From contig NZ_FAOO01000003.1 of assembly GCF_900070205.1 (NCBI RefSeq), forward strand, positions 41,712 to 102,802: a DNA stretch of 61,091 nt, written 5' to 3'. Origin of the DNA: Candidatus Thermokryptus mobilis (GTDB lineage Bacteria; Bacteroidota; Ignavibacteria; Kryptoniales; Kryptoniaceae). Below, piece after piece: positions 1-61,091 of this stretch. The notes under the pieces are model-generated. The model was not told where the DNA came from. It saw only the letters and a list, made by a program, of their open reading frames with translations, and did not search any database. How positions within the stretch are numbered: position 1 is the first letter of the stretch; each line of letters starts with the position of its first letter. Made by a program: the position numbers and the translations under genes.

Positions 1-174
1 AATCCTTTCAATTAATTCTGTCTTATCCTTTTCTGTTTTTTCATATAAAAGTAGCAACCGCTTGTCAATGTCCTCAAACTTTTTATCAATATCATTGAAC
101 TTCTCTCTTATTATTTCGTAGATGAACATCTCAATCTTCGTGACCCTCTGCTCAAGGTTTTCTATCGTCGCCAT
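1..174 (-). CDS. Coiled-coil protein, N-terminal fragment (cut by window edge)
   Basis: An open frame begins at an ATG at 174 and runs off the left edge, giving 58 residues with no stop. The visible part is highly charged with heptad-like spacing of Leu/Ile (NLEQRVTKIEMFIYEII, then repeated DIDKKF/DIDKRL units), so it should form a coiled coil. It starts 10 bases after the stop of the korA-like gene and probably shares its transcript. I recognise no family. It could be a small structural or partner protein lying between the alpha subunit and a beta subunit outside the window, but that is speculation. Confidence 0.6.
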   Translation of the reverse strand, partial: MATIENLEQRVTKIEMFIYEIIREKFNDIDKKFEDIDKRLLLLYEKTEKDKTELIERI

Positions 175-184
175 TTTTAGTTCC

Positions 185-1324
185 TCACTTGCTTTTTAAA
201 ATCTCGTTTAAAATTTTTTGTGGATTTATCAATGTCGTATCCATCTGGTTTATCCGGACGATTTCAACTTTTGATTTGTCAACTATCCTTTCAATTTCAA
301 GGACATATTGTCCGTTGTTCATCTCTGGGAAGATTATTCTTTTAATGTTTCTTGTTGCTTTTTTAATCTCATCTTCTGGAACAGGCCAGAGCAGGTTTAT
401 AATCAAATGCGAGACCTTATAACCATTTTCACGAGCTCGTTCAACCGCCTCAATCGCACTTCTTGCCGTAATTCCATATGAAATTATAAGTGTTTCAGCT
501 CCTTCCTGTTCATCAAACCTCACAGCGTAAGGGAAGTATTTTTTGACTTTTTCTTCATTTATCTTTTTATCAAGGTGTTCCATCATCTTTTGAATTTTCT
601 CCGGGACGGTCAACAAATTCCCATATTCATCGTGCGTAGATGTTGTGTATCTTATGATGTGTTTTCCGCCAAATGGGGAAAAGAGAGGAACATCGTCAAT
701 GTTCTCAAAGTAATATGGTTTGTAATCCGGCGTGTCTTCAGGGGGATATTTACGATCAATAATTTCGGGTTTTTCAACCTTTGACCAATCTACCCTCGTT
801 CGCGTCATTGAGAGTTCTTTACTTGAGACAAGGAAAACTGGGACTCTGAAAATTTCAGCGAGATTAAAAGCGTAAATTGTGAAAGTATAGCATTCTTCAA
901 CTGTCGTTGGGGATATAGCAATTATCGGATAACCACCAGAAGTTCCCCATCTGATGAATTGAATATCGCCTTGTCCATCTTTTGTCGCTGAGCCAGTTGC
1001 TGGACCTTGTCGCTGGACATCAACTATCACGAGCGGAGTTTCGCCCATTATCGCAAGCCCTATGTTTTCGCTGTAAAGTGAAATCCCGGGACCGCTTGTC
1101 GCTGTCATAGCTTTTTTCCCAGCCATTGATGCGCCGATGCAAAAACCAATTGAGGCAATTTCATCTTCAGCTTGAATTGCGAAGCCACCAACCTTTGGGA
1201 GTTCTTGCATCATACCAAGTAAAATTGGGGTTGCTGGAGTTATCGGATAGCCAGCAAAAAATTTACATCCGGCATCAATTGCACCTTTTACAATCGCTTC
1301 GTTCCCGTCAATGAATTCAATCAT
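185..1324 (-). CDS. korA: 2-oxoacid:ferredoxin oxidoreductase subunit alpha (KorA type)
   Basis: This 379-residue protein matches the alpha subunit of two-subunit-type 2-oxoacid:ferredoxin oxidoreductases, which decarboxylate 2-oxoglutarate or related 2-oxoacids to acyl-CoA and reduce ferredoxin in the cytoplasm. The family signatures are the GYPITP segment (residues 25-30) of the pyrimidine-binding domain, the acidic QAEDEIAS segment (51-58), and the TSGPGISLYSENIG region. The C-terminal part carries the usual transketolase-like domain II. The beta subunit (TPP and FeS carrying) is expected downstream but is not in the window; the next frame is a coiled-coil protein. Substrate choice (2-oxoglutarate against branched-chain or other 2-oxoacids) cannot be settled from the sequence. 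Confidence 0.9.
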   Translation of the reverse strand: MIEFIDGNEAIVKGAIDAGCKFFAGYPITPATPILLGMMQELPKVGGFAIQAEDEIASIGFCIGASMAGKKAMTATSGPGISLYSENIGLAIMGETPLVIVDVQRQGPATGSATKDGQGDIQFIRWGTSGGYPIIAISPTTVEECYTFTIYAFNLAEIFRVPVFLVSSKELSMTRTRVDWSKVEKPEIIDRKYPPEDTPDYKPYYFENIDDVPLFSPFGGKHIIRYTTSTHDEYGNLLTVPEKIQKMMEHLDKKINEEKVKKYFPYAVRFDEQEGAETLIISYGITARSAIEAVERARENGYKVSHLIINLLWPVPEDEIKKATRNIKRIIFPEMNNGQYVLEIERIVDKSKVEIVRINQMDTTLINPQKILNEILKSK

Positions 1325-1398
1325 TTTTTAAATACTGGTTTTGTTTTACTTGCACTTTAAATTATCGCTTTAACTTTAAAATAAAAAATTCAGCGAAT

Positions 1399-4300
1399 TT
1401 AAACCTTTCGGTCAAGGACCTCTCTGACCTTTATCGCTATCGTCTCGTATGAATATGGCTTTTGTATCAGGTCAAATCCCTCAACATTCACATTTAATCC
1501 GTTCAAACTATATCCGGTTGCAAAAATTATCTTAACGCCCGGCTTAATTTTTACGATTTCCTTCATCGCATCATATCCGCTTAAAATCGGCATAACAATA
1601 TCAAGCAAGACAAGGTCTATTTCTTCTGATTTTTCTCTGAAGATTTCTACCGCTTCAAGTCCATTTCCAGCAGTGTAAACTTTATATCCAAGACCGGTTA
1701 ATATGTCATAGACAGTTGCTTTTAATTTTTCCTCGTCCTCAGCGACAAGAATTGTTTCGTTCCCGCCCCTTATTTCAGCGGGTTTCTCTATCTTTGCTTG
1801 TTCTTCCTGCTCTTCTTCATGTACCGCCGGCAAGTAAACTCTAAATGTAGTCCCTTGCCCAACTTCGCTATAAACATTGATGAAACCGTTATGTGCTTTG
1901 ACAATCCCATAAACTATTGAAAGCCCAAGCCCTGTTCCCCCTTGTTTCGTCGTGAAAAAGGGTTCAAAAATTTTATTAATTATGCTCTTGTCAATTCCTA
2001 CGCCGGTATCTGTCACAGATAAAACAACATACTCACCTGGTTTAGCTTCAATGTTAAATTTGCAGTACTCTTCGTCAATTACCCTATGGTATGTTTCAAC
2101 GATAATCTTGCCCGCATCTGATATGGCTTCTTGAGCATTCAGGATTAGATTCAAAAGCAGTTGATTTATAAGGGCCGGATCAACTTTTACATTTGGAAGT
2201 TTCGGTGCGAGGATGAGTTCCATCTTTATATTTTCACGCAAAGCTTTTAGCATAACTTTGGCGAAATCATTGACCACAGTGTTTAAATCAATTACCTTCA
2301 TTTCAGTTGGTTGTTCACGGCTGAATATCAAAAACTTTTTCGTGAAATCAGCGGTTTTCCTTATCGTCTGTTCAACCTCGTTTAGCTTTTCTTTCGCCTT
2401 TTCAATGTCCTGTGTCAAGAGTCGCCTTGCAAGCTGTGTGTTCCCGAGTATAACTGTCAAAGCGTTGTTTATATCGTGCGCAAGTTGAGCTGATAACTTC
2501 CCAAGCGCTTCCATCTTTTGTGAATGTATAAGCTGTTGTTCAAGCGTCTTAACCCTTGTAACATCTCGCAATATCCCTTGATAAGCAATGATGTTCCCAT
2601 TCTCGTCATATATTGGTGTTGCTGTGTCATAGACGATGAGTTTTTTCCCATCCTTCGTTTTCAAATGTAGCTCATAATCCTTCACATATCCCTGCTTTTC
2701 AACCGCTTCAAGATTTTTCTTTCTATCCTCGGGATTCTGATAAAGTTCGGTTGCTATATCAACTTTTAAAATTTCTTCCTTTGATGAATAACCAAATAAT
2801 TCAACAAATGCTTGATTGACATCAAGAAGTCTACCTTCGGGTGTAGAAATATAAATTGGGTCTTTTGAGTCCTCAAAAAGTTTTCTGTATTTCTGTTCTG
2901 ATTCCCTTAAAAATTTTTCCGTTTCACTCCTTTGAATTGCTATCCCAAGTATATCTGCAAATGTTTTTATTGCGTCAATCTCCGTGATTTCCCATGTTTT
3001 TTCATTTTCACAGTCGTTGAAGCTAACAAAGCCCCACCACTTGCCACCGACGAAAATCGGCGCAACCGCTATTGATTTGACCCCGAGTATGCTCAAGAAA
3101 AGATATTCCCTGAATGGCATATCTTTGACAACACCATATATCAACCCATGGTTTGCGAGCACATTGACCCATCTATCAAAGCCCGCCAATTTATATGATA
3201 TGTTTTGAAGTTGCACATCTTCAACTTTCCTCATCAAATCCGACGAATACCATTTGAAAGCCAATCCAGTTATCAAATCCGCATTTTGTTGATTCTTAAA
3301 AATGAAAACAGAGCTCACTTCAAGCGCCTTTCCAATTTCACCAAGCAAATTATCTATTTCGCTCTCCCAATTTATCGTTTTCAGTAAGACACCAGCGGAG
3401 TAGTTTATCGCCTTTAAAACTTGTTCTCGCTTCAAAAGTTTTTGTTCCGCTTCTTTTATCTGAGAAATGTCAAATATAATCCCAAATGTTTTTATCGCTT
3501 TGCCTTTTTCATCTCGTGTTATGTATGCGTAATCAAGGCAGTATTTGACCCTCCCATCTCGCGTTTTAATTCTATATTCGGCTTCAAATACAGATAAATT
3601 TCCTTCCAATGCGTCTTTGATTTTTAGAGTTAAGGCTCCTATATCGTCTGGATGTATGAAATCACGCCAACGGTATTTTCCGAGATTTATATCATCTTTA
3701 CTTACACCGAAAATTGTTTCAACATCTCCTTCCCAAATCGTTTCGTCTTTTTCAATATCCCATTCATATGTCACTTCCTTCGTCGCTGAAATAATTTTTT
3801 CAAACTTGCTTTTCCAATTTAAAAGATCAATTTCAGTTAATTTTTTCCACAAAGTGAGCGAGATTTGAATTGCTACCGTCTGCGCCAAACTTATTTCATC
3901 GTATGTGAATTCATGAGGTTGATTATAGTAAAGCATAAACTTGCCGAACAATTTCCCCCCATACACAAGCGGAACGAAAGCTATTGCTTCTATTCCCTCG
4001 GTCAAGATTACCTTCTTTAAATTTTCATCCAGTGTTTTATCCTCTCTGACATTTGCAATTAAAATCGGTTGTGGATTTGCTTCATCTGGTTTCCAAGGAG
4101 AATGACCTTCAACGGCTTTTCTGTAATTTTCAGAAAGACCGATCCAAGCTTTAAATCTCATCACACCGTCTGGGTCAATCGTTAGAATAGATGCTCTATC
4201 AACTTTTAAAATTTTCACGATTTCAGACACCACCTGCCGATAAAACTCTTCGGTTGTTTCGGTTCTAAAAATTAAATTTGTCAAATTGTAAAGTGATTCA

Positions 4301-4950
4301 ACCGCCAGAAGTTGTCTAGTTAATTTATCTTCAATTTTTTTTCTTTCCTCAACCTCGGTTATCAACTTTTTTGACGGGATATGGACAAGCGAAGCAAAGA
4401 GCATAAAGATTAATATATACGATGCGAGCAGAACAATTTGAATAACCTCGGGGATTGAAAGAGTAAAAGGCGTTGTGTATTTTATCCCAAACTTTTCAAG
4501 TAGGAATAAAGTTGAAACTGCTATTGAACTTGCAACGGCAAGCAGAAAAGCCCGTGCGCTTCCAGTTGTGATGCCGTTGAATGTAATGACTATAAGGTAA
4601 AGGAAACCGGAAAAGAGAAAAGTTATCCCGCCAGCAAAATATACAGCGATGCTGATAACGATTATATCAATTAAATTTGTCGCAAGTAAAAGTTTATCTT
4701 TCGCCTTGAACAATTTTCTTAAAAATTTGAACGGCTGGTTTATTAGCGCCTCAAAAATCGCAAGGGCAATGTAAACATTAACGGGTAAACCAAACTTGAA
4801 AATCCTATCAAGAACGATGAAAGTTATGGCAATTGATACTGAAGCGATCGCTCTTGCTTTAACTGAGTAATCACACGCAAAATCGGAAAACTCATTGAGT
4901 TTTGGTGGGGGTTGTTTCATTGCTTTTTTTAAATTTATTTTTAATCGCAT
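1399..4950 (-). CDS. Membrane hybrid sensor histidine kinase (TM-GAF-PAS-GAF-PAS-HisKA-HATPase-REC)
   Basis: At 1183 residues this is a large hybrid kinase. Hydrophobic segments at about 35-195 form an N-terminal multi-pass membrane domain with almost no loops, so sensing may occur in the membrane. Then come a GAF domain (about 210-375), a PAS domain with PAC-like end (385-500), a second GAF (520-680), a second PAS (690-815), a dimerisation/phosphoacceptor domain with H-box AHDINNAL, and an ATPase domain with DTGVGIDKS and GGTGLGLSIVYG. A C-terminal receiver begins near ETILVAEDEE with acceptor Asp in LVLLDIVMP. Its start codon lies inside the last codons of the beta-lactamase-like gene (10-base overlap), so the two are probably translationally coupled. 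No DNA-binding output is present; phosphate may stay within the protein or pass on through a phosphotransferase. Confidence 0.9.
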   Translation of the reverse strand: MRLKINLKKAMKQPPPKLNEFSDFACDYSVKARAIASVSIAITFIVLDRIFKFGLPVNVYIALAIFEALINQPFKFLRKLFKAKDKLLLATNLIDIIVISIAVYFAGGITFLFSGFLYLIVITFNGITTGSARAFLLAVASSIAVSTLFLLEKFGIKYTTPFTLSIPEVIQIVLLASYILIFMLFASLVHIPSKKLITEVEERKKIEDKLTRQLLAVESLYNLTNLIFRTETTEEFYRQVVSEIVKILKVDRASILTIDPDGVMRFKAWIGLSENYRKAVEGHSPWKPDEANPQPILIANVREDKTLDENLKKVILTEGIEAIAFVPLVYGGKLFGKFMLYYNQPHEFTYDEISLAQTVAIQISLTLWKKLTEIDLLNWKSKFEKIISATKEVTYEWDIEKDETIWEGDVETIFGVSKDDINLGKYRWRDFIHPDDIGALTLKIKDALEGNLSVFEAEYRIKTRDGRVKYCLDYAYITRDEKGKAIKTFGIIFDISQIKEAEQKLLKREQVLKAINYSAGVLLKTINWESEIDNLLGEIGKALEVSSVFIFKNQQNADLITGLAFKWYSSDLMRKVEDVQLQNISYKLAGFDRWVNVLANHGLIYGVVKDMPFREYLFLSILGVKSIAVAPIFVGGKWWGFVSFNDCENEKTWEITEIDAIKTFADILGIAIQRSETEKFLRESEQKYRKLFEDSKDPIYISTPEGRLLDVNQAFVELFGYSSKEEILKVDIATELYQNPEDRKKNLEAVEKQGYVKDYELHLKTKDGKKLIVYDTATPIYDENGNIIAYQGILRDVTRVKTLEQQLIHSQKMEALGKLSAQLAHDINNALTVILGNTQLARRLLTQDIEKAKEKLNEVEQTIRKTADFTKKFLIFSREQPTEMKVIDLNTVVNDFAKVMLKALRENIKMELILAPKLPNVKVDPALINQLLLNLILNAQEAISDAGKIIVETYHRVIDEEYCKFNIEAKPGEYVVLSVTDTGVGIDKSIINKIFEPFFTTKQGGTGLGLSIVYGIVKAHNGFINVYSEVGQGTTFRVYLPAVHEEEQEEQAKIEKPAEIRGGNETILVAEDEEKLKATVYDILTGLGYKVYTAGNGLEAVEIFREKSEEIDLVLLDIVMPILSGYDAMKEIVKIKPGVKIIFATGYSLNGLNVNVEGFDLIQKPYSYETIAIKVREVLDRKV

Positions 4951-5858
4951 TTTCCTTTGGTGAAATAGTCAAATATAATTTTTGAGATTTCAGCTATAGC
5001 GAGGTGACCTTTGTTATCAACGGCGTATGATACTTCTGATAATTGGTCACAGAAGATCGCAACTGCGTATGTTGTGCATTGTGAATAGACAATTCCGATA
5101 TCTGCTTTCATTCTGTCAATTGAACCTGTTTTATTCGCAACGGCGACTTTTTCAGGGAGGTATCTTTTCATCATTTCGTAATCTTGATTATTTTTCATTA
5201 TGTTAATTATCTCGGCGGAAACCGACGGGTTTATGATTTTTCCATTTGCGAGCATTTCAAGAAGTTTTAACATATCGTTCGGTGTTGTATAACCGACGCC
5301 GAATTTTAAAGCTTCAGGTGTGTTCTTTTTTGTTTTAAATGACATCAGCTTGTTTAAAATTTTCGTGTTTTCAAGCCCAAGTGATTTCATCCTTGAATTT
5401 ACAGCTTCAAGTTTTGCGTCGTGTTCGTTCGCAAAGCAATCAAGCACAAGGTTTGTCGCCGTGTTATCGCTTAAAATTATCATCAAAACAGCGACATCAA
5501 TTAATTTCAATTTAGCCCCATTGTAGAAGTATTGCAACACGCCAGCCCCACCATATTTGAGCGAATCATCAAGTGATACCAATGTATCTTTCTTTAGTTT
5601 TCCCTCTTCAAATTTGTAGAACAGTTCAACAAGAATTGGGACTTTTATCACACTTGCCGTTGGGAATAAAGAGTCTGCGTTTATTTGGATTGTTTCCCCC
5701 GTTACGAAGTTTTTGGCGCTCAAGCCAAGCCGACCGACGCCATATTTTTTAGCGACCTTTTGAATTTTTGAAACTACTTCATCTTGTTTGATTGTTAATT
5801 TTGATGATGAGCAAGAAATGAAAAGAATCGCTGTGAAGAGAAGTAAAACCCGTTTCAT
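4941..5858 (-). CDS. Class A beta-lactamase-like serine hydrolase, lipoprotein
   Basis: The 305-residue product has a lipoprotein signal ending at Cys16 (LFISC) and the class A serine beta-lactamase framework: S69-V-I-K72 with the nucleophile, S130-D131-N132, and K243-T-G. The first two fall almost exactly on Ambler numbering. TTPNDM (about 191-196) is also typical of the fold. The omega loop is less clear: a Glu in TPEA (about 180-183) may serve as the deacylation base but the usual EPELN form is absent. Activity as a beta-lactamase is therefore not certain; a cell-wall peptidase or non-lactamase hydrolase is possible. It should sit in the periplasm, lipid-anchored. It heads the transcript shared with the hybrid kinase. 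Confidence 0.82.
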   Translation of the reverse strand: MKRVLLLFTAILFISCSSSKLTIKQDEVVSKIQKVAKKYGVGRLGLSAKNFVTGETIQINADSLFPTASVIKVPILVELFYKFEEGKLKKDTLVSLDDSLKYGGAGVLQYFYNGAKLKLIDVAVLMIILSDNTATNLVLDCFANEHDAKLEAVNSRMKSLGLENTKILNKLMSFKTKKNTPEALKFGVGYTTPNDMLKLLEMLANGKIINPSVSAEIINIMKNNQDYEMMKRYLPEKVAVANKTGSIDRMKADIGIVYSQCTTYAVAIFCDQLSEVSYAVDNKGHLAIAEISKIIFDYFTKGKCD

Positions 5859-5941
5859 TTGCGCGCGTTTTTTATTGAAAGTTAATTTTTTTGTTTAAAT
5901 TAATCAAGATTTTTCGTTTCAAAATCAAGGAGTATTTTAAA

Positions 5942-6748
5942 ATGATTGAAGCAATTTTCGTCTCACATGGATCGCCGACACTGCTCGTTGAAGATGGAGA
6001 ATATGTTGAACTTCTCAAGAAACTCGGTCGTGAATATAAAAGTAAAGGTATAGATTTGATCATAGTTTCATCACCGCATTGGATTTCGCATAAAGATTTT
6101 TATGTTCAGGTTTCGCCAAAGCCACTGTGCATTCAGGATTATTACGGTTTTCCGGATGAACTTTATCAGTTCAAGTATGAAGTTGAGAATGACCTTGATT
6201 TTGCTGTTAAGCTTGTTGAGGAGGCTAAGAAATATAACTTTCCTGTCGAGGCTACGCTTGATTGGGGACTTGACCATGGGGCTTGGGTTCCTCTCTATTT
6301 TATGTTCCCGGAGCGTGATATTCCAGTTATCCCGATTTCAATTTCTGCTGGACAGTTGCCCCAGGAACATTTCAAGTGGGGAAATTTTATCAGAGAGTTG
6401 TCTGAGAAAACAGGAAGAAAAATTTTATTTATCGGAACTGGCTCAACGACACACCGACTTGATATGATAAGGTGGGGGATGAATACGGCGCTTGTTTATC
6501 CGCCAGGTGAGAAATTTGACAGATATCTGCTTGAACTTTTAAAAGCTGGCAAATATGATGAGGTTTTGCGTTTGCCTGGGAAAGAGATTTTTTACGATGC
6601 TATGCCAGAGGGTGGGCTTTTGACATTATTTTTGACAATCGGAGTTGCCGGAGAAAATACAAAAGGTGAAGTTTTATATTACGGGGGTTGGGCTTACGGG
6701 GTAAGTATGACCGCAGTTAAATTTAAAAAATTGACGGAGGTGAAATAA
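5942..6748 (+). CDS. LigB-family class III extradiol-type dioxygenase (YgiD/DODA-like)
   Basis: A 268-residue protein of the LigB superfamily, close to the YgiD/4,5-DOPA dioxygenase group, which use a divalent metal to open catechol-type rings. The likely metal and acid/base histidines are visible: H9 in SHGSP, H46 in SSPHW, H112 in LDHGAW and H171 in STTHRLD. An upstream in-frame start at 5891 exists, but the ATG at 5942 has an AAGGAG ribosome site eleven bases before it and begins at the conserved IEAIFVSHGSP segment, so I take 5942. The stop is followed immediately by the next start, so it is the first gene of a three-gene redox unit with a DsbA-like protein and a peroxiredoxin. The natural substrate is unknown. 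Confidence 0.88.
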   Translation: MIEAIFVSHGSPTLLVEDGEYVELLKKLGREYKSKGIDLIIVSSPHWISHKDFYVQVSPKPLCIQDYYGFPDELYQFKYEVENDLDFAVKLVEEAKKYNFPVEATLDWGLDHGAWVPLYFMFPERDIPVIPISISAGQLPQEHFKWGNFIRELSEKTGRKILFIGTGSTTHRLDMIRWGMNTALVYPPGEKFDRYLLELLKAGKYDEVLRLPGKEIFYDAMPEGGLLTLFLTIGVAGENTKGEVLYYGGWAYGVSMTAVKFKKLTEVK

Positions 6749-7402
6749 ATGAAAATTCAAATTGAATTTTTTCATGATGTTTTGTGCGCTTGGTGTTTCG
6801 CAATTTCACCAAGGGTTCATCGCTTAGCACAGGAAAATCCAGATGTTGAAATAATTCATCGCTCTTTTGCTCTTGCACCAAATCCAGATGCAATAGCTCA
6901 AATCTTCGGGTCAAAGGAAAACGGTAAGCGTGAGATTTTAAATCACTGGCGAATGGCTAACGAAAACGACGATGAACACAGGATAAACGCTGACCTTATG
7001 GAACAAAGAGAATTTGACTATCCATATTCAATCCCTGGGCTTTTGGCTTGTAAAGCATCTGAATTACAAGGTGGACAGGAAATGCATTGGAAGATGTTTG
7101 ATAGGATTCAAAAGGCACATTTGGTTGAATGTTTAAACATTGCTGATTTCAATGTTTTGAAAAAGTGCGCTGAAGATATTGGGCTTGATGTTGAAAAGTG
7201 GGAGGAGGATTATAATTCTGAAACTGTTTTTAGAAATCTGGCTTATGACATTGAGATTGCAAAACACTACGGGATAAATGGTGTCCCTGCGCTTGTTGCA
7301 AATGGAAGGTATGGAATCATCGGGGCTCATAAATATGAAACACTTGAAAGATGGCTTAACAAAGTAAGAAGTGAGCTTGAAAAACAAGCAAATGGAGGTT
7401 AA
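6749..7402 (+). CDS. DsbA/FrnE-family thiol oxidoreductase
   Basis: This 217-residue thioredoxin-fold protein has an active-site C13-A-W-C16 directly after the first beta strand and the helical insertion typical of the FrnE/2-hydroxychromene isomerase branch of the DsbA family. The cis-Pro loop is the NGVPALV segment near residues 175-181. No signal peptide is visible, so it is probably cytoplasmic, unlike classical DsbA. The ATG at 6749 follows the preceding TAA directly, and a purine-rich GGAGG lies a few bases upstream inside the end of the dioxygenase gene. It likely acts in thiol-disulfide exchange with unknown partners. Confidence 0.88.
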   Translation: MKIQIEFFHDVLCAWCFAISPRVHRLAQENPDVEIIHRSFALAPNPDAIAQIFGSKENGKREILNHWRMANENDDEHRINADLMEQREFDYPYSIPGLLACKASELQGGQEMHWKMFDRIQKAHLVECLNIADFNVLKKCAEDIGLDVEKWEEDYNSETVFRNLAYDIEIAKHYGINGVPALVANGRYGIIGAHKYETLERWLNKVRSELEKQANGG

Positions 7403-7403
7403 A

Positions 7404-7937
7404 ATGGGGAAAAAAATATGTGTTCTCTTTTTATCCATTTTATTTTTTACTGGCTTAAAGTCACAAACTTTAAAGGTTGGAGATAAGGCGCCCGATTTTA
7501 AACTTCCGTATGCCACTAAAGACACGATCGTTTTTGAAGGGGTTCGTCTTTCAGATTTGATAGGTAAAAGGAATATAGTTCTTGCATTTTACCCAGCCGA
7601 TTGGAGTGGTGGTTGCACAACGCAAATGTGCACCTTTAGGGATAATTTTGTGGAACTTTCAAAACTTGATGCTGAAGTTTTAGGGATAAGCGGTGATTAT
7701 GTTTTTTCTCATCGTGAATGGGCAAAACATCTTAATTTGCAATTCAAACTTTTGAGCGATCACAAACACGAGGTCGCTAAGCTTTACAATTCGTATGATG
7801 AGAACTCCGGGTTTAATAAACGAACTGTTTTTGTCATTGATAAGTCGGGTAAAATCGCTTACATAAATTGGAGATATAATGTCAGGGATCAATCACATTT
7901 TGAGGAGTTGAAGAAAGTTCTTTCTGGGTTGAAGTAG
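7404..7937 (+). CDS. Exported peroxiredoxin (AhpC/TSA, BCP-like)
   Basis: A 177-residue peroxiredoxin with an N-terminal hydrophobic signal (residues 5-18) and mature start near SQTLKVGDKAPDF. The catalytic region WSGGCTTQMCTF has the peroxidatic Cys71 and a second Cys76 five residues later, the arrangement of BCP-type enzymes that form an intramolecular disulfide. It should reduce hydroperoxides outside the cytoplasm. The frame is open further upstream, but ATG 7404 has GGAGG at 7394-7398 and starts right after the upstream stop. The 3' end overlaps the convergent truA gene by 56 bases. Confidence 0.9.
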   Translation: MGKKICVLFLSILFFTGLKSQTLKVGDKAPDFKLPYATKDTIVFEGVRLSDLIGKRNIVLAFYPADWSGGCTTQMCTFRDNFVELSKLDAEVLGISGDYVFSHREWAKHLNLQFKLLSDHKHEVAKLYNSYDENSGFNKRTVFVIDKSGKIAYINWRYNVRDQSHFEELKKVLSGLK

Positions 7938-8664
7938 CGTATTTTACTTCTTCAAGGAACAGCCCGCATCCCGGGGCGTGCATTATTTTAATTTGGTTAA
8001 ATTTTTCAAATAGCATTTTTTTGAATGTTTCAATTTCAATTCTTCCCCTTGCGACATCAATCATAGCGCCGACAAGTCCTCTGACCATCCCATAGAGGAA
8101 TCTGTCGGCGGTTATTTTGAATATGATTTTATCATCTTCTCTTTCCCATCTTGCTTCTTTGACATCACAGACGAAGTTTTTGACATTTGAACCCTTTTTA
8201 GCGAAGACCTCAAAGTCATGTTTCCCGGGAATTAATTTTGCGCATTCTTGAAGTTTTTCAAAGTCAATTTTGTATTTGACAAACCAAATGTAATTTCTTC
8301 CTATCGCAACCTTTTTCGTTGTTATGAAGTATTTGTATGTTTTTTCAAGTGCGCTGTATCTTGAGTGAAAACTTTGTGGGACATCTTCTGCTGATATTAT
8401 TGTGATGTCATCTGGGAGGATTGAATTTAGGGCTTTTTTTAAGTTTTCGGTTGGAATTTTTGAGTTTGTTTTAAAATTAGCGACTTGACTGCGAGCGTGG
8501 ACACCTGCATCTGTTCGGCTTGCCCCTATCAAATTCACATCTTCACCTGTAATTTCTTTTATCGCTTTTTTAATCTCACCTTGGACGCTTCTACCGTTTG
8601 GTTGAATTTGCCAGCCGACGAAGTTCGTTCCGTCGTATTCAATTACAAGTTTAATGTTTCGCAT
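7882..8664 (-). CDS. truA: tRNA pseudouridine(38-40) synthase TruA
   Basis: The 260-residue product has the TruA signatures: IEYDGTNFVGWQ at the start, catalytic Asp52 in GASRTDAGVHA, and the YGMVRGLVGAM segment. It converts uridines 38-40 in the tRNA anticodon arm to pseudouridine. The length is normal for the family. Its last 18 codons overlap the convergent peroxiredoxin gene; the extreme C-terminus (after FLEEV) is not conserved in the family, so the overlap probably costs little. Confidence 0.95.
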   Translation of the reverse strand: MRNIKLVIEYDGTNFVGWQIQPNGRSVQGEIKKAIKEITGEDVNLIGASRTDAGVHARSQVANFKTNSKIPTENLKKALNSILPDDITIISAEDVPQSFHSRYSALEKTYKYFITTKKVAIGRNYIWFVKYKIDFEKLQECAKLIPGKHDFEVFAKKGSNVKNFVCDVKEARWEREDDKIIFKITADRFLYGMVRGLVGAMIDVARGRIEIETFKKMLFEKFNQIKIMHAPGCGLFLEEVKYATSTQKELSSTPQNVIDP

Positions 8665-8752
8665 AGGATAAGGAATTTGTTTTTAAAGTTTGCAAATGGG
8701 TCTTTTCTTGAATAAATTTAAAAAGTAATTTCACAAAATTTGACTTCAAAAG

Positions 8753-10138
8753 ATGGATGCCATTGCAAGCCTTGAAAAGCAAAAAGTAGCGATAAGTTCC
8801 GTCATCGCTGCGGTTTTTCTTACAGTTTTAAAACTAATTGTTGGTTTGATGACGGGAAGTCTGGGAATACTATCTGAGGCTGCTCATAGCGGTCTTGATC
8901 TTGTCGCTGCTGCTTTAACTTACTTTGCTGTCAAAATCGCAGATAAACCCGCCGATAGGGAACATACCTACGGGCACGGAAAGTTTGAGAATCTATCAGC
9001 GCTTTTTGAGACATTGCTCCTTGTTGTGACATGTGGATGGATAATTTATGAAGCCGTAAATAGAATTTTCTTCCACGAGGTTCATATAGAAGTTAATTTT
9101 TGGAGTTTCGCTGTCATAGTCACTGCGATAATAGTTGATTATTCAAGGTCAAGGATTCTTTTTAAAGCCGCGAAGAAATATAATAGTCAAGCGCTTGAAG
9201 CCGATGCTTTACACTTTAGCACGGATATTTTAAGTTCAGGGGTCGTTATAGTTGGTCTAATTGGGGCTGGTTTTGGTTTCCACAAGGCGGACGCTTTTGC
9301 TGCTCTTGTCGTCTCTGGTATAGTGATGTGGATAAGTTTTCGCCTTGGAAAAAGGACAATTGACATGCTCACCGATAGAATCCCTGATGTCGGTTTGGTT
9401 GATAAGGTAAGAGAGGAGGTTTTAAAGATTGATGGTGTCGTCAACTGCAGAAACATACGAATAAGACAAGCAGGCTCAAAATCATTCGTTGATATGGTCG
9501 TTGATATAAAAAGGACGATACCTTTTGAACAGGCGCACCAGATAATGAATTTGATTGAGGAGAGGATAAAAAAGATGATGCAAAATGTTGACATAGTTAT
9601 TCACGCTGAACCGATTGAAACCGATGACGAGACAGTGATTGACAAAATAAGGATGATACTTATACATTCTGGGATGTCGGCGCATAACATTGAGGTCCAA
9701 AAGGTGAAAGATAGATATTTCGTTGATTTACATCTTGAATGTAAGGAAAAGCAAACACTTGAAGAGGCACACGAGATCGCCAATCAAATTGAAGACGCAA
9801 TTAAAAATAAAATTGAAAATGTTGAGAGAATTTCAATCCATATTGATGAGGAAAGCGATATGATAAAGGAGACGAAAATCGTTAATGACAGGTGCGAGGA
9901 TATGGTTCAGCGGATAGTTTCAATTGCGAGGTCACATAAGGGCGTCATTGACTGTAAAGATATAACCGTGATGGAAATTGACGGTAAATATAAAGTTACG
10001 ATGAATTGCCTCCTTGATAAGTCGCTAACCCTTTCCGAGGCGCATGAGATTGCAACGACGATTGAAAATCAAATTTATCTTGATATAAAGGAAGTTTCAA
10101 AGGTCATAGTTCATGCCGAGCCAGAAAATAAAACTTGA
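8753..10138 (+). CDS. Cation diffusion facilitator with three tandem C-terminal domains
   Basis: This 461-residue protein has a normal CDF membrane domain (six hydrophobic segments, about 12-200) with metal-site motifs SEAAHSGLD in helix 2 and DALHFSTD in helix 5, plus the TYGHGKFE loop. CDF proteins exchange Zn, Fe, Mn or similar ions for protons. Normal members end about 90 residues later, but here the cytoplasmic ferredoxin-like domain occurs three times (about 208-290, 295-370, 378-461). Each copy shows the same helix motif: EQAHQIMNLIE, EEAHEIANQIE, SEAHEIATTIE. It opens a tightly packed gene run ending at the phosphatase at 18774. Metal specificity cannot be read from the sequence. Confidence 0.92.
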   Translation: MDAIASLEKQKVAISSVIAAVFLTVLKLIVGLMTGSLGILSEAAHSGLDLVAAALTYFAVKIADKPADREHTYGHGKFENLSALFETLLLVVTCGWIIYEAVNRIFFHEVHIEVNFWSFAVIVTAIIVDYSRSRILFKAAKKYNSQALEADALHFSTDILSSGVVIVGLIGAGFGFHKADAFAALVVSGIVMWISFRLGKRTIDMLTDRIPDVGLVDKVREEVLKIDGVVNCRNIRIRQAGSKSFVDMVVDIKRTIPFEQAHQIMNLIEERIKKMMQNVDIVIHAEPIETDDETVIDKIRMILIHSGMSAHNIEVQKVKDRYFVDLHLECKEKQTLEEAHEIANQIEDAIKNKIENVERISIHIDEESDMIKETKIVNDRCEDMVQRIVSIARSHKGVIDCKDITVMEIDGKYKVTMNCLLDKSLTLSEAHEIATTIENQIYLDIKEVSKVIVHAEPENKT

Positions 10139-10144
10139 AGAGTG

Positions 10145-10996
10145 ATGAAAAAAATCAAACCGATGTGGGTTTTCAAGTCATATAAGGATTATAAAATTTG
10201 GAAGATTTTCCCAACAAGGCATGATAAAATTCTTTGCGAGCTTAGGGATTTGAACAAGAGGGTCACAAGTTTTGTTTGTCTTTCAATTTATAATGGCAAT
10301 AAAATTTGGGAAAAGTCCGACTTTGAAGAGCCGTGGTGGATTCAAATTGCAGATGTTGACGATGATATTTTCTTCCTTTGCGAGTTTAAAAGACCTGATT
10401 TACCAGCCCAAGGTAAAACTTATGCTGTTAGTTCATCAAGTGGGGAAGTTTTATGGAAGGATGACGAATTTGACTTTATGTTCGCTTTGGACGGGAGGGT
10501 TTATGGCGTTAGAAATTTAATTGACAGTAGATTTTATTTTGTGGTTGATGCAAGAACTGGCGAGATATTAGAGACATATGGTGATGAAAAAGCTGAAGAG
10601 ATAAACGAATTGAGAAACGAGAAAATCAAAAGTATGGAATTCATTGAGACATCAATATCATTTGATGAGTATCATCCTGATTATGAAACAGCGAAGGGAC
10701 TGGTTGATTCTTTTGTAAATGATGGCGACCCGAGATTTCCCCCCGAGGTTTTGGTAAAGGAGAACATTTCACTGATAAATTACCACATTGCGCGTGGAGT
10801 TAAAGCAGGTTCAGAGAGGTTCAAAAATGTTTTGAAGATAGTTGAAATTAACACTGGGAAACTTCTCTATCAAGATGTCCTTTATGATGATTTGTCTTTC
10901 TTCATACCTGATGCTTTCTTTTGCAAGGATGACTTTGTTTTCTATGTACGAGAACAAATTGAACTTATAGCAATAAAATTGCCACATCAAATATGA
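10145..10996 (+). CDS. DUF4905-like conserved protein
   Basis: A 283-residue soluble protein without a signal peptide. It has repeated short strands ending in W/Y with intervening DGR, SGEVLWKDD and TGEILETYGD turns, resembling beta-propeller blades of the PQQ type. From memory it resembles the Bacteroidota/Chlorobi family DUF4905, of unknown function; I could not check this. A GTG three bases upstream (10142) is an alternative start; the ATG is preferred. The stop overlaps the start of the yjbQ gene (ATGA), so the two are coupled. Its role relative to the CDF transporter and thiamine gene is unknown. Confidence 0.75.
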   Translation: MKKIKPMWVFKSYKDYKIWKIFPTRHDKILCELRDLNKRVTSFVCLSIYNGNKIWEKSDFEEPWWIQIADVDDDIFFLCEFKRPDLPAQGKTYAVSSSSGEVLWKDDEFDFMFALDGRVYGVRNLIDSRFYFVVDARTGEILETYGDEKAEEINELRNEKIKSMEFIETSISFDEYHPDYETAKGLVDSFVNDGDPRFPPEVLVKENISLINYHIARGVKAGSERFKNVLKIVEINTGKLLYQDVLYDDLSFFIPDAFFCKDDFVFYVREQIELIAIKLPHQI

Positions 10997-11412
10997 AAGT
11001 CATTACCGAAAGAATAACCGTTTCAACCCGTGGTTTTAACGATATAATTGACATAACAGGCGAAGTTGAATCTGTAGTCAAGAAACATCAAGTTAAGAAT
11101 GGTAATGTGACGGTTTTTGTCTCAGGTTCAACTGCTGGGGTAACTACCATTGAATATGAACCCGGTCTTTTAAAAGACCTTCCTGAGGCATTTGAGAGAA
11201 TCGCTCCAATGGGAAGGCGTTATCATCATGACTCACGCTGGGGAGATGATAATGGTTACGCTCATGTGAGAGCTTCAATTCTTGGAGCATCTTTAACAGT
11301 TCCATTTTCGGATGGGAAATTGCTCCTTGGCACTTGGCAACAAATTGTCGTTGTTGATTTTGACAATCGCCCAAGGACGAGGAATTTGGTCATTCAAATA
11401 ATTGGTGAATAA
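10993..11412 (+). CDS. YjbQ-family protein (UPF0047; secondary thiamine-phosphate synthase)
   Basis: The 139-residue product is a full-length YjbQ-type protein with the family block HHDSRWGDDNGYAH followed by ASILG and a GTWQQIV segment. YjbQ proteins have weak thiamine-phosphate synthase activity in vitro and rescue thiE mutants when overproduced; their natural role is debated. It starts on the ATGA overlap with the previous gene and ends one base before the start of thiL. That pairing with the thiamine-phosphate kinase is suggestive of a real role in thiamine metabolism here. Confidence 0.9.
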   Translation: MKVITERITVSTRGFNDIIDITGEVESVVKKHQVKNGNVTVFVSGSTAGVTTIEYEPGLLKDLPEAFERIAPMGRRYHHDSRWGDDNGYAHVRASILGASLTVPFSDGKLLLGTWQQIVVVDFDNRPRTRNLVIQIIGE

Positions 11413-11413
11413 A

Positions 11414-12481
11414 ATGGATAGCAACTTCACAGATATCTCAATGATTGGTGAGTTCGGGTTAATTGCGAGGTTAAGTCAGATAGTTCAACCGTATCGTGAT
11501 ACTTTAATCGTAAAGGGCATTGGTGATGATGCTGCTGTTTATATCCCAGCGGATGGAAAAGTTCAAGTCGTGACAACGGATGCACTAATTGAGGGGGTTC
11601 ATTTTGACTTGACATATGTGTCAATGAGAAATCTTGGGTGGAAATCAATGGCGGTTAATTTAAGTGACCTTTGTTCTATGCTTGCTATTCCGAGATATGC
11701 TTTAATTACTATTGCCATCCCGAGGAAGATTTCGGTTGAGATGATTGAGGATTTTTATTTAGGCGTGAAGTCGGCTTCAAATGAATTTAATTTTGCTGTA
11801 ATTGGTGGAGATACAACAACGACCTTCGGAAATATGGCTATTTCAGTAACAATGATAGGTGAGGCGGAAAAAGACTTTATCCCGTATCGTAGCGGTGCGA
11901 AAGTCGGTGATTATATCTGCGTAACAGGAAAACCAGGTTTATCGTATGCAGGATTGAAGATACTTATACGCGAAAAGAAAAAATTTCTTGAATCGGAAGA
12001 TAAGGAAAATTTCAAACCAAATTTTGAACCATTTTTGAAAGCAATTGAAAAACATCTTAAACCCATCCCGAGATTTGATGTCGTCAATAAAATGATAAAT
12101 GAAAAAGTGAAAGTAAACGCAATGATTGATATAAGCGATGGTTTGTCTTCGGATTTGTTGCATATATGTCGGCAAAGTGGCGTTGGAGCTGAAATTTACG
12201 AAACAAGTTTGCCGATTGATGATATGGTGAAGAAGGTCGCGGAAGAATTCGGAGAAGATTATTTGAATTACGCTCTTTATGGTGGCGAGGACTATGAACT
12301 TTTATTTACTGTTTCCGAGTCGGAGTTAAAGAAACTTGATGCTCTTGCTGATGATGTGAAAGTAATTGGAAGAATCCTTGATCGTGAGCAGGGGATAAAG
12401 TTGATAAAGTCAGATAATAGCCAAAGAGACCTTGAAGCCGGGGGATGGGACCATTTTAAAATAAAGTCGCAAAGTTTATGA
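11414..12481 (+). CDS. thiL: Thiamine-monophosphate kinase ThiL
   Basis: A 355-residue ThiL of the AIR-synthase/PurM superfamily, which phosphorylates thiamine monophosphate to thiamine diphosphate with ATP. Diagnostic motifs are GIGDDAAV (36-43), TDALIEGVHF (55-64), AVNLSDLCSM and VIGGDTTT, with the C-terminal DISDGLSSDL and YGGEDYELLF. In-frame TTG and GTG codons occur just upstream (11402, 11405), but they lie inside the end of yjbQ and the ATG at 11414 fits the family start. Its TGA overlaps the start of the subtilase gene. Confidence 0.95.
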   Translation: MDSNFTDISMIGEFGLIARLSQIVQPYRDTLIVKGIGDDAAVYIPADGKVQVVTTDALIEGVHFDLTYVSMRNLGWKSMAVNLSDLCSMLAIPRYALITIAIPRKISVEMIEDFYLGVKSASNEFNFAVIGGDTTTTFGNMAISVTMIGEAEKDFIPYRSGAKVGDYICVTGKPGLSYAGLKILIREKKKFLESEDKENFKPNFEPFLKAIEKHLKPIPRFDVVNKMINEKVKVNAMIDISDGLSSDLLHICRQSGVGAEIYETSLPIDDMVKKVAEEFGEDYLNYALYGGEDYELLFTVSESELKKLDALADDVKVIGRILDREQGIKLIKSDNSQRDLEAGGWDHFKIKSQSL

Positions 12482-14346
12482 AGAAAATTTTCATCCTGAT
12501 TTTTTTCTGGTCGTTTCTTTTCGCTTATGAAGGTGAAGAAAAGTATTGGATTGTCTTTAAAGATAAAGGGATTTATGAGAATGTTTCGCTTGCAAAGGGA
12601 AGCGTTGTTTATGAAAGATTAAAGGGGTCAATTTCAAGGAGGGCTTTTGAAAGGAGATTGAAAGTCGTTAAGGATGAGTCAAAGGTTTTTGATTATTATG
12701 ACATTCCAGTTTATGAGGAATATGTGAATAGAATTAAGTCGCTTGGTATAAAGATAAATGTAATCTCAAAGTGGCTCAACGCTGTGAGCGCATTTCTTGA
12801 TAGCGAAAAAATTAACATAGTTAAGTCACTGCCTTTTGTAGCGTCTGTAAGCCCAGTTGCAAAAAGCGTTAGGACATATGTTGATGTTTATGACTATGGA
12901 CCGTCAGAGCGACAGATAAGATTATCCGGGGTTAAGAAGTTGCACGAGATGAACATCGTTGGAAAGGATGTTATCGTTGGAGTTATGGATACTGGTTTTA
13001 GACTATCGCATGAGTCGCTTGTAAATGTTGATGTTTTGGCTGAGTATGATTTTATATTTAACGATTCAACGACGGCAAATTCACCTCAAGATTCACCAAA
13101 TCAGGATTTTCATGGTACGCTTGTTCTATCGGTTCTTGGGGGAAAGAAGGAGGGCAAGATTTATGGTGTCGCACCAGGGGCTAAATTTGTACTTGCTAAA
13201 ACGGAGGATGTGAGAAGCGAGACGCCAGTAGAAGAGGATAACTGGGTCAGAGCTATTGAGTGGATGGATTCACTCGGGGTTGATGTTGTTTCAAGTTCGC
13301 TTGGATATATTGATTGGTATACCTACAAGGATATGGATGGGAACACGGCAAAAATAACAAAAGCTGCGGACATCGCATTTCAAAAGGGAATTGTTGTTGT
13401 TAATTCCGCCGGGAACGAAAGGAACACTCCATGGAAGTATATCGTTGCTCCTGCGGATGGGAAATATGTGATAGCTGTTGGCGCTGTTGATTCAACTGGG
13501 AGAGTTGCTTCTTTTAGTTCTATGGGGCCAACTTATGACGGAAGAATAAAACCAGATGTTTGTGCGCTTGGCGTTTCTGTTTTCGGTGCTTCAACTGGTT
13601 CAACTTCAAGTTATGTTTATGCTTCTGGGACATCGCTTTCTTGTCCAATTGTAGCTGGAATCGCTGCTTTAATTTTATCAACTCATCCCGAACTTAACTC
13701 TTTTGATGTAAGGGATGCAATAAGAAACACCGCAAGCAGAGCGAATAACCCAGATAATGACTACGGTTGGGGCGTTGTTGATGCTCTTTCATCTGCTTTG
13801 TATCACGGACCAATTTTGAGCAATTTCCCGGAAATAAAGGAAAACGTAAATGGTTATGAGATATCCGTTTATGCTATGTCCAAAAGCGGGATAAAGGAGA
13901 TTTTCATAATGGCAAACAATCAAAAAGTTCCGATGTACCCTGTTTCCGAAAATAAATTCGCTGGCGTGTTAAGTTCGCTACCGCCTCAATTTTCAATTTT
14001 TGTCATTGACAATCAAAATAAGACCAACATCTTGACGACATATCTTGAGTCAAAACCGCCTGACAAGTTTTATCTTTCCCAGAATTTTCCCAACCCGTTC
14101 AACTCCAAAACGATTTTTCTTCTTGATGTATCTGAGCCAGTTCAGGTAGAAATTTCAATTTATAATATCCTCGGTCAAAAGGTTAGGACGCTTGAAAATA
14201 GATTTTTTTCGCAACCTATCAGAGGTTATAGGATAGTTTGGGATGGGAAAGATGAGGAAGGGAGAAATTTGCCAAGTGGTGTTTATTTTTGCAGGCTTGA
14301 GTCGGAGAAATTTAAAACTGTCCGAAAGGTTGTTTTGATGAGATGA
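12478..14346 (+). CDS. Subtilisin-like serine protease with T9SS sorting domain
   Basis: This 622-residue protein begins with a signal peptide (residues 1-17), then an inhibitor-like propeptide, then a peptidase S8 domain with catalytic Asp171 (VMDTGF), His212 (FHGT) and Ser386 (SGTSLSCP) and oxyanion Asn313 (SAGN). The C-terminal 90 residues form a beta-sandwich T9SS sorting domain: NFPNPFN, NILGQKVRTL, VWDGKDEEGRNLPSGVYF and a basic end. It should be secreted or attached to the outer surface. Oddly it sits, overlapping on both sides, between thiL and the regulatory phosphatase gene. Confidence 0.93.
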   Translation: MKKIFILIFFWSFLFAYEGEEKYWIVFKDKGIYENVSLAKGSVVYERLKGSISRRAFERRLKVVKDESKVFDYYDIPVYEEYVNRIKSLGIKINVISKWLNAVSAFLDSEKINIVKSLPFVASVSPVAKSVRTYVDVYDYGPSERQIRLSGVKKLHEMNIVGKDVIVGVMDTGFRLSHESLVNVDVLAEYDFIFNDSTTANSPQDSPNQDFHGTLVLSVLGGKKEGKIYGVAPGAKFVLAKTEDVRSETPVEEDNWVRAIEWMDSLGVDVVSSSLGYIDWYTYKDMDGNTAKITKAADIAFQKGIVVVNSAGNERNTPWKYIVAPADGKYVIAVGAVDSTGRVASFSSMGPTYDGRIKPDVCALGVSVFGASTGSTSSYVYASGTSLSCPIVAGIAALILSTHPELNSFDVRDAIRNTASRANNPDNDYGWGVVDALSSALYHGPILSNFPEIKENVNGYEISVYAMSKSGIKEIFIMANNQKVPMYPVSENKFAGVLSSLPPQFSIFVIDNQNKTNILTTYLESKPPDKFYLSQNFPNPFNSKTIFLLDVSEPVQVEISIYNILGQKVRTLENRFFSQPIRGYRIVWDGKDEEGRNLPSGVYFCRLESEKFKTVRKVVLMR

Positions 14347-16355
14347 AGGGAGAAAACTCCGAAACAAAATTTTTGGGGCTTGGGCAGATATTATTTGCTT
14401 CTTTTCTCGTCTTCGTTCTCCTCGCTGTGACGCTAATTAAAAAGGTTTGGCCTTGGGCACCTTTTGACTTTATATCAGAGATTTTGTTGGTTGCCCTTCT
14501 GATAACATTTATGTTAATTGTTCAACCGTTTGCGAAGAAGTTTGAGGGGAACCCGGTTGAAGCTCTGAAATTCATCAGCGCTTTTTTATTCTCACTCATC
14601 TTGATTTCGTTTGTATTCAAAAACCTGATCAATGTCACAAGACAAAATAACATCGTGGTTCCATCGCGTTACAGCGATGTTGTAATGACTAACCTGTTCA
14701 GTGTTATTTACATTTTTTTGGTTGCCGTCATTTTTTCAATTTTTATGAAGGTTTTGTTCCTTGGCAGAGGAAGAGAAGTTAAAGTTAAATTCATTTTAAC
14801 GCTTGCCTTTTTCGCCTTTTATCAATCTTTTACCGATTTATTTGAATCGCTAGGCAAAATGTTAAGAGTGGTTGTCTTTGAGCCGGGAATTGCGATGATT
14901 ATCCAGTTCTTTTTATTTATGTGGATTTCCATCAGGATTCCATGGGTGATAAGTTTGAGAAAGCGTGAAAAATATCTCGTCTTATTGTTTTCTTCACTTA
15001 CTTTTATCTTTGTCATATTTCACGGTAGCCCTCTAATAACTGGCGGAGGTGCTGAGGCGTTGCGTTTTTATTCACCGCTGTTTTTCTCTTTCGCTCATTA
15101 TTATTTTGACACATTTGTAGGGGTTTATTCTTTTTTTGTTTTCATAAGCACAATTTTTCATCTTCCAACAACTGAAATTTACGAGCGAAAGGTTGCGGAA
15201 CTTTCAACTTTGCAAAACATCGGCAAACTCGTCGCACAAATGCTTGACATCAGGGAGTTTTCTGAGACAGCTTTAAAAATCGCTATGGAGATGACAAATT
15301 CAAAATCGGCTTTGATTGAAATTAAACTTGCTGAAAACGAAATAATTTGCAATGGAATCGGAACTGATACTGAAAAGCTGAAAGAAATAACAGCGGATAA
15401 AAATCTTGATGAACATCTCGTCGTTAGTTTTGAGGATGGGGATATTTTGATTGCCCCTCTTATCGCTCACGGGAAAACCTCCGGTTATTTATCTTTGATG
15501 AAAAAGGAAGGTAGATTTGACGCTGATACTCTAAACCTTGCGCTTGCTTTTGCAGATCAAATCGCTATAGGCGTTGAGAATTATAAGCTTGTCATGGAAT
15601 CAATTGAGAAAGAAAGATTGCTGAGGGAGTTTGAACTTGCAAGGCAGATTCAGAAGAAGCTCCTTCCTGCGGTTCTCCCAAAGTCAAATAAGTTTGAGAT
15701 GTCGGCGCTATCTTCGCCCGCTTTTGAAGTAGGCGGTGATTATTACGACTTCGTTATTCACAGTGATGGAAACCTGTCTTTTATCGTTGCAGATGTTTCT
15801 GGCAAAGGGGTTTCGGCAGCTTTTTATATGGCTGAGATAAAAGGGATTTTTCAGTCAATTTCAAAAATTTACAAGAATCCGACCGAGTTCTTGCTTGCGT
15901 TCAACGATGCAGTATATGGTCATGTTGATAAAAAGTTTTTCATAACCTTGATTTATGCTTACTTTGATGTGAAGAACGGTTCAATTCAAATTGCAAGGGC
16001 GGGACATCTTCCCCCGATATTTGTCAGAGGAAAGAAAGTTGAATTTCTTAAGCCACCAGGACCTGGAATTGGTCTTATGGAGACGAAGATGTTTGAAAGG
16101 TATATAAAACCGGTTAAATTAAAACTTGAAAAGGACGACTTGCTTATTTTTTATAGCGATGGTGTTATTGAGGCGATGAATAAAAGTTGGGAGGAGTTCG
16201 GCTATAACAGGTTCGCTGATTTTGTTTTGAAAATTTCAAAAGAAGAAACGGAAAAAATAACACGGTTGATTTTTGAAGAAATTGAAAAATATCGGGAAGG
16301 TGAGCAAACATTTGCGGATGATTTGACGATTTTGGCAATCAAGTGGAAAAAATAA
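14343..16355 (+). CDS. Membrane SpoIIE-type protein phosphatase (RsbU-like) with GAF domain
   Basis: A 670-residue protein with several hydrophobic segments (about 12-275), a GAF-like domain (about 285-410), a short linker helix (FELARQIQKKLLP) and a PP2C/SpoIIE phosphatase domain (about 435-670). Metal-binding acidic residues lie in GGDYYDFV, IVADVSGKGVSAAF, FYSDGVIEAMN and FADDLTILAI. Such enzymes dephosphorylate STAS-domain antagonists and so release a sigma factor or other target. The next two genes encode a STAS antagonist and an RsbW-like kinase, so the substrate is probably encoded next door. The membrane and GAF parts are the likely signal input. Confidence 0.92.
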   Translation: MKGENSETKFLGLGQILFASFLVFVLLAVTLIKKVWPWAPFDFISEILLVALLITFMLIVQPFAKKFEGNPVEALKFISAFLFSLILISFVFKNLINVTRQNNIVVPSRYSDVVMTNLFSVIYIFLVAVIFSIFMKVLFLGRGREVKVKFILTLAFFAFYQSFTDLFESLGKMLRVVVFEPGIAMIIQFFLFMWISIRIPWVISLRKREKYLVLLFSSLTFIFVIFHGSPLITGGGAEALRFYSPLFFSFAHYYFDTFVGVYSFFVFISTIFHLPTTEIYERKVAELSTLQNIGKLVAQMLDIREFSETALKIAMEMTNSKSALIEIKLAENEIICNGIGTDTEKLKEITADKNLDEHLVVSFEDGDILIAPLIAHGKTSGYLSLMKKEGRFDADTLNLALAFADQIAIGVENYKLVMESIEKERLLREFELARQIQKKLLPAVLPKSNKFEMSALSSPAFEVGGDYYDFVIHSDGNLSFIVADVSGKGVSAAFYMAEIKGIFQSISKIYKNPTEFLLAFNDAVYGHVDKKFFITLIYAYFDVKNGSIQIARAGHLPPIFVRGKKVEFLKPPGPGIGLMETKMFERYIKPVKLKLEKDDLLIFYSDGVIEAMNKSWEEFGYNRFADFVLKISKEETEKITRLIFEEIEKYREGEQTFADDLTILAIKWKK

Positions 16356-16366
16356 TTGAGGGAGAA

Positions 16367-16759
16367 ATGAGAAAAAGAGAAAAAAATTTTGATGTTCTTG
16401 TAAGTGATAAGAATTCAATCAAGATTTTGAAGTTGAAGGGCTATCTTGACGCTTATACCTCGCTACAGCTTGAGCAGATGTTCAGAGACCTTATAAATTC
16501 TGGAAATTTCAAGTTCGTTGTGAATATGAAGGATTTATCTTACATAAGTAGTGCTGGCTTTGGAGTTTTTATGGCTTTTGTTGACGAGACAAGAAAAAAT
16601 AAAGGTGATATAAAGTTTTCCTGTCTGTCTGAAAAAATAGATGAGATATTTGACCTTCTCGGATTTAAGCATATATTTGAGGTTTATAAAAGTGATGAAG
16701 AGGCGATAAAATCTTTTGAGAAAGTGAGGGGCAGGGATGCCAAAAAGAGGAGAAAATAA
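16367..16759 (+). CDS. STAS-domain anti-sigma factor antagonist
   Basis: A 130-residue single STAS domain like SpoIIAA/RsbV. The phosphorylatable serine is expected in YISSAGFG; by alignment with SpoIIAA it is Ser62, while the usual preceding Asp is Ser61. Dephosphorylated antagonist binds the RsbW-like kinase and frees its target. The frame is open back to 16343, but GAGGGAG at 16358-16364 favours ATG 16367. The next gene starts 23 bases before this one ends, giving strong coupling of antagonist and kinase. Confidence 0.92.
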   Translation: MRKREKNFDVLVSDKNSIKILKLKGYLDAYTSLQLEQMFRDLINSGNFKFVVNMKDLSYISSAGFGVFMAFVDETRKNKGDIKFSCLSEKIDEIFDLLGFKHIFEVYKSDEEAIKSFEKVRGRDAKKRRK

Positions 16760-17189
16760 AGAGCTTAAAATAGACAGCCGGCTTGAAAACCTTCACAAGG
16801 TTCGTGAATTTATAAGAAAGAATGCAATTAAATTCGGATTTGATGAGATTGAAGCAGAAAAAATTGTCTTGGCGGTTGATGAAGTGTGCACGAATTCTAT
16901 TAAGCATTCATATAGAAATAAGCCAGACGGTGAGATTAAAATTGAAGTTAAAGAGGAAAAAGATAGGTTTGTCATCATCATCTCATATGGTGGTTTGCCG
17001 TTTGATCCTTCAAAGGTTAAAATTGAATCGCCAGTTGAGAAGTTCAAGCGGACTGGAAAAGTTAAAAGAGGGAAATTGGGGATGTTTATAGTCCATAGTT
17101 TTATGGATGATGTTAAATATGAATCCAAGGGAGATGAAAATGTTGTAGTTTTAATAAAATTTTTGGGTAGAGATGAGAAGCGAAGATGA
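16737..17189 (+). CDS. RsbW-like anti-sigma/serine kinase (GHKL ATPase)
   Basis: A 150-residue HATPase_c_2 domain protein. The N box is visible at EVCTNSIKHS (Asn53) and the G2 loop at GKLGMFIVHSFMD (112-124). The G1 box, normally D-x-G-x-PFDP, reads Y84-G-G-L-PFDP: the Asp that contacts adenine is replaced by Tyr. Either nucleotide is bound differently or the protein acts mainly as a binding partner. Function inferred from neighbours: it should phosphorylate or at least sequester the adjacent STAS protein. The sigma factor or other target is not in the window. It overlaps both adjacent genes. Confidence 0.88.
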   Translation: MPKRGENKELKIDSRLENLHKVREFIRKNAIKFGFDEIEAEKIVLAVDEVCTNSIKHSYRNKPDGEIKIEVKEEKDRFVIIISYGGLPFDPSKVKIESPVEKFKRTGKVKRGKLGMFIVHSFMDDVKYESKGDENVVVLIKFLGRDEKRR

Positions 17190-18774
17190 AGTGATTTTCA
17201 CGCTTGAATCAATTTTCAATTTGGGGAAAGCGTTAAGTGTTGCAAAAGGAATTGATGAAGTTTTTAAGGTTTTTCTCCTATCTTTGATGGGGAAGTTGAG
17301 AATGGCTAAAGCGGTCGGCTTTATAATTGATAAAAATGAATTAAAACCGATTTATTCTTGTTGTTCAGAAGGTGTTACGGTTATGAAAATCAACCCGCGA
17401 TTTATTCCCCACGGTTTGACGAGATTGAATGACAGTGTGATTAGAAAGTTTGGTCGCGATTTGAGAAGTTTCATCAGGCGAAATCGTTTTGATTATCTTG
17501 TCCCGGTGATTTGGTCTTACAAAGGCGGAAGTGAAAATCTTGGTTTAATCTTTCTTGGGGGAAGGGGAAAGCTTACGAATAAGGAGATTGAATATGTTAA
17601 TTTTGTTGCAAACTTTACAGCAATTTCGCTTAAAGTTATGCTTTCAATAGATTCATTAAAGAAGAATGTTTATACCTTGACGATGCTGAACGAATTTATG
17701 CAAAATGTCTTTTTGAAAAATGATGAGGGTGGGATTTTAAATTTACTTGCATTGACCCTGATTGGGCATTTTAGGGTTAATAGAGTTGTGATTGTAAAAT
17801 TTGACGGGAGGGCTCACATCATTTTTTCATACCCGCAAGGACAGGTGAAGACCAAGTTTTTAAGAGAAATTTCAAAGCGGGGAGGAAGGAGCGATACTCC
17901 GATTTTCTTTTATGAGGGCAACATGGGAAGATTTGCTTTGCTTTTAGAATATGATGGTAGGGATGGCAAAAAATCGTTTAGCGAGGATGAAAAGAACTTG
18001 ATCAGAACTTTTTTCACAGTGTCTATGAATGCGATTGAGAATTTAAAAATGTTAAACTTACGGCATGATGTTGAGCTTGCTTATGAGATACAGAAGAATT
18101 TATTACCGAGGGAGTTCCCTGAAAATCCAAGGTTTGAAATTGGAGCGTTATTTCTACCTTCAAGAGTAGTTAGCGGTGATTATTACGATGTTATTAATCT
18201 TAGCGATGATGAAGTTTTGCTTGCGATAGCCGATGTTTGTGGGAAAGGTTTATCGGCTTCCCTTCTTATGTCAAATCTTCAAGCTTTGCTTCACAGCTTT
18301 ATACTTTTCACAACCGATCTTGTCAACGTTGTTGGTCTTTTGAACAAGATGATTTTGGCGCACACATCTTCAGAACAGTTTATAACGTTTTTCATTTGTA
18401 AGGTTGACTTGAAAAATTTTGTTCTTGAATATGTGAATGCTGGGCATAACCTGCCGATTTTGTTTTCAAATTCCAGATTTACATTGCTTGATGAGGGAGG
18501 TCCAGTTCTCGGAGTTATTGAAAGTGAGTATAAACTTGGAAAGATTGAACTTAAAAGGGGCGACCTTTTATTTCTTTACACCGATGGAGTAACGGAAGCG
18601 ATAAATGTTAAGGGTGAAGAGCTTGGCGTTGAAAAGCTCATTGAGTTTATAAAAAGACATCGGAACTTATCATCTGGCGAAATTATCAATTCAGTTGGAG
18701 AAATGGTTTCGTCTTTTTCTCGCGGGGTAGAGCAAAACGATGATATAACAGTGCTTGTTTTTAAGATAAAGTGA
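17173..18774 (+). CDS. GAF-SpoIIE-type protein phosphatase (second RsbU-like)
   Basis: This 533-residue protein has no membrane segment. It has two GAF-like regions (about 15-155 and 170-290) followed by a linker with the same AYEIQKNLLPREFP motif as the upstream phosphatase and a PP2C/SpoIIE domain (315-533): VSGDYYDVI, IADVCGKGLSASL, LYTDGVTEAIN and NDDITVLVFK hold the expected metal ligands. It is probably a second, cytosolic input to the same STAS antagonist. It starts 17 bases inside the RsbW-like gene and ends one base before the convergent sugar dehydrogenase gene, with no terminator between them. Confidence 0.92.
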   Translation: MRSEDEVIFTLESIFNLGKALSVAKGIDEVFKVFLLSLMGKLRMAKAVGFIIDKNELKPIYSCCSEGVTVMKINPRFIPHGLTRLNDSVIRKFGRDLRSFIRRNRFDYLVPVIWSYKGGSENLGLIFLGGRGKLTNKEIEYVNFVANFTAISLKVMLSIDSLKKNVYTLTMLNEFMQNVFLKNDEGGILNLLALTLIGHFRVNRVVIVKFDGRAHIIFSYPQGQVKTKFLREISKRGGRSDTPIFFYEGNMGRFALLLEYDGRDGKKSFSEDEKNLIRTFFTVSMNAIENLKMLNLRHDVELAYEIQKNLLPREFPENPRFEIGALFLPSRVVSGDYYDVINLSDDEVLLAIADVCGKGLSASLLMSNLQALLHSFILFTTDLVNVVGLLNKMILAHTSSEQFITFFICKVDLKNFVLEYVNAGHNLPILFSNSRFTLLDEGGPVLGVIESEYKLGKIELKRGDLLFLYTDGVTEAINVKGEELGVEKLIEFIKRHRNLSSGEIINSVGEMVSSFSRGVEQNDDITVLVFKIK

Positions 18775-18775
18775 A

Positions 18776-19909
18776 TTATTTCTTAAAAATGATTTGATAA
18801 ATTTTATCATCCCCTGGCTGTGGATTTCCTCGCCCGTCTCTGTTGCTTGTGAGAACATAGAGATTGCCATCTGGACCGACGACGACATCCCTCAACCTGC
18901 CATATTTTCCCCTCCTTTTATCAAAGGCAAACCATCTTTCAATTTTTGTAACTTTGTAGCTCTTTCCCGACCTTTGTAGTTTTATCCTTATTAAAGCTTC
19001 GCTTCTCAAGGTTGCGACAAAAAGGTCGCCTTTATAAAAAGTCATTCCAGATGGCGGGGTTGCATCTTTCCATACAACGATTGGGTCAATGTATTCTTTT
19101 TCACCCGGAGCTCCTATAACTTTCGGCCAGCCGTAATTCCCACCTTTCACAATTATATTTATCTCGTCGTGTCCAAAACGACCATATTCGCCAGATGGTC
19201 CATGCTCTGATTCAAATAAATCTCCCGTTTCCGGATGCCAAGCAAGACCTTGAGGATTTCTGTGACCGTAGGAATAAATTGGTGAGTTTGGGAAAGGATT
19301 ATCAGAGGGAATTTCACCATCAGGTGTGAGACGAAGGATTTTCCCATTTAGAGAATTTAGGTCTTGTGCAAGTTCACCCTTGAAGATTTCACCAGTTGTT
19401 ATGTAAAGCATCTTATCTGGACCAAACTTTATCCTGCCACCATTGTGAAATCTTGCACCAAGAATGCTATCAATTATAACTTTATCAAAGACACCCTTTC
19501 TTCCTTCATCTTTGATTCTTATAACTCTGTTGAAAATTTTGCCATCGCTTTCGTATGTATACATAGCGTAAATATATGGTTTATTCGGGAAATCAGGATG
19601 AACGGCAAGCCCCATCAAACCGCCTTCCCCAATATGCTTAACATTTATTATCATATATGGCTCTGGGACAAGTTTTCCATTTTCAATCAAGCGAATTCTC
19701 CCAGGTCTTTCACTCACAAGGGCTCTTCCGTCGGGTAAAAAGACAAGCGACCATGGGATTTCAAGGTCTTGTACCCAAACTTTAACTTCAACTTTATCTC
19801 CGTCAGGTAGGTATATATCCTCAACTTTCTGTGGTTTTTGCCCGACGATTTGAAAACAAGAGATGAAAAGTATTAGCGCAAACCCGAAAGGTAAAATTTT
19901 TGCTTGCAT
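18776..19909 (-). CDS. PQQ-dependent sugar dehydrogenase (GSDH/YliI-like), exported
   Basis: A 377-residue six-bladed propeller of the soluble glucose/sorbosone dehydrogenase family. Seen: signal with possible lipobox (LFISC, Cys18), WSLVFLPDGRALVSERPGR, GEGGLMGLAVHPDF, RFHNGGRIKFGPD and YSYGHRNPQGLAWHP with the conserved catalytic-site His/Arg residues, then ESEHGPSG. These oxidise aldose sugars in the periplasm using PQQ. No PQQ biosynthesis genes are in the window, so cofactor supply is unknown. A promoter of the form TTGACT-17-TAAAAT lies 20-45 bases upstream. Confidence 0.9.
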   Translation of the reverse strand: MQAKILPFGFALILFISCFQIVGQKPQKVEDIYLPDGDKVEVKVWVQDLEIPWSLVFLPDGRALVSERPGRIRLIENGKLVPEPYMIINVKHIGEGGLMGLAVHPDFPNKPYIYAMYTYESDGKIFNRVIRIKDEGRKGVFDKVIIDSILGARFHNGGRIKFGPDKMLYITTGEIFKGELAQDLNSLNGKILRLTPDGEIPSDNPFPNSPIYSYGHRNPQGLAWHPETGDLFESEHGPSGEYGRFGHDEINIIVKGGNYGWPKVIGAPGEKEYIDPIVVWKDATPPSGMTFYKGDLFVATLRSEALIRIKLQRSGKSYKVTKIERWFAFDKRRGKYGRLRDVVVGPDGNLYVLTSNRDGRGNPQPGDDKIYQIIFKK

Positions 19910-19927
19910 TTTTTACTTTTTTTTAAA

Positions 19928-19956
19928 ATTTTAAAAAATCAAAAGGAAAAAGTCAA
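19928..19956 (-). promoter_or_regulatory. Probable sigma70-type promoter of the sugar dehydrogenase gene
   Basis: Reading the minus strand: TTGACT (19956-19951), 17-base spacer, TAAAAT (19933-19928). The spacing and both hexamers match the form shared by other promoters in this window. The start codon is 19 bases beyond the -10 element, so the untranslated leader would be very short. Confidence 0.55.
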
Positions 19957-20046
19957 GATGAAGTTTGTGTGATTTTACTCACTTTATTTTTGCCGATAAA
20001 GATTTTATTTTTGTATTGAAAATTTCAAAAAAATTTGGAGGGCGCT

Positions 20047-20922
20047 ATGAGGATGAAAATTTTAATCTTGAGTTTTTTGATTTTTCTGTTCGCAACTTGT
20101 AAAAAGGAAGACACGGTGACCTCACCACAAATGCTGGTACAAGATTTAATTCCACTTAATGTAGGCAACTACTGGATTTATAAAGGTGTCGTTCTTGATG
20201 TTAATGGGAATCCAGATTCAACAGCTGGCGTTTGGCAGGATTCAAGCGTTGTAACAGCTCAAAGAATAATGGCGGGGAAACAAGCGTATGAGATAACTTC
20301 GTATAGAAATGCACAACCTTCTAGTTTAATGTATGTCGCAAAGGATGGGGATAAGTATTATGTTTATTTTTATTTCCCAAGCACTGGTACTCCGTTAGAT
20401 TCGCTCGCCAACAAATGGTTTTTGTGGGTTGACCCTGCAAGCCAAAGTTGGAATGTGTTTGATCAACAGGTGAAATTTGTGCTTGATTCCGCAAGTGGAC
20501 TTACTGTGAGTGGTAATTTGAGTGTTAACGCTTCAAAGGGCGCAAATGAGACGATCAGCATAACGAATCAAACGGTTCAATCTGAGCAATTTATTTGGGA
20601 TGTCAATTTAAGCGGGAAGATTGATCAACTGCCGGGGTCAAACTTGACACTCACATTTAAACAGCGTTGGTATTTTTACAAAGGAATCGGTTTAGTTAAA
20701 TATCAAACTGATCCGATGACAGTACGAATTGTTGTTCCTTTAGTTGCAGATACAACGATGAAGTTTGAAGGTGAGCGTAATTTGATAGTTAATTACAAGT
20801 TGATGCAACCCACTGCTGATATAGTTGCGATGCGAAATGTTGAACCAAGGTCCGATATATTCATTTTCAAAAAGTCGTTTGCGCCATATCTCAACGCAGT
20901 TAATAAGGTCATCAACCGTTAA
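20047..20922 (+). CDS. Putative lipoprotein of unknown function
   Basis: A 291-residue lipoprotein: hydrophobic signal with lipobox FATC, followed by KKEDTVTSPQ. The mature part starts with LIPLNVGNYWIYKG, a phrase common at the start of Bacteroidota outer-membrane or periplasmic beta-rich lipoproteins, and contains many beta-type segments with Trp/Tyr. I recognise no catalytic motif. Start: GGAGGG at 20037-20042 lies four bases before ATG 20047; a second ATG follows two codons later. It stands alone between two minus-strand genes and its 3' end overlaps nadD by four bases. Confidence 0.75.
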   Translation: MRMKILILSFLIFLFATCKKEDTVTSPQMLVQDLIPLNVGNYWIYKGVVLDVNGNPDSTAGVWQDSSVVTAQRIMAGKQAYEITSYRNAQPSSLMYVAKDGDKYYVYFYFPSTGTPLDSLANKWFLWVDPASQSWNVFDQQVKFVLDSASGLTVSGNLSVNASKGANETISITNQTVQSEQFIWDVNLSGKIDQLPGSNLTLTFKQRWYFYKGIGLVKYQTDPMTVRIVVPLVADTTMKFEGERNLIVNYKLMQPTADIVAMRNVEPRSDIFIFKKSFAPYLNAVNKVINR

Positions 20923-21506
20923 ATGTATAATTTATTTGCGAAGATATATTCTTCAACTGCTGGAGGTACGAGGTATTTTATTGATTTTCCGAGTTTGATT
21001 CTTTTTCTGATGGTTGATGCCGAAATTTCTATGTTAGGTATAGTTATAAATGTGGCGAACTTTGAAAATTCAGTTTGAGGGATGACGAAGCCGGGGCGGT
21101 TAAAAACGATGAGATTGACTTTTTGAACTATTTCATCGGGTTTTCTCCAAGTGTGGAATTCGGCAAATTGATCCGCGCCTATCAAAAGATAAAATTTTTC
21201 CTTGGGGAAATTTGAAACGAAATAATTAACCGTATCAATTGTGTATGAGACACCGCCCCGGTTTATTTCAACATCGGAGACCTCAAAGAATTTATTTCCA
21301 GTTGTTGCAAGTTTTACCATCTCAAATCTATGTTCTGGGCTTGCAATTTGGAAGAGATATTCATCGTTTTGTTTGTGGGGTGGAATTGAGCAGGGTATGA
21401 ATATGATTTTGTCAAGCCCAACCTCTTCCCGAATGAATTCGGCAACGATTAAATGTCCGTAATGTGGTGGGTTAAATGTCCCGCCAAAAATTCCAATTTT
21501 CATCAA
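20919..21506 (-). CDS. nadD: Nicotinate-nucleotide adenylyltransferase NadD
   Basis: A 195-residue nucleotidyltransferase that adenylates nicotinate mononucleotide in NAD synthesis. Motifs: GIFGGTFNPPHYGHL (5-19) with the HxGH-type site, IPCSIPPHK for substrate binding, LLIGADQFAEF, and the C-terminal ISASTIRKRI. Normal length. It overlaps the preceding hypothetical gene by four bases and is the last gene of the long pyr-trp string; its end overlaps the convergent lipoprotein gene. Confidence 0.95.
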   Translation of the reverse strand: MMKIGIFGGTFNPPHYGHLIVAEFIREEVGLDKIIFIPCSIPPHKQNDEYLFQIASPEHRFEMVKLATTGNKFFEVSDVEINRGGVSYTIDTVNYFVSNFPKEKFYLLIGADQFAEFHTWRKPDEIVQKVNLIVFNRPGFVIPQTEFSKFATFITIPNIEISASTIRKRIKLGKSIKYLVPPAVEEYIFANKLYI

Positions 21507-22186
21507 TCCAGCAACGGTATTTTTCTTTTCTTCAATATGTTTAAAATCACAAGCTTTGTCCTTTTGAATTCCTCATTTCTTGATGAGCTAACGATGTTAA
21601 GGTAGATTTGCTTTAGCGATTTCAAATCGGTTGCGTATTCTATCCTTCTAAGCGGGACAAATAAAACATCAAGTTGGCTTGCTGACCTTAAAATGTCAAG
21701 TTCATCGTTCTCATTTTCAACCATTGATAAAAATTTCTCGTGAAGTTTTTTTAAACCAACCAAACGATTCGGATTATCATTGTAAATTGATGTTACAATC
21801 ACATCATATTTGTGAGTTAAAACTTCGTAAGCGTTGTTTATCCATGGAAGTGGGTAAAATAAACCCGTTATTTTAACGAGCGTCACAAGTCTACAATCCT
21901 CTTTGAAAGCCCTATCAATGCTCTCAACATATACGCCACTTTCTTTTTCAATGATTGATACCTTAACTCTGAGTGGAAAAACCGGTACAAGGAAATCGCA
22001 TGTCTCGTAATCGGGGAAATAAACATAGACCTTTGTGTTTCTACTTTTTTCAACATAATAATTTGAGGTGTCGTGAAGTATTGCTTTGTAAATTTCAATT
22101 TTTTCCTCCTCAGTTAATCCATCTGCACCGTGGATTTCGTTTAGCTTTGTTGGTAAGATTATGAGAGCTTTTTCAGTTTGAAACAT
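21503..22186 (-). CDS. Hypothetical protein, possibly a divergent DUF2064/TIGR04282-type glycosyltransferase
   Basis: A 227-residue soluble protein. The start ALIILPTK, the EIYKAILHDT helix, the central NDNPNRL and the end FVPLRRIEYATDLKSL recall, in order, the GT-A-like TIGR04282 family (start AxIIFAK..., end ...DIDTxxDL). However, the expected PG-K-TRL nucleotide motif after the first strand is not present, so a catalytic role is doubtful. The assignment is a weak pattern match from memory. It overlaps nadD by four bases and follows a small membrane protein gene. Confidence 0.5.
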   Translation of the reverse strand: MFQTEKALIILPTKLNEIHGADGLTEEEKIEIYKAILHDTSNYYVEKSRNTKVYVYFPDYETCDFLVPVFPLRVKVSIIEKESGVYVESIDRAFKEDCRLVTLVKITGLFYPLPWINNAYEVLTHKYDVIVTSIYNDNPNRLVGLKKLHEKFLSMVENENDELDILRSASQLDVLFVPLRRIEYATDLKSLKQIYLNIVSSSRNEEFKRTKLVILNILKKRKIPLLD

Positions 22187-22207
22187 CGGTTTTGTTCTAT
22201 ATTTGTT

Positions 22208-22714
22208 TTAGCTCATTGACATTATCGCCTCAACAAGGCGATTTGGGTTTTGGCTTGTGAGGATTATTTTGTTAAAGGTTGTAAGTTTTGAAAGTAGAGA
22301 ATTTGGTTTTGTCTCGTTTAGTTCTATCTCAACCGCTCCTTTCCCCCAGAAGATATATGCAATTGTCCTACCGAAGATCTTTATTCCATATTGCATTTTT
22401 GAAAAGCCATCAATCGCTCGGACTTGTTTTATCTCCGATTTTTTAATCTCTCTTTTTATCAGCTTTAAAAAGCCGACTTGAACGAGGATTTTATCCCATC
22501 GGACGATAATCGTCAGTTTTCCAATCAAACCAATTATCAAAAGCTCAAAGATAAGAGCAAGAATGACGACGAGAAAGATTATATCTGGATTTTTTATCTC
22601 ATCTGGATTTTCCAGGGCGAAGAAAAGGAAAATCGGAAGCCAAGCGATGAAGATAAGATAAAACCAAAGTGGGGGATTTTGTTCCTCTTTGTAAATTATC
22701 CCTGAATGAATCAT
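22208..22714 (-). CDS. Small membrane protein with C-terminal beta-rich domain
   Basis: A 168-residue protein with two hydrophobic segments (about 17-34 and 45-66) and then a soluble part of about 100 residues, LTIIVRWDKILVQVGFLKL followed by REIKKSEIKQVRAI. The layout of two helices followed by a basic beta-rich domain resembles bacterial PH-like membrane proteins, but I cannot name a family. It lies 13 bases after trpB and 21 before the next gene, so it is co-transcribed. No functional link to tryptophan synthesis is evident. Confidence 0.65.
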   Translation of the reverse strand: MIHSGIIYKEEQNPPLWFYLIFIAWLPIFLFFALENPDEIKNPDIIFLVVILALIFELLIIGLIGKLTIIVRWDKILVQVGFLKLIKREIKKSEIKQVRAIDGFSKMQYGIKIFGRTIAYIFWGKGAVEIELNETKPNSLLSKLTTFNKIILTSQNPNRLVEAIMSMS

Positions 22715-22727
22715 CTATTTGTCCCGT

Positions 22728-23921
22728 TTAAATTTTTAAAAATCTCATAGCAGTTGCAAGGTCTTTATCTCCACGACCTGAAAGATTTACAATTATAATT
22801 TCGTCTTTTTTCATTTCAGGTGCAATTTTAATCGCGTGTGCAACTGCATGGGCACTTTCAAGAGCTGGTATTATGCCTTCGGTTTTTGAAAGAAGGCGAA
22901 AAGCTTCAAGGGCTTCTTCATCGGTCGCTATAGTGTATTCAACAAGACCTGCGTCTTTAAGATATGAATGCTCTGGACCAACACCAGGGTAATCAAGCCC
23001 AGCTGAGATTGAATGGGTGTTGAGGATTTGTCCGTCTTCATCTTGGAGAAGGTATTGCATTGCCCCGTGAAGGACACCTGGTCTTCCAGCGTTCAGGGTT
23101 GCTGCGTGTAATCCGGTTTCAATTCCTTTACCACCAGCTTCAACTCCAATTAACTTGACATCAGGGACATTTTCAATAAACGGGTAGAAAATCCCAATTG
23201 AATTGCTCCCTCCACCGACACATGCGATTATAACATCAGGAAGTCGCCCTTCCATTTCAATTATTTGTCTTTTCGTCTCTTTACCAATGACCGTTTGAAA
23301 GTCTCTAACTATCATAGGGTAGGGATGCATTCCAACGACAGAGCCAATGATGTAAAATGTATTTTTCACATTTGTAACCCAATCCCTTATTGCTTCGTTT
23401 ATTGCATCTTTGAGCGTTTTGCTCCCTGACGAAACGCATCTAACTTCGGCGCCGAGTAGTTTCATTCTAAAGACATTTATCTCTTGTCTTTTCATATCTT
23501 CTTCGCCCATGTATATCACGCACTCAAAATTGAACATCGCGCAAACAGTAGCAACTGCAACACCATGTTGTCCAGCGCCTGTCTCGGCAATTATTCTCCG
23601 TTTTCCCATCCTCTTAGCTATCAGAGCTTGTCCGATTGTGTTGTTTATTTTATGTGCCCCGGTGTGGCAAAGGTCTTCACGCTTTAGATAAATTTTCGCC
23701 CCACCAAGATATTTACTTAATCTTTCGGCAAAATATAACGGCGTCGGTCTCCCAACATAATGCTTGAGATAATAATCAAGCTCCCTTTGAAAACTTTCAT
23801 CGTTTTTTAGCTTCATATACCACATCTCAAGCTCTTCAACCGCTGGGATGAGCGTCTCAGGGATGAATTTACCTCCGTAATTCCCAAAGTATCCTCTTGA
23901 GTCAGGGAGATTTAATTTCAT
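22728..23921 (-). CDS. trpB: Tryptophan synthase beta chain
   Basis: A 397-residue PLP enzyme that condenses indole with serine. The PLP lysine is Lys91 in GAHKINNT; other marks are [22 protein letters not shown] with the catalytic Glu, and the phosphate-binding GGGSNSIG. The sequence is of the standard TrpB1 type ([13 protein letters not shown]), which works with TrpA. trpA, trpE and trpG are absent from the window and must lie elsewhere. It overlaps trpF by four bases. Confidence 0.97.
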
Positions 23922-24544
23922 ATCTTAACACTTTTTGCGTTTTTGATAAATAGCTTGACCTTGTCGTGATTTTTCCTCCCGGGGAAATCTTCAACTCCGC
24001 TTGACACATCAACACCGTATGGTTTAACTATTGAAATCGCCTCTTGGACATTTTCAGGATTTAAACCACCAGCTAAAATTATTTTACCGAACTTATCTAA
24101 ACCAATTGCATTTTCCCAGTTAAATTTCTTGCCAGTGCCACCGTAAAGTCCATCAGAATATGAATCAAGATGAAAGTAATCAACTTTGAAACTGCTTAAC
24201 GCATCTGAGGAAAAAGAATCAGTGACTTTAAATGATTTCATAACGGGTATGAAATTTTTAAGTTCAAGACACATTTGGATTGTCTCGTCCCCGCTTAATT
24301 GAACAAGGTCAATCATTGTGATTTCAATTATCTCTTTTATTCTCTCAATGTTTTCATTTACGAAGACGCCCACACAATTTACAAACGATGAGACCTCGCG
24401 GATGATTTCCGCTGCTTTTTCTGGCTCAATGTATCTTTTACTCTTGGGATAAAATACAAATCCGAGCATGTCTGCGCCAGATTCAACAGCGTTTATTGCG
24501 TCATCAAAATTTGTGATACCACAAATTTTTACAATTACAGACAT
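23918..24544 (-). CDS. trpF: Phosphoribosylanthranilate isomerase
   Basis: A 208-residue TIM-barrel isomerase. The catalytic Cys8 is in [12 protein letters not shown], and the general acid Asp is in [11 protein letters not shown] near the C-terminus. Other family segments are [12 protein letters not shown] and LVQLSGDE. It converts N-(5-phosphoribosyl)anthranilate to the ribulose form. It overlaps trpC by 10 bases and trpB by four. Confidence 0.96.
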
Positions 24545-25326
24545 AGAAGTTCTTTCATTTTTTTGTTTTTGTCCGTTGCTCGCATTAGCGTCTCACCGAT
24601 GAGGATTGCGTCAAATCCAGCATCGCTTATTTTCAACACATCATCTCTCGTTTTGATACCGCTTTCGCTTACCTTTATGACATCTTCGGGAAGGTATTTT
24701 GACATCTCAAGTGATATGTTTATATCGGTTTGGAAAGTTGCAAGATTGCGGTTGTTTATCCCTATGATTTTGGGGTATGGAGATATTTTCAATGCTCTGG
24801 CAAGGTCGTGTTTGTCGTAAACCTCAACCAATACATCAAGCCCAAGTTCCTTTGCAAGCCAAATGTAATCTTCAAGTTGAACATCATCAATTATTCTGAC
24901 GATTAAAAGGATTGCATCCGCGCCAAGATATTTTGATTCATAAATTTGATACTCATCAATGATGAAATCCTTTCTTAAAACAGGGATTTCAACAGCATTT
25001 TTCACCTGCGGAAGGTATTGTTTCCGTCCCCTGAAAAATTCAAAATCAGTGAGAACTGATATGGCGTTTGCTCCCGATTTCTCATAATCTTTTGCGATTG
25101 AAATGGGATTGAAATTATCGTCCGATAAATTTCCAGCGCTCGGTGACGATTTTTTAATCTCCGCTATAATTTTTATCTCGCAATTTCGTTTTATCGTCTC
25201 TGCGAAATTTCTCTTTTCATATCTTGATGAAGAAGATATTTTGATCAGGTCTTTTAACGGCAAGTTTTCTTTCGCTTTACTAAGCTCATAAATTTTTCTT
25301 TCAACGATCTTCTCAATGAAGTTCAC
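24535..25326 (-). CDS. trpC: Indole-3-glycerol phosphate synthase
   Basis: A 263-residue TIM-barrel enzyme closing the indole ring. Catalytic lysine and glutamate segments are visible: IAEIKKSSPSAG, VLRKDFIIDEYQI, VEVYDKHDL, IGINNRNLATF and VSESGI. It carries the usual N-terminal extension (MNFIEKIVERKIYELSKAK). The ATG overlaps the stop of the CNNM/CBS gene by four bases. Confidence 0.97.
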   Translation of the reverse strand: MNFIEKIVERKIYELSKAKENLPLKDLIKISSSSRYEKRNFAETIKRNCEIKIIAEIKKSSPSAGNLSDDNFNPISIAKDYEKSGANAISVLTDFEFFRGRKQYLPQVKNAVEIPVLRKDFIIDEYQIYESKYLGADAILLIVRIIDDVQLEDYIWLAKELGLDVLVEVYDKHDLARALKISPYPKIIGINNRNLATFQTDINISLEMSKYLPEDVIKVSESGIKTRDDVLKISDAGFDAILIGETLMRATDKNKKMKELLCL

Positions 25327-26504
25327 TTTTCTCTCTCCCTTGTGATTTTTAATTCAGTTATCTTTTGCTTCGTTCTCTTGGTGACCTCAAAAACGAGGTT
25401 TTTGTATCTAATTCTTTCGTTTTCGTTTGGGATTTTCCCTGCGATTTTTGATACGAAACCGCCAATGCTTTCATAGTCAGTCCCCTCTGGTATGTCTTCG
25501 CCAAATTTTTTATTAAAGTCACTTACCAACATTCCAGCGTCCGCTATTATTGAACCGTCACTTAAGATCTCGTAATTTTTCTCAACTTTATCATATTCGT
25601 CGTGTATCTCTCCGACGATTTCCTCAAGTATATCTTCAAGCGTTACAATTCCCTTGAAAGCCCCGTATTCATCAACTACAATAGCCATATGTATTTTGTT
25701 TTTTTGCAACTCCCTCAAAAGTTCGCTTATATTTTTCGTCTCTGGGACGAAATACGCAGGTCTTAACAAATCGTAAAGCACAAATAAATTCGGCTCTTCA
25801 ATGTAATTGATCAAGTCCTTCGCATAGACGATTCCGATTATGTTGTCAATGTTATCTTTATAAACAGGAAGTCGTGAATATCCCTCATTTAAAACAACCT
25901 TTATAACTTTTTCTCTCGGTGCGTTTATATCAAGCGCTACAACCCTTGTTCTTGGAACCATAATTTCGCGAACGGTTTTGTCTTTGAACTCAAGGACATT
26001 TTTTAACATTTGGTTTTCATCCAATATCTCACCTTGTCCAGATGTGCCGAGGAGAAATTCAAATTTTCGCTTTGCAAGATTTAAATCCGATTCCACAATT
26101 TTTCTGACAAAGCTTTCACTAAATAAGAAGGATAACTTAAACGACAAGGATAAAAGAAAAAGAAGGGGTTCAAAGGTTCGCAAGATCAGAATTGGATTTT
26201 CGGTTGAAAATTTTTTAAGAATTTGATAAAGCGAAATTGCAAAAATTGGGAGGATCGCTATGACGATTAAAGATAAAACATCCTCATTTGCACTTAACAT
26301 CAAAATTATCAATCCAAGCAAGAAGAAAAAAAATTTTAATATGAGAGAGCTGAAGGAGAAGTGGAGCGGGTTTCTTTTAAATTTTTCAATTTTGTTAATC
26401 GTTTTTTGTTTCAACCTATCTTCATCTTCAATGGATATCACAGCGTGTTCAATGGACGAGATTATGATTCCAATTGTGATAAATGCTATTGAGATTAAAA
26501 GCAT
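25323..26504 (-). CDS. CNNM/CBS-pair/CorC-type membrane protein (hemolysin-C family)
   Basis: A 393-residue protein with a divergent N-terminal transmembrane domain (hydrophobic segments about 1-18, 50-72, 75-95, 105-125), a CBS pair (about 180-300) starting near VREIMVPRTRVVALD and including YGAFKGIVTLEDILEEIVGEIHDEYD, and a C-terminal CorC/HlyC domain with GTDYESIGGFV. Members are linked to magnesium/cobalt homeostasis. It sits between trpD and trpC, three bases after trpD and overlapping trpC by four, an unusual place for it. A role in tryptophan synthesis is not implied by its domains. Confidence 0.88.
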   Translation of the reverse strand: MLLISIAFITIGIIISSIEHAVISIEDEDRLKQKTINKIEKFKRNPLHFSFSSLILKFFFFLLGLIILMLSANEDVLSLIVIAILPIFAISLYQILKKFSTENPILILRTFEPLLFLLSLSFKLSFLFSESFVRKIVESDLNLAKRKFEFLLGTSGQGEILDENQMLKNVLEFKDKTVREIMVPRTRVVALDINAPREKVIKVVLNEGYSRLPVYKDNIDNIIGIVYAKDLINYIEEPNLFVLYDLLRPAYFVPETKNISELLRELQKNKIHMAIVVDEYGAFKGIVTLEDILEEIVGEIHDEYDKVEKNYEILSDGSIIADAGMLVSDFNKKFGEDIPEGTDYESIGGFVSKIAGKIPNENERIRYKNLVFEVTKRTKQKITELKITREREK

Positions 26505-26507
26505 GAT

Positions 26508-27530
26508 TTACGATTTCTTGAAGCTGTTTGTTATGCTGACAAGTTCTTCAAGTTTTTTCTTTGCCTTTCCTGAATCTATCGCCTCTTGAGCTATTTTTAT
26601 CCCCTCTTGAATTGAATCAGCAAGACCAGCGATATAAACAGCAGCTCCAGAGTTTAAAAGTACCACATCTCTTTGCGGTCCTTTTTCGCCGTCAAAAATT
26701 TTCTTGATTATTTCTGCGTTTGTTTTCGCATCTGCACCAAGGATAAGATTTAAATCCCATTTTCTAAATCCAAAATCTTCGGGTTTTATCTCATAAGTTT
26801 TTATCTCACCATTTTTCAACTCACTTACTTTCGTATGCCCTGAGATTGAGATTTCATCAATACCACCGGCACCGTGTACAACAAGTGCGTGTTTTTTCCC
26901 TAGCTCTTTTAAAACAAGCGCTATTTTTTCCGTAAGTGATTCAGAAAATACGCCAATTATTTGTCTTTTTGCTTGAGCGGGGTTAGTTAAAGGTCCAAGT
27001 ATGTTGAAGATTGTCCTTATCCCAAGCGCTTGTCTTACTGGTCCGGCGTATTTCATTGCGGTGTGATATAGCGGGGCGTAGATGAAAGCAATGCCTATTT
27101 CTTCAAGGCACTTTTTTGCTTCTTGTGGGGAAAGTTCAATATTTACGCCAAGTTCCTTTAAGACATCAGCGCTTCCGCATTTGCTTGAAACGGCTCTGTT
27201 TCCATGTTTTGCAACTTTTGCGCCACAGGCGCTTGCAACTATTGCCGATGCAGTGGAAATGTTAAATGTTCCAACTTCATCCCCCCCAGTCCCACATGTA
27301 TCAATTAAATTTTCGTCGTCAAAATCAATTTTTACTGCTTTCTCAACCATTGCTTTTGCACAGCCAGCTATCTCGTGAGGCGTCTCCCCCTTCATGCGCA
27401 ATCCAACAAGGAAACCGGCAATTTGCGCTTGCTCTGCTTCCCCCGACATTATTTGTTTCATCGTGAAATAGGACTCTTCAAAAGTTAAATCCTCACCACT
27501 GACAAGCTTGGCTATTGCATTCTTTATCAT
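26508..27530 (-). CDS. trpD: Anthranilate phosphoribosyltransferase
   Basis: A 340-residue type III phosphoribosyltransferase that joins anthranilate to PRPP. Motifs: DTCGTGGDEVGTFNIST for the PRPP glycine loop, KHGNRAVSSKCGSADVLKELG, and RTIFNILGPLTNPA. Normal length and complete. It is the first trp gene of this string; 51 bases separate it from the upstream ABC permease and no promoter or attenuator stands out in that gap. Confidence 0.97.
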   Translation of the reverse strand: MIKNAIAKLVSGEDLTFEESYFTMKQIMSGEAEQAQIAGFLVGLRMKGETPHEIAGCAKAMVEKAVKIDFDDENLIDTCGTGGDEVGTFNISTASAIVASACGAKVAKHGNRAVSSKCGSADVLKELGVNIELSPQEAKKCLEEIGIAFIYAPLYHTAMKYAGPVRQALGIRTIFNILGPLTNPAQAKRQIIGVFSESLTEKIALVLKELGKKHALVVHGAGGIDEISISGHTKVSELKNGEIKTYEIKPEDFGFRKWDLNLILGADAKTNAEIIKKIFDGEKGPQRDVVLLNSGAAVYIAGLADSIQEGIKIAQEAIDSGKAKKKLEELVSITNSFKKS

Positions 27531-27581
27531 TAGGGAATCTTTTTTGCAAAAATTTAAACTTCAAAACGGAAAATATCAAAT

Positions 27582-28805
27582 TTACTCGTATCTTAACGCT
27601 TCCACCGGGTTAAGGTTTGCTGCTTTTCTTGCGGGATAAAAACCGAAGAAAATCCCAACCCCAGCTGAAAATCCAAATGCAAGGAGAATCGCTCCAACTG
27701 AAATGAAAACAGGCCAGCCAGCAAAACCTGATATTATCTTTGAAAGAACCACCCCCAAAATTATACCGAAAATTCCGCCTGTAGCAGTTAAAACAACAGA
27801 TTCAAGTAAAAACTGGAAAAGTATATCTCTTTTCCTTGCCCCAACTGAAATTCTTATGCCGATTTCTCTTGTCCTTTCTGTCACAGAGACGAGCATAATG
27901 TTCATCACACCGATACCGCCAACTATTAAAGAAACCGAGGCAATGCTTCCAAGTAAAATGGTCATAATCCTTGAGGTCTCCTCTGCAGCTGAGGCGATTT
28001 CGGTTTGCGTTCTAACGGTAAAATCGTCTTCTTGCCAAGGTTGAATTTTATGTTTTTCTCTTAACACTTGGGTGATTTGCTGTTGTGCAACCGGGATTAA
28101 ACTTTGATTTACAGCTGAAACGAGGATTGATCCGATGAAGAAAAATCTTGAAAGTCGCGACATTACGGTTGTGTATGGCGCAACAATTATATCATCTTGA
28201 TCTTGTCCCATAACATTTTGACCTTTTGGTTCAAGGACGCCAACAACTTTAACTGGGACGTTTCTTATTCTTATTATTTTTCCAACGGGGTCTTCTTCAT
28301 CGCCAAAAAGTGCATTTTTAACCGTTTGTCCTATGACGCAAACTTTTGCCCCTGCTTTCACATCTTGTTCGGTAAAATAATTCCCAGCCGAAAGTCCCCA
28401 AGCCCTTATCTGAAAATAATCCGTATTCACCCCGTAAATTCCAGTACGCCAATTGTTGTTTCCGTAGATAACTTGACTCATCGTTCTGACTATAGGAGTT
28501 GCAAATGCAACCGCATCGCATTGTGTTTTTATCGCTTCAACATCTTCTATAGTTAATCTACTTGTGAAGCCAGCTTCCATTCTGACCCTTCCCGTTTGCG
28601 TTTGAGCTCCTGGAAATACAACGAGAACATTCGTCCCAAGGGACTCAATCTGTTTCTGAACGGAATATTGAGCACCTTGACCGACAGCGACCATAGCTAT
28701 TACAGCTGCAACACCGATTATTATCCCAAGAATCGTCAAAAAAGAGCGCATCGGGTTGCTCTTTATTGAGTGATATGCTGAAAGGATTGTATCTTCAATA
28801 TTCAT
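27582..28805 (-). CDS. MacB/FtsX-type ABC transporter permease
   Basis: A 407-residue permease: one helix near residues 18-42 after SIKSNPMRSFLTILGIIIG, a periplasmic MacB-like core domain (about 45-240), then three helices forming an FtsX domain (about 285-400) with MNIMLVSVTERTREIGIR and the C-terminal ARKAANLNPVEALRYE. These are the marks of macrolide/lipoprotein-type mechanotransmission exporters. No ATPase or membrane-fusion gene is adjacent, so its partners are encoded elsewhere. It lies in the pyr-trp string, 51 bases after pyrC. Confidence 0.92.
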   Translation of the reverse strand: MNIEDTILSAYHSIKSNPMRSFLTILGIIIGVAAVIAMVAVGQGAQYSVQKQIESLGTNVLVVFPGAQTQTGRVRMEAGFTSRLTIEDVEAIKTQCDAVAFATPIVRTMSQVIYGNNNWRTGIYGVNTDYFQIRAWGLSAGNYFTEQDVKAGAKVCVIGQTVKNALFGDEEDPVGKIIRIRNVPVKVVGVLEPKGQNVMGQDQDDIIVAPYTTVMSRLSRFFFIGSILVSAVNQSLIPVAQQQITQVLREKHKIQPWQEDDFTVRTQTEIASAAEETSRIMTILLGSIASVSLIVGGIGVMNIMLVSVTERTREIGIRISVGARKRDILFQFLLESVVLTATGGIFGIILGVVLSKIISGFAGWPVFISVGAILLAFGFSAGVGIFFGFYPARKAANLNPVEALRYE

Positions 28806-28856
28806 AGCTTACCACCAACTTTTTTTAATTTAGATGAAAAAATCAAGCTAAAAGTT

Positions 28857-30161
28857 TCAAAGTGATGACCAAAAAACTTTACCGTTGTTTATTATTCCGA
28901 GGGGTTTGCCTTTCAATTTCCAGCCGATGAAAGGGGAATTCTTTGATTTTGATTTGAATTTTCTTTCGTCCACAATCCATTCTAAATTTGGGTCAAGCAA
29001 AGTTAAATTTGCTTTCTCGCCTTCACTTATTTTTACTGGTTCAAGACCTAGAATTTTTCTCGGGTTGATGCTTAAAAGCTCAATCATTTTATGGATTGTG
29101 ATTATCCCTTTATTTACAAATTCACTTAAAATTAATCCAACGGTTGTTTCAAGTCCTATAATTCCAAATGGAGCTGAAGCAAAGTCGGATTCTTTTTCCT
29201 CGGGCGCATGCGGAGCGTGGTCGCTTGCGATCGCATCTATTGTACCGTCTTTAAGAGCTTCAACCAAGGCATCAACATCGTCTCCACTTTTGAGAGGTGG
29301 GTTAACTTTTAGATTTGTGTCATAGTTGGATTTCCAGATATCTTCGTCTGTCAAAAGTAAATGATGGGGGGTAACTTCAGCGGTGATGTTTAAACCTGCA
29401 TCTTTGAATTTTTTTAGAAGTTCAATGGAGCCACGGCTACTTATATGTGCGATGTGATATTTTTCTTTCTTTATCTTTGGTTTGAGATAACTTAACAATC
29501 TCAAGTCGCGATACAGAATTATTTCTTCGCTTATGTCTGGATATGGAGTTAAACCTAAAATTGTTGACCAGTATCCTTCATTAGCAAGTCCATTTCCACT
29601 AAGCGTTTTATCTTCACAGTGCTGGATTATAGCTTTGTCAAACATGCTGATATATTCAAATGCTTTTCTCATAACGCTTGAATTTTGGACGCAGTTTCCG
29701 TCATCAGAGAAAGCAATTGCACCAGCTTCAACAAGTTCAGCAATGGGTGCGAGCTCCAGTCCCTCAATTCTTTTTGTTATCGCTCCGATGGGATAAACAT
29801 CAACGATTCCACCGAGCGCTTCTTTTGATTTTTTCTTAACATATTCAATTACGCTTGGGTCATCAGCTGTTGGGTTTGTGTTCGGCATACAACAAAGGGC
29901 TGTAAATCCACCATTCGCACCAGCTTCAATCCCCGTTTTAATTGTTTCTTTATGTTCAAAGCCGGGTTCGCGCAAATGAACATGCATGTCAATAAATCCA
30001 GGCGAAATTATCTTGTTGGTGAAGTCATAGACCTGAAAATTTTCGTTTTCCTCAATTTTACCTATTTTTTCAATTTTTCCGTCAACTATGAGAATGTCCG
30101 CAATCTCATCAAGTTTTTGTGCAGGGTTTATTATGCGTGCGTTTTTGAAAAGAATTTTCAT
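28857..30161 (-). CDS. pyrC: Dihydroorotase (class I)
   Basis: A 434-residue amidohydrolase that closes carbamoyl-aspartate to dihydroorotate. Metal ligands His60 and His62 are in DMHVHLREPG; the conserved Asp is in SDDGNCVQ, with later His in IQHCEDK and HISSRGS and the catalytic Asp in ASDHAPHAPEEK. The length and motifs fit the long class I enzymes that can associate with aspartate carbamoyltransferase, encoded 20 bases upstream. Confidence 0.96.
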   Translation of the reverse strand: MKILFKNARIINPAQKLDEIADILIVDGKIEKIGKIEENENFQVYDFTNKIISPGFIDMHVHLREPGFEHKETIKTGIEAGANGGFTALCCMPNTNPTADDPSVIEYVKKKSKEALGGIVDVYPIGAITKRIEGLELAPIAELVEAGAIAFSDDGNCVQNSSVMRKAFEYISMFDKAIIQHCEDKTLSGNGLANEGYWSTILGLTPYPDISEEIILYRDLRLLSYLKPKIKKEKYHIAHISSRGSIELLKKFKDAGLNITAEVTPHHLLLTDEDIWKSNYDTNLKVNPPLKSGDDVDALVEALKDGTIDAIASDHAPHAPEEKESDFASAPFGIIGLETTVGLILSEFVNKGIITIHKMIELLSINPRKILGLEPVKISEGEKANLTLLDPNLEWIVDERKFKSKSKNSPFIGWKLKGKPLGIINNGKVFWSSL

Positions 30162-30181
30162 CTTGTAGAGAAATTTTATTT

Positions 30182-31105
30182 TTAATTTCCCATCGTCCCA
30201 AGCAGATAAAGAATTGCCATTCTCACAGCCACACCATTAGTTACTTGCTCAAGTATGACAGAATGTTCACTATCGGCTACATCTGAAGATAGTTCAACTC
30301 CGCGATTTATCGGTCCTGGGTGCATTATCAGAATTGGTTTCGTTGCTTTTTCAAGCTTTTCCCGGGTTATGCCAAAGTGTTTGTGATATTCTTGAAGCGA
30401 TGGGATGAAGGCAGAATTTTGTCTTTCAAGTTGGAGTCGTAGGACATTTAAGACATCAACTTTTGGAATCACATCTTCAATGTTATGATAAATTTCAACG
30501 CCGAGTTTTTCAATCTCTTTTGGTATTAGCGTCTCTGGACCGCATACTGAAACATTTGCCCCAAGCGTTTTAAGACCGAATATATTTGACCTTGCAACGC
30601 GACTATGAAGTATATCTCCAACTATGCAGACATTTATGCCTTGAACTTTACCGAGCTTCTCTCTTATTGTGAATATGTCAAGAAGGGCTTGGGTTGGATG
30701 TTCGTGAGTTCCATCTCCAGCGTTTATGACATTCGCATCAATTATCTTTGTAAGAAAATGTGCAGCACCTGAAGATGAATGCCTTATCACAACCATGTCA
30801 ATTTTCATCGCTTCAATGTTTTTAATCGTATCCTTAAAGGTTTCTCCCTTTGCTATGCTGCTTCCAGCGGTTGTGAAATTGACGACATCGGCTGATAATC
30901 TTCGCTCAGCAAGTTCAAATGAAATCCTTGTCCTCGTTGAGCTCTCAAAAAATAAGTTTACAATGGTTTTCCCTTGCAGGGTTGGGACTTTTTTAATGGG
31001 TCTTTCAAGAACTTCTTTAAATGAGACCGCTGTATTGAGAATGAGTTCAATATCTTCCTTCGGCATACCTTCAAGACCCAGAAGATGGCGACTCTTAAGA
31101 GGCAT
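30182..31105 (-). CDS. pyrB: Aspartate carbamoyltransferase catalytic chain
   Basis: A 307-residue transcarbamoylase. The carbamoyl-phosphate loop FFESSTRTRISFE (52-64), the HEHPTQALLD segment and the HPGPINRG loop are all present. No regulatory chain pyrI is adjacent; the association with a class I dihydroorotase gene suggests a PyrB-PyrC complex. The gene is separated from pyrR by a 57-base gap that contains an intrinsic terminator, so its expression probably depends on read-through. Confidence 0.97.
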   Translation of the reverse strand: MPLKSRHLLGLEGMPKEDIELILNTAVSFKEVLERPIKKVPTLQGKTIVNLFFESSTRTRISFELAERRLSADVVNFTTAGSSIAKGETFKDTIKNIEAMKIDMVVIRHSSSGAAHFLTKIIDANVINAGDGTHEHPTQALLDIFTIREKLGKVQGINVCIVGDILHSRVARSNIFGLKTLGANVSVCGPETLIPKEIEKLGVEIYHNIEDVIPKVDVLNVLRLQLERQNSAFIPSLQEYHKHFGITREKLEKATKPILIMHPGPINRGVELSSDVADSEHSVILEQVTNGVAVRMAILYLLGTMGN

Positions 31106-31134
31106 AGTTTTTCCAAGTTTTGTTTATAATAAAC

Positions 31135-31162
31135 AAAAAAGCCGAAACCAAACGGTTTCGGC
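31135..31162 (-). terminator. Intrinsic terminator between pyrR and pyrB
   Basis: Read on the minus strand, GCCGAAACC (31162-31154), loop GTTT, GGTTTCGGC (31149-31141) and then six T residues (31140-31135). This is a perfect 9-bp stem with a U tract, directly after the pyrR stop codon and before the co-directional pyrB. Its position inside an operon suggests attenuation rather than simple operon ending. Confidence 0.88.
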
Positions 31163-31702
31163 TTAATCGTGTTCAATTAAGAGGACGGAGTCCTCTCCGT
31201 CCACTTCTCGTAGGCTTACCTTTACCTCCTCGTTTAAGTTCGTTTTAATTTTTTTACCGACAAAATCGGGTTGAATTGGGAGTTCCCTGTTACCGCGATC
31301 TATCAAAACGACAAGTTGAACCGTTTTGGGTCTGCCAAAATCAATCAACTCATCAAGCGCAGCTCTTACGGTTCTTCCAGTAAATAACACATCGTCAACA
31401 AGTATTATGTCTTTGTCGTCAATTGTGAAATTTATTTCTGTTGTTTTAACCTCTGGCTGTCTTAATTTTAGTCGGACATCATCTCTGTAGAATGTTATAT
31501 CAAGGACGCCGACGGGGATTTGTGTTTTTTCAATTTTTGAGATTTTTTCCGCCAGACGTTTAGCTAAAAATTCACCTCTTGTCCTTATTCCTACGATGGC
31601 GATGTTTTTCGTGCCTTTGTTTCTTTCTATTATTTCGTGAGCTAGGCGGTTTAAAGTTCTTTCAATATCGTTTTCATCCATGATTTTTTCCTTCACCCGC
31701 AT
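31163..31702 (-). CDS. pyrR: PyrR: pyr regulator / uracil phosphoribosyltransferase
   Basis: A 179-residue type I phosphoribosyltransferase. The PRPP loop is IILVDDVLFTGRTVRAAL, and RTRGEFLAKRL and DITFYRDD are also family features. In Bacillus-type systems PyrR binds mRNA with UMP and promotes attenuation upstream of pyr genes. The start at 31702 aligns end-to-end with Bacillus PyrR and has GGAG seven bases upstream; a second ATG at 31681 is possible. A terminator follows the stop codon before pyrB, consistent with an attenuator function. Confidence 0.94.
   Translation of the reverse strand: MRVKEKIMDENDIERTLNRLAHEIIERNKGTKNIAIVGIRTRGEFLAKRLAEKISKIEKTQIPVGVLDITFYRDDVRLKLRQPEVKTTEINFTIDDKDIILVDDVLFTGRTVRAALDELIDFGRPKTVQLVVLIDRGNRELPIQPDFVGKKIKTNLNEEVKVSLREVDGEDSVLLIEHD
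31183..31202 (-). promoter_or_regulatory. Candidate PyrR-binding hairpin at the 3' end of pyrR
   Basis: On the minus strand GGACGGAG-AGGA-CTCCGTCC forms a perfect 8-bp stem 20 bases before the intrinsic terminator. It contains CGGAGAGG, which fits the CNGNGAGG core of the Bacillus PyrR-binding loop as I remember it. It lies in codons for the C-terminal VDGEDSVLL of PyrR, so coding constraint could explain part of the match. No clear antiterminator pairing was found. Confidence 0.35.
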
Positions 31703-31728
31703 CTACCGTCTCCATAAAAATTTTTGTA

Positions 31729-31757
31729 AAGATAAAAAGTTGCAAATAAAAAATCAA
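31729..31757 (-). promoter_or_regulatory. Probable promoter of the pyr-trp gene string
   Basis: Minus strand: TTGATT (31757-31752), 17-base spacer, TATCTT (31734-31729). It points into pyrR, whose start is 27 bases from the -10 element. It lies back to back with the promoter of the plus-strand lipid gene. Confidence 0.45.
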
Positions 31758-31772
31758 ACTCCCCAAAACCCA

Positions 31773-31801
31773 TTGATTTTTTCCATCGCTTGAGTTATAT
31801 T
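31773..31801 (+). promoter_or_regulatory. Probable promoter of the serine palmitoyltransferase-like operon
   Basis: TTGATT (31773-31778), 17 bases, TATATT (31796-31801). The elements match those before the tRNA genes in this window. Transcription would start near 31808, leaving a leader of about 35 bases that holds an eight-codon open frame (31831-31857) overlapping the gene start. Confidence 0.6.
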
Positions 31802-31843
31802 AAAGTAAAATTGAAGGAGAAAAATTAATTATGGAGGTAGAAA

Positions 31844-33043
31844 TTGGATCTTTTTGACAAATGTTATGCCTTCAAAAGGCACGAAGAAGTTAAAGCGATG
31901 GGGCTTTATCCTTATTTCCAGCCGATTTATGAGAATTACGGTCCGATTGTTAAGATGGACGGTCGGGAGATAGTTATGGCTGGCTCAAACAATTACCTCG
32001 GCTTGACAACAGACCCTCGCGTTAAAGAAGCAGCAATTGAAGCAATTAAAAAATATGGAACTGGATGCTCGGGGTCAAGATATTTAAACGGGACGCTTGA
32101 TATTCATATCAAACTTGAAGAGCAACTTGCTGAGTTTGTCGGGAAAGAAGCGGCTCTTCTTTTCAGCACTGGCTTTCAAACAAATCAAGGCGCAATTGTT
32201 CCGTTGATCGGAAAAGATGAATATGTTTTATCAGACAAGGATAATCACGCAAGCATAGTTCAGGGAACCTTGATATCAAAGGGTTTGTGGGGTAGTGATG
32301 TTTTAGTTAGGTATAGGCACAACGATATGCAACATCTTGAGGAAGTCATCTCAAAACTTCCTCTTGAAGCTGGCAAATTGATAGTCACTGATGGGGTTTT
32401 CAGTATGAGTGGGAACATAGTTAATTTGCCAGAGCTTGTCAGAATAGCTCGCAAGTATAACGCGAGAATAATGCTTGACGATGCTCACGGGCTTGGGGTC
32501 CTTGGCAAGGGTGGACGCGGAACCGCGAATCATTTCGGGCTTGATAGTGAAGTTGATATTATAATGGGAACTTTCAGTAAAAGTTTCGCCTCTTTGGGTG
32601 GTTTCATAGCTGGTGAAAAGCCAGTGATTGATTACATTAAGCATCACTCCCCTGCTTTAATTTTCAGTGCAAGTATGACCCCGGCACAAGTCGCTGCTGT
32701 TTTGAAAGCACTTGAGATAATAAAGTCCGAACCAGAAAGAATTGAACGACTTCATTACAATGCAAATAAGGTAAGACGTGAGCTGAAGAACCTTGGTTTT
32801 AGAGTACTTGACGGGCAGACACCGATAGTCCCGGTCGTCATAGGTGAGGACCTATTGACATTTAAGTTTTGGAGATTACTTTTTGATAACGGCGTTTTTG
32901 TCAATGCGGTCATAAGTCCAGCGGTCCCACAAGGGATGCAACTTTTAAGGTTAAGCTTTATGGCAACTCATGAGGATAAGCACCTTGACATAGTAATTGA
33001 AAAATTTGAAAAGGTTGGGAAAGAACTAGCTTTGATTGATTAA
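31844..33043 (+). CDS. spt: Alpha-oxoamine synthase, probable serine palmitoyltransferase
   Basis: A 399-residue PLP enzyme that condenses an acyl-CoA with an amino acid. PLP lysine is Lys246 in [12 protein letters not shown]; other family marks are [40 protein letters not shown]. The N-terminal GLYPYFQPI block and the overall wording are closer to bacterial serine palmitoyltransferases than to BioF or Kbl, and the next gene resembles bacterial ceramide synthase. The start is TTG 31844, set by GGAGG at 31833-31837 and an in-frame stop just upstream. Glycine C-acetyltransferase remains an alternative. Confidence 0.82.
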
Positions 33044-33061
33044 AAAATAAAAGGTGAAAAA

Positions 33062-34189
33062 ATGGCAATTGAAATACGCCGGGCTTTGACCCGGAAAGAT
33101 ATTTTAACATTTATCAAATTCCCCTACCAACTCTACAAAAACCATCCCCAATGGGTCCCGCCACTTTTAATTGAACAAAAAGACCTTGTTGATATTAAAA
33201 AGAATCCGTTTTATAAACATAGCGAGGCGGAATTTTTCCTTGCTTACAAAAATGGTGAGGTTGTCGGAAGAATAGCTGCAATTTTAAATCACAATCATAA
33301 TCAGTTTCATAACGAGAATATCGGTTTTTTTGGATTTTTTGAGAGCGTGAATGATAAAGAGGTATCTTCACGACTTTTTGAAACAGTTGAGAAATGGGCA
33401 ATTAAAAAAGGTCTTGATGAGATAAGGGGTCCTGTAAATCCATCAACGAATGATTCTTGTGGTATTTTGATTGAAGGGTTTGACAAGCCACCCTGTGTTA
33501 TGATGCCTTACAATTATGATTATTATCCTGAACTTTGCGAGAGTTATGGTTTTGAGAAAGCAAAGGATTTGTATTCCTATTACATTTCACAAGAGATGTT
33601 GACACCAAAAGTTATGGAAAGGCTTGAGAAAGGGGTTGAACTCGTCTTGAAAAGGAGAAATGCGAAAATACGACAAGTTGATTTGAAAAATTTTGATGAA
33701 GAGGTCAAAAAAGTTAAAGAGGTTTACAACAACGCCTGGAGTAAAAATTGGGGATTTGTTCCTCTAACGGACGATGAGATAAATCATATTGCAAAGGGCT
33801 TGAAACAAATAGTTGTCCCTGAAATCGCTCTTTTTGCCGAGGTGAACGACAAACCGATTGGTTTTTCGCTTTCAATTCCAGATATAAATCAAGCGTTGAA
33901 ACATCTCAACGGAAGATTGTTCCCGTTTGGGATTTTCAAATTGATTAGATATATGAAAAAAATTACAATGATTCGCGTTCTGATAATGGGGTTAATTCAC
34001 GAATACCGTTTCTCGGGGATAGATGCAGCGTTTTACTACTATACAATTAAAAATGGCATTGCTCTTGGTTACACTGCTGCTGAGCTTGGTTGGGTTCTTG
34101 AAGATAATGAACCGATGAAAAGAGTTGCAGAAAATTTGGGGTCAACCCCCTATAAAAAATACCGCATATACACAAAAAAACTCAAATAA
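33062..34189 (+). CDS. GNAT-superfamily N-acyltransferase, resembles bacterial ceramide synthase
   Basis: A 375-residue protein with a GNAT-like fold: the N-terminal half contains LTRKDILTFIKFPYQLYKN, WVPPLLIEQKDL, GRIAAILNHNHN, GFFGFFESVND and RGPVNPSTNDSCG; the C-terminal half contains a second acyltransferase-like region ending ELGWVLEDNEPM. From memory this matches the family of the Caulobacter bacterial ceramide synthase (N-acylation of the sphinganine-type base). It follows the serine palmitoyltransferase-like gene by 18 bases, which supports the guess. It could instead acylate another amine. Confidence 0.75.
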   Translation: MAIEIRRALTRKDILTFIKFPYQLYKNHPQWVPPLLIEQKDLVDIKKNPFYKHSEAEFFLAYKNGEVVGRIAAILNHNHNQFHNENIGFFGFFESVNDKEVSSRLFETVEKWAIKKGLDEIRGPVNPSTNDSCGILIEGFDKPPCVMMPYNYDYYPELCESYGFEKAKDLYSYYISQEMLTPKVMERLEKGVELVLKRRNAKIRQVDLKNFDEEVKKVKEVYNNAWSKNWGFVPLTDDEINHIAKGLKQIVVPEIALFAEVNDKPIGFSLSIPDINQALKHLNGRLFPFGIFKLIRYMKKITMIRVLIMGLIHEYRFSGIDAAFYYYTIKNGIALGYTAAELGWVLEDNEPMKRVAENLGSTPYKKYRIYTKKLK

Positions 34190-34192
34190 GCC

Positions 34193-35113
34193 ATGCCACT
34201 ACCAAAAGTAGAGAAGATCTGGATGAATGGAAAATTTGTCAATTGGGATGATGCAAAAATCCATGTTCTGTCCCATGTCATTCACTATGGGACAAGTTGG
34301 TTTGAAGGCATAAGATGCTATAACACGAAAAAAGGTTCGGCGGTTTTTCGCCTTAGAGAACATCTGAGGCGACTTTATGATTCAGTGAAAATTTACAGGG
34401 CTGAAATTCCTTACACACTTGATGAACTCATGCAAGCTGTTATTGAGACAATCAAGGTTAACAAATTGAAAGCGTGTTATATTCGTCCGATAGTGTTTCG
34501 CGGTTATTATGAGCTTGGTGTTAATCCGCTGAATTGTCCAATTGATGTAGTCATAGCTGTTTGGGAGTGGGGTAAATATCTTGGAGAGGAAGCAATAAAA
34601 AATGGTGTTGATGTTAAAGTTTCAAGCTGGCGAAGACCTGCGCCCGATACACTGCCTATGATGGCAAAGGTTGGGGCAAACTATATGAACTCTCAACTTA
34701 TCAGAATGGAGGCGGTTGTAGATGGATATGCAGAGGGAATTGCGCTTGATTATCATGGTTTTGTAAGTGAAGGAAGCGGTGAAAATGTTTTCATAGTTAA
34801 GGATGGTGTAATTTACACGCCATTTATTTCAACTGGGATATTGCCCGGGATAACACGGATGTCTGTAATTCAAATTGCTAAAGACCTCGGCTTTGAGGTC
34901 CGTGAAGCGCTTATACCGAGGGAGATGCTTTATATCGCCGATGAAATTTTTATGACTGGAACAGCAACTGAAATAACCCCTGTTGTAAGTGTTGATAGAA
35001 TTAAAATTGGATGTGGAAAGCCAGGTGAGGTGACAAAGGCAATTCAAGGCGCTTTCTTTGACATAGTAGAAAATGGAAACGATAAATATGGATGGTTAAC
35101 TTGGGTTGAATAA
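34193..35113 (+). CDS. ilvE: Branched-chain amino acid aminotransferase
   Basis: A 306-residue fold-type IV PLP aminotransferase. The PLP lysine is Lys159 in [42 protein letters not shown] and [10 protein letters not shown] are IlvE signatures. It transfers amino groups for Val, Leu and Ile. It starts four bases after the acyltransferase stop codon, so it is probably the last gene of this small operon; in a sphingolipid context it could also supply precursors for branched acyl chains, but that is inference. Confidence 0.94.
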
Positions 35114-35119
35114 GGGAAG

Positions 35120-35191
35120 CTGCCCCGCGAGGATTCGAACCTCGATTACCTGATCCAGAGTCAGGCGTGTTGCCAGTTACACCACGGGGCA
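35120..35191 (-). tRNA. tRNA-Gln (anticodon CUG)
   Basis: 72 bases on the minus strand fold as a cloverleaf: acceptor TGCCCCG/CGGGGCA, anticodon stem CCTGA/TCAGG with loop CTCTGGA giving anticodon CUG, T arm CGAGG-TTCGAAT-CCTCG, discriminator G. CCA is not encoded. The U1-A72 pair is typical of tRNA-Gln. Confidence 0.95.
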
Positions 35192-35204
35192 GTATTCATT
35201 AAAA

Positions 35205-35233
35205 AATATAATCAAAAGGGCTTAAATTTTCAA
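35205..35233 (-). promoter_or_regulatory. Promoter of tRNA-Gln
   Basis: Minus strand: TTGAAA (35233-35228), 17-base spacer, TATATT (35210-35205). The tRNA begins 14 bases after the -10 element. The spacing and hexamers equal those at 45232 and 59730. Confidence 0.75.
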
Positions 35234-35239
35234 GTTAAT

Positions 35240-35265
35240 AAAAAAGCCCCGACATATGTCGGGGC
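35240..35265 (-). terminator. Intrinsic terminator after the split-Soret cytochrome gene
   Basis: A perfect 20-base palindrome, GCCCCGACAT/ATGTCGGGGC (35246-35265), followed on the minus strand by six T residues. It ends transcription coming from the cytochrome gene and partly abuts the -35 region of the tRNA promoter. Confidence 0.88.
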
Positions 35266-35288
35266 TAATTAGTTTTTACATTATCCCC

Positions 35289-36395
35289 TTACTTTGCTAA
35301 AACAACCTTTTTAGCTGCTGTGTAATTTCCAGCGGTCATTCTATAGATGTAAACTCCACTTGCTACACGATTTCCGTGGTCATCCGTTCCATCCCAAGTT
35401 ACTTTATAAACGCCGGGTTCATATCTTATGCCATCAATTAAGCGTCTTACTATCTTTCCGCTCAAGTCATAGACTTCAAGCCGAACATCACATGATTTCG
35501 GTATTGAAAATTCAATGTTTGTTGTTGGATTAAATGGATTTGGATATGCTTGACCGAGGCGGAACATAAATGCGACCTCTGAGAGTTGCTCAACTTTGGT
35601 TTGGGGGTGAGCCCAGTTCGGTTTATGGCATTGGGTGCATTCCATCTTTGCTTTCACATCATCTTTATAAGCCGTCCCATGGCAAGCCATGCAGCCGGAG
35701 ATTGTACCCGGTTCTTGATATGTTGCTTGGAATTGACCCGAGAACCAGTCGTTCAAAAGTTTTACAGCGTAAGCAGCAACATCTCCAGTTAAGCGAGCGC
35801 ATCTTTCTTTTCTTTCAGTTGAGCTTGAGTTATAACCCGAGGCGTCGCACCATTTGGTCACTGAAATATGGCAGAGCACAGAACCGCAACTTGATTGAGG
35901 TAGTGGATTATCATATTTATGAACGAAAAATTGTCCACTTTGGGCATATTGGTTGCTTATGTCCGACGGGAAGAGCGTTTGGGTATACCAACCTTGAAGC
36001 TCATGGATTAGTTTATCAGCGGTTGTTTTGTCACAAACAAGCTGAATTGCAGCAGCAGCTCCTATCAACGCTCCGCAAGTTCCGCCCCATCCCGCAACTC
36101 CACCATGCCCAAAGATTAGCATATCGGTTGGAAAGGATGAAAATGGTTCGCCAATTTTTTCAGCCAATGCTTTCACAATCGCGTGAAATGCCCCGTAGGA
36201 ACAACCCTTTCCTGTCCAATAGAATTGATGTCCAAGTTTTCTTACATACTCTGGGTCAAGTTGTTGATATGGGTAGGGCCAAGTTTGTTTAGTTTCAGCT
36301 TTTGACAACTTAACAGCTGAAACCGCAAGTGCAGTTCCGATTGCCCCTTTTGTTGTGAGTTCAAGAAATTTTTTACGTGTTAATTTCCCTTTCAT
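35289..36395 (-). CDS. Split-Soret-type cytochrome c with C_GCAxxG motif and T9SS sorting domain
   Basis: A 368-residue exported protein. Residues 1-33 form a signal resembling a weak Tat signal (TRKKFLEL). The core (45-225) has the Cys pattern of the C_GCAxxG redox family: C65-S-Y-G-A-F, GGVAGWGGTCGAL with C107, C121, and SSCGSVLCH (170-176). Two heme c motifs follow, CMACH (235-239) and CTQCH (253-257). This arrangement recalls the diheme split-Soret cytochrome c of Desulfovibrio. Residues 285-368 are a T9SS sorting domain (AYPNPFNPTT, VYDLSGKIVRRL, SGVYIYRM). It should be a surface or secreted electron carrier. A sigma54-type promoter precedes it. Confidence 0.85.
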   Translation of the reverse strand: MKGKLTRKKFLELTTKGAIGTALAVSAVKLSKAETKQTWPYPYQQLDPEYVRKLGHQFYWTGKGCSYGAFHAIVKALAEKIGEPFSSFPTDMLIFGHGGVAGWGGTCGALIGAAAAIQLVCDKTTADKLIHELQGWYTQTLFPSDISNQYAQSGQFFVHKYDNPLPQSSCGSVLCHISVTKWCDASGYNSSSTERKERCARLTGDVAAYAVKLLNDWFSGQFQATYQEPGTISGCMACHGTAYKDDVKAKMECTQCHKPNWAHPQTKVEQLSEVAFMFRLGQAYPNPFNPTTNIEFSIPKSCDVRLEVYDLSGKIVRRLIDGIRYEPGVYKVTWDGTDDHGNRVASGVYIYRMTAGNYTAAKKVVLAK

Positions 36396-36437
36396 TGCGA
36401 ACTAAACTATTTTTGTTTTAAATGCACTCATCTGAAT

Positions 36438-36453
36438 TGCAAAAATTATGCCA
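36438..36453 (-). promoter_or_regulatory. Sigma54 (-24/-12) promoter of the split-Soret cytochrome gene
   Basis: Minus strand TGGCATAATTTTTGCA, with the invariant GG-10-GC spacing (GG at 36452-36451, GC at 36440-36439). Expected start near 36427, giving a leader of about 32 bases. It shares the first seven bases with the other two candidates in this locus. Confidence 0.8.
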
Positions 36454-36660
36454 TGGAAATTTTTTGAATTTCTTTTGTTTTTATACAAAGTAGGGAGTTT
36501 TTGTGTTGACTTTTTTATCAGATATGTTGAGTTTTTTAACATAAATTTTTTGATTAATTATCAAAGATTTATTTAACATCTTTTCGTGGTATGTAGAATA
36601 AATCAACGGGACCCTTTCTTGGGTGTTGTTTATTTATTGATTTTACGAACGAAGAAACAG

Positions 36661-36676
36661 TGGCATATCTTTTGCA
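36661..36676 (+). promoter_or_regulatory. Sigma54 (-24/-12) promoter of the electron-transfer operon
   Basis: TGGCATATCTTTTGCA with GG-10-GC spacing (GG 36662-36663, GC 36674-36675), close to the TGGCAC-N5-TTGCA consensus. Expected start near 36687, 28 bases before the first gene. Confidence 0.85.
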
Positions 36677-36714
36677 TAAATAACTTATTGAAAAAACAAA
36701 ATCAGGATTAAACC

Positions 36715-37386
36715 ATGGTAGCACTTTTTGTAATAGCAACAATTTTGGTCTGTTTGATGATTGACTACTTTGTTCAAAGGGCTGAAAGAAAACGCGAAGC
36801 CCTTATTCGGGAGGTTGTATTAAGTCCCGATAGTTTTATTCTTCCAAGAGGTTACTTTTTTAGCAAGTTTCATACTTGGATTGAGCTTCTTTTCTCGGGT
36901 AAAATTTATATCGGCGTTGATGATTTTATAGCGAAGGTTCTAGGTAGGGTGGATTCAATTGAAGTTTTACCAGTTGGGGAAAGGGTAAAAAGTGGAGATG
37001 CCTTGTTTAAAATACGACAAGATGGGAGGGAGTTGACTTTTTGTTCGCCAATTAGCGGTAAGATTACAGCTGTAAATACTGAGGTTCTTGAAAGACCAAG
37101 TGAAATTTTGGAAGACCCGTATCTTAAAGGTTGGATCGTTATGATTGAGCCAGATGATATAGCAGTGGAATTGAAAAATCTTTTTGTGGGTAGTGAAGCG
37201 AGCCGATGGTTGAGGAGTGAGTTAAAAAGATTCAGGGAATTCATTAGCCGTGAAGCACCAAGGTTTTCTCCAACCGTTGAACCAACGCTTGCTGACGGTG
37301 GACTTATTATCAAAGGTGTCTTAGAGGGATTTGATAACGATGTATGGGAAAAATTCAAGAGGGAATTTATTGAGTTTAAAAATTAA
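36715..37386 (+). CDS. Membrane-anchored GcvH-like protein without lipoyl lysine
   Basis: A 223-residue protein with one N-terminal membrane helix (3-19) and a basic stretch after it, then a glycine-cleavage-H-like barrel (about 58-150): IGVDDFIAKVLG, VLPVGERVKSGDALF, SPISGKITAVN, and DPYLKGWIVMIEP. Aligned to GcvH, the lipoylated lysine of ESVKA is replaced by Gly in RQDGREL, so lipoylation at that place is not possible. The remaining C-terminus is unrecognised. AGGA at 36704-36707 supports the ATG. It opens a four-gene operon with ferredoxin and NrfD-type genes, so it is probably a structural or docking subunit of that membrane complex. Confidence 0.78.
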   Translation: MVALFVIATILVCLMIDYFVQRAERKREALIREVVLSPDSFILPRGYFFSKFHTWIELLFSGKIYIGVDDFIAKVLGRVDSIEVLPVGERVKSGDALFKIRQDGRELTFCSPISGKITAVNTEVLERPSEILEDPYLKGWIVMIEPDDIAVELKNLFVGSEASRWLRSELKRFREFISREAPRFSPTVEPTLADGGLIIKGVLEGFDNDVWEKFKREFIEFKN

Positions 37387-37401
37387 AAGGGAGTTTTTGA
37401 A

Positions 37402-38175
37402 ATGCAAAAATATGGAATCCTTGTTGATGTAACTCGTTGTATAGGGTGCTATGCTTGTGAAGAAGCGTGTGCTGAACGCTGGGGTAATCCATTAACAGAG
37501 TCACACCAGCTTTCGGCTATTCAAAATACCGCTGTTGAAGACCATAATGGTGTTTACCTTCCACGTTTGTGCATGCATTGTGAGAAACCCACTTGCGCGT
37601 CTGTTTGTCCTGTTGGAGCTTTCCAAAAAACTAACATTGGACCTGTCATTTATGATGCAACGAAGTGTATTGGTTGTAGATATTGTATGCAGGCGTGTCC
37701 ATTTAATATACCGAAGTATCAATGGAACAAACCTAACCCAAGGGTTACTAAGTGTGATATGTGTTATGATAGGATGAAGCAAGGAAGGGTTCCTGCCTGT
37801 GTAGAAGCATGCCCAGCAGAGGCAAGGGTTTTTGGTTTAAAAGATGATTTAATTGAAGAAGCAAGGAGAAGAATAAAGGAAAATCCCGAAGTTTATTATC
37901 CTCATATTTTCGGGGTCAAAGAAGTGGGTGGAACATCTGTGCTTTATATTGCCGATAGACCGATGCATAAGTTTGGCTTTAATCCAAACTTGCCCGAGAT
38001 TCCACTCTCACACTTCACAGAACAGATTATGACTAAAATTCCAAACTATATCTTCTGGGGCGGAACTTTACTCTTTGGTATATGGTGGATAACGAAAAGA
38101 AGGAATGAAGTTCAAAAGCTACAACGCAAGCTAAAGGAGATGGAAGAAGGAAACAAAAAAGAGGATGAAAAATGA
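37402..38175 (+). CDS. Four-cluster ferredoxin subunit (HybA/DmsB-like) with C-terminal membrane anchor
   Basis: A 257-residue iron-sulfur protein with 16 Cys in four groups: C13/16/19/23, C57/60/65/69, C89/92/95/99 and C118/121/133/137, enough for four [4Fe-4S] clusters as in HybA, DmsB or PsrB. A helix near residues 218-236 (IFWGGTLLFGIWWI) is followed by a charged tail, like HybA. Unlike HybA, no Tat signal is present, so the side of the membrane on which it sits is uncertain. The stop overlaps the start of the NrfD-type gene by four bases. It is the electron wire between the membrane quinone-reactive subunit and an unidentified partner. Confidence 0.93.
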   Translation: MQKYGILVDVTRCIGCYACEEACAERWGNPLTESHQLSAIQNTAVEDHNGVYLPRLCMHCEKPTCASVCPVGAFQKTNIGPVIYDATKCIGCRYCMQACPFNIPKYQWNKPNPRVTKCDMCYDRMKQGRVPACVEACPAEARVFGLKDDLIEEARRRIKENPEVYYPHIFGVKEVGGTSVLYIADRPMHKFGFNPNLPEIPLSHFTEQIMTKIPNYIFWGGTLLFGIWWITKRRNEVQKLQRKLKEMEEGNKKEDEK

Positions 38176-39350
38176 AAGAAGTAAAACCACCAAAATTAAA
38201 ATTTTGGACTGTCGTTTTTTGGATAATTTTAGCGCTTGGGATTTATGTTACGATTGTCAGATTCACAAAAGGACTTGGAGCGGTGACAAATTTAAGTGAT
38301 AATTTCCCATGGGGATTATGGATAGGTTTTGATGTTCTCTGTGGGGTAGGACTTGCAGCTGGCGGTTTTGTAATGGCTTCAGCTGTTTATATATTTAACC
38401 TTGAGGATTATAAAAGCATATTACCATCAGCAATTTTAACCGCTTTCCTTGGTTATATCTTGGTTATCGTCGCTTTAATTTATGACCTTGGCAAACCATG
38501 GAATATATGGCATCCGATAATTATGTGGAATCCAGAATCGGTGATGTTTGAAGTTGCTTGGTGTGTTATGCTTTACACAACAGTGCTTGCCCTTGAGTTT
38601 AGCCCGATGTTGTTCCAAAAACTTCGCCTCGTAAAGCCTAAAAAGATAATACATAACTTGACAATACCTCTTGTTGTAGCTGGGGTTATTCTCTCAACCC
38701 TTCATCAATCATCACTTGGCTCGCTTTATTTAATAGTCCCTGAAAAACTGCATCCCATATGGTATTCAAGCAATTTGCCGTATCTTTTCTTTTTATCTGC
38801 TGTCGCTGTTGGTCCAGCGATGGTGACAATTGAATCTTATTTAAGTTCAAGGGCTTTTAAAAGAGAAATTGAAATTCACATTTTGTCAAGGCTAGGTAAA
38901 GTCAGCGCCGTGGCGTTGATGGTCTATTTTGTGCTTAAGGTGGAGGATATAGTCAATTATAAACTTTTCAAGTATATTTTCGCATTCAATTATGAATCGG
39001 TGATGTTTTGGCTTGAGTTCTTGCTTGGGGTAATTCTGCCGATAGTTTTATTGGCAAATTCAAAAGTCAGAGAAAGTAAAAAATGGTTGTTTTACGCTCA
39101 GCTGACAACAGTTCTCGGATTTATCCTTAATAGATTAAATGTTAGTATTACCGCACTTGAAAGTTATACACAAGCTAGATATTTCCCCAAGTGGACTGAG
39201 ATAGTGATAACTATGTTTATGGTTTCACTTGGTTTTGCTGCATTTAGATTTATAGCTAAAACTTTGCCGGTTTTCCCGGAAGAGGTTAAAGAGAAAGAAA
39301 GATTTGAGGGATATTTCGTAATACCGATAAAGGAGGTCTTCAAAGAATGA
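38172..39350 (+). CDS. HybB/NrfD-type polytopic membrane subunit
   Basis: A 392-residue protein with about ten hydrophobic segments. The first part, NFPWGLWIGFDVLCGVGLAAGGF, is the HybB hallmark; HSxx-type loops follow (LHQSSLGSLYL) as in other HybB/NrfD proteins, which exchange electrons with quinones and may move protons. It pairs with the ferredoxin gene upstream (4-base overlap) and overlaps the second GcvH-like gene by four bases. Normal partners such as a NiFe hydrogenase or a molybdopterin reductase are not encoded in the window. Confidence 0.93.
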   Translation: MKEVKPPKLKFWTVVFWIILALGIYVTIVRFTKGLGAVTNLSDNFPWGLWIGFDVLCGVGLAAGGFVMASAVYIFNLEDYKSILPSAILTAFLGYILVIVALIYDLGKPWNIWHPIIMWNPESVMFEVAWCVMLYTTVLALEFSPMLFQKLRLVKPKKIIHNLTIPLVVAGVILSTLHQSSLGSLYLIVPEKLHPIWYSSNLPYLFFLSAVAVGPAMVTIESYLSSRAFKREIEIHILSRLGKVSAVALMVYFVLKVEDIVNYKLFKYIFAFNYESVMFWLEFLLGVILPIVLLANSKVRESKKWLFYAQLTTVLGFILNRLNVSITALESYTQARYFPKWTEIVITMFMVSLGFAAFRFIAKTLPVFPEEVKEKERFEGYFVIPIKEVFKE

Positions 39351-39940
39351 TTTCGGAACAAGTGCAAAATATCGTTTTTAATTGTGTTGAAAGTTTAAAA
39401 AATAAGAAGTTTCCGGAGGATAGGTATTATACGAGGTTGTTGACTTGGGTGAAGGTTGAAGGTGATATAATAAGTGTTGGATTGAGCGAGCCGTTCGTTT
39501 GTCTTTTCTTTCCTTTAATTGAGGTGATCTATCCAAATATTCCGGTCAGAGTTGGTGTTGATACGCCATGTGCTTGGGTGAAACACAGGGATGGCATTTT
39601 TTCAATTCGTTCCCCAGCAAAGGGAAATTTGTTTAAATTAAATGAAAGAATTCTAACTGAGCCAGACATTTTAAATAAAGACCCATATGTTGACGGTTGG
39701 CTTTTTGAGATTGAACTTGATAAAGGGGAAAATTTGAAATGGTTGATGGATAGTATTGAGTTTGCTGAATTTTTCAATAATAAACTTGATAAATTCAAAA
39801 GGGAAGTGATGAGATTTATTGACAGGCATTGCGGTGACGAGATGATGGTTCAAAATGGCGGTGTGGCGATAGTTACATTAAAAGATTTGCTTGGTCCAAA
39901 AAGATATCTTTTAATAGCCCGGAAGGTTTTTGAGTTTTAA
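39347..39940 (+). CDS. Soluble GcvH-like protein without lipoyl lysine
   Basis: A 197-residue protein whose first 125 residues follow GcvH in order: YYTRLLTWVKVEGDIISVGL, then PCAWV, SPAKGNLFKLNERILTEP, and KDPYVDGWLFEIE. The lipoyl-lysine position (ESVKA in GcvH) reads HRDGI, with Asp replacing Lys. The last 60 residues are not GcvH-like and include CGDEMMVQNGG. It has no membrane helix. It overlaps the NrfD-type gene and ends the operon. It is a second, divergent paralogue of the protein at 36715, presumably another subunit of the same complex. Confidence 0.78.
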   Translation: MISEQVQNIVFNCVESLKNKKFPEDRYYTRLLTWVKVEGDIISVGLSEPFVCLFFPLIEVIYPNIPVRVGVDTPCAWVKHRDGIFSIRSPAKGNLFKLNERILTEPDILNKDPYVDGWLFEIELDKGENLKWLMDSIEFAEFFNNKLDKFKREVMRFIDRHCGDEMMVQNGGVAIVTLKDLLGPKRYLLIARKVFEF

Positions 39941-40028
39941 GGTGAATTTCGAGACAAAATGATTCGGTATATGACAATAAAGTCACAATATGACATTAAA
40001 ATTTGATTGAAAATTATTGATTTTTTAA

Positions 40029-40044
40029 TGGCATAAGGGTTGTA
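40029..40044 (+). promoter_or_regulatory. Probable sigma54 promoter of the sensor kinase operon (one deviation)
   Basis: TGGCATAAGGGTTGTA: GG at 40030-40031, ten bases, then GT (40042-40043) instead of the usual GC. The -24 half is identical to the other two candidates, and the distance to the gene start gives the same leader length of about 28 bases. A dyad TGAC-6-GTCA lies upstream at 39972-39985. If real, the regulator controls its own genes. Confidence 0.55.
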
Positions 40045-40082
40045 ATAAATTTAGATGGTAGTGAAAATAATTTTTAGTGAAA

Positions 40083-41690
40083 ATGAAAGTTTTTCATTCA
40101 CTTACCTTTAAGTTGTTTCTTTTGATTTTTGTAATTGTTTTTGGGGTCACGGTGATTTCTTCAATTTTGATCGTTAGATGGCAGTTAAGTCAATACATGT
40201 CCATAGTGAGGAAAAATGCTTTAATGACAAGCGACCTTATAAAGCGAGCAACCCATTATAGCATGTTACATAACAAAAGGGAAGATATTTACCAAATTAT
40301 AAATATGCTTGGGAAGCAATCAGAGATTGAAGCAATTAGAATCTACAACAAGCAAGGTGAGATAACATTTTCAACCATACCTACTGAAGTTGGGAAAGTT
40401 GTCTCTATGGAAAGCGAGGCATGTAATGTCTGTCATATCGGTGATAAAATTAAAGTTCCAGCTGAATCATCGCAACTTACACGGGTTTTTCACTCTCGGA
40501 CAGGACATGAAATTCTAGGGGCGATAAATCCCATACGAAATGAAGAATCATGTTATACATCTGATTGTCATGTTCATAAAAAGGAGCAGACAATACTTGG
40601 CGTTTTTGATGTGATTTTTTCCCTTGAGAGTGCCAAAGCTAATGCAGTCAAATTAAGCATGATTCAATATGCAAGTGGTTTATTTATGCTTCTTGCCATT
40701 TCATTGCTTGTTTTTATTTTCACTTTGAAATTCGTTAATGCTCCATTAAGAAAGTTAATACAAGGGACTCTTGAGATAATGAGCGGAAATCTTGATCACA
40801 GGATTGATATAGATACAAGCGATGAAATTGGGACTTTGGCGAAGTCATTCAATAAGATGACGGAGGAATTGAAGCGCGCACATGAGGAACTTTTGGGCTG
40901 GGCTAAACTTCTTGAACAAAAGGTGAATGAAAAAACAGCAGAGCTTCAGAGGGCTTATGCTTATATGGTGCATATTGAAAAAATGGCTTCGCTTGGAAAA
41001 CTTGCAGCTACGGTCGCACACGAGCTTAACAATCCACTTGAAGGTATCTTAACTTATGCGAAACTTTTGAAAAGGCGCTTGGAGAATAATTCTAAAATTG
41101 AAGAGGAAAGAGATGAGATTTTAAGCGAGTTATCAATAATTATTGATGAGACATCAAGGTGTGGAAATATAGTTAAAAATTTACTCTTGTTTTCAAAGCA
41201 GAGAGTTGGCGAGTTTAAAGATGAAGATATCGGACAGATTATCAAAAGAAGTATCGCGTTGATTTCGCATCATCTTGAAATGAACAATGTCCGGCTTGAG
41301 TTGGATATGCCAGAGCATCCTGTTATCGTTTATTGTGATGCACAACAAATAGAGCAGATGCTTCTAGCAATGGAGATAAACGCAATTGAGGCAATGCCAG
41401 AGGGAGGAACTTTAAGGATTGAGTTAAAAGAAGTTAACAGTGATAAAATTCAGGTAAAGGTAATTGATACGGGGGTGGGGATTCCTGAGAATGTGTTACC
41501 GCACATTTTTGAGCCGTTTTTCACGACGAAGAAAGAGGGGAAGGGAACAGGGCTTGGTTTAGCTGTGGTTTACGGAATCGTTGAAAGGCATGGCGGGCAA
41601 ATATCGGTTGAATCAAAGGTAAATTTTGGAACTACTTTTACAATTGTATTGCCAAAAAAATTAAACCCTGAATATGAACGAGAAATTTAG
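40083..41690 (+). CDS. Heme-binding-type sensor histidine kinase
   Basis: A 535-residue kinase. One helix at about 10-32, an extracytoplasmic domain to about 190, a second helix (about 197-218), a HAMP region, then a HisKA domain with phosphoacceptor His313 (AHELNNPLEG) and an ATPase domain with DTGVGIPEN and GKGTGLGLAVVYG. The sensor domain holds CNVCH (114-118) and CYTSDCH (157-163), a CxxCH and a CX4CH heme c signature, within the pattern ILGAINPIRNEESC typical of heme kinases of anaerobes. It should sense redox state or a heme ligand in the periplasm. GTG 40077 is an alternative start. It overlaps the regulator gene by 17 bases. Confidence 0.9.
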   Translation: MKVFHSLTFKLFLLIFVIVFGVTVISSILIVRWQLSQYMSIVRKNALMTSDLIKRATHYSMLHNKREDIYQIINMLGKQSEIEAIRIYNKQGEITFSTIPTEVGKVVSMESEACNVCHIGDKIKVPAESSQLTRVFHSRTGHEILGAINPIRNEESCYTSDCHVHKKEQTILGVFDVIFSLESAKANAVKLSMIQYASGLFMLLAISLLVFIFTLKFVNAPLRKLIQGTLEIMSGNLDHRIDIDTSDEIGTLAKSFNKMTEELKRAHEELLGWAKLLEQKVNEKTAELQRAYAYMVHIEKMASLGKLAATVAHELNNPLEGILTYAKLLKRRLENNSKIEEERDEILSELSIIIDETSRCGNIVKNLLLFSKQRVGEFKDEDIGQIIKRSIALISHHLEMNNVRLELDMPEHPVIVYCDAQQIEQMLLAMEINAIEAMPEGGTLRIELKEVNSDKIQVKVIDTGVGIPENVLPHIFEPFFTTKKEGKGTGLGLAVVYGIVERHGGQISVESKVNFGTTFTIVLPKKLNPEYEREI

Positions 41691-43023
41691 CATCTTAATT
41701 GTTGATGATGAATTTATAGTTAGAGATTCACTTTCAAAATGGTTCATTCAAGATGGTTATAGGGTTGGGGTTGCGGAAAATGGAGCGCAGGCACTTAAAA
41801 TGATGAATGAAGGTCCTTGGGATGTGATTTTCATTGATATAAAAATGCCAGGGATGGATGGACTTGAACTTCAGAAAAGAGTAAAAGAAATTGACCCAAC
41901 GGCGATCATAATTATTATAACGGCGTTTGCTTCAGTTGATTCAGCTGTCAAGGCGTTGAAAGAGGGAGCTTACGATTATGTAACTAAACCAATTGACCCC
42001 GATTATCTTTCTCATCTTGTTAAGAATGTGATAAAGCAAAAGAAGATGATGAATGAAAACGTTAAGCTGAAAGAACAGGTCTCTGAACTTATGATGCCAG
42101 ATGAACTTGTTGGCGAAAGCCAGGAGATCAAAAGGGTGATTGAACTTGCAAAAGCAGTTGCGCCAACTGATACAACTGTTATGATTAGAGGGGAAAGTGG
42201 CGTTGGTAAAGAGTTGATAGCGAGGTTGATTCACTCTTATAGTCATAGGAGATACTTCCCGTTTATATCAGTTAATTGTGGCGCAATTCCAGATACTTTG
42301 CTTGAGAGTGAATTGTTTGGGCATGAGAAAGGAGCTTTTACGGACGCGCTTTACAGAAGGAAAGGGAAATTTGAAATTGCAGACGGTGGGACAGTTTTCC
42401 TTGACGAGGTTGGAACTATAAGTTTGAAAATGCAAGTGCAACTTTTAAGGGTTCTTGAGACGAAACAATTTACGAGGGTTGGGGGGAATGAGGTCATCAC
42501 AAGCGATTTCAGGGTTATATGTGCCACAAATTGTGACCTTGAAAACCTGGTCAAGGAAGGAAAGTTCAGAGAAGACCTCTATTATCGTCTCAATGTATTC
42601 ACGATATTTGTCCCACCGCTTAGGGAAAGACGTTCTGATATACCTTTGATAGCAAATTATTATCTTAAGAAGTTCTCTGCTATAATGCACAAGCCGGTGA
42701 CGGAGATTTCGCCAGAGGCGATGGATTTATTAATTAGATATAATTGGCCCGGGAACGTCCGCGAGCTTAGAAATGCTATAGAAAGGGCGATGGTCTTAGC
42801 AAAACCCCCAGCTATAAGACCCGAGGATTTACCAATTCGTCCATGTGATGAAATAGAACCGGAAGACGAAACTCTTGAAGCAGTTGAAAGGGCACATATA
42901 TTGAAAATTTTGAATAAGACAAATTGGAATATATCACGCTCGGCGAGAATACTCGGAATAGATCGCGTGACACTGTATCATAAAATTGAAAAGTATAGTT
43001 TAAAGCGAAACAGGGTCAATTAA
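41674..43023 (+). CDS. NtrC-family sigma54-dependent response regulator
   Basis: A 449-residue activator: receiver domain with phosphoacceptor Asp55 (FIDIKMPG), AAA+ sigma54-interaction domain with Walker A GESGVGKE (173-180), Walker B GGTVFLDEVG (238-247) and the sigma54 loop reading GAFTDA (220-225) rather than the canonical GAFTGA, and a Fis-type helix-turn-helix at the end (NWNISRSARILGIDRVTLYHKI). It is the partner of the heme kinase encoded just upstream. The three sigma54-type promoters in the same locus are its natural targets. Confidence 0.95.
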   Translation: MNEKFSILIVDDEFIVRDSLSKWFIQDGYRVGVAENGAQALKMMNEGPWDVIFIDIKMPGMDGLELQKRVKEIDPTAIIIIITAFASVDSAVKALKEGAYDYVTKPIDPDYLSHLVKNVIKQKKMMNENVKLKEQVSELMMPDELVGESQEIKRVIELAKAVAPTDTTVMIRGESGVGKELIARLIHSYSHRRYFPFISVNCGAIPDTLLESELFGHEKGAFTDALYRRKGKFEIADGGTVFLDEVGTISLKMQVQLLRVLETKQFTRVGGNEVITSDFRVICATNCDLENLVKEGKFREDLYYRLNVFTIFVPPLRERRSDIPLIANYYLKKFSAIMHKPVTEISPEAMDLLIRYNWPGNVRELRNAIERAMVLAKPPAIRPEDLPIRPCDEIEPEDETLEAVERAHILKILNKTNWNISRSARILGIDRVTLYHKIEKYSLKRNRVN

Positions 43024-43029
43024 AATTTT

Positions 43030-43617
43030 ATGCCTTCGGCTGATAGACTTAAAATTTTGGTCGTCCCAATATATCCCGTTGATTTTTCACTTGTCTTGGG
43101 GCTACTTCCAGCGCTCAAGGAAATGTTTTTTTGTGATGTTCTGCTTGAAAATACAAACCATATCAATCTTTCTTTTGCCTATGATAATTCACGCGGACAG
43201 TTCAACTCAACAAAGATAATCTCCTTACTTTCCGACAGGTTCAAAGATTTTAACGGCAAAGTCGTTGGGGTAATTTCAGTTGATTTGTTTATTCCAGTTT
43301 TAACTTATGTTTTCGGTGAGGCGCAACTTGGTGGTAAGGTTTCTGTAGTTTCAACTTTCAGATTGAATGAAATCGCTTATGGGTTACCAGAGAATAAAAA
43401 ATTGACGCAGGAACGATTAATTAAGGAAGTCCTCCATGAATTGGGACACAATTTTGGTCTTTTGCATTGTGAAGATTATCTTTGCGTGATGCACTCTTCA
43501 AGCACGGTTGAGGAGGTTGATTTAAAAAGTGATAGATTTTGCAGAAATTGCAAGCATAAGGTAGATCTCGCTTTATCTTCCCAGTTCAATTATCATCAAG
43601 ACGGCGAACAAAACTGA
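43030..43617 (+). CDS. amzA: Archaemetzincin-type zinc metallopeptidase
   Basis: A 195-residue protein with the archaemetzincin signature: H136-E-x-x-H140-x5-H146 followed at once by Cys147, then Cys152, Met154, and Cys171/Cys174 making the structural zinc site. These are presumed cytoplasmic aminopeptidase-like metalloenzymes of unclear role. It lies six bases after the regulator gene, so read-through from the redox operon is likely. Its last 45 bases overlap the convergent YwiC-like gene. Confidence 0.92.
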   Translation: MPSADRLKILVVPIYPVDFSLVLGLLPALKEMFFCDVLLENTNHINLSFAYDNSRGQFNSTKIISLLSDRFKDFNGKVVGVISVDLFIPVLTYVFGEAQLGGKVSVVSTFRLNEIAYGLPENKKLTQERLIKEVLHELGHNFGLLHCEDYLCVMHSSSTVEEVDLKSDRFCRNCKHKVDLALSSQFNYHQDGEQN

Positions 43618-44370
43618 ATAAATCGTCTCAATCCAACCAAGCCGTTTGAATTTAACTTTTCTTTCAAGTAAGAGAGTTCCCATTATTGAATGGATTATAA
43701 CGGGCAAAAAAGATGCAAATATCAAAGGACCAATTGAGCCCTTGATCAAGAGAGTTGCAAGAAGGATTAAAATTGTAATGTGATATGCTATGTTGTATCT
43801 TCCTATGAAAAGTTTCTCTGAGAGGGAAAACTTATCCTTTTTCGTTGCGAGAGCCAAAATTTTCATTCTGACATAGATTATTCCGCTTCCGAAGAAAATC
43901 AAATTCAATAGATAAAGTTGTAACATTGTTAAATCAAAATTTCCCACTTGAACATAATAAGCTGATGGTGCTGTGAGAACGAGTAAGGACATAGCGAAGA
44001 TTTGCCCGCCCTGCGTTTTGTCAAGGTTCCTTTTTGAAAGGATAAGTTGCACTGCAAATCCAAGCAAGCCGATAAGCCCGAAAATTAGAAGTCCGTAGAG
44101 CTTGAAGTAAAAGATCAAAATGAATGAGGGAATCAGGGCAAATGGAGAAAATAAAAAGAGCGATTTTATAGCGTCCTTGAGATTTTCAGTTGAGATTTTC
44201 AATTTTGATTTTGCTATCATTGTTGCTGGCTGGTAAGATAGAAAAATTGATAATACAGAAATAAGGAAAAGAGCAGTTTTTATATCAAAGCCACCGCCGA
44301 TTTCCGCACCTATGACAAATGGAACTAATAAGATCGCCCAAGAGCCGTGTTCCTTAGGGAAAATCACCAT
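43573..44370 (-). CDS. YwiC-like membrane protein
   Basis: A 265-residue polytopic protein with about eight hydrophobic segments. The opening FPKEHGSWAILLVPFVIG is the mark of the YwiC-like family, whose function is not established (some members lie near nitrate/anaerobic genes). It follows the methyltransferase gene by nine bases and converges on amzA with a 45-base overlap. Confidence 0.82.
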   Translation of the reverse strand: MVIFPKEHGSWAILLVPFVIGAEIGGGFDIKTALFLISVLSIFLSYQPATMIAKSKLKISTENLKDAIKSLFLFSPFALIPSFILIFYFKLYGLLIFGLIGLLGFAVQLILSKRNLDKTQGGQIFAMSLLVLTAPSAYYVQVGNFDLTMLQLYLLNLIFFGSGIIYVRMKILALATKKDKFSLSEKLFIGRYNIAYHITILILLATLLIKGSIGPLIFASFLPVIIHSIMGTLLLERKVKFKRLGWIETIYSVLFAVLMIIELGR

Positions 44371-44379
44371 GGTTTGTAA

Positions 44380-45213
44380 TTAAATTTTGTTTGCAAATGC
44401 GACGATGTTTTTAGAACTTTTAGCTTCAAAAGGGTCCTTCATAAGATTTCCAAAGATTTCAACATCTTTAAAGCCAACCAAGCTGAGTTTTCGGCATAGT
44501 TCTTCGCTTTTTATTGGCTTTATCCGAGTTGTTATAATTTTGTGCGAGTAGTTTTCAAGTTTGTTGATGATCAACACATTAAATTTCAAAAAGTCCCTCC
44601 TTATTTCAAATACCTTCAAACTTGGTGAGCCAATAATAGTGGGCTCAAAATCATAAAACCGTATGAAAATTTTATCTTTCGTTTCACGGATGTTTATGAT
44701 TCTTTCCTCGTTCTGGATGATTTTGTCATAGTTTAAAATTTGAACTATTAACAGCCCGCCTTTTTTCAGCGCATTGTGGAAATTTCTCAGTGCAAGCAAT
44801 AAGTCCCTTTCGTTTAAGAGATGAGGCAAAGTGTTTCCAAGGCAGATAACGAGATCAAATTCGTCTTTGAATTTGTCTTTCGTTTGGAGAAAATCAAGCG
44901 TTTCAAATTTTGCTTTTGAGTTAAACTTTTCGGAAAGTTCCTGTGCTTTTAAAATCATCCCTTTGGAGAGGTCAATTCCAACGACATCTACGCCAAGTTT
45001 TGACAGGATTATGGAGTGAAGCCCAATTCCGCATCCAGCGTCAAGGCATTTCTTGATGTTTTTTTCAAATATTATCTTTTCAAAGACCTTCGTTTCACTT
45101 TCAATTCTTTTTGAAATTTCGGTCATATCGGCATATTCCAGAGATAATTCATCATAAAATTCTGATACGGGTTTAATGTTTTCTTGTGTTTCAAATTTTC
45201 CGTTTTGGGTCAA
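44380..45213 (-). CDS. Class I SAM-dependent methyltransferase
   Basis: A 277-residue Rossmann-type methyltransferase. Motif I is CLDAGCGIGLHSIILSKLG, with VVGIDLSKGM (motif Post I) and DLVICLGNTLPHL. The first about 20 residues are not conserved. The start shown is a TTG with no clear ribosome site; the next in-frame ATG would remove 33 residues just before MTEISKRI, so the true start is uncertain. The acceptor substrate is unknown. Confidence 0.85.
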   Translation of the reverse strand: MTQNGKFETQENIKPVSEFYDELSLEYADMTEISKRIESETKVFEKIIFEKNIKKCLDAGCGIGLHSIILSKLGVDVVGIDLSKGMILKAQELSEKFNSKAKFETLDFLQTKDKFKDEFDLVICLGNTLPHLLNERDLLLALRNFHNALKKGGLLIVQILNYDKIIQNEERIINIRETKDKIFIRFYDFEPTIIGSPSLKVFEIRRDFLKFNVLIINKLENYSHKIITTRIKPIKSEELCRKLSLVGFKDVEIFGNLMKDPFEAKSSKNIVAFANKI

Positions 45214-45231
45214 GGTTATGTGTCACTTTTC

Positions 45232-45260
45232 TTGAAAAATCGCTTGTTTTTTAATATATT
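45232..45260 (+). promoter_or_regulatory. Probable promoter of the TPR lipoprotein gene
   Basis: TTGAAA (45232-45237), 17-base spacer, TATATT (45255-45260), 42 bases before the gene start. Identical hexamers to the tRNA-Gln promoter. Confidence 0.7.
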
Positions 45261-45301
45261 TGAAACAAAGAAATTTTAAAAATTAATTTGCGAACTCAAA
45301 C

Positions 45302-46771
45302 ATGTCAAAAGTAAAGTCAATTTTGGTTTTGTCCGTTTTCGCTCTTGTTTTAATTTACATATCGGTTACCGGTTTCCAGTGCGCAAGCGCTGAAGTCACT
45401 GGGGCTAAGGTTTACATTCAAAGGCAGGATTGGGTGAATGCTGAGAAGCAGTTATTGAAGGAGGTTGAAAACAATCCCAAAAATGACGAAGCCTGGTTTT
45501 TGCTTGGATATGTCAGGGGTGAGCAAAAAAATTACGAAGGGATGCTTGAAGCGTTCAATAAGTCGCTTGAAATTTCAAACAGGTTTGAAAAGGATATAGC
45601 TAATTTCAAGCTGAAATATTGGGTTGATAACTTTAATGCTGGTGTTGTTTATTTTGGAAGGTTCCAGAACAATCGTGACTCTGTTCAGTATATTGAGAAA
45701 GCGATTGAGGCGTTCAAGACCGCAACATTGATCATCCCTGATAGTGCTTCTGCTTATAAGAATCTCGCTTATAGTTATCTTTCAAAGGAGGACATTCCGT
45801 CGGCAGTTGAGCCATTGCAAAAGGCGGTTGAGCTTTCGGGGGAAAAAGATACCGATGCTATGAAGATGCTAGGAAAAATTTATTATGATTTTGCGTATCG
45901 TCATACGATGAAGTTTGAAGACCCTGAAAACAGGAAGAGCATAAGTGTAGGGGTTAATGCAGATGTTGTGAGGTCAGCGTTTGGGAATCCCGATGTTGTG
46001 AATGTGATTAAACAGGAACAACCACAGCCAAGGGAGAAAAGACCCAGACGACCAGCACCGTCACAGCCGAAGGTTGAAAAGTGGATTTATCAAAAATATG
46101 GACTTACAGTTGAACTTGAAAACGATGTTGTAAAGTCAATCACTTATGCTGGCGAAACATATCAAGAGGGGAGTGTTTCGGTTGTTTTAGATTCAACTGA
46201 ATTTTACGCAGCCAGAGAGTGGTATGACAAAGCGATTGATATCTTTAACAAAGTGAGAAATCTTGAACCAACGGATGAGGAGACACTTGCTTTTCTTTCA
46301 AATGCTTACATAAACGCTGGAAGAAGCGATGAGGCACTTGAGGCGTTTCGTTCATCAGTTGAAGCCCATCCCGAAAACAAGTATTTCCATTATAACTATG
46401 GTGTTTTGTTGCTTAAAGCGGAAAGATTTGAGGAAGCGATAAAAGAGTTCAGCTCAGCTGTTGAAATTGACCCAAATTATAAAGAGGCGATATATAACCT
46501 CGGGGCTTCGTATGTTAACTGGGGGGTTAAGTTGAAACAACAAGCTGAGGACCTCGCTTTAAAGCAAAATCTTGAAGAGCAGAAAAAGTATGAAGATATG
46601 GCGAAAGATAAGTTCAGACAGGCGTTGCCTTATCTTGAGAAGTTAACAGAGATTGATCCGGATGATGTTTTCATTTGGGATTTGATAGGGAAGATTTATG
46701 CTAATCTTGGAGATGTTGAGAAGGCAGAAGCAGCTTTTAAGAAAGCGGATGAGCTGAGGAATAAGAAATGA
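45302..46771 (+). CDS. TPR lipoprotein with an inserted BamE-like segment
   Basis: A 489-residue protein with a lipoprotein signal (GFQC, Cys27) and TPR helices at about 30-185 and 300-485 (for example AEKQLLKEVENNPKNDEAWFLLGY and later GRSDEALEAFRSSVEAHPEN in pieces). Between them, residues about 215-300 hold VGVNADVVRSAFGNPDVVN, a proline/arginine-rich linker and KWIYQKYGLTVELENDVVKSI, the layout of a SmpA/BamE domain. It is probably an outer-membrane-attached scaffold. A strong terminator follows. Confidence 0.85.
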   Translation: MSKVKSILVLSVFALVLIYISVTGFQCASAEVTGAKVYIQRQDWVNAEKQLLKEVENNPKNDEAWFLLGYVRGEQKNYEGMLEAFNKSLEISNRFEKDIANFKLKYWVDNFNAGVVYFGRFQNNRDSVQYIEKAIEAFKTATLIIPDSASAYKNLAYSYLSKEDIPSAVEPLQKAVELSGEKDTDAMKMLGKIYYDFAYRHTMKFEDPENRKSISVGVNADVVRSAFGNPDVVNVIKQEQPQPREKRPRRPAPSQPKVEKWIYQKYGLTVELENDVVKSITYAGETYQEGSVSVVLDSTEFYAAREWYDKAIDIFNKVRNLEPTDEETLAFLSNAYINAGRSDEALEAFRSSVEAHPENKYFHYNYGVLLLKAERFEEAIKEFSSAVEIDPNYKEAIYNLGASYVNWGVKLKQQAEDLALKQNLEEQKKYEDMAKDKFRQALPYLEKLTEIDPDDVFIWDLIGKIYANLGDVEKAEAAFKKADELRNKK

Positions 46772-46780
46772 AAATTTTTT

Positions 46781-46812
46781 GGGCGGGTGATTTTTCGCCC
46801 GCCCGATTTTTA
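46781..46812 (+). terminator. Intrinsic terminator after the TPR gene
   Basis: GGGCGGG (46781-46787), ten-base loop, CCCGCCC (46798-46804), then GATTTTTAT. A strong GC-only stem in an AT-rich context, nine bases after the stop codon. Confidence 0.85.
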
Positions 46813-46832
46813 TAAGAAATGTGGGCTTGAAA

Positions 46833-47972
46833 ATGGGATTTTCAACCGATGCAATCCATTGGGGGCAAAAACCAGATAAAGAATCGTTCTCGGTTATACC
46901 GCCGATATATCTTGCTACAACCTACGCTCGTAAATTTGATGAAGAGGCTCCCTTTGTTTATTCTCGGACACAAAATCCGAATAGGAAAATGCTTGAAGAA
47001 AACATCGCTAAACTTGAAAATGGAAAGTATGGTTTCGCTTTTTCCTCTGGTGTTGCTGCTGTAACGGCGGTAATGCAACTTCTTAAACCCGGTGACCATG
47101 TTATCACGACAAAAAACATTTATGGAGGAACTTTAAGGGTTTTCAAAGAGATGCAAAAATGGGGGATAAAGTTTTCTTTTGTTGATATGACACAGGTTGA
47201 AAATGTTGAGAGAGAACTCAAAAATGAAACGAAACTAATTTTTGCTGAAACTCCTTCAAATCCATTCCTTTATCTTACTGACTTAAAAAGGTTAGCTGAG
47301 CTTCGCGACTCATTTAATCGTGAAATTTTGATCGCTGTTGATAATACTTTTATGACGCCGTATTTGCAAAGACCCCTTGAACTGGGTTGTGATATAGTTA
47401 TACATAGCAGTACGAAATTTTTAAACGGGCATAGTGATGTCGTCGGTGGCATTGTTGTAACAAATAGGGATGAACTTCAAAAACCGCTTTGGTATATACA
47501 GCGTGCTTTTGGGGCTGTGCCGAGCCCATTTGATTGTTGGCTTCTTTTGAGGTCTATAAAGACGCTCGCCGTCAGAATTAAACAGCATTGTTCAAACGCT
47601 AAAAGAGTAGCAATTTTTCTTTCGGTTCATCCCAAAGTTAAAAGGGTCTTTTACCCTGGGCTACCCTCACACCCGCAATATGAGCTCGCACAAAGACAGA
47701 TGAAAGATTTCGGCGGTGTTGTAACGGTAGACCTTGGTTCAAGAGATAATGTCAAAAAATTTGTTGAAAATTTGAAAATTTTTACACTTGCTGAATCGCT
47801 TGGGGGAGTTGAAAGTTTGGTAAACCATTCCTGGAGCATGAGCCATTCATCAGTCCCCGAAGAGGAAAAAAGAGAGCTTGGACTTACTGAAGGAATAGTA
47901 AGATTATCAGTTGGAATTGAGGATGTTGAGGATTTGATATCTGACCTTGAACAAGCGCTTGAAAAAATTTGA
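46833..47972 (+). CDS. Trans-sulfuration PLP enzyme (cystathionine gamma-synthase/lyase family)
   Basis: A 379-residue Cys/Met-metabolism enzyme. PLP lysine is Lys195 in HSSTKFLNGHSD; SRTQNPNRKMLE, YGGTLRVF, ETPSNPFL and DNTFMTPYLQRP are family motifs. It could be cystathionine gamma-synthase, cystathionine lyase or methionine gamma-lyase; residues alone do not decide. A GTG at 46821 is in frame, but ATG 46833 matches the family start (MGFSTDAIHWGQ). The start lies just after the terminator of the TPR gene; no promoter was recognised. Confidence 0.92.
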   Translation: MGFSTDAIHWGQKPDKESFSVIPPIYLATTYARKFDEEAPFVYSRTQNPNRKMLEENIAKLENGKYGFAFSSGVAAVTAVMQLLKPGDHVITTKNIYGGTLRVFKEMQKWGIKFSFVDMTQVENVERELKNETKLIFAETPSNPFLYLTDLKRLAELRDSFNREILIAVDNTFMTPYLQRPLELGCDIVIHSSTKFLNGHSDVVGGIVVTNRDELQKPLWYIQRAFGAVPSPFDCWLLLRSIKTLAVRIKQHCSNAKRVAIFLSVHPKVKRVFYPGLPSHPQYELAQRQMKDFGGVVTVDLGSRDNVKKFVENLKIFTLAESLGGVESLVNHSWSMSHSSVPEEEKRELGLTEGIVRLSVGIEDVEDLISDLEQALEKI

Positions 47973-48030
47973 AACATTAATTCAAATCATCCCGTCAAAC
48001 CATTCAAAAAAATAAATTTCGGGCAAAACT

Positions 48031-50511
48031 ATGAGAAGATTTTTTGTCATTTTACTTGTCCTTTTATTTTCAATTTCTGCTTTTTCTCAAAGACCGAGGT
48101 TTTATTACAAGTCACCAACCCCGCCACCGGAACATTTCACCAGGGATAGAACTTATGATGTCATACACATCAAGCTTGAGCTGAATCTTGACGAGAAGCA
48201 GAAAACGGTTGACGGAAAGGTTACGACAAAATTTGCCCCTTTGCGACCCAATTTAAATGAATTTGTTCTTGACGCTGCTGAGATGAAAATAAAGAAAGTT
48301 TATTTACCCGATGGGAAGGAATTAAAGTTTAACTTTGATTCACTTGCACAAAAGTTGAAAATTTATCTTGATAAGGCGTATTCTTTCAAGGATACTCTTT
48401 CTGTAGTTGTTGAGTATTTCGTTTCAAATCCCCGCAAAGGTCTGTATTTCATCCAGCCAGATTCAGCTTATCCGGATAAGCCGTATCAAATATGGTCACA
48501 AGGTCAACCCGAAGATAATCATTATTGGTTTCCCTGTTATGATTTCCCAAACGACAAGGCGACAAGTGAGTTGATAGCAACGGTGAAGAAAAATTTTGTT
48601 GTGATTTCAAACGGGAAACTTTTATCCGTAAATGAGGATGTCAAAAAAGGTTTGAAGACATATCACTGGTTTATGGATAAACCGCATTCAACTTATTTGA
48701 TTTCAATCGTCGTTGGAGAATATGTTAAACTTCAAGATTATTATCTTGACATTCCGCTTGAATATTATGTTTATAAATCAAATGCGAAATACGCTAAACT
48801 TTCGTTTGAAAAGACACCAGATATGATGAAGTTTTTCTCAGAGAAGATCGGCTATAAATATCCATACAGCAAATATGCTCAGACGATAGTTGAAGATTTC
48901 ATCTATGGGGGAATGGAAAACACGACCGCAACCACTTTAACGAGTTCAACGATACACGATGAGAGGGCTCATCTTGATTTTTCAAGTGATGGTCTTGTTG
49001 CGCATGAGCTGGCTCATCAATGGTGGGGAAACCTTTTGACTTGTAGAAGTTGGGAACACGCTTGGTTAAACGAGGGGTTTGCGACTTATTTCACCGCGCT
49101 TTATTTTGAACATGCCAGGGGGAAGGATGAATTTCAATTTAGTTTATACAACATGCAAAGGAGCGCAAAATTTGCTGATATGACAAATAAGAGACCAACC
49201 GTTTGGAACAGGTATTTTGACCCGACAGACCTTTTCGGACCCCATATTTATCAGCGTGGTGGCGCTATTCTTAACATGATAAGGTTTATCCTCGGCGATG
49301 AACTCTTCTGGAAGGCGATAAATTATTATGCGCATAAATATGCTTATCAAAATGTTGAAACCGACGATTTTAAAATCGCAATTGAAGAAGCAACAGGATA
49401 TAACCTGAAATGGTTCTTTGACCAGTGGCTTTATAAAGCTGGGTATCCGAGCTTTGAGGTTAAATATACCTATGACGATTCAAAAAAGGTTGTAAAACTT
49501 GAAGTTGAGCAAATTCATCCAGCGGACTCTTTAACTCCGGAGGTTTTCAAAACACCGGTTGATGTTGAGATAGTAACTAAAAACGAGAGTAAAATTTTTA
49601 GAATCTTCATTGACAAGAGAAAGGAAAGTTTTGAGTTTGAGGTTAATGATAAACCGTTGATGGTTATATTTGATAAGGGGAATTGGATTTTGAAGGAGTT
49701 GTATTTTGAAAAATCAAAAGGGGAATTGATTTATCAAGCGCAAAATGCAAGCGAGATGATAGACCGTCTTCTTGCAGTGCAGGAGCTTGGGAAAATGATT
49801 GATGAGGCTGATGTTGTTGAACTTATGAAGAAAATAAGCAGGAGCAGTGAATTTTATGCTATAAAGCAAGAGGCGATAAATAATCTTGGAAAGTTGAAAG
49901 GTGAAGATGTGGCGAAATTTTTAATTGAACTTTATAAAAATGAAGGCGATTCAAGAATTAGAAGAAGTATAGTTGACGCTTTGAAAAATTTCAAGTTTAA
50001 CTTCGTTGTCAGTTTTTTAAACGATGTCGTTAAAAGTGAAAAGAGTTATTATGTGATTGCGTCGGCAATTAATTCTCTTGTTGCGATTGATTCGGTAAAT
50101 GGAATGAAGTATATAAAGAATGCGCTTGGGATGGATTCTCATCAAGAGGTTATTAGGACTACTGCTTTGAGAAGGTTAAGTGATATGAAGAATACGAAGT
50201 TTGAAAAAGAGGCGATTGAAATTTTAAAAAGATACTCAATGCGCGGGAATCATCCATCGGTTCGTATAACGGCGATTTCAACACTTGCTCTTTTTGCTGA
50301 TAAAGACCCGCGGATAAAGGATTTCATTTTCGGGATGGTTAACACGCCTGAATTTTTTGTTAGAATGGTGGTTTATAATGTCCTTGGTGATATAGGTGAT
50401 AAAAGAGAGCTTGATTATCTTAAAGTTGCGCAGACACGTGAGCTTGATGGTCGGATGCTTCAAGCGATATGGGATTCTATAGCGAGGTTGGAAGAAAAGT
50501 TTAGTAAGTAG
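48031..50511 (+). CDS. M1-family aminopeptidase with HEAT-like C-terminus, exported
   Basis: An 826-residue gluzincin with a signal peptide (1-19). The GGMEN substrate motif is at 293-297, the zinc site H325-E-L-A-H329 with third ligand Glu348 in WLNEGFATYF. After the catalytic core and a beta domain (about 480-570), residues 590-826 form HEAT-like helical repeats (DVVELMKKI, EDVAKFLIELYKN, ALKNFKFNFVVSFLNDVV). It trims N-terminal residues from peptides in the periplasm or at the cell surface. It stands alone between the trans-sulfuration gene and a tRNA. Confidence 0.93.
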   Translation: MRRFFVILLVLLFSISAFSQRPRFYYKSPTPPPEHFTRDRTYDVIHIKLELNLDEKQKTVDGKVTTKFAPLRPNLNEFVLDAAEMKIKKVYLPDGKELKFNFDSLAQKLKIYLDKAYSFKDTLSVVVEYFVSNPRKGLYFIQPDSAYPDKPYQIWSQGQPEDNHYWFPCYDFPNDKATSELIATVKKNFVVISNGKLLSVNEDVKKGLKTYHWFMDKPHSTYLISIVVGEYVKLQDYYLDIPLEYYVYKSNAKYAKLSFEKTPDMMKFFSEKIGYKYPYSKYAQTIVEDFIYGGMENTTATTLTSSTIHDERAHLDFSSDGLVAHELAHQWWGNLLTCRSWEHAWLNEGFATYFTALYFEHARGKDEFQFSLYNMQRSAKFADMTNKRPTVWNRYFDPTDLFGPHIYQRGGAILNMIRFILGDELFWKAINYYAHKYAYQNVETDDFKIAIEEATGYNLKWFFDQWLYKAGYPSFEVKYTYDDSKKVVKLEVEQIHPADSLTPEVFKTPVDVEIVTKNESKIFRIFIDKRKESFEFEVNDKPLMVIFDKGNWILKELYFEKSKGELIYQAQNASEMIDRLLAVQELGKMIDEADVVELMKKISRSSEFYAIKQEAINNLGKLKGEDVAKFLIELYKNEGDSRIRRSIVDALKNFKFNFVVSFLNDVVKSEKSYYVIASAINSLVAIDSVNGMKYIKNALGMDSHQEVIRTTALRRLSDMKNTKFEKEAIEILKRYSMRGNHPSVRITAISTLALFADKDPRIKDFIFGMVNTPEFFVRMVVYNVLGDIGDKRELDYLKVAQTRELDGRMLQAIWDSIARLEEKFSK

Positions 50512-50514
50512 AAG

Positions 50515-50598
50515 CGGAGGGTGAGGGACTCGAACCCCCAAGGGCGCGAAGCCCAGCGGTTTTCAAGACCGCCGCCTTACCAATTAGGCTAACCCTCC
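50515..50598 (-). tRNA. tRNA-Ser (anticodon UGA)
   Basis: 84 bases on the minus strand. Acceptor GGAGGGT/ACCCTCC, anticodon stem GCGGT/ACCGC with loop CTTGAAA giving UGA, a long variable arm (TGGGCTTCGCGCCCTT), T arm GGGGG-TTCGAGT-CCCTC, discriminator G, no encoded CCA. The long variable arm confirms a serine tRNA. Confidence 0.95.
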
Positions 50599-50606
50599 GA
50601 ATTTCG

Positions 50607-50635
50607 GTTATAAATTTATCAAAATCGGGGTTCAA
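50607..50635 (-). promoter_or_regulatory. Promoter of tRNA-Ser
   Basis: Minus strand: TTGAAC (50635-50630), 17 bases, TATAAC (50612-50607), nine bases before the tRNA 5' end. Confidence 0.75.
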
Positions 50636-50715
50636 AATCAAGTTTTTGTTCTTTTTTTAAATTTTTGTAATTTTAATGCGAATTTTCACAAGGAAAACAA
50701 AAAGCGGAGGAAAAG

Positions 50716-50862
50716 TTGAAGCGCACTTATCAACCGCACAATACCAGAAGAAGGAGAACCCACGGATTTAGGGCGAGGATGAAAACGAAAAGCGGTAGGA
50801 AAATTCTCGCCAGAAGAAGAGCAAAAGGAAGATGGAAATTAACTGTTAGCGATGAGCGATAA
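50716..50862 (+). CDS. rpmH: Ribosomal protein L34 (TTG start)
   Basis: A 48-residue basic protein, [18 protein letters not shown] then [19 protein letters not shown], an unmistakable L34. It is too short for most ORF cut-offs. The start is TTG at 50716, five bases after GGAGG (50706-50710); no in-frame ATG precedes it. The rnpA start lies inside its last codons (11-base overlap), tying L34 and RNase P protein production. The 117 bases upstream are AT-rich and show no clear promoter or DnaA boxes. Confidence 0.96.
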
Positions 50863-51247
50863 AAGGTTCGGGCTTTCAAAGAAAGAAATAATAAAAAAAT
50901 CGGCTGAGATAACTCAGATAATAAAAAATTCAAATTCAGTGGCGGGTAACTTAATTAAAATTTATTTCCGTTTCGGTCCAGCTCGTGATGTCGTTTCAAG
51001 GGTTGCGTTTGCTGTCTCACGAAAAGTTAAAAAAGCTGTTTTGAGAAATAGGGCAAAGAGACTACTGCGTGAGGTCTATCGGCTGAACAAACATCGGCTG
51101 ATAGACCTTCTTTCTTTGAGAAATATGGCGATTGATATGGTTTTAATTTTTATCGGTGAAGCGGAAATGTTGAAAAGATTAAAGTATGCTGATTTTGAAA
51201 GTGATTTTCTGCCTTTGATTGAAAAAATTTTGAAGTATAATGAATGA
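50852..51247 (+). CDS. rnpA: Ribonuclease P protein component
   Basis: A 131-residue basic protein that helps the RNase P RNA process tRNA 5' ends. The RNR signature is [18 protein letters not shown], and the N-terminal [11 protein letters not shown] and [10 protein letters not shown] segments fit. It overlaps rpmH by 11 bases and yidD by four, the widespread rpmH-rnpA-yidD-yidC order. Confidence 0.95.
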
Positions 51248-51468
51248 AATTTGAATTTGGCGCAAAATTAGCGATTCACCTTGTGAAGTTTTATAAATTT
51301 TTCATTTCACCACTTTTTCCACCGAGTTGTAGGTTTTATCCGTCTTGTTCTGATTATTCCATTCAGGCATTTTCAAAGTATGGCTTTTTAAAAGGGCTTT
51401 GGCTAACGATGAAAAGAATTGTAAGATGTAATCCCTTCAATCCGGGTGGAATTGATGAAGTTCCATAA
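51244..51468 (+). CDS. yidD: Membrane protein insertion efficiency factor YidD
   Basis: A 74-residue protein with the YidD/DUF37 signature [31 protein letters not shown] and [14 protein letters not shown], containing the three conserved Cys. It assists YidC, the next gene, in membrane protein insertion. Overlaps rnpA by four bases. Confidence 0.95.
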
Positions 51469-51491
51469 TTAAAAACAAAAATTTTGACCCT

Positions 51492-53288
51492 ATGGATAGA
51501 AATGCGCTTTTGGGGATGATTTTAATAACGCTTGTCCTTTTAGTTTGGATGTGGTATAATGCGCCTAGAGTTCCTCAACAACCACAGAAAAAAAATGATA
51601 CGCTTAAAACACAGGTAAAGAGTTCAAACATAGCCGAGGCGCAACCAAGAGAAGATACGCTTGGTATTTACTTCTCACATCTTGTAAAGGGAGAAGAAAA
51701 GAAAATACTTGTTGAAACGGATTTTTATACTTGTGTGATTTCGTCAAAGGGAGCACTTGTTGAGAAATTTGAACTGAAAAGATTTAAAACTTGGAACGGT
51801 TATCCTGTTCAACTCGTTGAGATGGAGAAGGGCGGTGACTTGTCGGTTGTTTTTATGACAACGGATGGGAAAATAATCAACACAAGGGATTTTTACTTTG
51901 ATACGAAAGCGAGAAACTGGGAAAATTTGATTTTGAAGGAAAAAGGGGAGAAAAAGGAAATTGAGTTTGTGTTGAACATAAATGATACAAGTAAGATTTT
52001 GAAGCGATTTATATTTGAAAACGGGAAGTATTCCTTTGACACGGAAGTTGAGCTCATGAACATGGAGAAGATAATTGCTAATTTTGAATATCAACTCGTT
52101 TGGGAGAATGGGATAAAGTTGACAGAGGAGAACAGCGTTGAGGAATCATACTTTGCTAATGCTTGGGCGAAAGTTGGTGATGTTTATGAGAACATTGACG
52201 CAAGCAAGTTCGGCGAGAGGGTTTCTCGCTCTTATTCTGGTGTAACTCGGTGGGTTGGAACGCATAACAAGTATTTTGCGGTCGCTTTAATTTCAAATGA
52301 TATCGCAGATGGCGCATACCTTGAGGGGTGGAGAGTCCCGTTGCCAAATAATGGAGTGAAAGAAAATTATCTCATCGCTTTGAAAGTTCCTTTTAGGGGT
52401 GAAAAATATCAAAAAAATTATTTTACAGTTTACATCGGACCACTTGACTACACGATTTTGAAATCATATGGCATAGGTCTTGAAGAAATGATAAGTTTGG
52501 GTTTGAAGTGGTTGATAAGACCTATTGCTGAGTTTGTTCTTCTTCCATTGTTCAGGTTTTTGCATCTTTTTATACCGAATTATGGCGTTGTGATTATAAT
52601 TTTCTCCATTTTGATAAAGATACTTCTAACTCCTTTGACATTGACTCAGATGAAATCAGTGAGAAAGATGCAGGCGATAGCGCCAATTTTAAAGGAACTC
52701 CAGGAGAAATATAAAGATAATCCACAGAAGTTGAACCAAGAGGTGATGAAAGTTTATCGTGAATATGGTGTTAATCCGTTCAGCGGTTGTTGGCCTTTGC
52801 TTCTTCAATTGCCGATATTATATGCTTTGTTTTCACTTTTCAGGGTGACAATTGAATTGAGGCAAGCTGGCTTCATCCTTTGGATAAAGGATTTATCTGT
52901 CCCGGATACAATTATCAAGCTTCCATTTTATATTCCGATATTCGGTGTTCATCAAATAAGTGGGCTTGCACTTTTGATGGCTATTACTATGTTCATCCAG
53001 CAGTGGATGTTTTCAACCACCGCAGATCAAAGGCAGAAGGTGACAGCAACTATAATGACAGTTCTGTTCTTTCTTATTTTCAATAATTTACCTTCCGGTT
53101 TGAATCTTTACTATTTCACATTCAATGTCCTTTCAATAGCTCATCAATGGTATATAAACAAGTACACGAAGGTTGATCTAAAGCCATCGCAAGATAAAAA
53201 GCGACCTTTCAGAGGCGGTATCTTTAAAAAGTTTGACATCCCGACGATGAGCGAACTAACAGGGAAGAAAAAAAGGAAAAGCAAATGA
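51492..53288 (+). CDS. yidC: Membrane protein insertase YidC (Oxa1)
   Basis: A 598-residue insertase of the long Gram-negative type: N-terminal helix (about 5-20), a large periplasmic beta domain (about 60-340), then the Oxa1 core of five helices starting near IRPIAEFVLLPLFRFLH, with TLTQMKSVRKMQAIAP and NPFSGCWPLLLQLPIL. It ends in a short basic tail (KKKRKSK) like that of ribosome-contacting members. The last codons overlap the dipeptidase gene. Confidence 0.96.
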   Translation: MDRNALLGMILITLVLLVWMWYNAPRVPQQPQKKNDTLKTQVKSSNIAEAQPREDTLGIYFSHLVKGEEKKILVETDFYTCVISSKGALVEKFELKRFKTWNGYPVQLVEMEKGGDLSVVFMTTDGKIINTRDFYFDTKARNWENLILKEKGEKKEIEFVLNINDTSKILKRFIFENGKYSFDTEVELMNMEKIIANFEYQLVWENGIKLTEENSVEESYFANAWAKVGDVYENIDASKFGERVSRSYSGVTRWVGTHNKYFAVALISNDIADGAYLEGWRVPLPNNGVKENYLIALKVPFRGEKYQKNYFTVYIGPLDYTILKSYGIGLEEMISLGLKWLIRPIAEFVLLPLFRFLHLFIPNYGVVIIIFSILIKILLTPLTLTQMKSVRKMQAIAPILKELQEKYKDNPQKLNQEVMKVYREYGVNPFSGCWPLLLQLPILYALFSLFRVTIELRQAGFILWIKDLSVPDTIIKLPFYIPIFGVHQISGLALLMAITMFIQQWMFSTTADQRQKVTATIMTVLFFLIFNNLPSGLNLYYFTFNVLSIAHQWYINKYTKVDLKPSQDKKRPFRGGIFKKFDIPTMSELTGKKKRKSK

Positions 53289-53899
53289 GGATAAAGTGGT
53301 TTTTAATTTTTACTTTCAATGGGTTGGCGTTTGCCCAATTTCTCCCTGAGGACACAGTCCTTGTTGATATTCAAAAGATAAATCCAAGGATAAAGGTTGA
53401 GATAAGGTATGCGACGACGAATAACTTTACGGGAAGAAAGCTTTACAATGTTGAAAAGTGCTTTTTGAGAAAATTTGTTGCGATGAAGCTTGACTCTGTT
53501 CAGCGCGATCTTGAGAAATTCGGGCTTGGGCTCAAAGTTTGGGATTGTTATAGACCTCTTTCTGTTCAAAAAATTTTATGGTCAATCGTTCCCGATGAAA
53601 GATATGTTGCAAATCCAGCTAAAGGTTCAAGGCATAATCGCGGTTGTGCTGTTGATTTGACACTTGTTGATTCGCTCGGTAACGAATTGCCAATGCCAAC
53701 GGGTTACGATGATTTCACTGAAAAAGCGCACAGAGATTATTACAACTTACCCGATACCTTGATAAAAAACAGAACTATTCTTGAGAATGTTATGAAAAAA
53801 TATGGGTTTATACCTCTTCCGACGGAATGGTGGCATTTTGATTGTGAAGGGTGGGAGAAGTTTTCAATTCTTGATATTCCGCTTGAGGAGATTAAATGA
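53285..53899 (+). CDS. D-alanyl-D-alanine dipeptidase (VanX/DdpX-like), exported
   Basis: A 204-residue M15D peptidase with a signal peptide (1-17). Zinc ligands are His117 and Asp124 in SRHNRGCAVD and His184 in EWWHFD, with catalytic Glu181; Arg90 in DCYRP binds substrate. VanX-type enzymes hydrolyse D-Ala-D-Ala; exported forms like DdpX may recycle wall peptides. It overlaps yidC by four bases and ends the rpmH operon at a terminator. Nothing else of a vancomycin-resistance cluster is present. Confidence 0.9.
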   Translation: MRIKWFLIFTFNGLAFAQFLPEDTVLVDIQKINPRIKVEIRYATTNNFTGRKLYNVEKCFLRKFVAMKLDSVQRDLEKFGLGLKVWDCYRPLSVQKILWSIVPDERYVANPAKGSRHNRGCAVDLTLVDSLGNELPMPTGYDDFTEKAHRDYYNLPDTLIKNRTILENVMKKYGFIPLPTEWWHFDCEGWEKFSILDIPLEEIK

Positions 53900-53927
53900 A
53901 AAAGCCCCGCATAATGCGGGGCTTTTT
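53899..53927. terminator. Bidirectional terminator between the dipeptidase gene and ahcY
   Basis: GCCCCGC-ATAAT-GCGGGGC (53904-53922) flanked by A5 on the left and T5 on the right, so it works in both directions. It serves two convergent transcripts in 29 bases and includes the dipeptidase stop codon edge. Confidence 0.9.
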
Positions 53928-53928
53928 A

Positions 53929-55206
53929 TTATGTACCAGCGCTGTAATCTTTTATATACTTTTTCTGCTCGTTCGTCAGTTTGTCAATTTTGATCCCCAT
54001 AGTTTTCAATTTCAATTCCGCTATTTCTTCATCTTGTTCAGGAGGTATATCGTATACTTTTGGTTCAAGTTTCTTCCCCTTTTTGAACATTTCAACGAGA
54101 CGAAGTTGAGCCATAAATTGATTTGCAAAGGACATGTCCATAACCTCTGATGGGTGACCTTCTGCAGCTACGAGATTCACAAGTCGTCCCTTTGCCAAGA
54201 CGAAAATTCTTCTTCCATCTTTCAAGAGATATTCCTCAACATGGTTTCTTATTTCTCTTACACCTTTTGCCATTTTCTTTAAATGAACAAGGTTTATTTC
54301 AACATCATAATGTCCTGTGTTGCAAACTATAGCGCCGTCTTTCATGACTTTGAAATGTTCTTCTGTGATCACATCTTTTACTCCGGTTGCAGTGATGAAG
54401 ACATCACCGATTTTAGCAGCTTCTTTCATTGGCATAACGGTGAAGCCATCAAGGACTGCTTTTAAAGCAGCTATAGGTCTGACTTCGGTGACTATGACAT
54501 TTGCGCCAAGTCCTCTTGCTCTCATTGCGACACCTTTACCACAATGACCATAACCAGCTACGACGACATTTTTCCCCGCTATTAAAATGCTTGTTGCTCT
54601 TAAAATACCATCAAGGGTTGATTGCCCAGTTCCGTAGACATTATCAAAGTCCCACTTTGTCTCTGCGTCATTTACAGCTATGATTGGGTATTTCAAAGCG
54701 CCAGCTTCAGCCATTGCCCTTAATCTTTTCACGCCTGTTGTAGTTTCTTCGGTTCCACCAATTATATCAGGTATAAGTTCAGGGTGCTTGCTGTGAATTG
54801 TGAAAATAAGGTCAGCTCCATCATCAAGAGTTAAATTTGGTTTTATATGAAGTGTTTGTTCAATTGCCCAATAAAATTCATCAACGCTCATACCATTCCA
54901 AGCGAAAATTGATATGTCTTGTTTTGCAAGAGCTGCTGCTATTGTATCCTGTGTTGAGAGAGGATTACAACCGCTCCAGCTAACCTCGGCACCGCATTCA
55001 ACAAATGTCTTGATCAAAACGGCTGTCTCCTTTGTGACATGAAGACATCCAGCGATTCTGAATCCTTTAAATGGTTTTGTCTTTTTATACTTTTCTCTTA
55101 AAGCCATTAAAACAGGCATCCTGCTTTCAGCCCAGCTTATTTGCTTAAGCCCCTCGTCTGCAAGTTTGAGGTCTTTGACTTTATAAACGCCTTTAAGTTC
55201 GTCCAT
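53929..55206 (-). CDS. ahcY: Adenosylhomocysteinase
   Basis: A 425-residue NAD-dependent hydrolase that splits S-adenosylhomocysteine. Motifs: GCLHVTKETAVL, SCNPLSTQD-like CNPLSTQDTIAAAL, NDAETKWDFDN with the catalytic Lys/Asp, and the NAD-binding VVAGYGHCGKGVAMRA. The length matches the shorter bacterial/archaeal-type enzymes. It follows metK by 26 bases, so SAM synthesis and SAH removal are co-transcribed. Confidence 0.97.
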   Translation of the reverse strand: MDELKGVYKVKDLKLADEGLKQISWAESRMPVLMALREKYKKTKPFKGFRIAGCLHVTKETAVLIKTFVECGAEVSWSGCNPLSTQDTIAAALAKQDISIFAWNGMSVDEFYWAIEQTLHIKPNLTLDDGADLIFTIHSKHPELIPDIIGGTEETTTGVKRLRAMAEAGALKYPIIAVNDAETKWDFDNVYGTGQSTLDGILRATSILIAGKNVVVAGYGHCGKGVAMRARGLGANVIVTEVRPIAALKAVLDGFTVMPMKEAAKIGDVFITATGVKDVITEEHFKVMKDGAIVCNTGHYDVEINLVHLKKMAKGVREIRNHVEEYLLKDGRRIFVLAKGRLVNLVAAEGHPSEVMDMSFANQFMAQLRLVEMFKKGKKLEPKVYDIPPEQDEEIAELKLKTMGIKIDKLTNEQKKYIKDYSAGT

Positions 55207-55232
55207 TTAGAAAATTTCCTTTTGTTTTTAAT

Positions 55233-56402
55233 TTATTTCAAGAGCTCTTTGAACATCGGGACATAATCAAGTTTTTCCCAAGTGAATTCGGGTTCGTTTC
55301 TTCCAAAGTGCCCGTATACTGCTGTTTTCCGATAGATCGGTCTTTGAAGTTTCAATCTATCAATGATTCCCCTTGGTGAAAGGTCAAGGTTTTTCAAAAT
55401 GAAGTCGGCGATAATTTCATCAGGCACTTTTCCTGTTCCCTTTGTATCAACATATATAGCCACGGGTTTTTTAACCCCAATTGCGTAAGCAACTTGAATT
55501 AAACATTCATCAGCAAGCCCTGCTGCGACGATGTTTTTGGCAATATGTCTCATTTCATATGCTGCGCTTCTATCAACTTTTGTTGGGTCTTTCCCCGAGA
55601 AGCAACCTCCACCGTGCGGTGCTTTACCTCCATAAGTGTCAACTATTATCTTCCTTCCTGTTAAACCAGTATCTCCATGCGGACCTCCTATCACAAACGA
55701 ACCAGTTGGATTTATGTGATATTTTGTCCTTTTGTCAAGATATTCCTCCGGAATTACATCCTTTATCACGAATTCCTGTAAGTCCTTAGCGATATCTTTC
55801 GGAGTTAATTTTTTACCCTTGTATTTTTCATCGTGTTGAACTGAGAAAACTATTGTATCAACGCGGACTGGTTTCCCTGTGTTGTCATATTCAATTGTAA
55901 CTTGACATTTCCCATCGGGGCGAAGATATGGCATAAGGTCTGTTTTCTTTCTGACATATGCAAGTCGTTTCATAAGTTTATGCGCAAACATTATAGGCAT
56001 CGGCATCAGTTCAGGTGTCTCTTTACAAGCGTAACCGAACATCATCCCCTGATCACCAGCCCCGCCCTTGTCAACACCTTTCGCTATATCCGGTGATTGC
56101 GATTTTACAGTAACTATAACACCACAAGAGCGATAATCAAATTGATATTCTGATTTGTCGTAGCCAATATCTTTTATGACATTTCTTGCAATGTCATCAA
56201 AATCAATTTTAGCTCTAACATCTTCGGGCGCTTTTATCTCCCCACCGATCACTACAAGCCCCGTTGTTACAAAGACCTCACAGGCTACCCTTGCTTCGGG
56301 ATAATATGTCAAGAAAGCATCAAGAACAGCATCGGATATTTGATCGCAAATCTTATCCGGATGTCCTTCGGCAACTGATTCAGAGGTGAATAGCCTTCCC
56401 AT
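55233..56402 (-). CDS. metK: S-adenosylmethionine synthetase
   Basis: A 389-residue enzyme making SAM from methionine and ATP. It has [17 protein letters not shown], the hexapeptide-like [12 protein letters not shown], and the P-loop-like [16 protein letters not shown]. No SAM riboswitch is visible in the 25-base gap to the upstream gene, and a GGAGG ribosome site lies just before the ATG. Confidence 0.97.
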
Positions 56403-56427
56403 TTATCCTCCTTTTTGGTTTTTGATT

Positions 56428-57423
56428 TTAGTAAAATTCAACTTCAGAGGAATCCCCAATGTTGACCTTTTTATAATCCCCTTTGACCATCGCCCCAATT
56501 CCAACGATTGATGAGTCAAGTAAGGCGTTATAAATCTTTGCATCGTCTCCGATAATTGAATTTCTAATTATTGAAGATGAAATTTCAACCCCATCTGATA
56601 TGGTTGTGTAAGGACCTATGATTGAATTCTCAATTTTGCTTGTTGATGAGATATAAACCGGTGGGATGATGAGGACATTTTCAAATCTCCCTAATTTTTT
56701 CAAGTTGGTTCCATTTCTTTCAAGTAGAAAACGATTTGTTTGTAAAAGTGTCTCTGGCTTTCCGCAATCATACCATCCATCAATCTCAAAAGTTACTATC
56801 TTCTCGCCTTTGTTGATCATTAATTGAAGTGCGTCCGTGAGCTGATATTCACCCCTTGTTTTAATTTCTGACTTTATTACCTCTTCAAGTGATTCCTTCA
56901 GAAGTTTCGGGTTTTTTATCAGATATATGCCGACAATTGCAAGATTGCTTTCAGGTTGACTTGGTTTTTCAACAAGTTTTTTCACGAATTTATCACCGTC
57001 AAGCATAACGACTCCGAACCTCCTCGGGTCTTCAACAGACTTTATCCCAAGCGTGGTGAATTCACTGTTCAAAAACTTTGAAAGATCAAAGTCAAAAATA
57101 GTATCTCCAAGTATTATCAAAATCTCATCTTCGTTTTCAAAATATCTACTTGCGAGATATATTGCGTGCCCAAGACCAAGCGGTTCATCTTGCTCAACGA
57201 AGTTAAATTTTACCTCGGGGTAATTTAACTCAACATAATTTTTGATTTTTTCCCCAAGATAGCCGATTACGAGAGCGATCTCTTTTATTGAATTTGAAAC
57301 GAGCATGTCAATTATATGTCCAAGAATCGGTTTACCTGCGACATTTAACAAAACTTTCGGTTGCGTATAAGTATGAGGACGCAATCTCGTCCCTACTCCA
57401 GCAACTGGAATAACTGCTTTCAT
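56428..57423 (-). CDS. Sugar-phosphate nucleotidyltransferase (RmlA/GlmU-N-like)
   Basis: A 331-residue protein: N-terminal nucleotidyltransferase domain with VAGVGTRLRPHTYTQPKVLL, then ILGDTIF for metal binding and GEYQLTDALQLMI; after residue 240 a short left-handed beta-helix (ENSIIGPYTTISDGVEI, SIIRNSIIGDDAKI). This is the layout of glucose-1-phosphate thymidylyl- or uridylyltransferases of archaeal type. The sugar and nucleotide are not decidable from sequence. Lies in the upp-to-ahcY string. Confidence 0.9.
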   Translation of the reverse strand: MKAVIPVAGVGTRLRPHTYTQPKVLLNVAGKPILGHIIDMLVSNSIKEIALVIGYLGEKIKNYVELNYPEVKFNFVEQDEPLGLGHAIYLASRYFENEDEILIILGDTIFDFDLSKFLNSEFTTLGIKSVEDPRRFGVVMLDGDKFVKKLVEKPSQPESNLAIVGIYLIKNPKLLKESLEEVIKSEIKTRGEYQLTDALQLMINKGEKIVTFEIDGWYDCGKPETLLQTNRFLLERNGTNLKKLGRFENVLIIPPVYISSTSKIENSIIGPYTTISDGVEISSSIIRNSIIGDDAKIYNALLDSSIVGIGAMVKGDYKKVNIGDSSEVEFY

Positions 57424-57467
57424 TGTTAAGAACCCTTTTTTTAAACTGCCGTTTTAATATAAAAAAA

Positions 57468-58016
57468 TTACTGCTTATTTCCAATGGCAAGTGCATTTTT
57501 TATATGTTCAACTATTTCATCAACGCTATCAATAATTCTGACTAAGCTTGCACCTTCAATAGAGCCCTCGCTTAAAAGTTGCTTGGAAATAGTTTGGATT
57601 ATCGGCGTCCAAAAGCTAACAGCGATGAGTGGCTTTCGTGAAATAAAATTTTTATTTATAAGCTCCCACGCGAGGGAAAGTTCAACCAATGTTCCTGTCC
57701 CACCGCGGAGCACGACATATGCATCGCCTTTTTCAATTAAAATTTTCAACCTCTCAAATAAATCCCTCGCTTTAATTTCATCGTCTATCCATTTGTTTGC
57801 GCTTGCATTTAGCGTTGCTATGGTGACGCCTATAGTTTTCGCACCGGATTCTTTAGCGCCTCTTGCGGTTGCCTCCATAGTTCCGCCATATCCACCATTG
57901 CATATCGTGAATCCAGCCCTACCAAGTTCAAGACCAAGTTTTCTTGCAAATTCGTACTCTTCATCGCCTTCAACTGGTTTTGAACTGCCAAATATCGTAA
58001 TGACTTTTTCAATCAT
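57468..58016 (-). CDS. LOG-like protein (TIGR00725-type)
   Basis: A 182-residue Rossmann-like protein of the lysine-decarboxylase-like/LOG superfamily: ITIFGSSKPVEGDE, GGYGGTMEATARGAKESG and RGGTGTLVELSLAWE. True LOG phosphoribohydrolases read PGGxGTxxE at the second motif; here Arg replaces Pro, so the activity on nucleotide monophosphates is only a possibility. A long antisense frame on the plus strand is a shadow. Confidence 0.85.
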   Translation of the reverse strand: MIEKVITIFGSSKPVEGDEEYEFARKLGLELGRAGFTICNGGYGGTMEATARGAKESGAKTIGVTIATLNASANKWIDDEIKARDLFERLKILIEKGDAYVVLRGGTGTLVELSLAWELINKNFISRKPLIAVSFWTPIIQTISKQLLSEGSIEGASLVRIIDSVDEIVEHIKNALAIGNKQ

Positions 58017-58030
58017 ATTACGAAGCTGAC

Positions 58031-59020
58031 TTATTTTTTCAAGAGGTATATAAAAAATGGCGCTCCAAAAAGAGCAGTAATTGAACCGACTGGGAGTTCA
58101 TTCGGGAACAAAATAATCCTTGCAATTGTATCAGCGATTAGCAAAGTTATCGCTCCGGTGAAAAACGATGTTGGGATGAGTAGCCGATAATCAACGCTGA
58201 AAATTTTACGACATATGTGTGGAACAACAAGACCGATAAAGCCGATGATACCCGTTATTGAAACAATGACTGCAGTTAAAATTGAGGCGATGAAATAAAA
58301 AATTTTTTTCGTTGTTTCAGCATCTATCCCAAGTTGAGTTGCTATTTCATCACCAGTTGCGATTAAATTTAAGCGATGGGAACTAAAAAAAGTTATTAAG
58401 GTGAAAATTAAAACCGATACCGAGATTAGAACTGATTGTTTCAGGTTTACATTTGATAAATTTCCAAGCAACCAGAAGATGAAATTTTTCAACGATTCAC
58501 CTGATAAAGTGATGATGATTAGAATCAACGCTGAAAAGAAAGCACCTATCATTATTCCACTTAAAAGCATCGTGTTTATATCAATAGTTCCTCTTCTTTT
58601 GCCGAGCATGTAAACAAGTATTATTACAACGATTGAACCAAGTAGAGCGGTAATTGGGGTTAAGACGAAGGAAAAGGTGCCGATTAGCGCGATTGAAAGG
58701 AGAGCTCCAAATGCTGAACCGCTTGATATTCCTAGGATATATGGCTCGGCGAGTGGATTTCTTAACATTGCTTGTAAAATAGCTCCTGCGACAGCAAGCC
58801 CTCCACCAGCAAAAATTGCAGTCAAAGCCCTTGGAAATCTAATTTGATAGATTATGACCTTTTCAATTTCATTGGCTTCTCCATTCAAAACTTTGATGAT
58901 TGTCCCGATGTCAAGCGCTGGTGAATGATTTGTGCTTCCAATAGAAGTTGAGATAGATAGTGTTATGAGAAGTAACGGGAGAAGAAAAGTTATGTAGAGC
59001 ACCAATTTTTTTGTTTTCAA
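58031..59020 (-). CDS. FecCD/BtuC-type ABC transporter permease
   Basis: A 329-residue permease with about nine hydrophobic segments and the FecCD hallmarks IRFPRALTAIFAGGGLAVAGAILQAMLRNPLAEPYILG in pieces, GLVVPHICR and GxxTALFGAPFFIYLL-like end. These import vitamin B12, heme or siderophores with an ATPase and a binding protein; neither is encoded next to it, which is unusual. Located 14 bases after upp. Confidence 0.93.
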   Translation of the reverse strand: MKTKKLVLYITFLLPLLLITLSISTSIGSTNHSPALDIGTIIKVLNGEANEIEKVIIYQIRFPRALTAIFAGGGLAVAGAILQAMLRNPLAEPYILGISSGSAFGALLSIALIGTFSFVLTPITALLGSIVVIILVYMLGKRRGTIDINTMLLSGIMIGAFFSALILIIITLSGESLKNFIFWLLGNLSNVNLKQSVLISVSVLIFTLITFFSSHRLNLIATGDEIATQLGIDAETTKKIFYFIASILTAVIVSITGIIGFIGLVVPHICRKIFSVDYRLLIPTSFFTGAITLLIADTIARIILFPNELPVGSITALFGAPFFIYLLKK

Positions 59021-59034
59021 TTCGTAAAAATCAT

Positions 59035-59667
59035 TTAGTTTTCGGTTCCAAATATCCTATCGCCAGCGTCGCCAAGCCCAGGGAGTATAAATCCCTTTGA
59101 GTTTAATTGTCTGTCAAGCACTGCTATATAAATTTGAACATCGGGATGTTCATTTGTGAGTTTGTTAATTCCCTCTGGGGCAGCTATCAAGCTTACGACT
59201 TTGATTTTGTTTGCACCTCTTTCTTTTAGATAGGAGACAGCTGCGCAGATGCTTCCTCCTGTTGCAAGCATTGGGTCAAGTATAATTACTATGCTTTTGT
59301 CAAGATTTTTGGGAAATTTGAAATAGTAATCAACTGGTTTGAGCGTTTCTTCATCTCTGTATAGTCCGATGTGCCCGACTCTCGCTTCGGGAAAGAGTTC
59401 AAGGAAAGCATCAACCATTCCAAGTCCAGCTCTTAAAATTGGGACGATAACTATTTCATCTTTTAAATCGTGACCTTGAGTGACTTCAAGTGGTGTTTCA
59501 ACTTCCTTAGGCATAAGGTCAAGGTCTTTTGTTACCTCAAAAGCCATAAGCGTTGTTAATCTTTTTAAGATCGTTCTGAAGGATGAACTTGGTGTGTTTC
59601 TGTCCCTTAAAAATGTAAGGTCGCGTTTTATCAACGGATGGTTAACGACGAAAAGGTTTCCACCCAT
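59035..59667 (-). CDS. upp: Uracil phosphoribosyltransferase
   Basis: A 210-residue enzyme salvaging uracil with PRPP. The PRPP loop is VIILDPMLATGGSICAAV, and VPILRAGLGMVDAFLELFP, GHIGLYRDEETLKP and a C-terminal GDAGDRIFGT are Upp signatures. It heads the minus-strand string through ahcY and diverges from the thiolase gene. Confidence 0.96.
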   Translation of the reverse strand: MGGNLFVVNHPLIKRDLTFLRDRNTPSSSFRTILKRLTTLMAFEVTKDLDLMPKEVETPLEVTQGHDLKDEIVIVPILRAGLGMVDAFLELFPEARVGHIGLYRDEETLKPVDYYFKFPKNLDKSIVIILDPMLATGGSICAAVSYLKERGANKIKVVSLIAAPEGINKLTNEHPDVQIYIAVLDRQLNSKGFILPGLGDAGDRIFGTEN

Positions 59668-59729
59668 TTTTCAGTTTATGATTTTTATTTTAAAATAAAA
59701 ATTCGCAGTTGAAAAAACAATTTAGCAAG

Positions 59730-59758
59730 TTGAATGTTAATTTTGAATTGAGTATATT
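59730..59758 (+). promoter_or_regulatory. Probable promoter of the thiolase gene
   Basis: TTGAAT (59730-59735), 17-base spacer, TATATT (59753-59758), 34 bases before the start codon. Confidence 0.7.
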
Positions 59759-59792
59759 TTTCGTGAAATACAAAAAAATTGCAGGAGGAAAC

Positions 59793-60971
59793 ATGCGTGA
59801 AGTTGTAATAGCAAGCGCCTGTCGCACGCCTATCGGTTCATTTAATGGTTCATTAAGTTCACTCCCAGCACCTAAACTTGGGGCAATTGTGATTGATGAG
59901 GCTTTGAAAAGAGCAAATGTTCCCAAGGAAATGGTTGATGAAGTTATAATGGGATGTGTTTTGACTGCTGGGGTAGGTCAAGCCCCAGCAAGGCAGGCTG
60001 CAATTTTTGCGGGATTACCGACGAAAGTTGAGTGTATTACAATTAACAAAGTTTGTGGCTCTGGATTAAAAGCAGTTATGTTGGCAACGCAGGCAATTAA
60101 ACTTGGGGATGCAGATATAATTGTGGCTGGAGGGATGGAAAGCATGTCAAACGCTCCGTATATACTTGACAAAGCGAGAACTGGCTACAGAATGGGGCAT
60201 GGGCAATTGATTGATTCCATGATAAAGGATGGGCTTTGGGATGTTTATAATGATTTTCATATGGGGAACGCCGGAGAACTTTGCGCCAGAGAGTGTAACA
60301 TATCAAGACAAGAACAAGATGAATTCGCTGTGTTAAGTTATAAGCGAGCTCTTGAAGCGATTGAGAAGGGATATTTCAAAGAAGAAATCGTTCCGGTTAA
60401 AGTTCCTCAACCGAAAGGTGGAGAAATTATCGTTGACGAGGATGAAGAACCAAAGCGTGTAAATTTTGAAAAGATACCTCAATTGAAACCCGCTTTTGAC
60501 CCCAATGGGACGATCACACCAGCGAATGCCTCAAAGATAAACGATGGGGCCTCAGCCCTTGTTTTAATGTCAAAGGAAAAGGCAGACGAACTTGGAATTA
60601 AACCACTTGCTCGCATTGTTGCTTATTCATCAGCAGCGAAAGACCCAGCTTGGTTCACAACTGCACCAGTTGATGTAATTGAAAAGGTGTTGAAAAAAGC
60701 GGGAATGAAAAAAGAGGATATTGATTTGTTTGAAGTAAATGAAGCATTTGCTGTGGTTGCACTTGCGACATCAAAACTTGGTGGAATCCCAATAGAAAAA
60801 ATGAACATACACGGCGGTGCGGTCGCCCTTGGACATCCAATCGGAGCAAGTGGCGCAAGAATTTTAACCACTCTTTTATACGCTATGAAAAGAAAAAATG
60901 CAAAGTTTGGTCTCGCAGCAATTTGTATAGGTGGCGGAGAGGCAAGTGCAGTGATAGTTGAAAGAATTTAA
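59793..60971 (+). CDS. Acetyl-CoA C-acetyltransferase (thiolase)
   Basis: A 392-residue thiolase with nucleophile Cys88 (NKVCGSGLKAV), His in GGAVALGHPIGASGAR, and second Cys in AICIGGGEASAV. It joins or splits acetyl-CoA units. The frame extends upstream to 59709, but AGGAGG at 59783-59788 and the conserved REVVIASACRTPIG start fix ATG 59793. Acetoacetyl-CoA synthesis or fatty-acid breakdown are both possible roles. Confidence 0.95.
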   Translation: MREVVIASACRTPIGSFNGSLSSLPAPKLGAIVIDEALKRANVPKEMVDEVIMGCVLTAGVGQAPARQAAIFAGLPTKVECITINKVCGSGLKAVMLATQAIKLGDADIIVAGGMESMSNAPYILDKARTGYRMGHGQLIDSMIKDGLWDVYNDFHMGNAGELCARECNISRQEQDEFAVLSYKRALEAIEKGYFKEEIVPVKVPQPKGGEIIVDEDEEPKRVNFEKIPQLKPAFDPNGTITPANASKINDGASALVLMSKEKADELGIKPLARIVAYSSAAKDPAWFTTAPVDVIEKVLKKAGMKKEDIDLFEVNEAFAVVALATSKLGGIPIEKMNIHGGAVALGHPIGASGARILTTLLYAMKRKNAKFGLAAICIGGGEASAVIVERI

Positions 60972-60980
60972 CTAAGAGAG

Positions 60981-61091
60981 ATGAAGAAGAAAAAATGGCA
61001 AACAATACCTCGCACAAAAGAGGAAGCAATTGCTGAAGCGAAAAGATTTCTCAAAAATGCGAAAGAGATTTTAGCAAAGGTTAAAATTGAA
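60981..61091 (+). CDS. Small basic protein, N-terminal fragment (cut by window edge)
   Basis: An open frame of 37 codons from ATG 60981 to the right edge, nine bases after the thiolase stop, with AAGAGAG just upstream. The visible part is lysine-rich and then helical (EEAIAEAKRFLKNAKEILAK). It reminds me of small helical HEPN-like Bacteroidota proteins such as DUF5618, but this is a loose resemblance. A second ATG nine bases on opens a different frame that stops quickly. Confidence 0.5.
   Translation, partial: MKKKKWQTIPRTKEEAIAEAKRFLKNAKEILAKVKIE

Follow-up and report, generated by a model that had tools for sequence, protein, structure and literature searches.

Three sequences resembling sigma54-dependent (−24/−12) promoters occur in a single locus of Candidatus Thermokryptus mobilis: before a cytochrome gene, before a divergently oriented electron-transfer operon and before a sensor kinase–response regulator pair. 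This raises the question of whether they are real promoters and whether they form one regulon under the regulator encoded beside them. In the window, the whole stretch of 61,091 nucleotides that was analysed, the three 16-mers were found at the positions given in the original prediction, each just 5' of a start codon, and all three begin with the same seven bases, TGGCATA (Table 1). Judged from the sequence, one explanation very probably holds as a whole: three real sigma54 (RpoN) promoters, one regulon, and a haem-sensing kinase–regulator pair acting through a triad of repeats.

Table 1. Positions of the genes, promoter sites and repeats of the locus in the window.
Feature	Position	Strand	Basis or remark
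Split-Soret-like (C_GCAxxG_C_C) c-type cytochrome, type IX secretion sorting tail	35289..36395	minus	PF09719, Por_Secre_tail
Putative sigma54 −24/−12 promoter of the split-Soret-like cytochrome gene, TGGCATAATTTTTGCA	36438..36453	minus	pattern match and conservation
Putative enhancer copy 1, TGTTGACTTTTTTATCA	36504..36520	no strand	imperfect, 11.9 bits
Putative enhancer copy 2, TGTTGAGTTTTTTAACA	36525..36541	no strand	21 bp from copy 1
Putative enhancer copy 3, TGTAGAATAAATCAACG	36592..36608	no strand	67 bp from copy 2; imperfect, 16.5 bits
Putative sigma54 −24/−12 promoter of the electron-transfer operon, TGGCATATCTTTTGCA	36661..36676	plus	orthologous site in nearly all relatives
First GcvH-like subunit, hydrophobic N-terminus	36715..37386	plus	PF01597
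HmcB/HybA-like 4Fe-4S subunit	37402..38175	plus	profile matches
NrfD/HmcC-like membrane subunit	38172..39350	plus	PF03916; NF045714 below its cut-off
Second GcvH-like subunit	39347..39940	plus	PF01597
Candidate remote enhancer copy (tentative), TGCTGAATTTTTCAATA	39763..39779	no strand	17.0 bits, unconserved in relatives
Putative sigma54 −24/−12 promoter of the kinase–regulator pair, TGGCATAAGGGTTGTA	40029..40044	plus	position conserved in nearer genomes
Sensor histidine kinase: Cache-like extracytoplasmic domain, HAMP, HisKA, HATPase	40077..41690	plus	
NtrC-type sigma54-activating response regulator, Fis-type HTH	41674..43023	plus	

The three sites have GG at −24 and GC (or close to it) at −12 with the fixed spacing. 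The distance to the start codon is 42 bases for the cytochrome site (ATG 36395), 38 bases for the operon site (ATG 36715), and 32 (GTG 40077) or 38 bases (ATG 40083) for the kinase site. Assuming a transcription start 11 bases past the last base of the 16-mer, the predicted leaders are 32, 28 and 22 or 28 bases long, respectively. Leaders of about 28–32 bases, as originally proposed, were thus obtained for the cytochrome and the operon; the kinase fits only if ATG 40083 is its start codon.

The proposal that such hits are unlikely by chance was borne out: TGGCATA-N4-TTGYA has three matches in the window against 0.02 expected (TGGCATANNNNTTGYA: exactly three in 61 kb; mean 0.02, and never three, in 100 dinucleotide-preserving shuffles). 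Since TGGCATANNNNTTGYA was derived from the three hits themselves, genome-wide tests with less biased patterns weigh more. In the 2.42 Mb genome, TGGCAYNNNNNTTGCW had 14 matches (reversed pattern: 1) and TGGCAYNNNNNTTGYW had 25 (reversed pattern: 8). The genome-wide scan was done by pattern searches and not with a weight matrix; the sigma54 weight matrix was based on the consensus. The genome encodes one rpoN (E = 1.2e-54), so the objection that sigma54 itself is lacking fails. It also has about ten full-length sigma54 activators, with ten strong hits to the activator domain. That the sites are chance or AT-rich look-alikes, with transcription starting from ordinary sigma70-type promoters, is most improbable. 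With one mismatch allowed, the window holds 8 matches against 4.1 expected, and several exact genome-wide matches fall within genes (those of TGGCAYNNNNNTTGYW probably by chance), but exact matches far exceed expectation, the positions of the sites are conserved, and an enhancer is associated with them.

As to whether sites elsewhere in the genome cluster near redox genes, the TGGCAYNNNNNTTGYW matches directly 5' of genes include the three window sites and two further multihaem cytochromes, beside the intragenic matches already mentioned; gene names outside the window were assigned by eye from translations. The −24/−12 site before the orthologue of one of the regulon cytochromes was kept in 7/7 same-genus genomes. 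Good −24/−12 sites also precede dnaK, flgB and a 2-oxoacid:ferredoxin oxidoreductase-like operon in the same genome (L002, L009, L012). In one multihaem cytochrome gene, which follows TGGCATAAATTTTGCA, an in-frame TAG (L003:1800-1802, G000:C1) stands where two relatives have an arginine codon; either the gene is broken or the assembly is in error.

Upstream activator sites for a divergent promoter pair are present in the form of an inverted repeat, YGTTGAA-N3-TTCAACR, of which three copies, spaced 21 and 67 bp, stand between both promoters. Copies 1 and 2 are the sole match of a stringent pair pattern in this genome (2.4 Mb), and across 61 genomes this pattern matched twice, both times at this locus (control: 0). 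The repeat was also recovered when, in 30 genomes, every inverted repeat with arms of 5 bases was counted in the DNA above the operon without a prior motif. GTTGA-N5-TCAAC ranked first (9 copies vs 0.0 in shuffles), and TTGAA-N3-TTCAA was also among the top-ranked (8 copies, 0.06 expected); the two are one single palindrome. A matrix trained on one half of the clades found 5–8 copies per kb of upstream DNA in the other half, compared with 0.05–0.2 per kb of coding DNA. Searching the genome for single enhancer copies was of no help: with two mismatches allowed, there were 904 matches per strand, and 566 for the control.

The geometry of the triad was retained across the class: 21–23 bp, then 66–67 or 74–81 bp, with the sigma54 site downstream. 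The longer class of the second spacing exceeds the shorter by roughly one helical turn. Among relatives, the sigma54 site before the operon almost always had the highest score in the 520 bp; one sister family has it 150–200 bp upstream of the first gene. The whole divergent arrangement is kept in Blastocatellia (Acidobacteriota), where the triads of two loci (L158, L159) have spacings of 21–22 and 67 bp and are flanked by a sigma54 site on either side. The minus-strand cytochrome promoter was kept in three same-genus genomes that have the gene (L071-L073) and in L158-L160 (Acidobacteriota or unclassified bacteria, gene present). In L074, which is without the divergent cytochrome gene, the promoter score drops to 5.6 bits. 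More generally, every inspected locus with a divergent cytochrome had the divergent promoter; in those without, its score was <10 bits. Loci with a different gene order (L102-L108) entered the counts of promoters and enhancers only where this was possible by way of a GcvH-like gene. The sigma54 reading thus gained support from sites at orthologous positions in relatives, from a palindrome that is repeated between the divergent sites and tracks the regulator, and from the further sites before multihaem cytochromes. In one family (L098-L101; also L097) a second pair of enhancer copies, spaced 23 bp, lies across the expected transcription start, in L098-L101 about 12 and 35 bp past the start of the −24 site; this extra pair is placed as if for feedback repression.

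The association with the regulator was assessed in 66 further loci, by presence or absence of the repeat pair and of a regulator gene downstream. The pair was found in 23/34 loci with the regulator downstream and in 2/14 without it (Fisher p = 0.0012); 11 of the 34 regulator-bearing loci were without the pair by the pair rule used. Two of the further loci (L205, L218) are on the same contigs as training loci (L091, L092). After dropping them, the pair was present in 22/33 loci with and 1/13 without the regulator (p = 0.0006); the compared genomes share ancestry, so that these counts are not independent draws. The remaining exception, L202, which has the pair and no regulator downstream, has a kinase and a regulator located upstream. 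Because the pairs follow the regulator in further genomes, we read the repeats as its enhancer, and this regulator would be the protein that binds them. It is improbable that the sites are real but the triad is bound by another activator, with the kinase–regulator pair controlling something else. Such a substitution could draw on the roughly ten sigma54 activators of the genome, on the resemblance of Fis-type HTH domains to one another and on the kinase promoter having no conserved repeat; it has to contend with the co-occurrence of the repeats with this very regulator across further genomes, and with the class-wide position of kinase and regulator directly after the operon.

The kinase promoter is the weakest link of the mechanism, since it is without a conserved enhancer of its own. 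The site itself is conserved in nearer genomes: yGGCAy-N5-TTG precedes the kinase gene in 19/19 of them (the window and 18 relatives; 0.045 in shuffles) and was absent from control gene starts (0/93). It was not found in 14 more distant genomes. No conserved palindrome was found within 350 bp of the promoter, and a de novo palindrome search above the kinase gene returned nothing. Since these observations, together with TGGCATAAGGGTTGTA reading TTGTA and not TTGCA in the window, would suit a promoter that answers to a different activator or to the remote upstream triad, there may be two regulons and not one. We consider this rather unlikely, as the kinase promoter has TGGCATA in common with the other two and, in this genome, one strong single repeat copy (TGCTGAATTTTTCAATA) lies 250 bp above it, inside the second GcvH-like gene. 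The kinase–regulator operon is probably self-activated.

The gene order GcvH–FeS–NrfD–GcvH–kinase–regulator–archaemetzincin recurs across the class, and Acidobacteriota and other phyla have variants of it. Two GcvH-like proteins are encoded within this membrane redox operon. In the first, the lipoyl-lysine position is taken by Gly, the ESVK of the solved GcvH aligning with RQDG, which suggests that the fold may be used structurally and not as a lipoyl carrier; in the second, the lipoyl lysine was judged by eye alone. The regulator gene is followed by an archaemetzincin-family metalloprotease gene (43030-43617, plus strand), as in most loci and in several phyla. No earlier description of the operon, in Kryptonia or by its GcvH/NrfD/HmcC content, was found among the titles and abstracts listed, which does not prove that there is none. 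The Fe-S and membrane subunits resemble HmcB and HmcC of the Hmc/HybAB/Qrc-type NrfD respiratory complexes, but score below the equivalog cut-offs and are flanked by the two GcvH-like subunits, the first without the lipoyl lysine. The divergently encoded protein is similar to the split-Soret cytochrome c of Desulfovibrio (NF047622; residues 25-258 match, 189 bits), but is below the cut-off of 400 and has a type IX secretion sorting tail.

As originally proposed, the regulator is a sigma54 activator, with the complete NtrC-type set of domains (Response_reg, Sigma54_activat, HTH_8). Its loop reads GAFTDA instead of GAFTGA in the window and its genus, and GAFTGA in nearly all other families; GAFTDA is one of the variants listed for D. 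vulgaris as still compatible with activity (PMC4641369). The loop variant, the repeat triad and the want of a conserved enhancer close to the kinase promoter were not part of the original prediction. The sensor domain of the kinase has two c-haem motifs, CXXCH and CX4CH, whose cysteines and histidines are invariant in 28/28 aligned sensors; both motifs were present in 36/38 further kinases. A predicted model of residues 1-285 (mean pLDDT 84.5) matched the Cache domain of WalK (4ywz; Z 13.9, rmsd 2.0, 137 residues) and also the Geobacter c-haem sensor GSU0935, so the modelled fold appears to be Cache-like. An extracytoplasmic Cache/PAS-like fold with covalent c-haem before the signalling domains is shared with sCache_heme (DUF3365/Tll0287, PF11845) and GSU0582/GSU0935 (PMC12889525, PMC3460858). 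Unlike sCache_heme, the kinase has two haem motifs and no match to the PF11845 profile, which matched 3/28 members weakly (E up to 1). According to a 2026 preprint (PMC12889525), haem-Cache domains that are fused to signalling modules act as sensors of NO. The kinase here probably responds to the redox state of the periplasm or to nitric oxide.

We hypothesize that the periplasmic sensor, with its two c-type haems, would sense either redox state or a ligand of haem, for example nitric oxide, and that the kinase would then phosphorylate the NtrC-type regulator. The phosphorylated regulator would bind the three palindromes, the first two of which are about two helical turns apart, and its AAA+ ring would open the sigma54-RNA polymerase held at both flanking −24/−12 sites. 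On one side this would turn on the surface cytochrome, and on the other the GcvH-like/Fe-S/NrfD complex, which would take electrons from quinol and hand them on towards cytochromes of the periplasm or the surface, the direction of flow being presumed. The kinase–regulator operon would activate itself from its own sigma54 promoter. At the level of sequence the parts are present (promoters, rpoN, activator domains, repeats, conservation and regulator co-occurrence); the contacts between them we infer. With three sigma54 sites and a repeat triad that is found again 5' of these genes in remote relatives, the locus has the look of a genuine and long-conserved switch by which a respiratory pathway is turned on and off.

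Among published systems, the DVU3142 regulon of Desulfovibrio (Ohc octahaem complex, PMC4641369) comes closest: there, too, a sigma54 activator adjoins a cytochrome/Fe-S/membrane-subunit electron-transfer operon with −24/−12 promoters and conserved activator sites. In that system the regulator gene and the operon are divergent; in the present locus the operon is followed by a haem-sensor two-component pair, its composition is different and the enhancer is a phased triad. The main text of a multi-phylum survey of sigma54 regulons (PMC12316311) makes no mention of cytochromes, Ignavibacteria or Acidobacteria. The module, its sensor type and an enhancer geometry conserved over such a distance are new. 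We tentatively suggest, as a possibility a little short of an even chance, that a respiratory module moves from phylum to phylum and brings along a sigma54 control unit of its own, consisting of a two-haem Cache sensor kinase, an activator and a helically phased three-site enhancer, whose geometry is kept between Kryptonia/Ignavibacteria and Acidobacteriota, and to which the extra pair of L097-L101 would add a feedback shut-off. With this sensor, the recently described haem-Cache domains gain a form with two haems, and the triad provides a DNA signature for finding the rest of the regulon. The locus offers a testable control circuit for an electron-transfer pathway of an uncultured lineage and of many Acidobacteriota.
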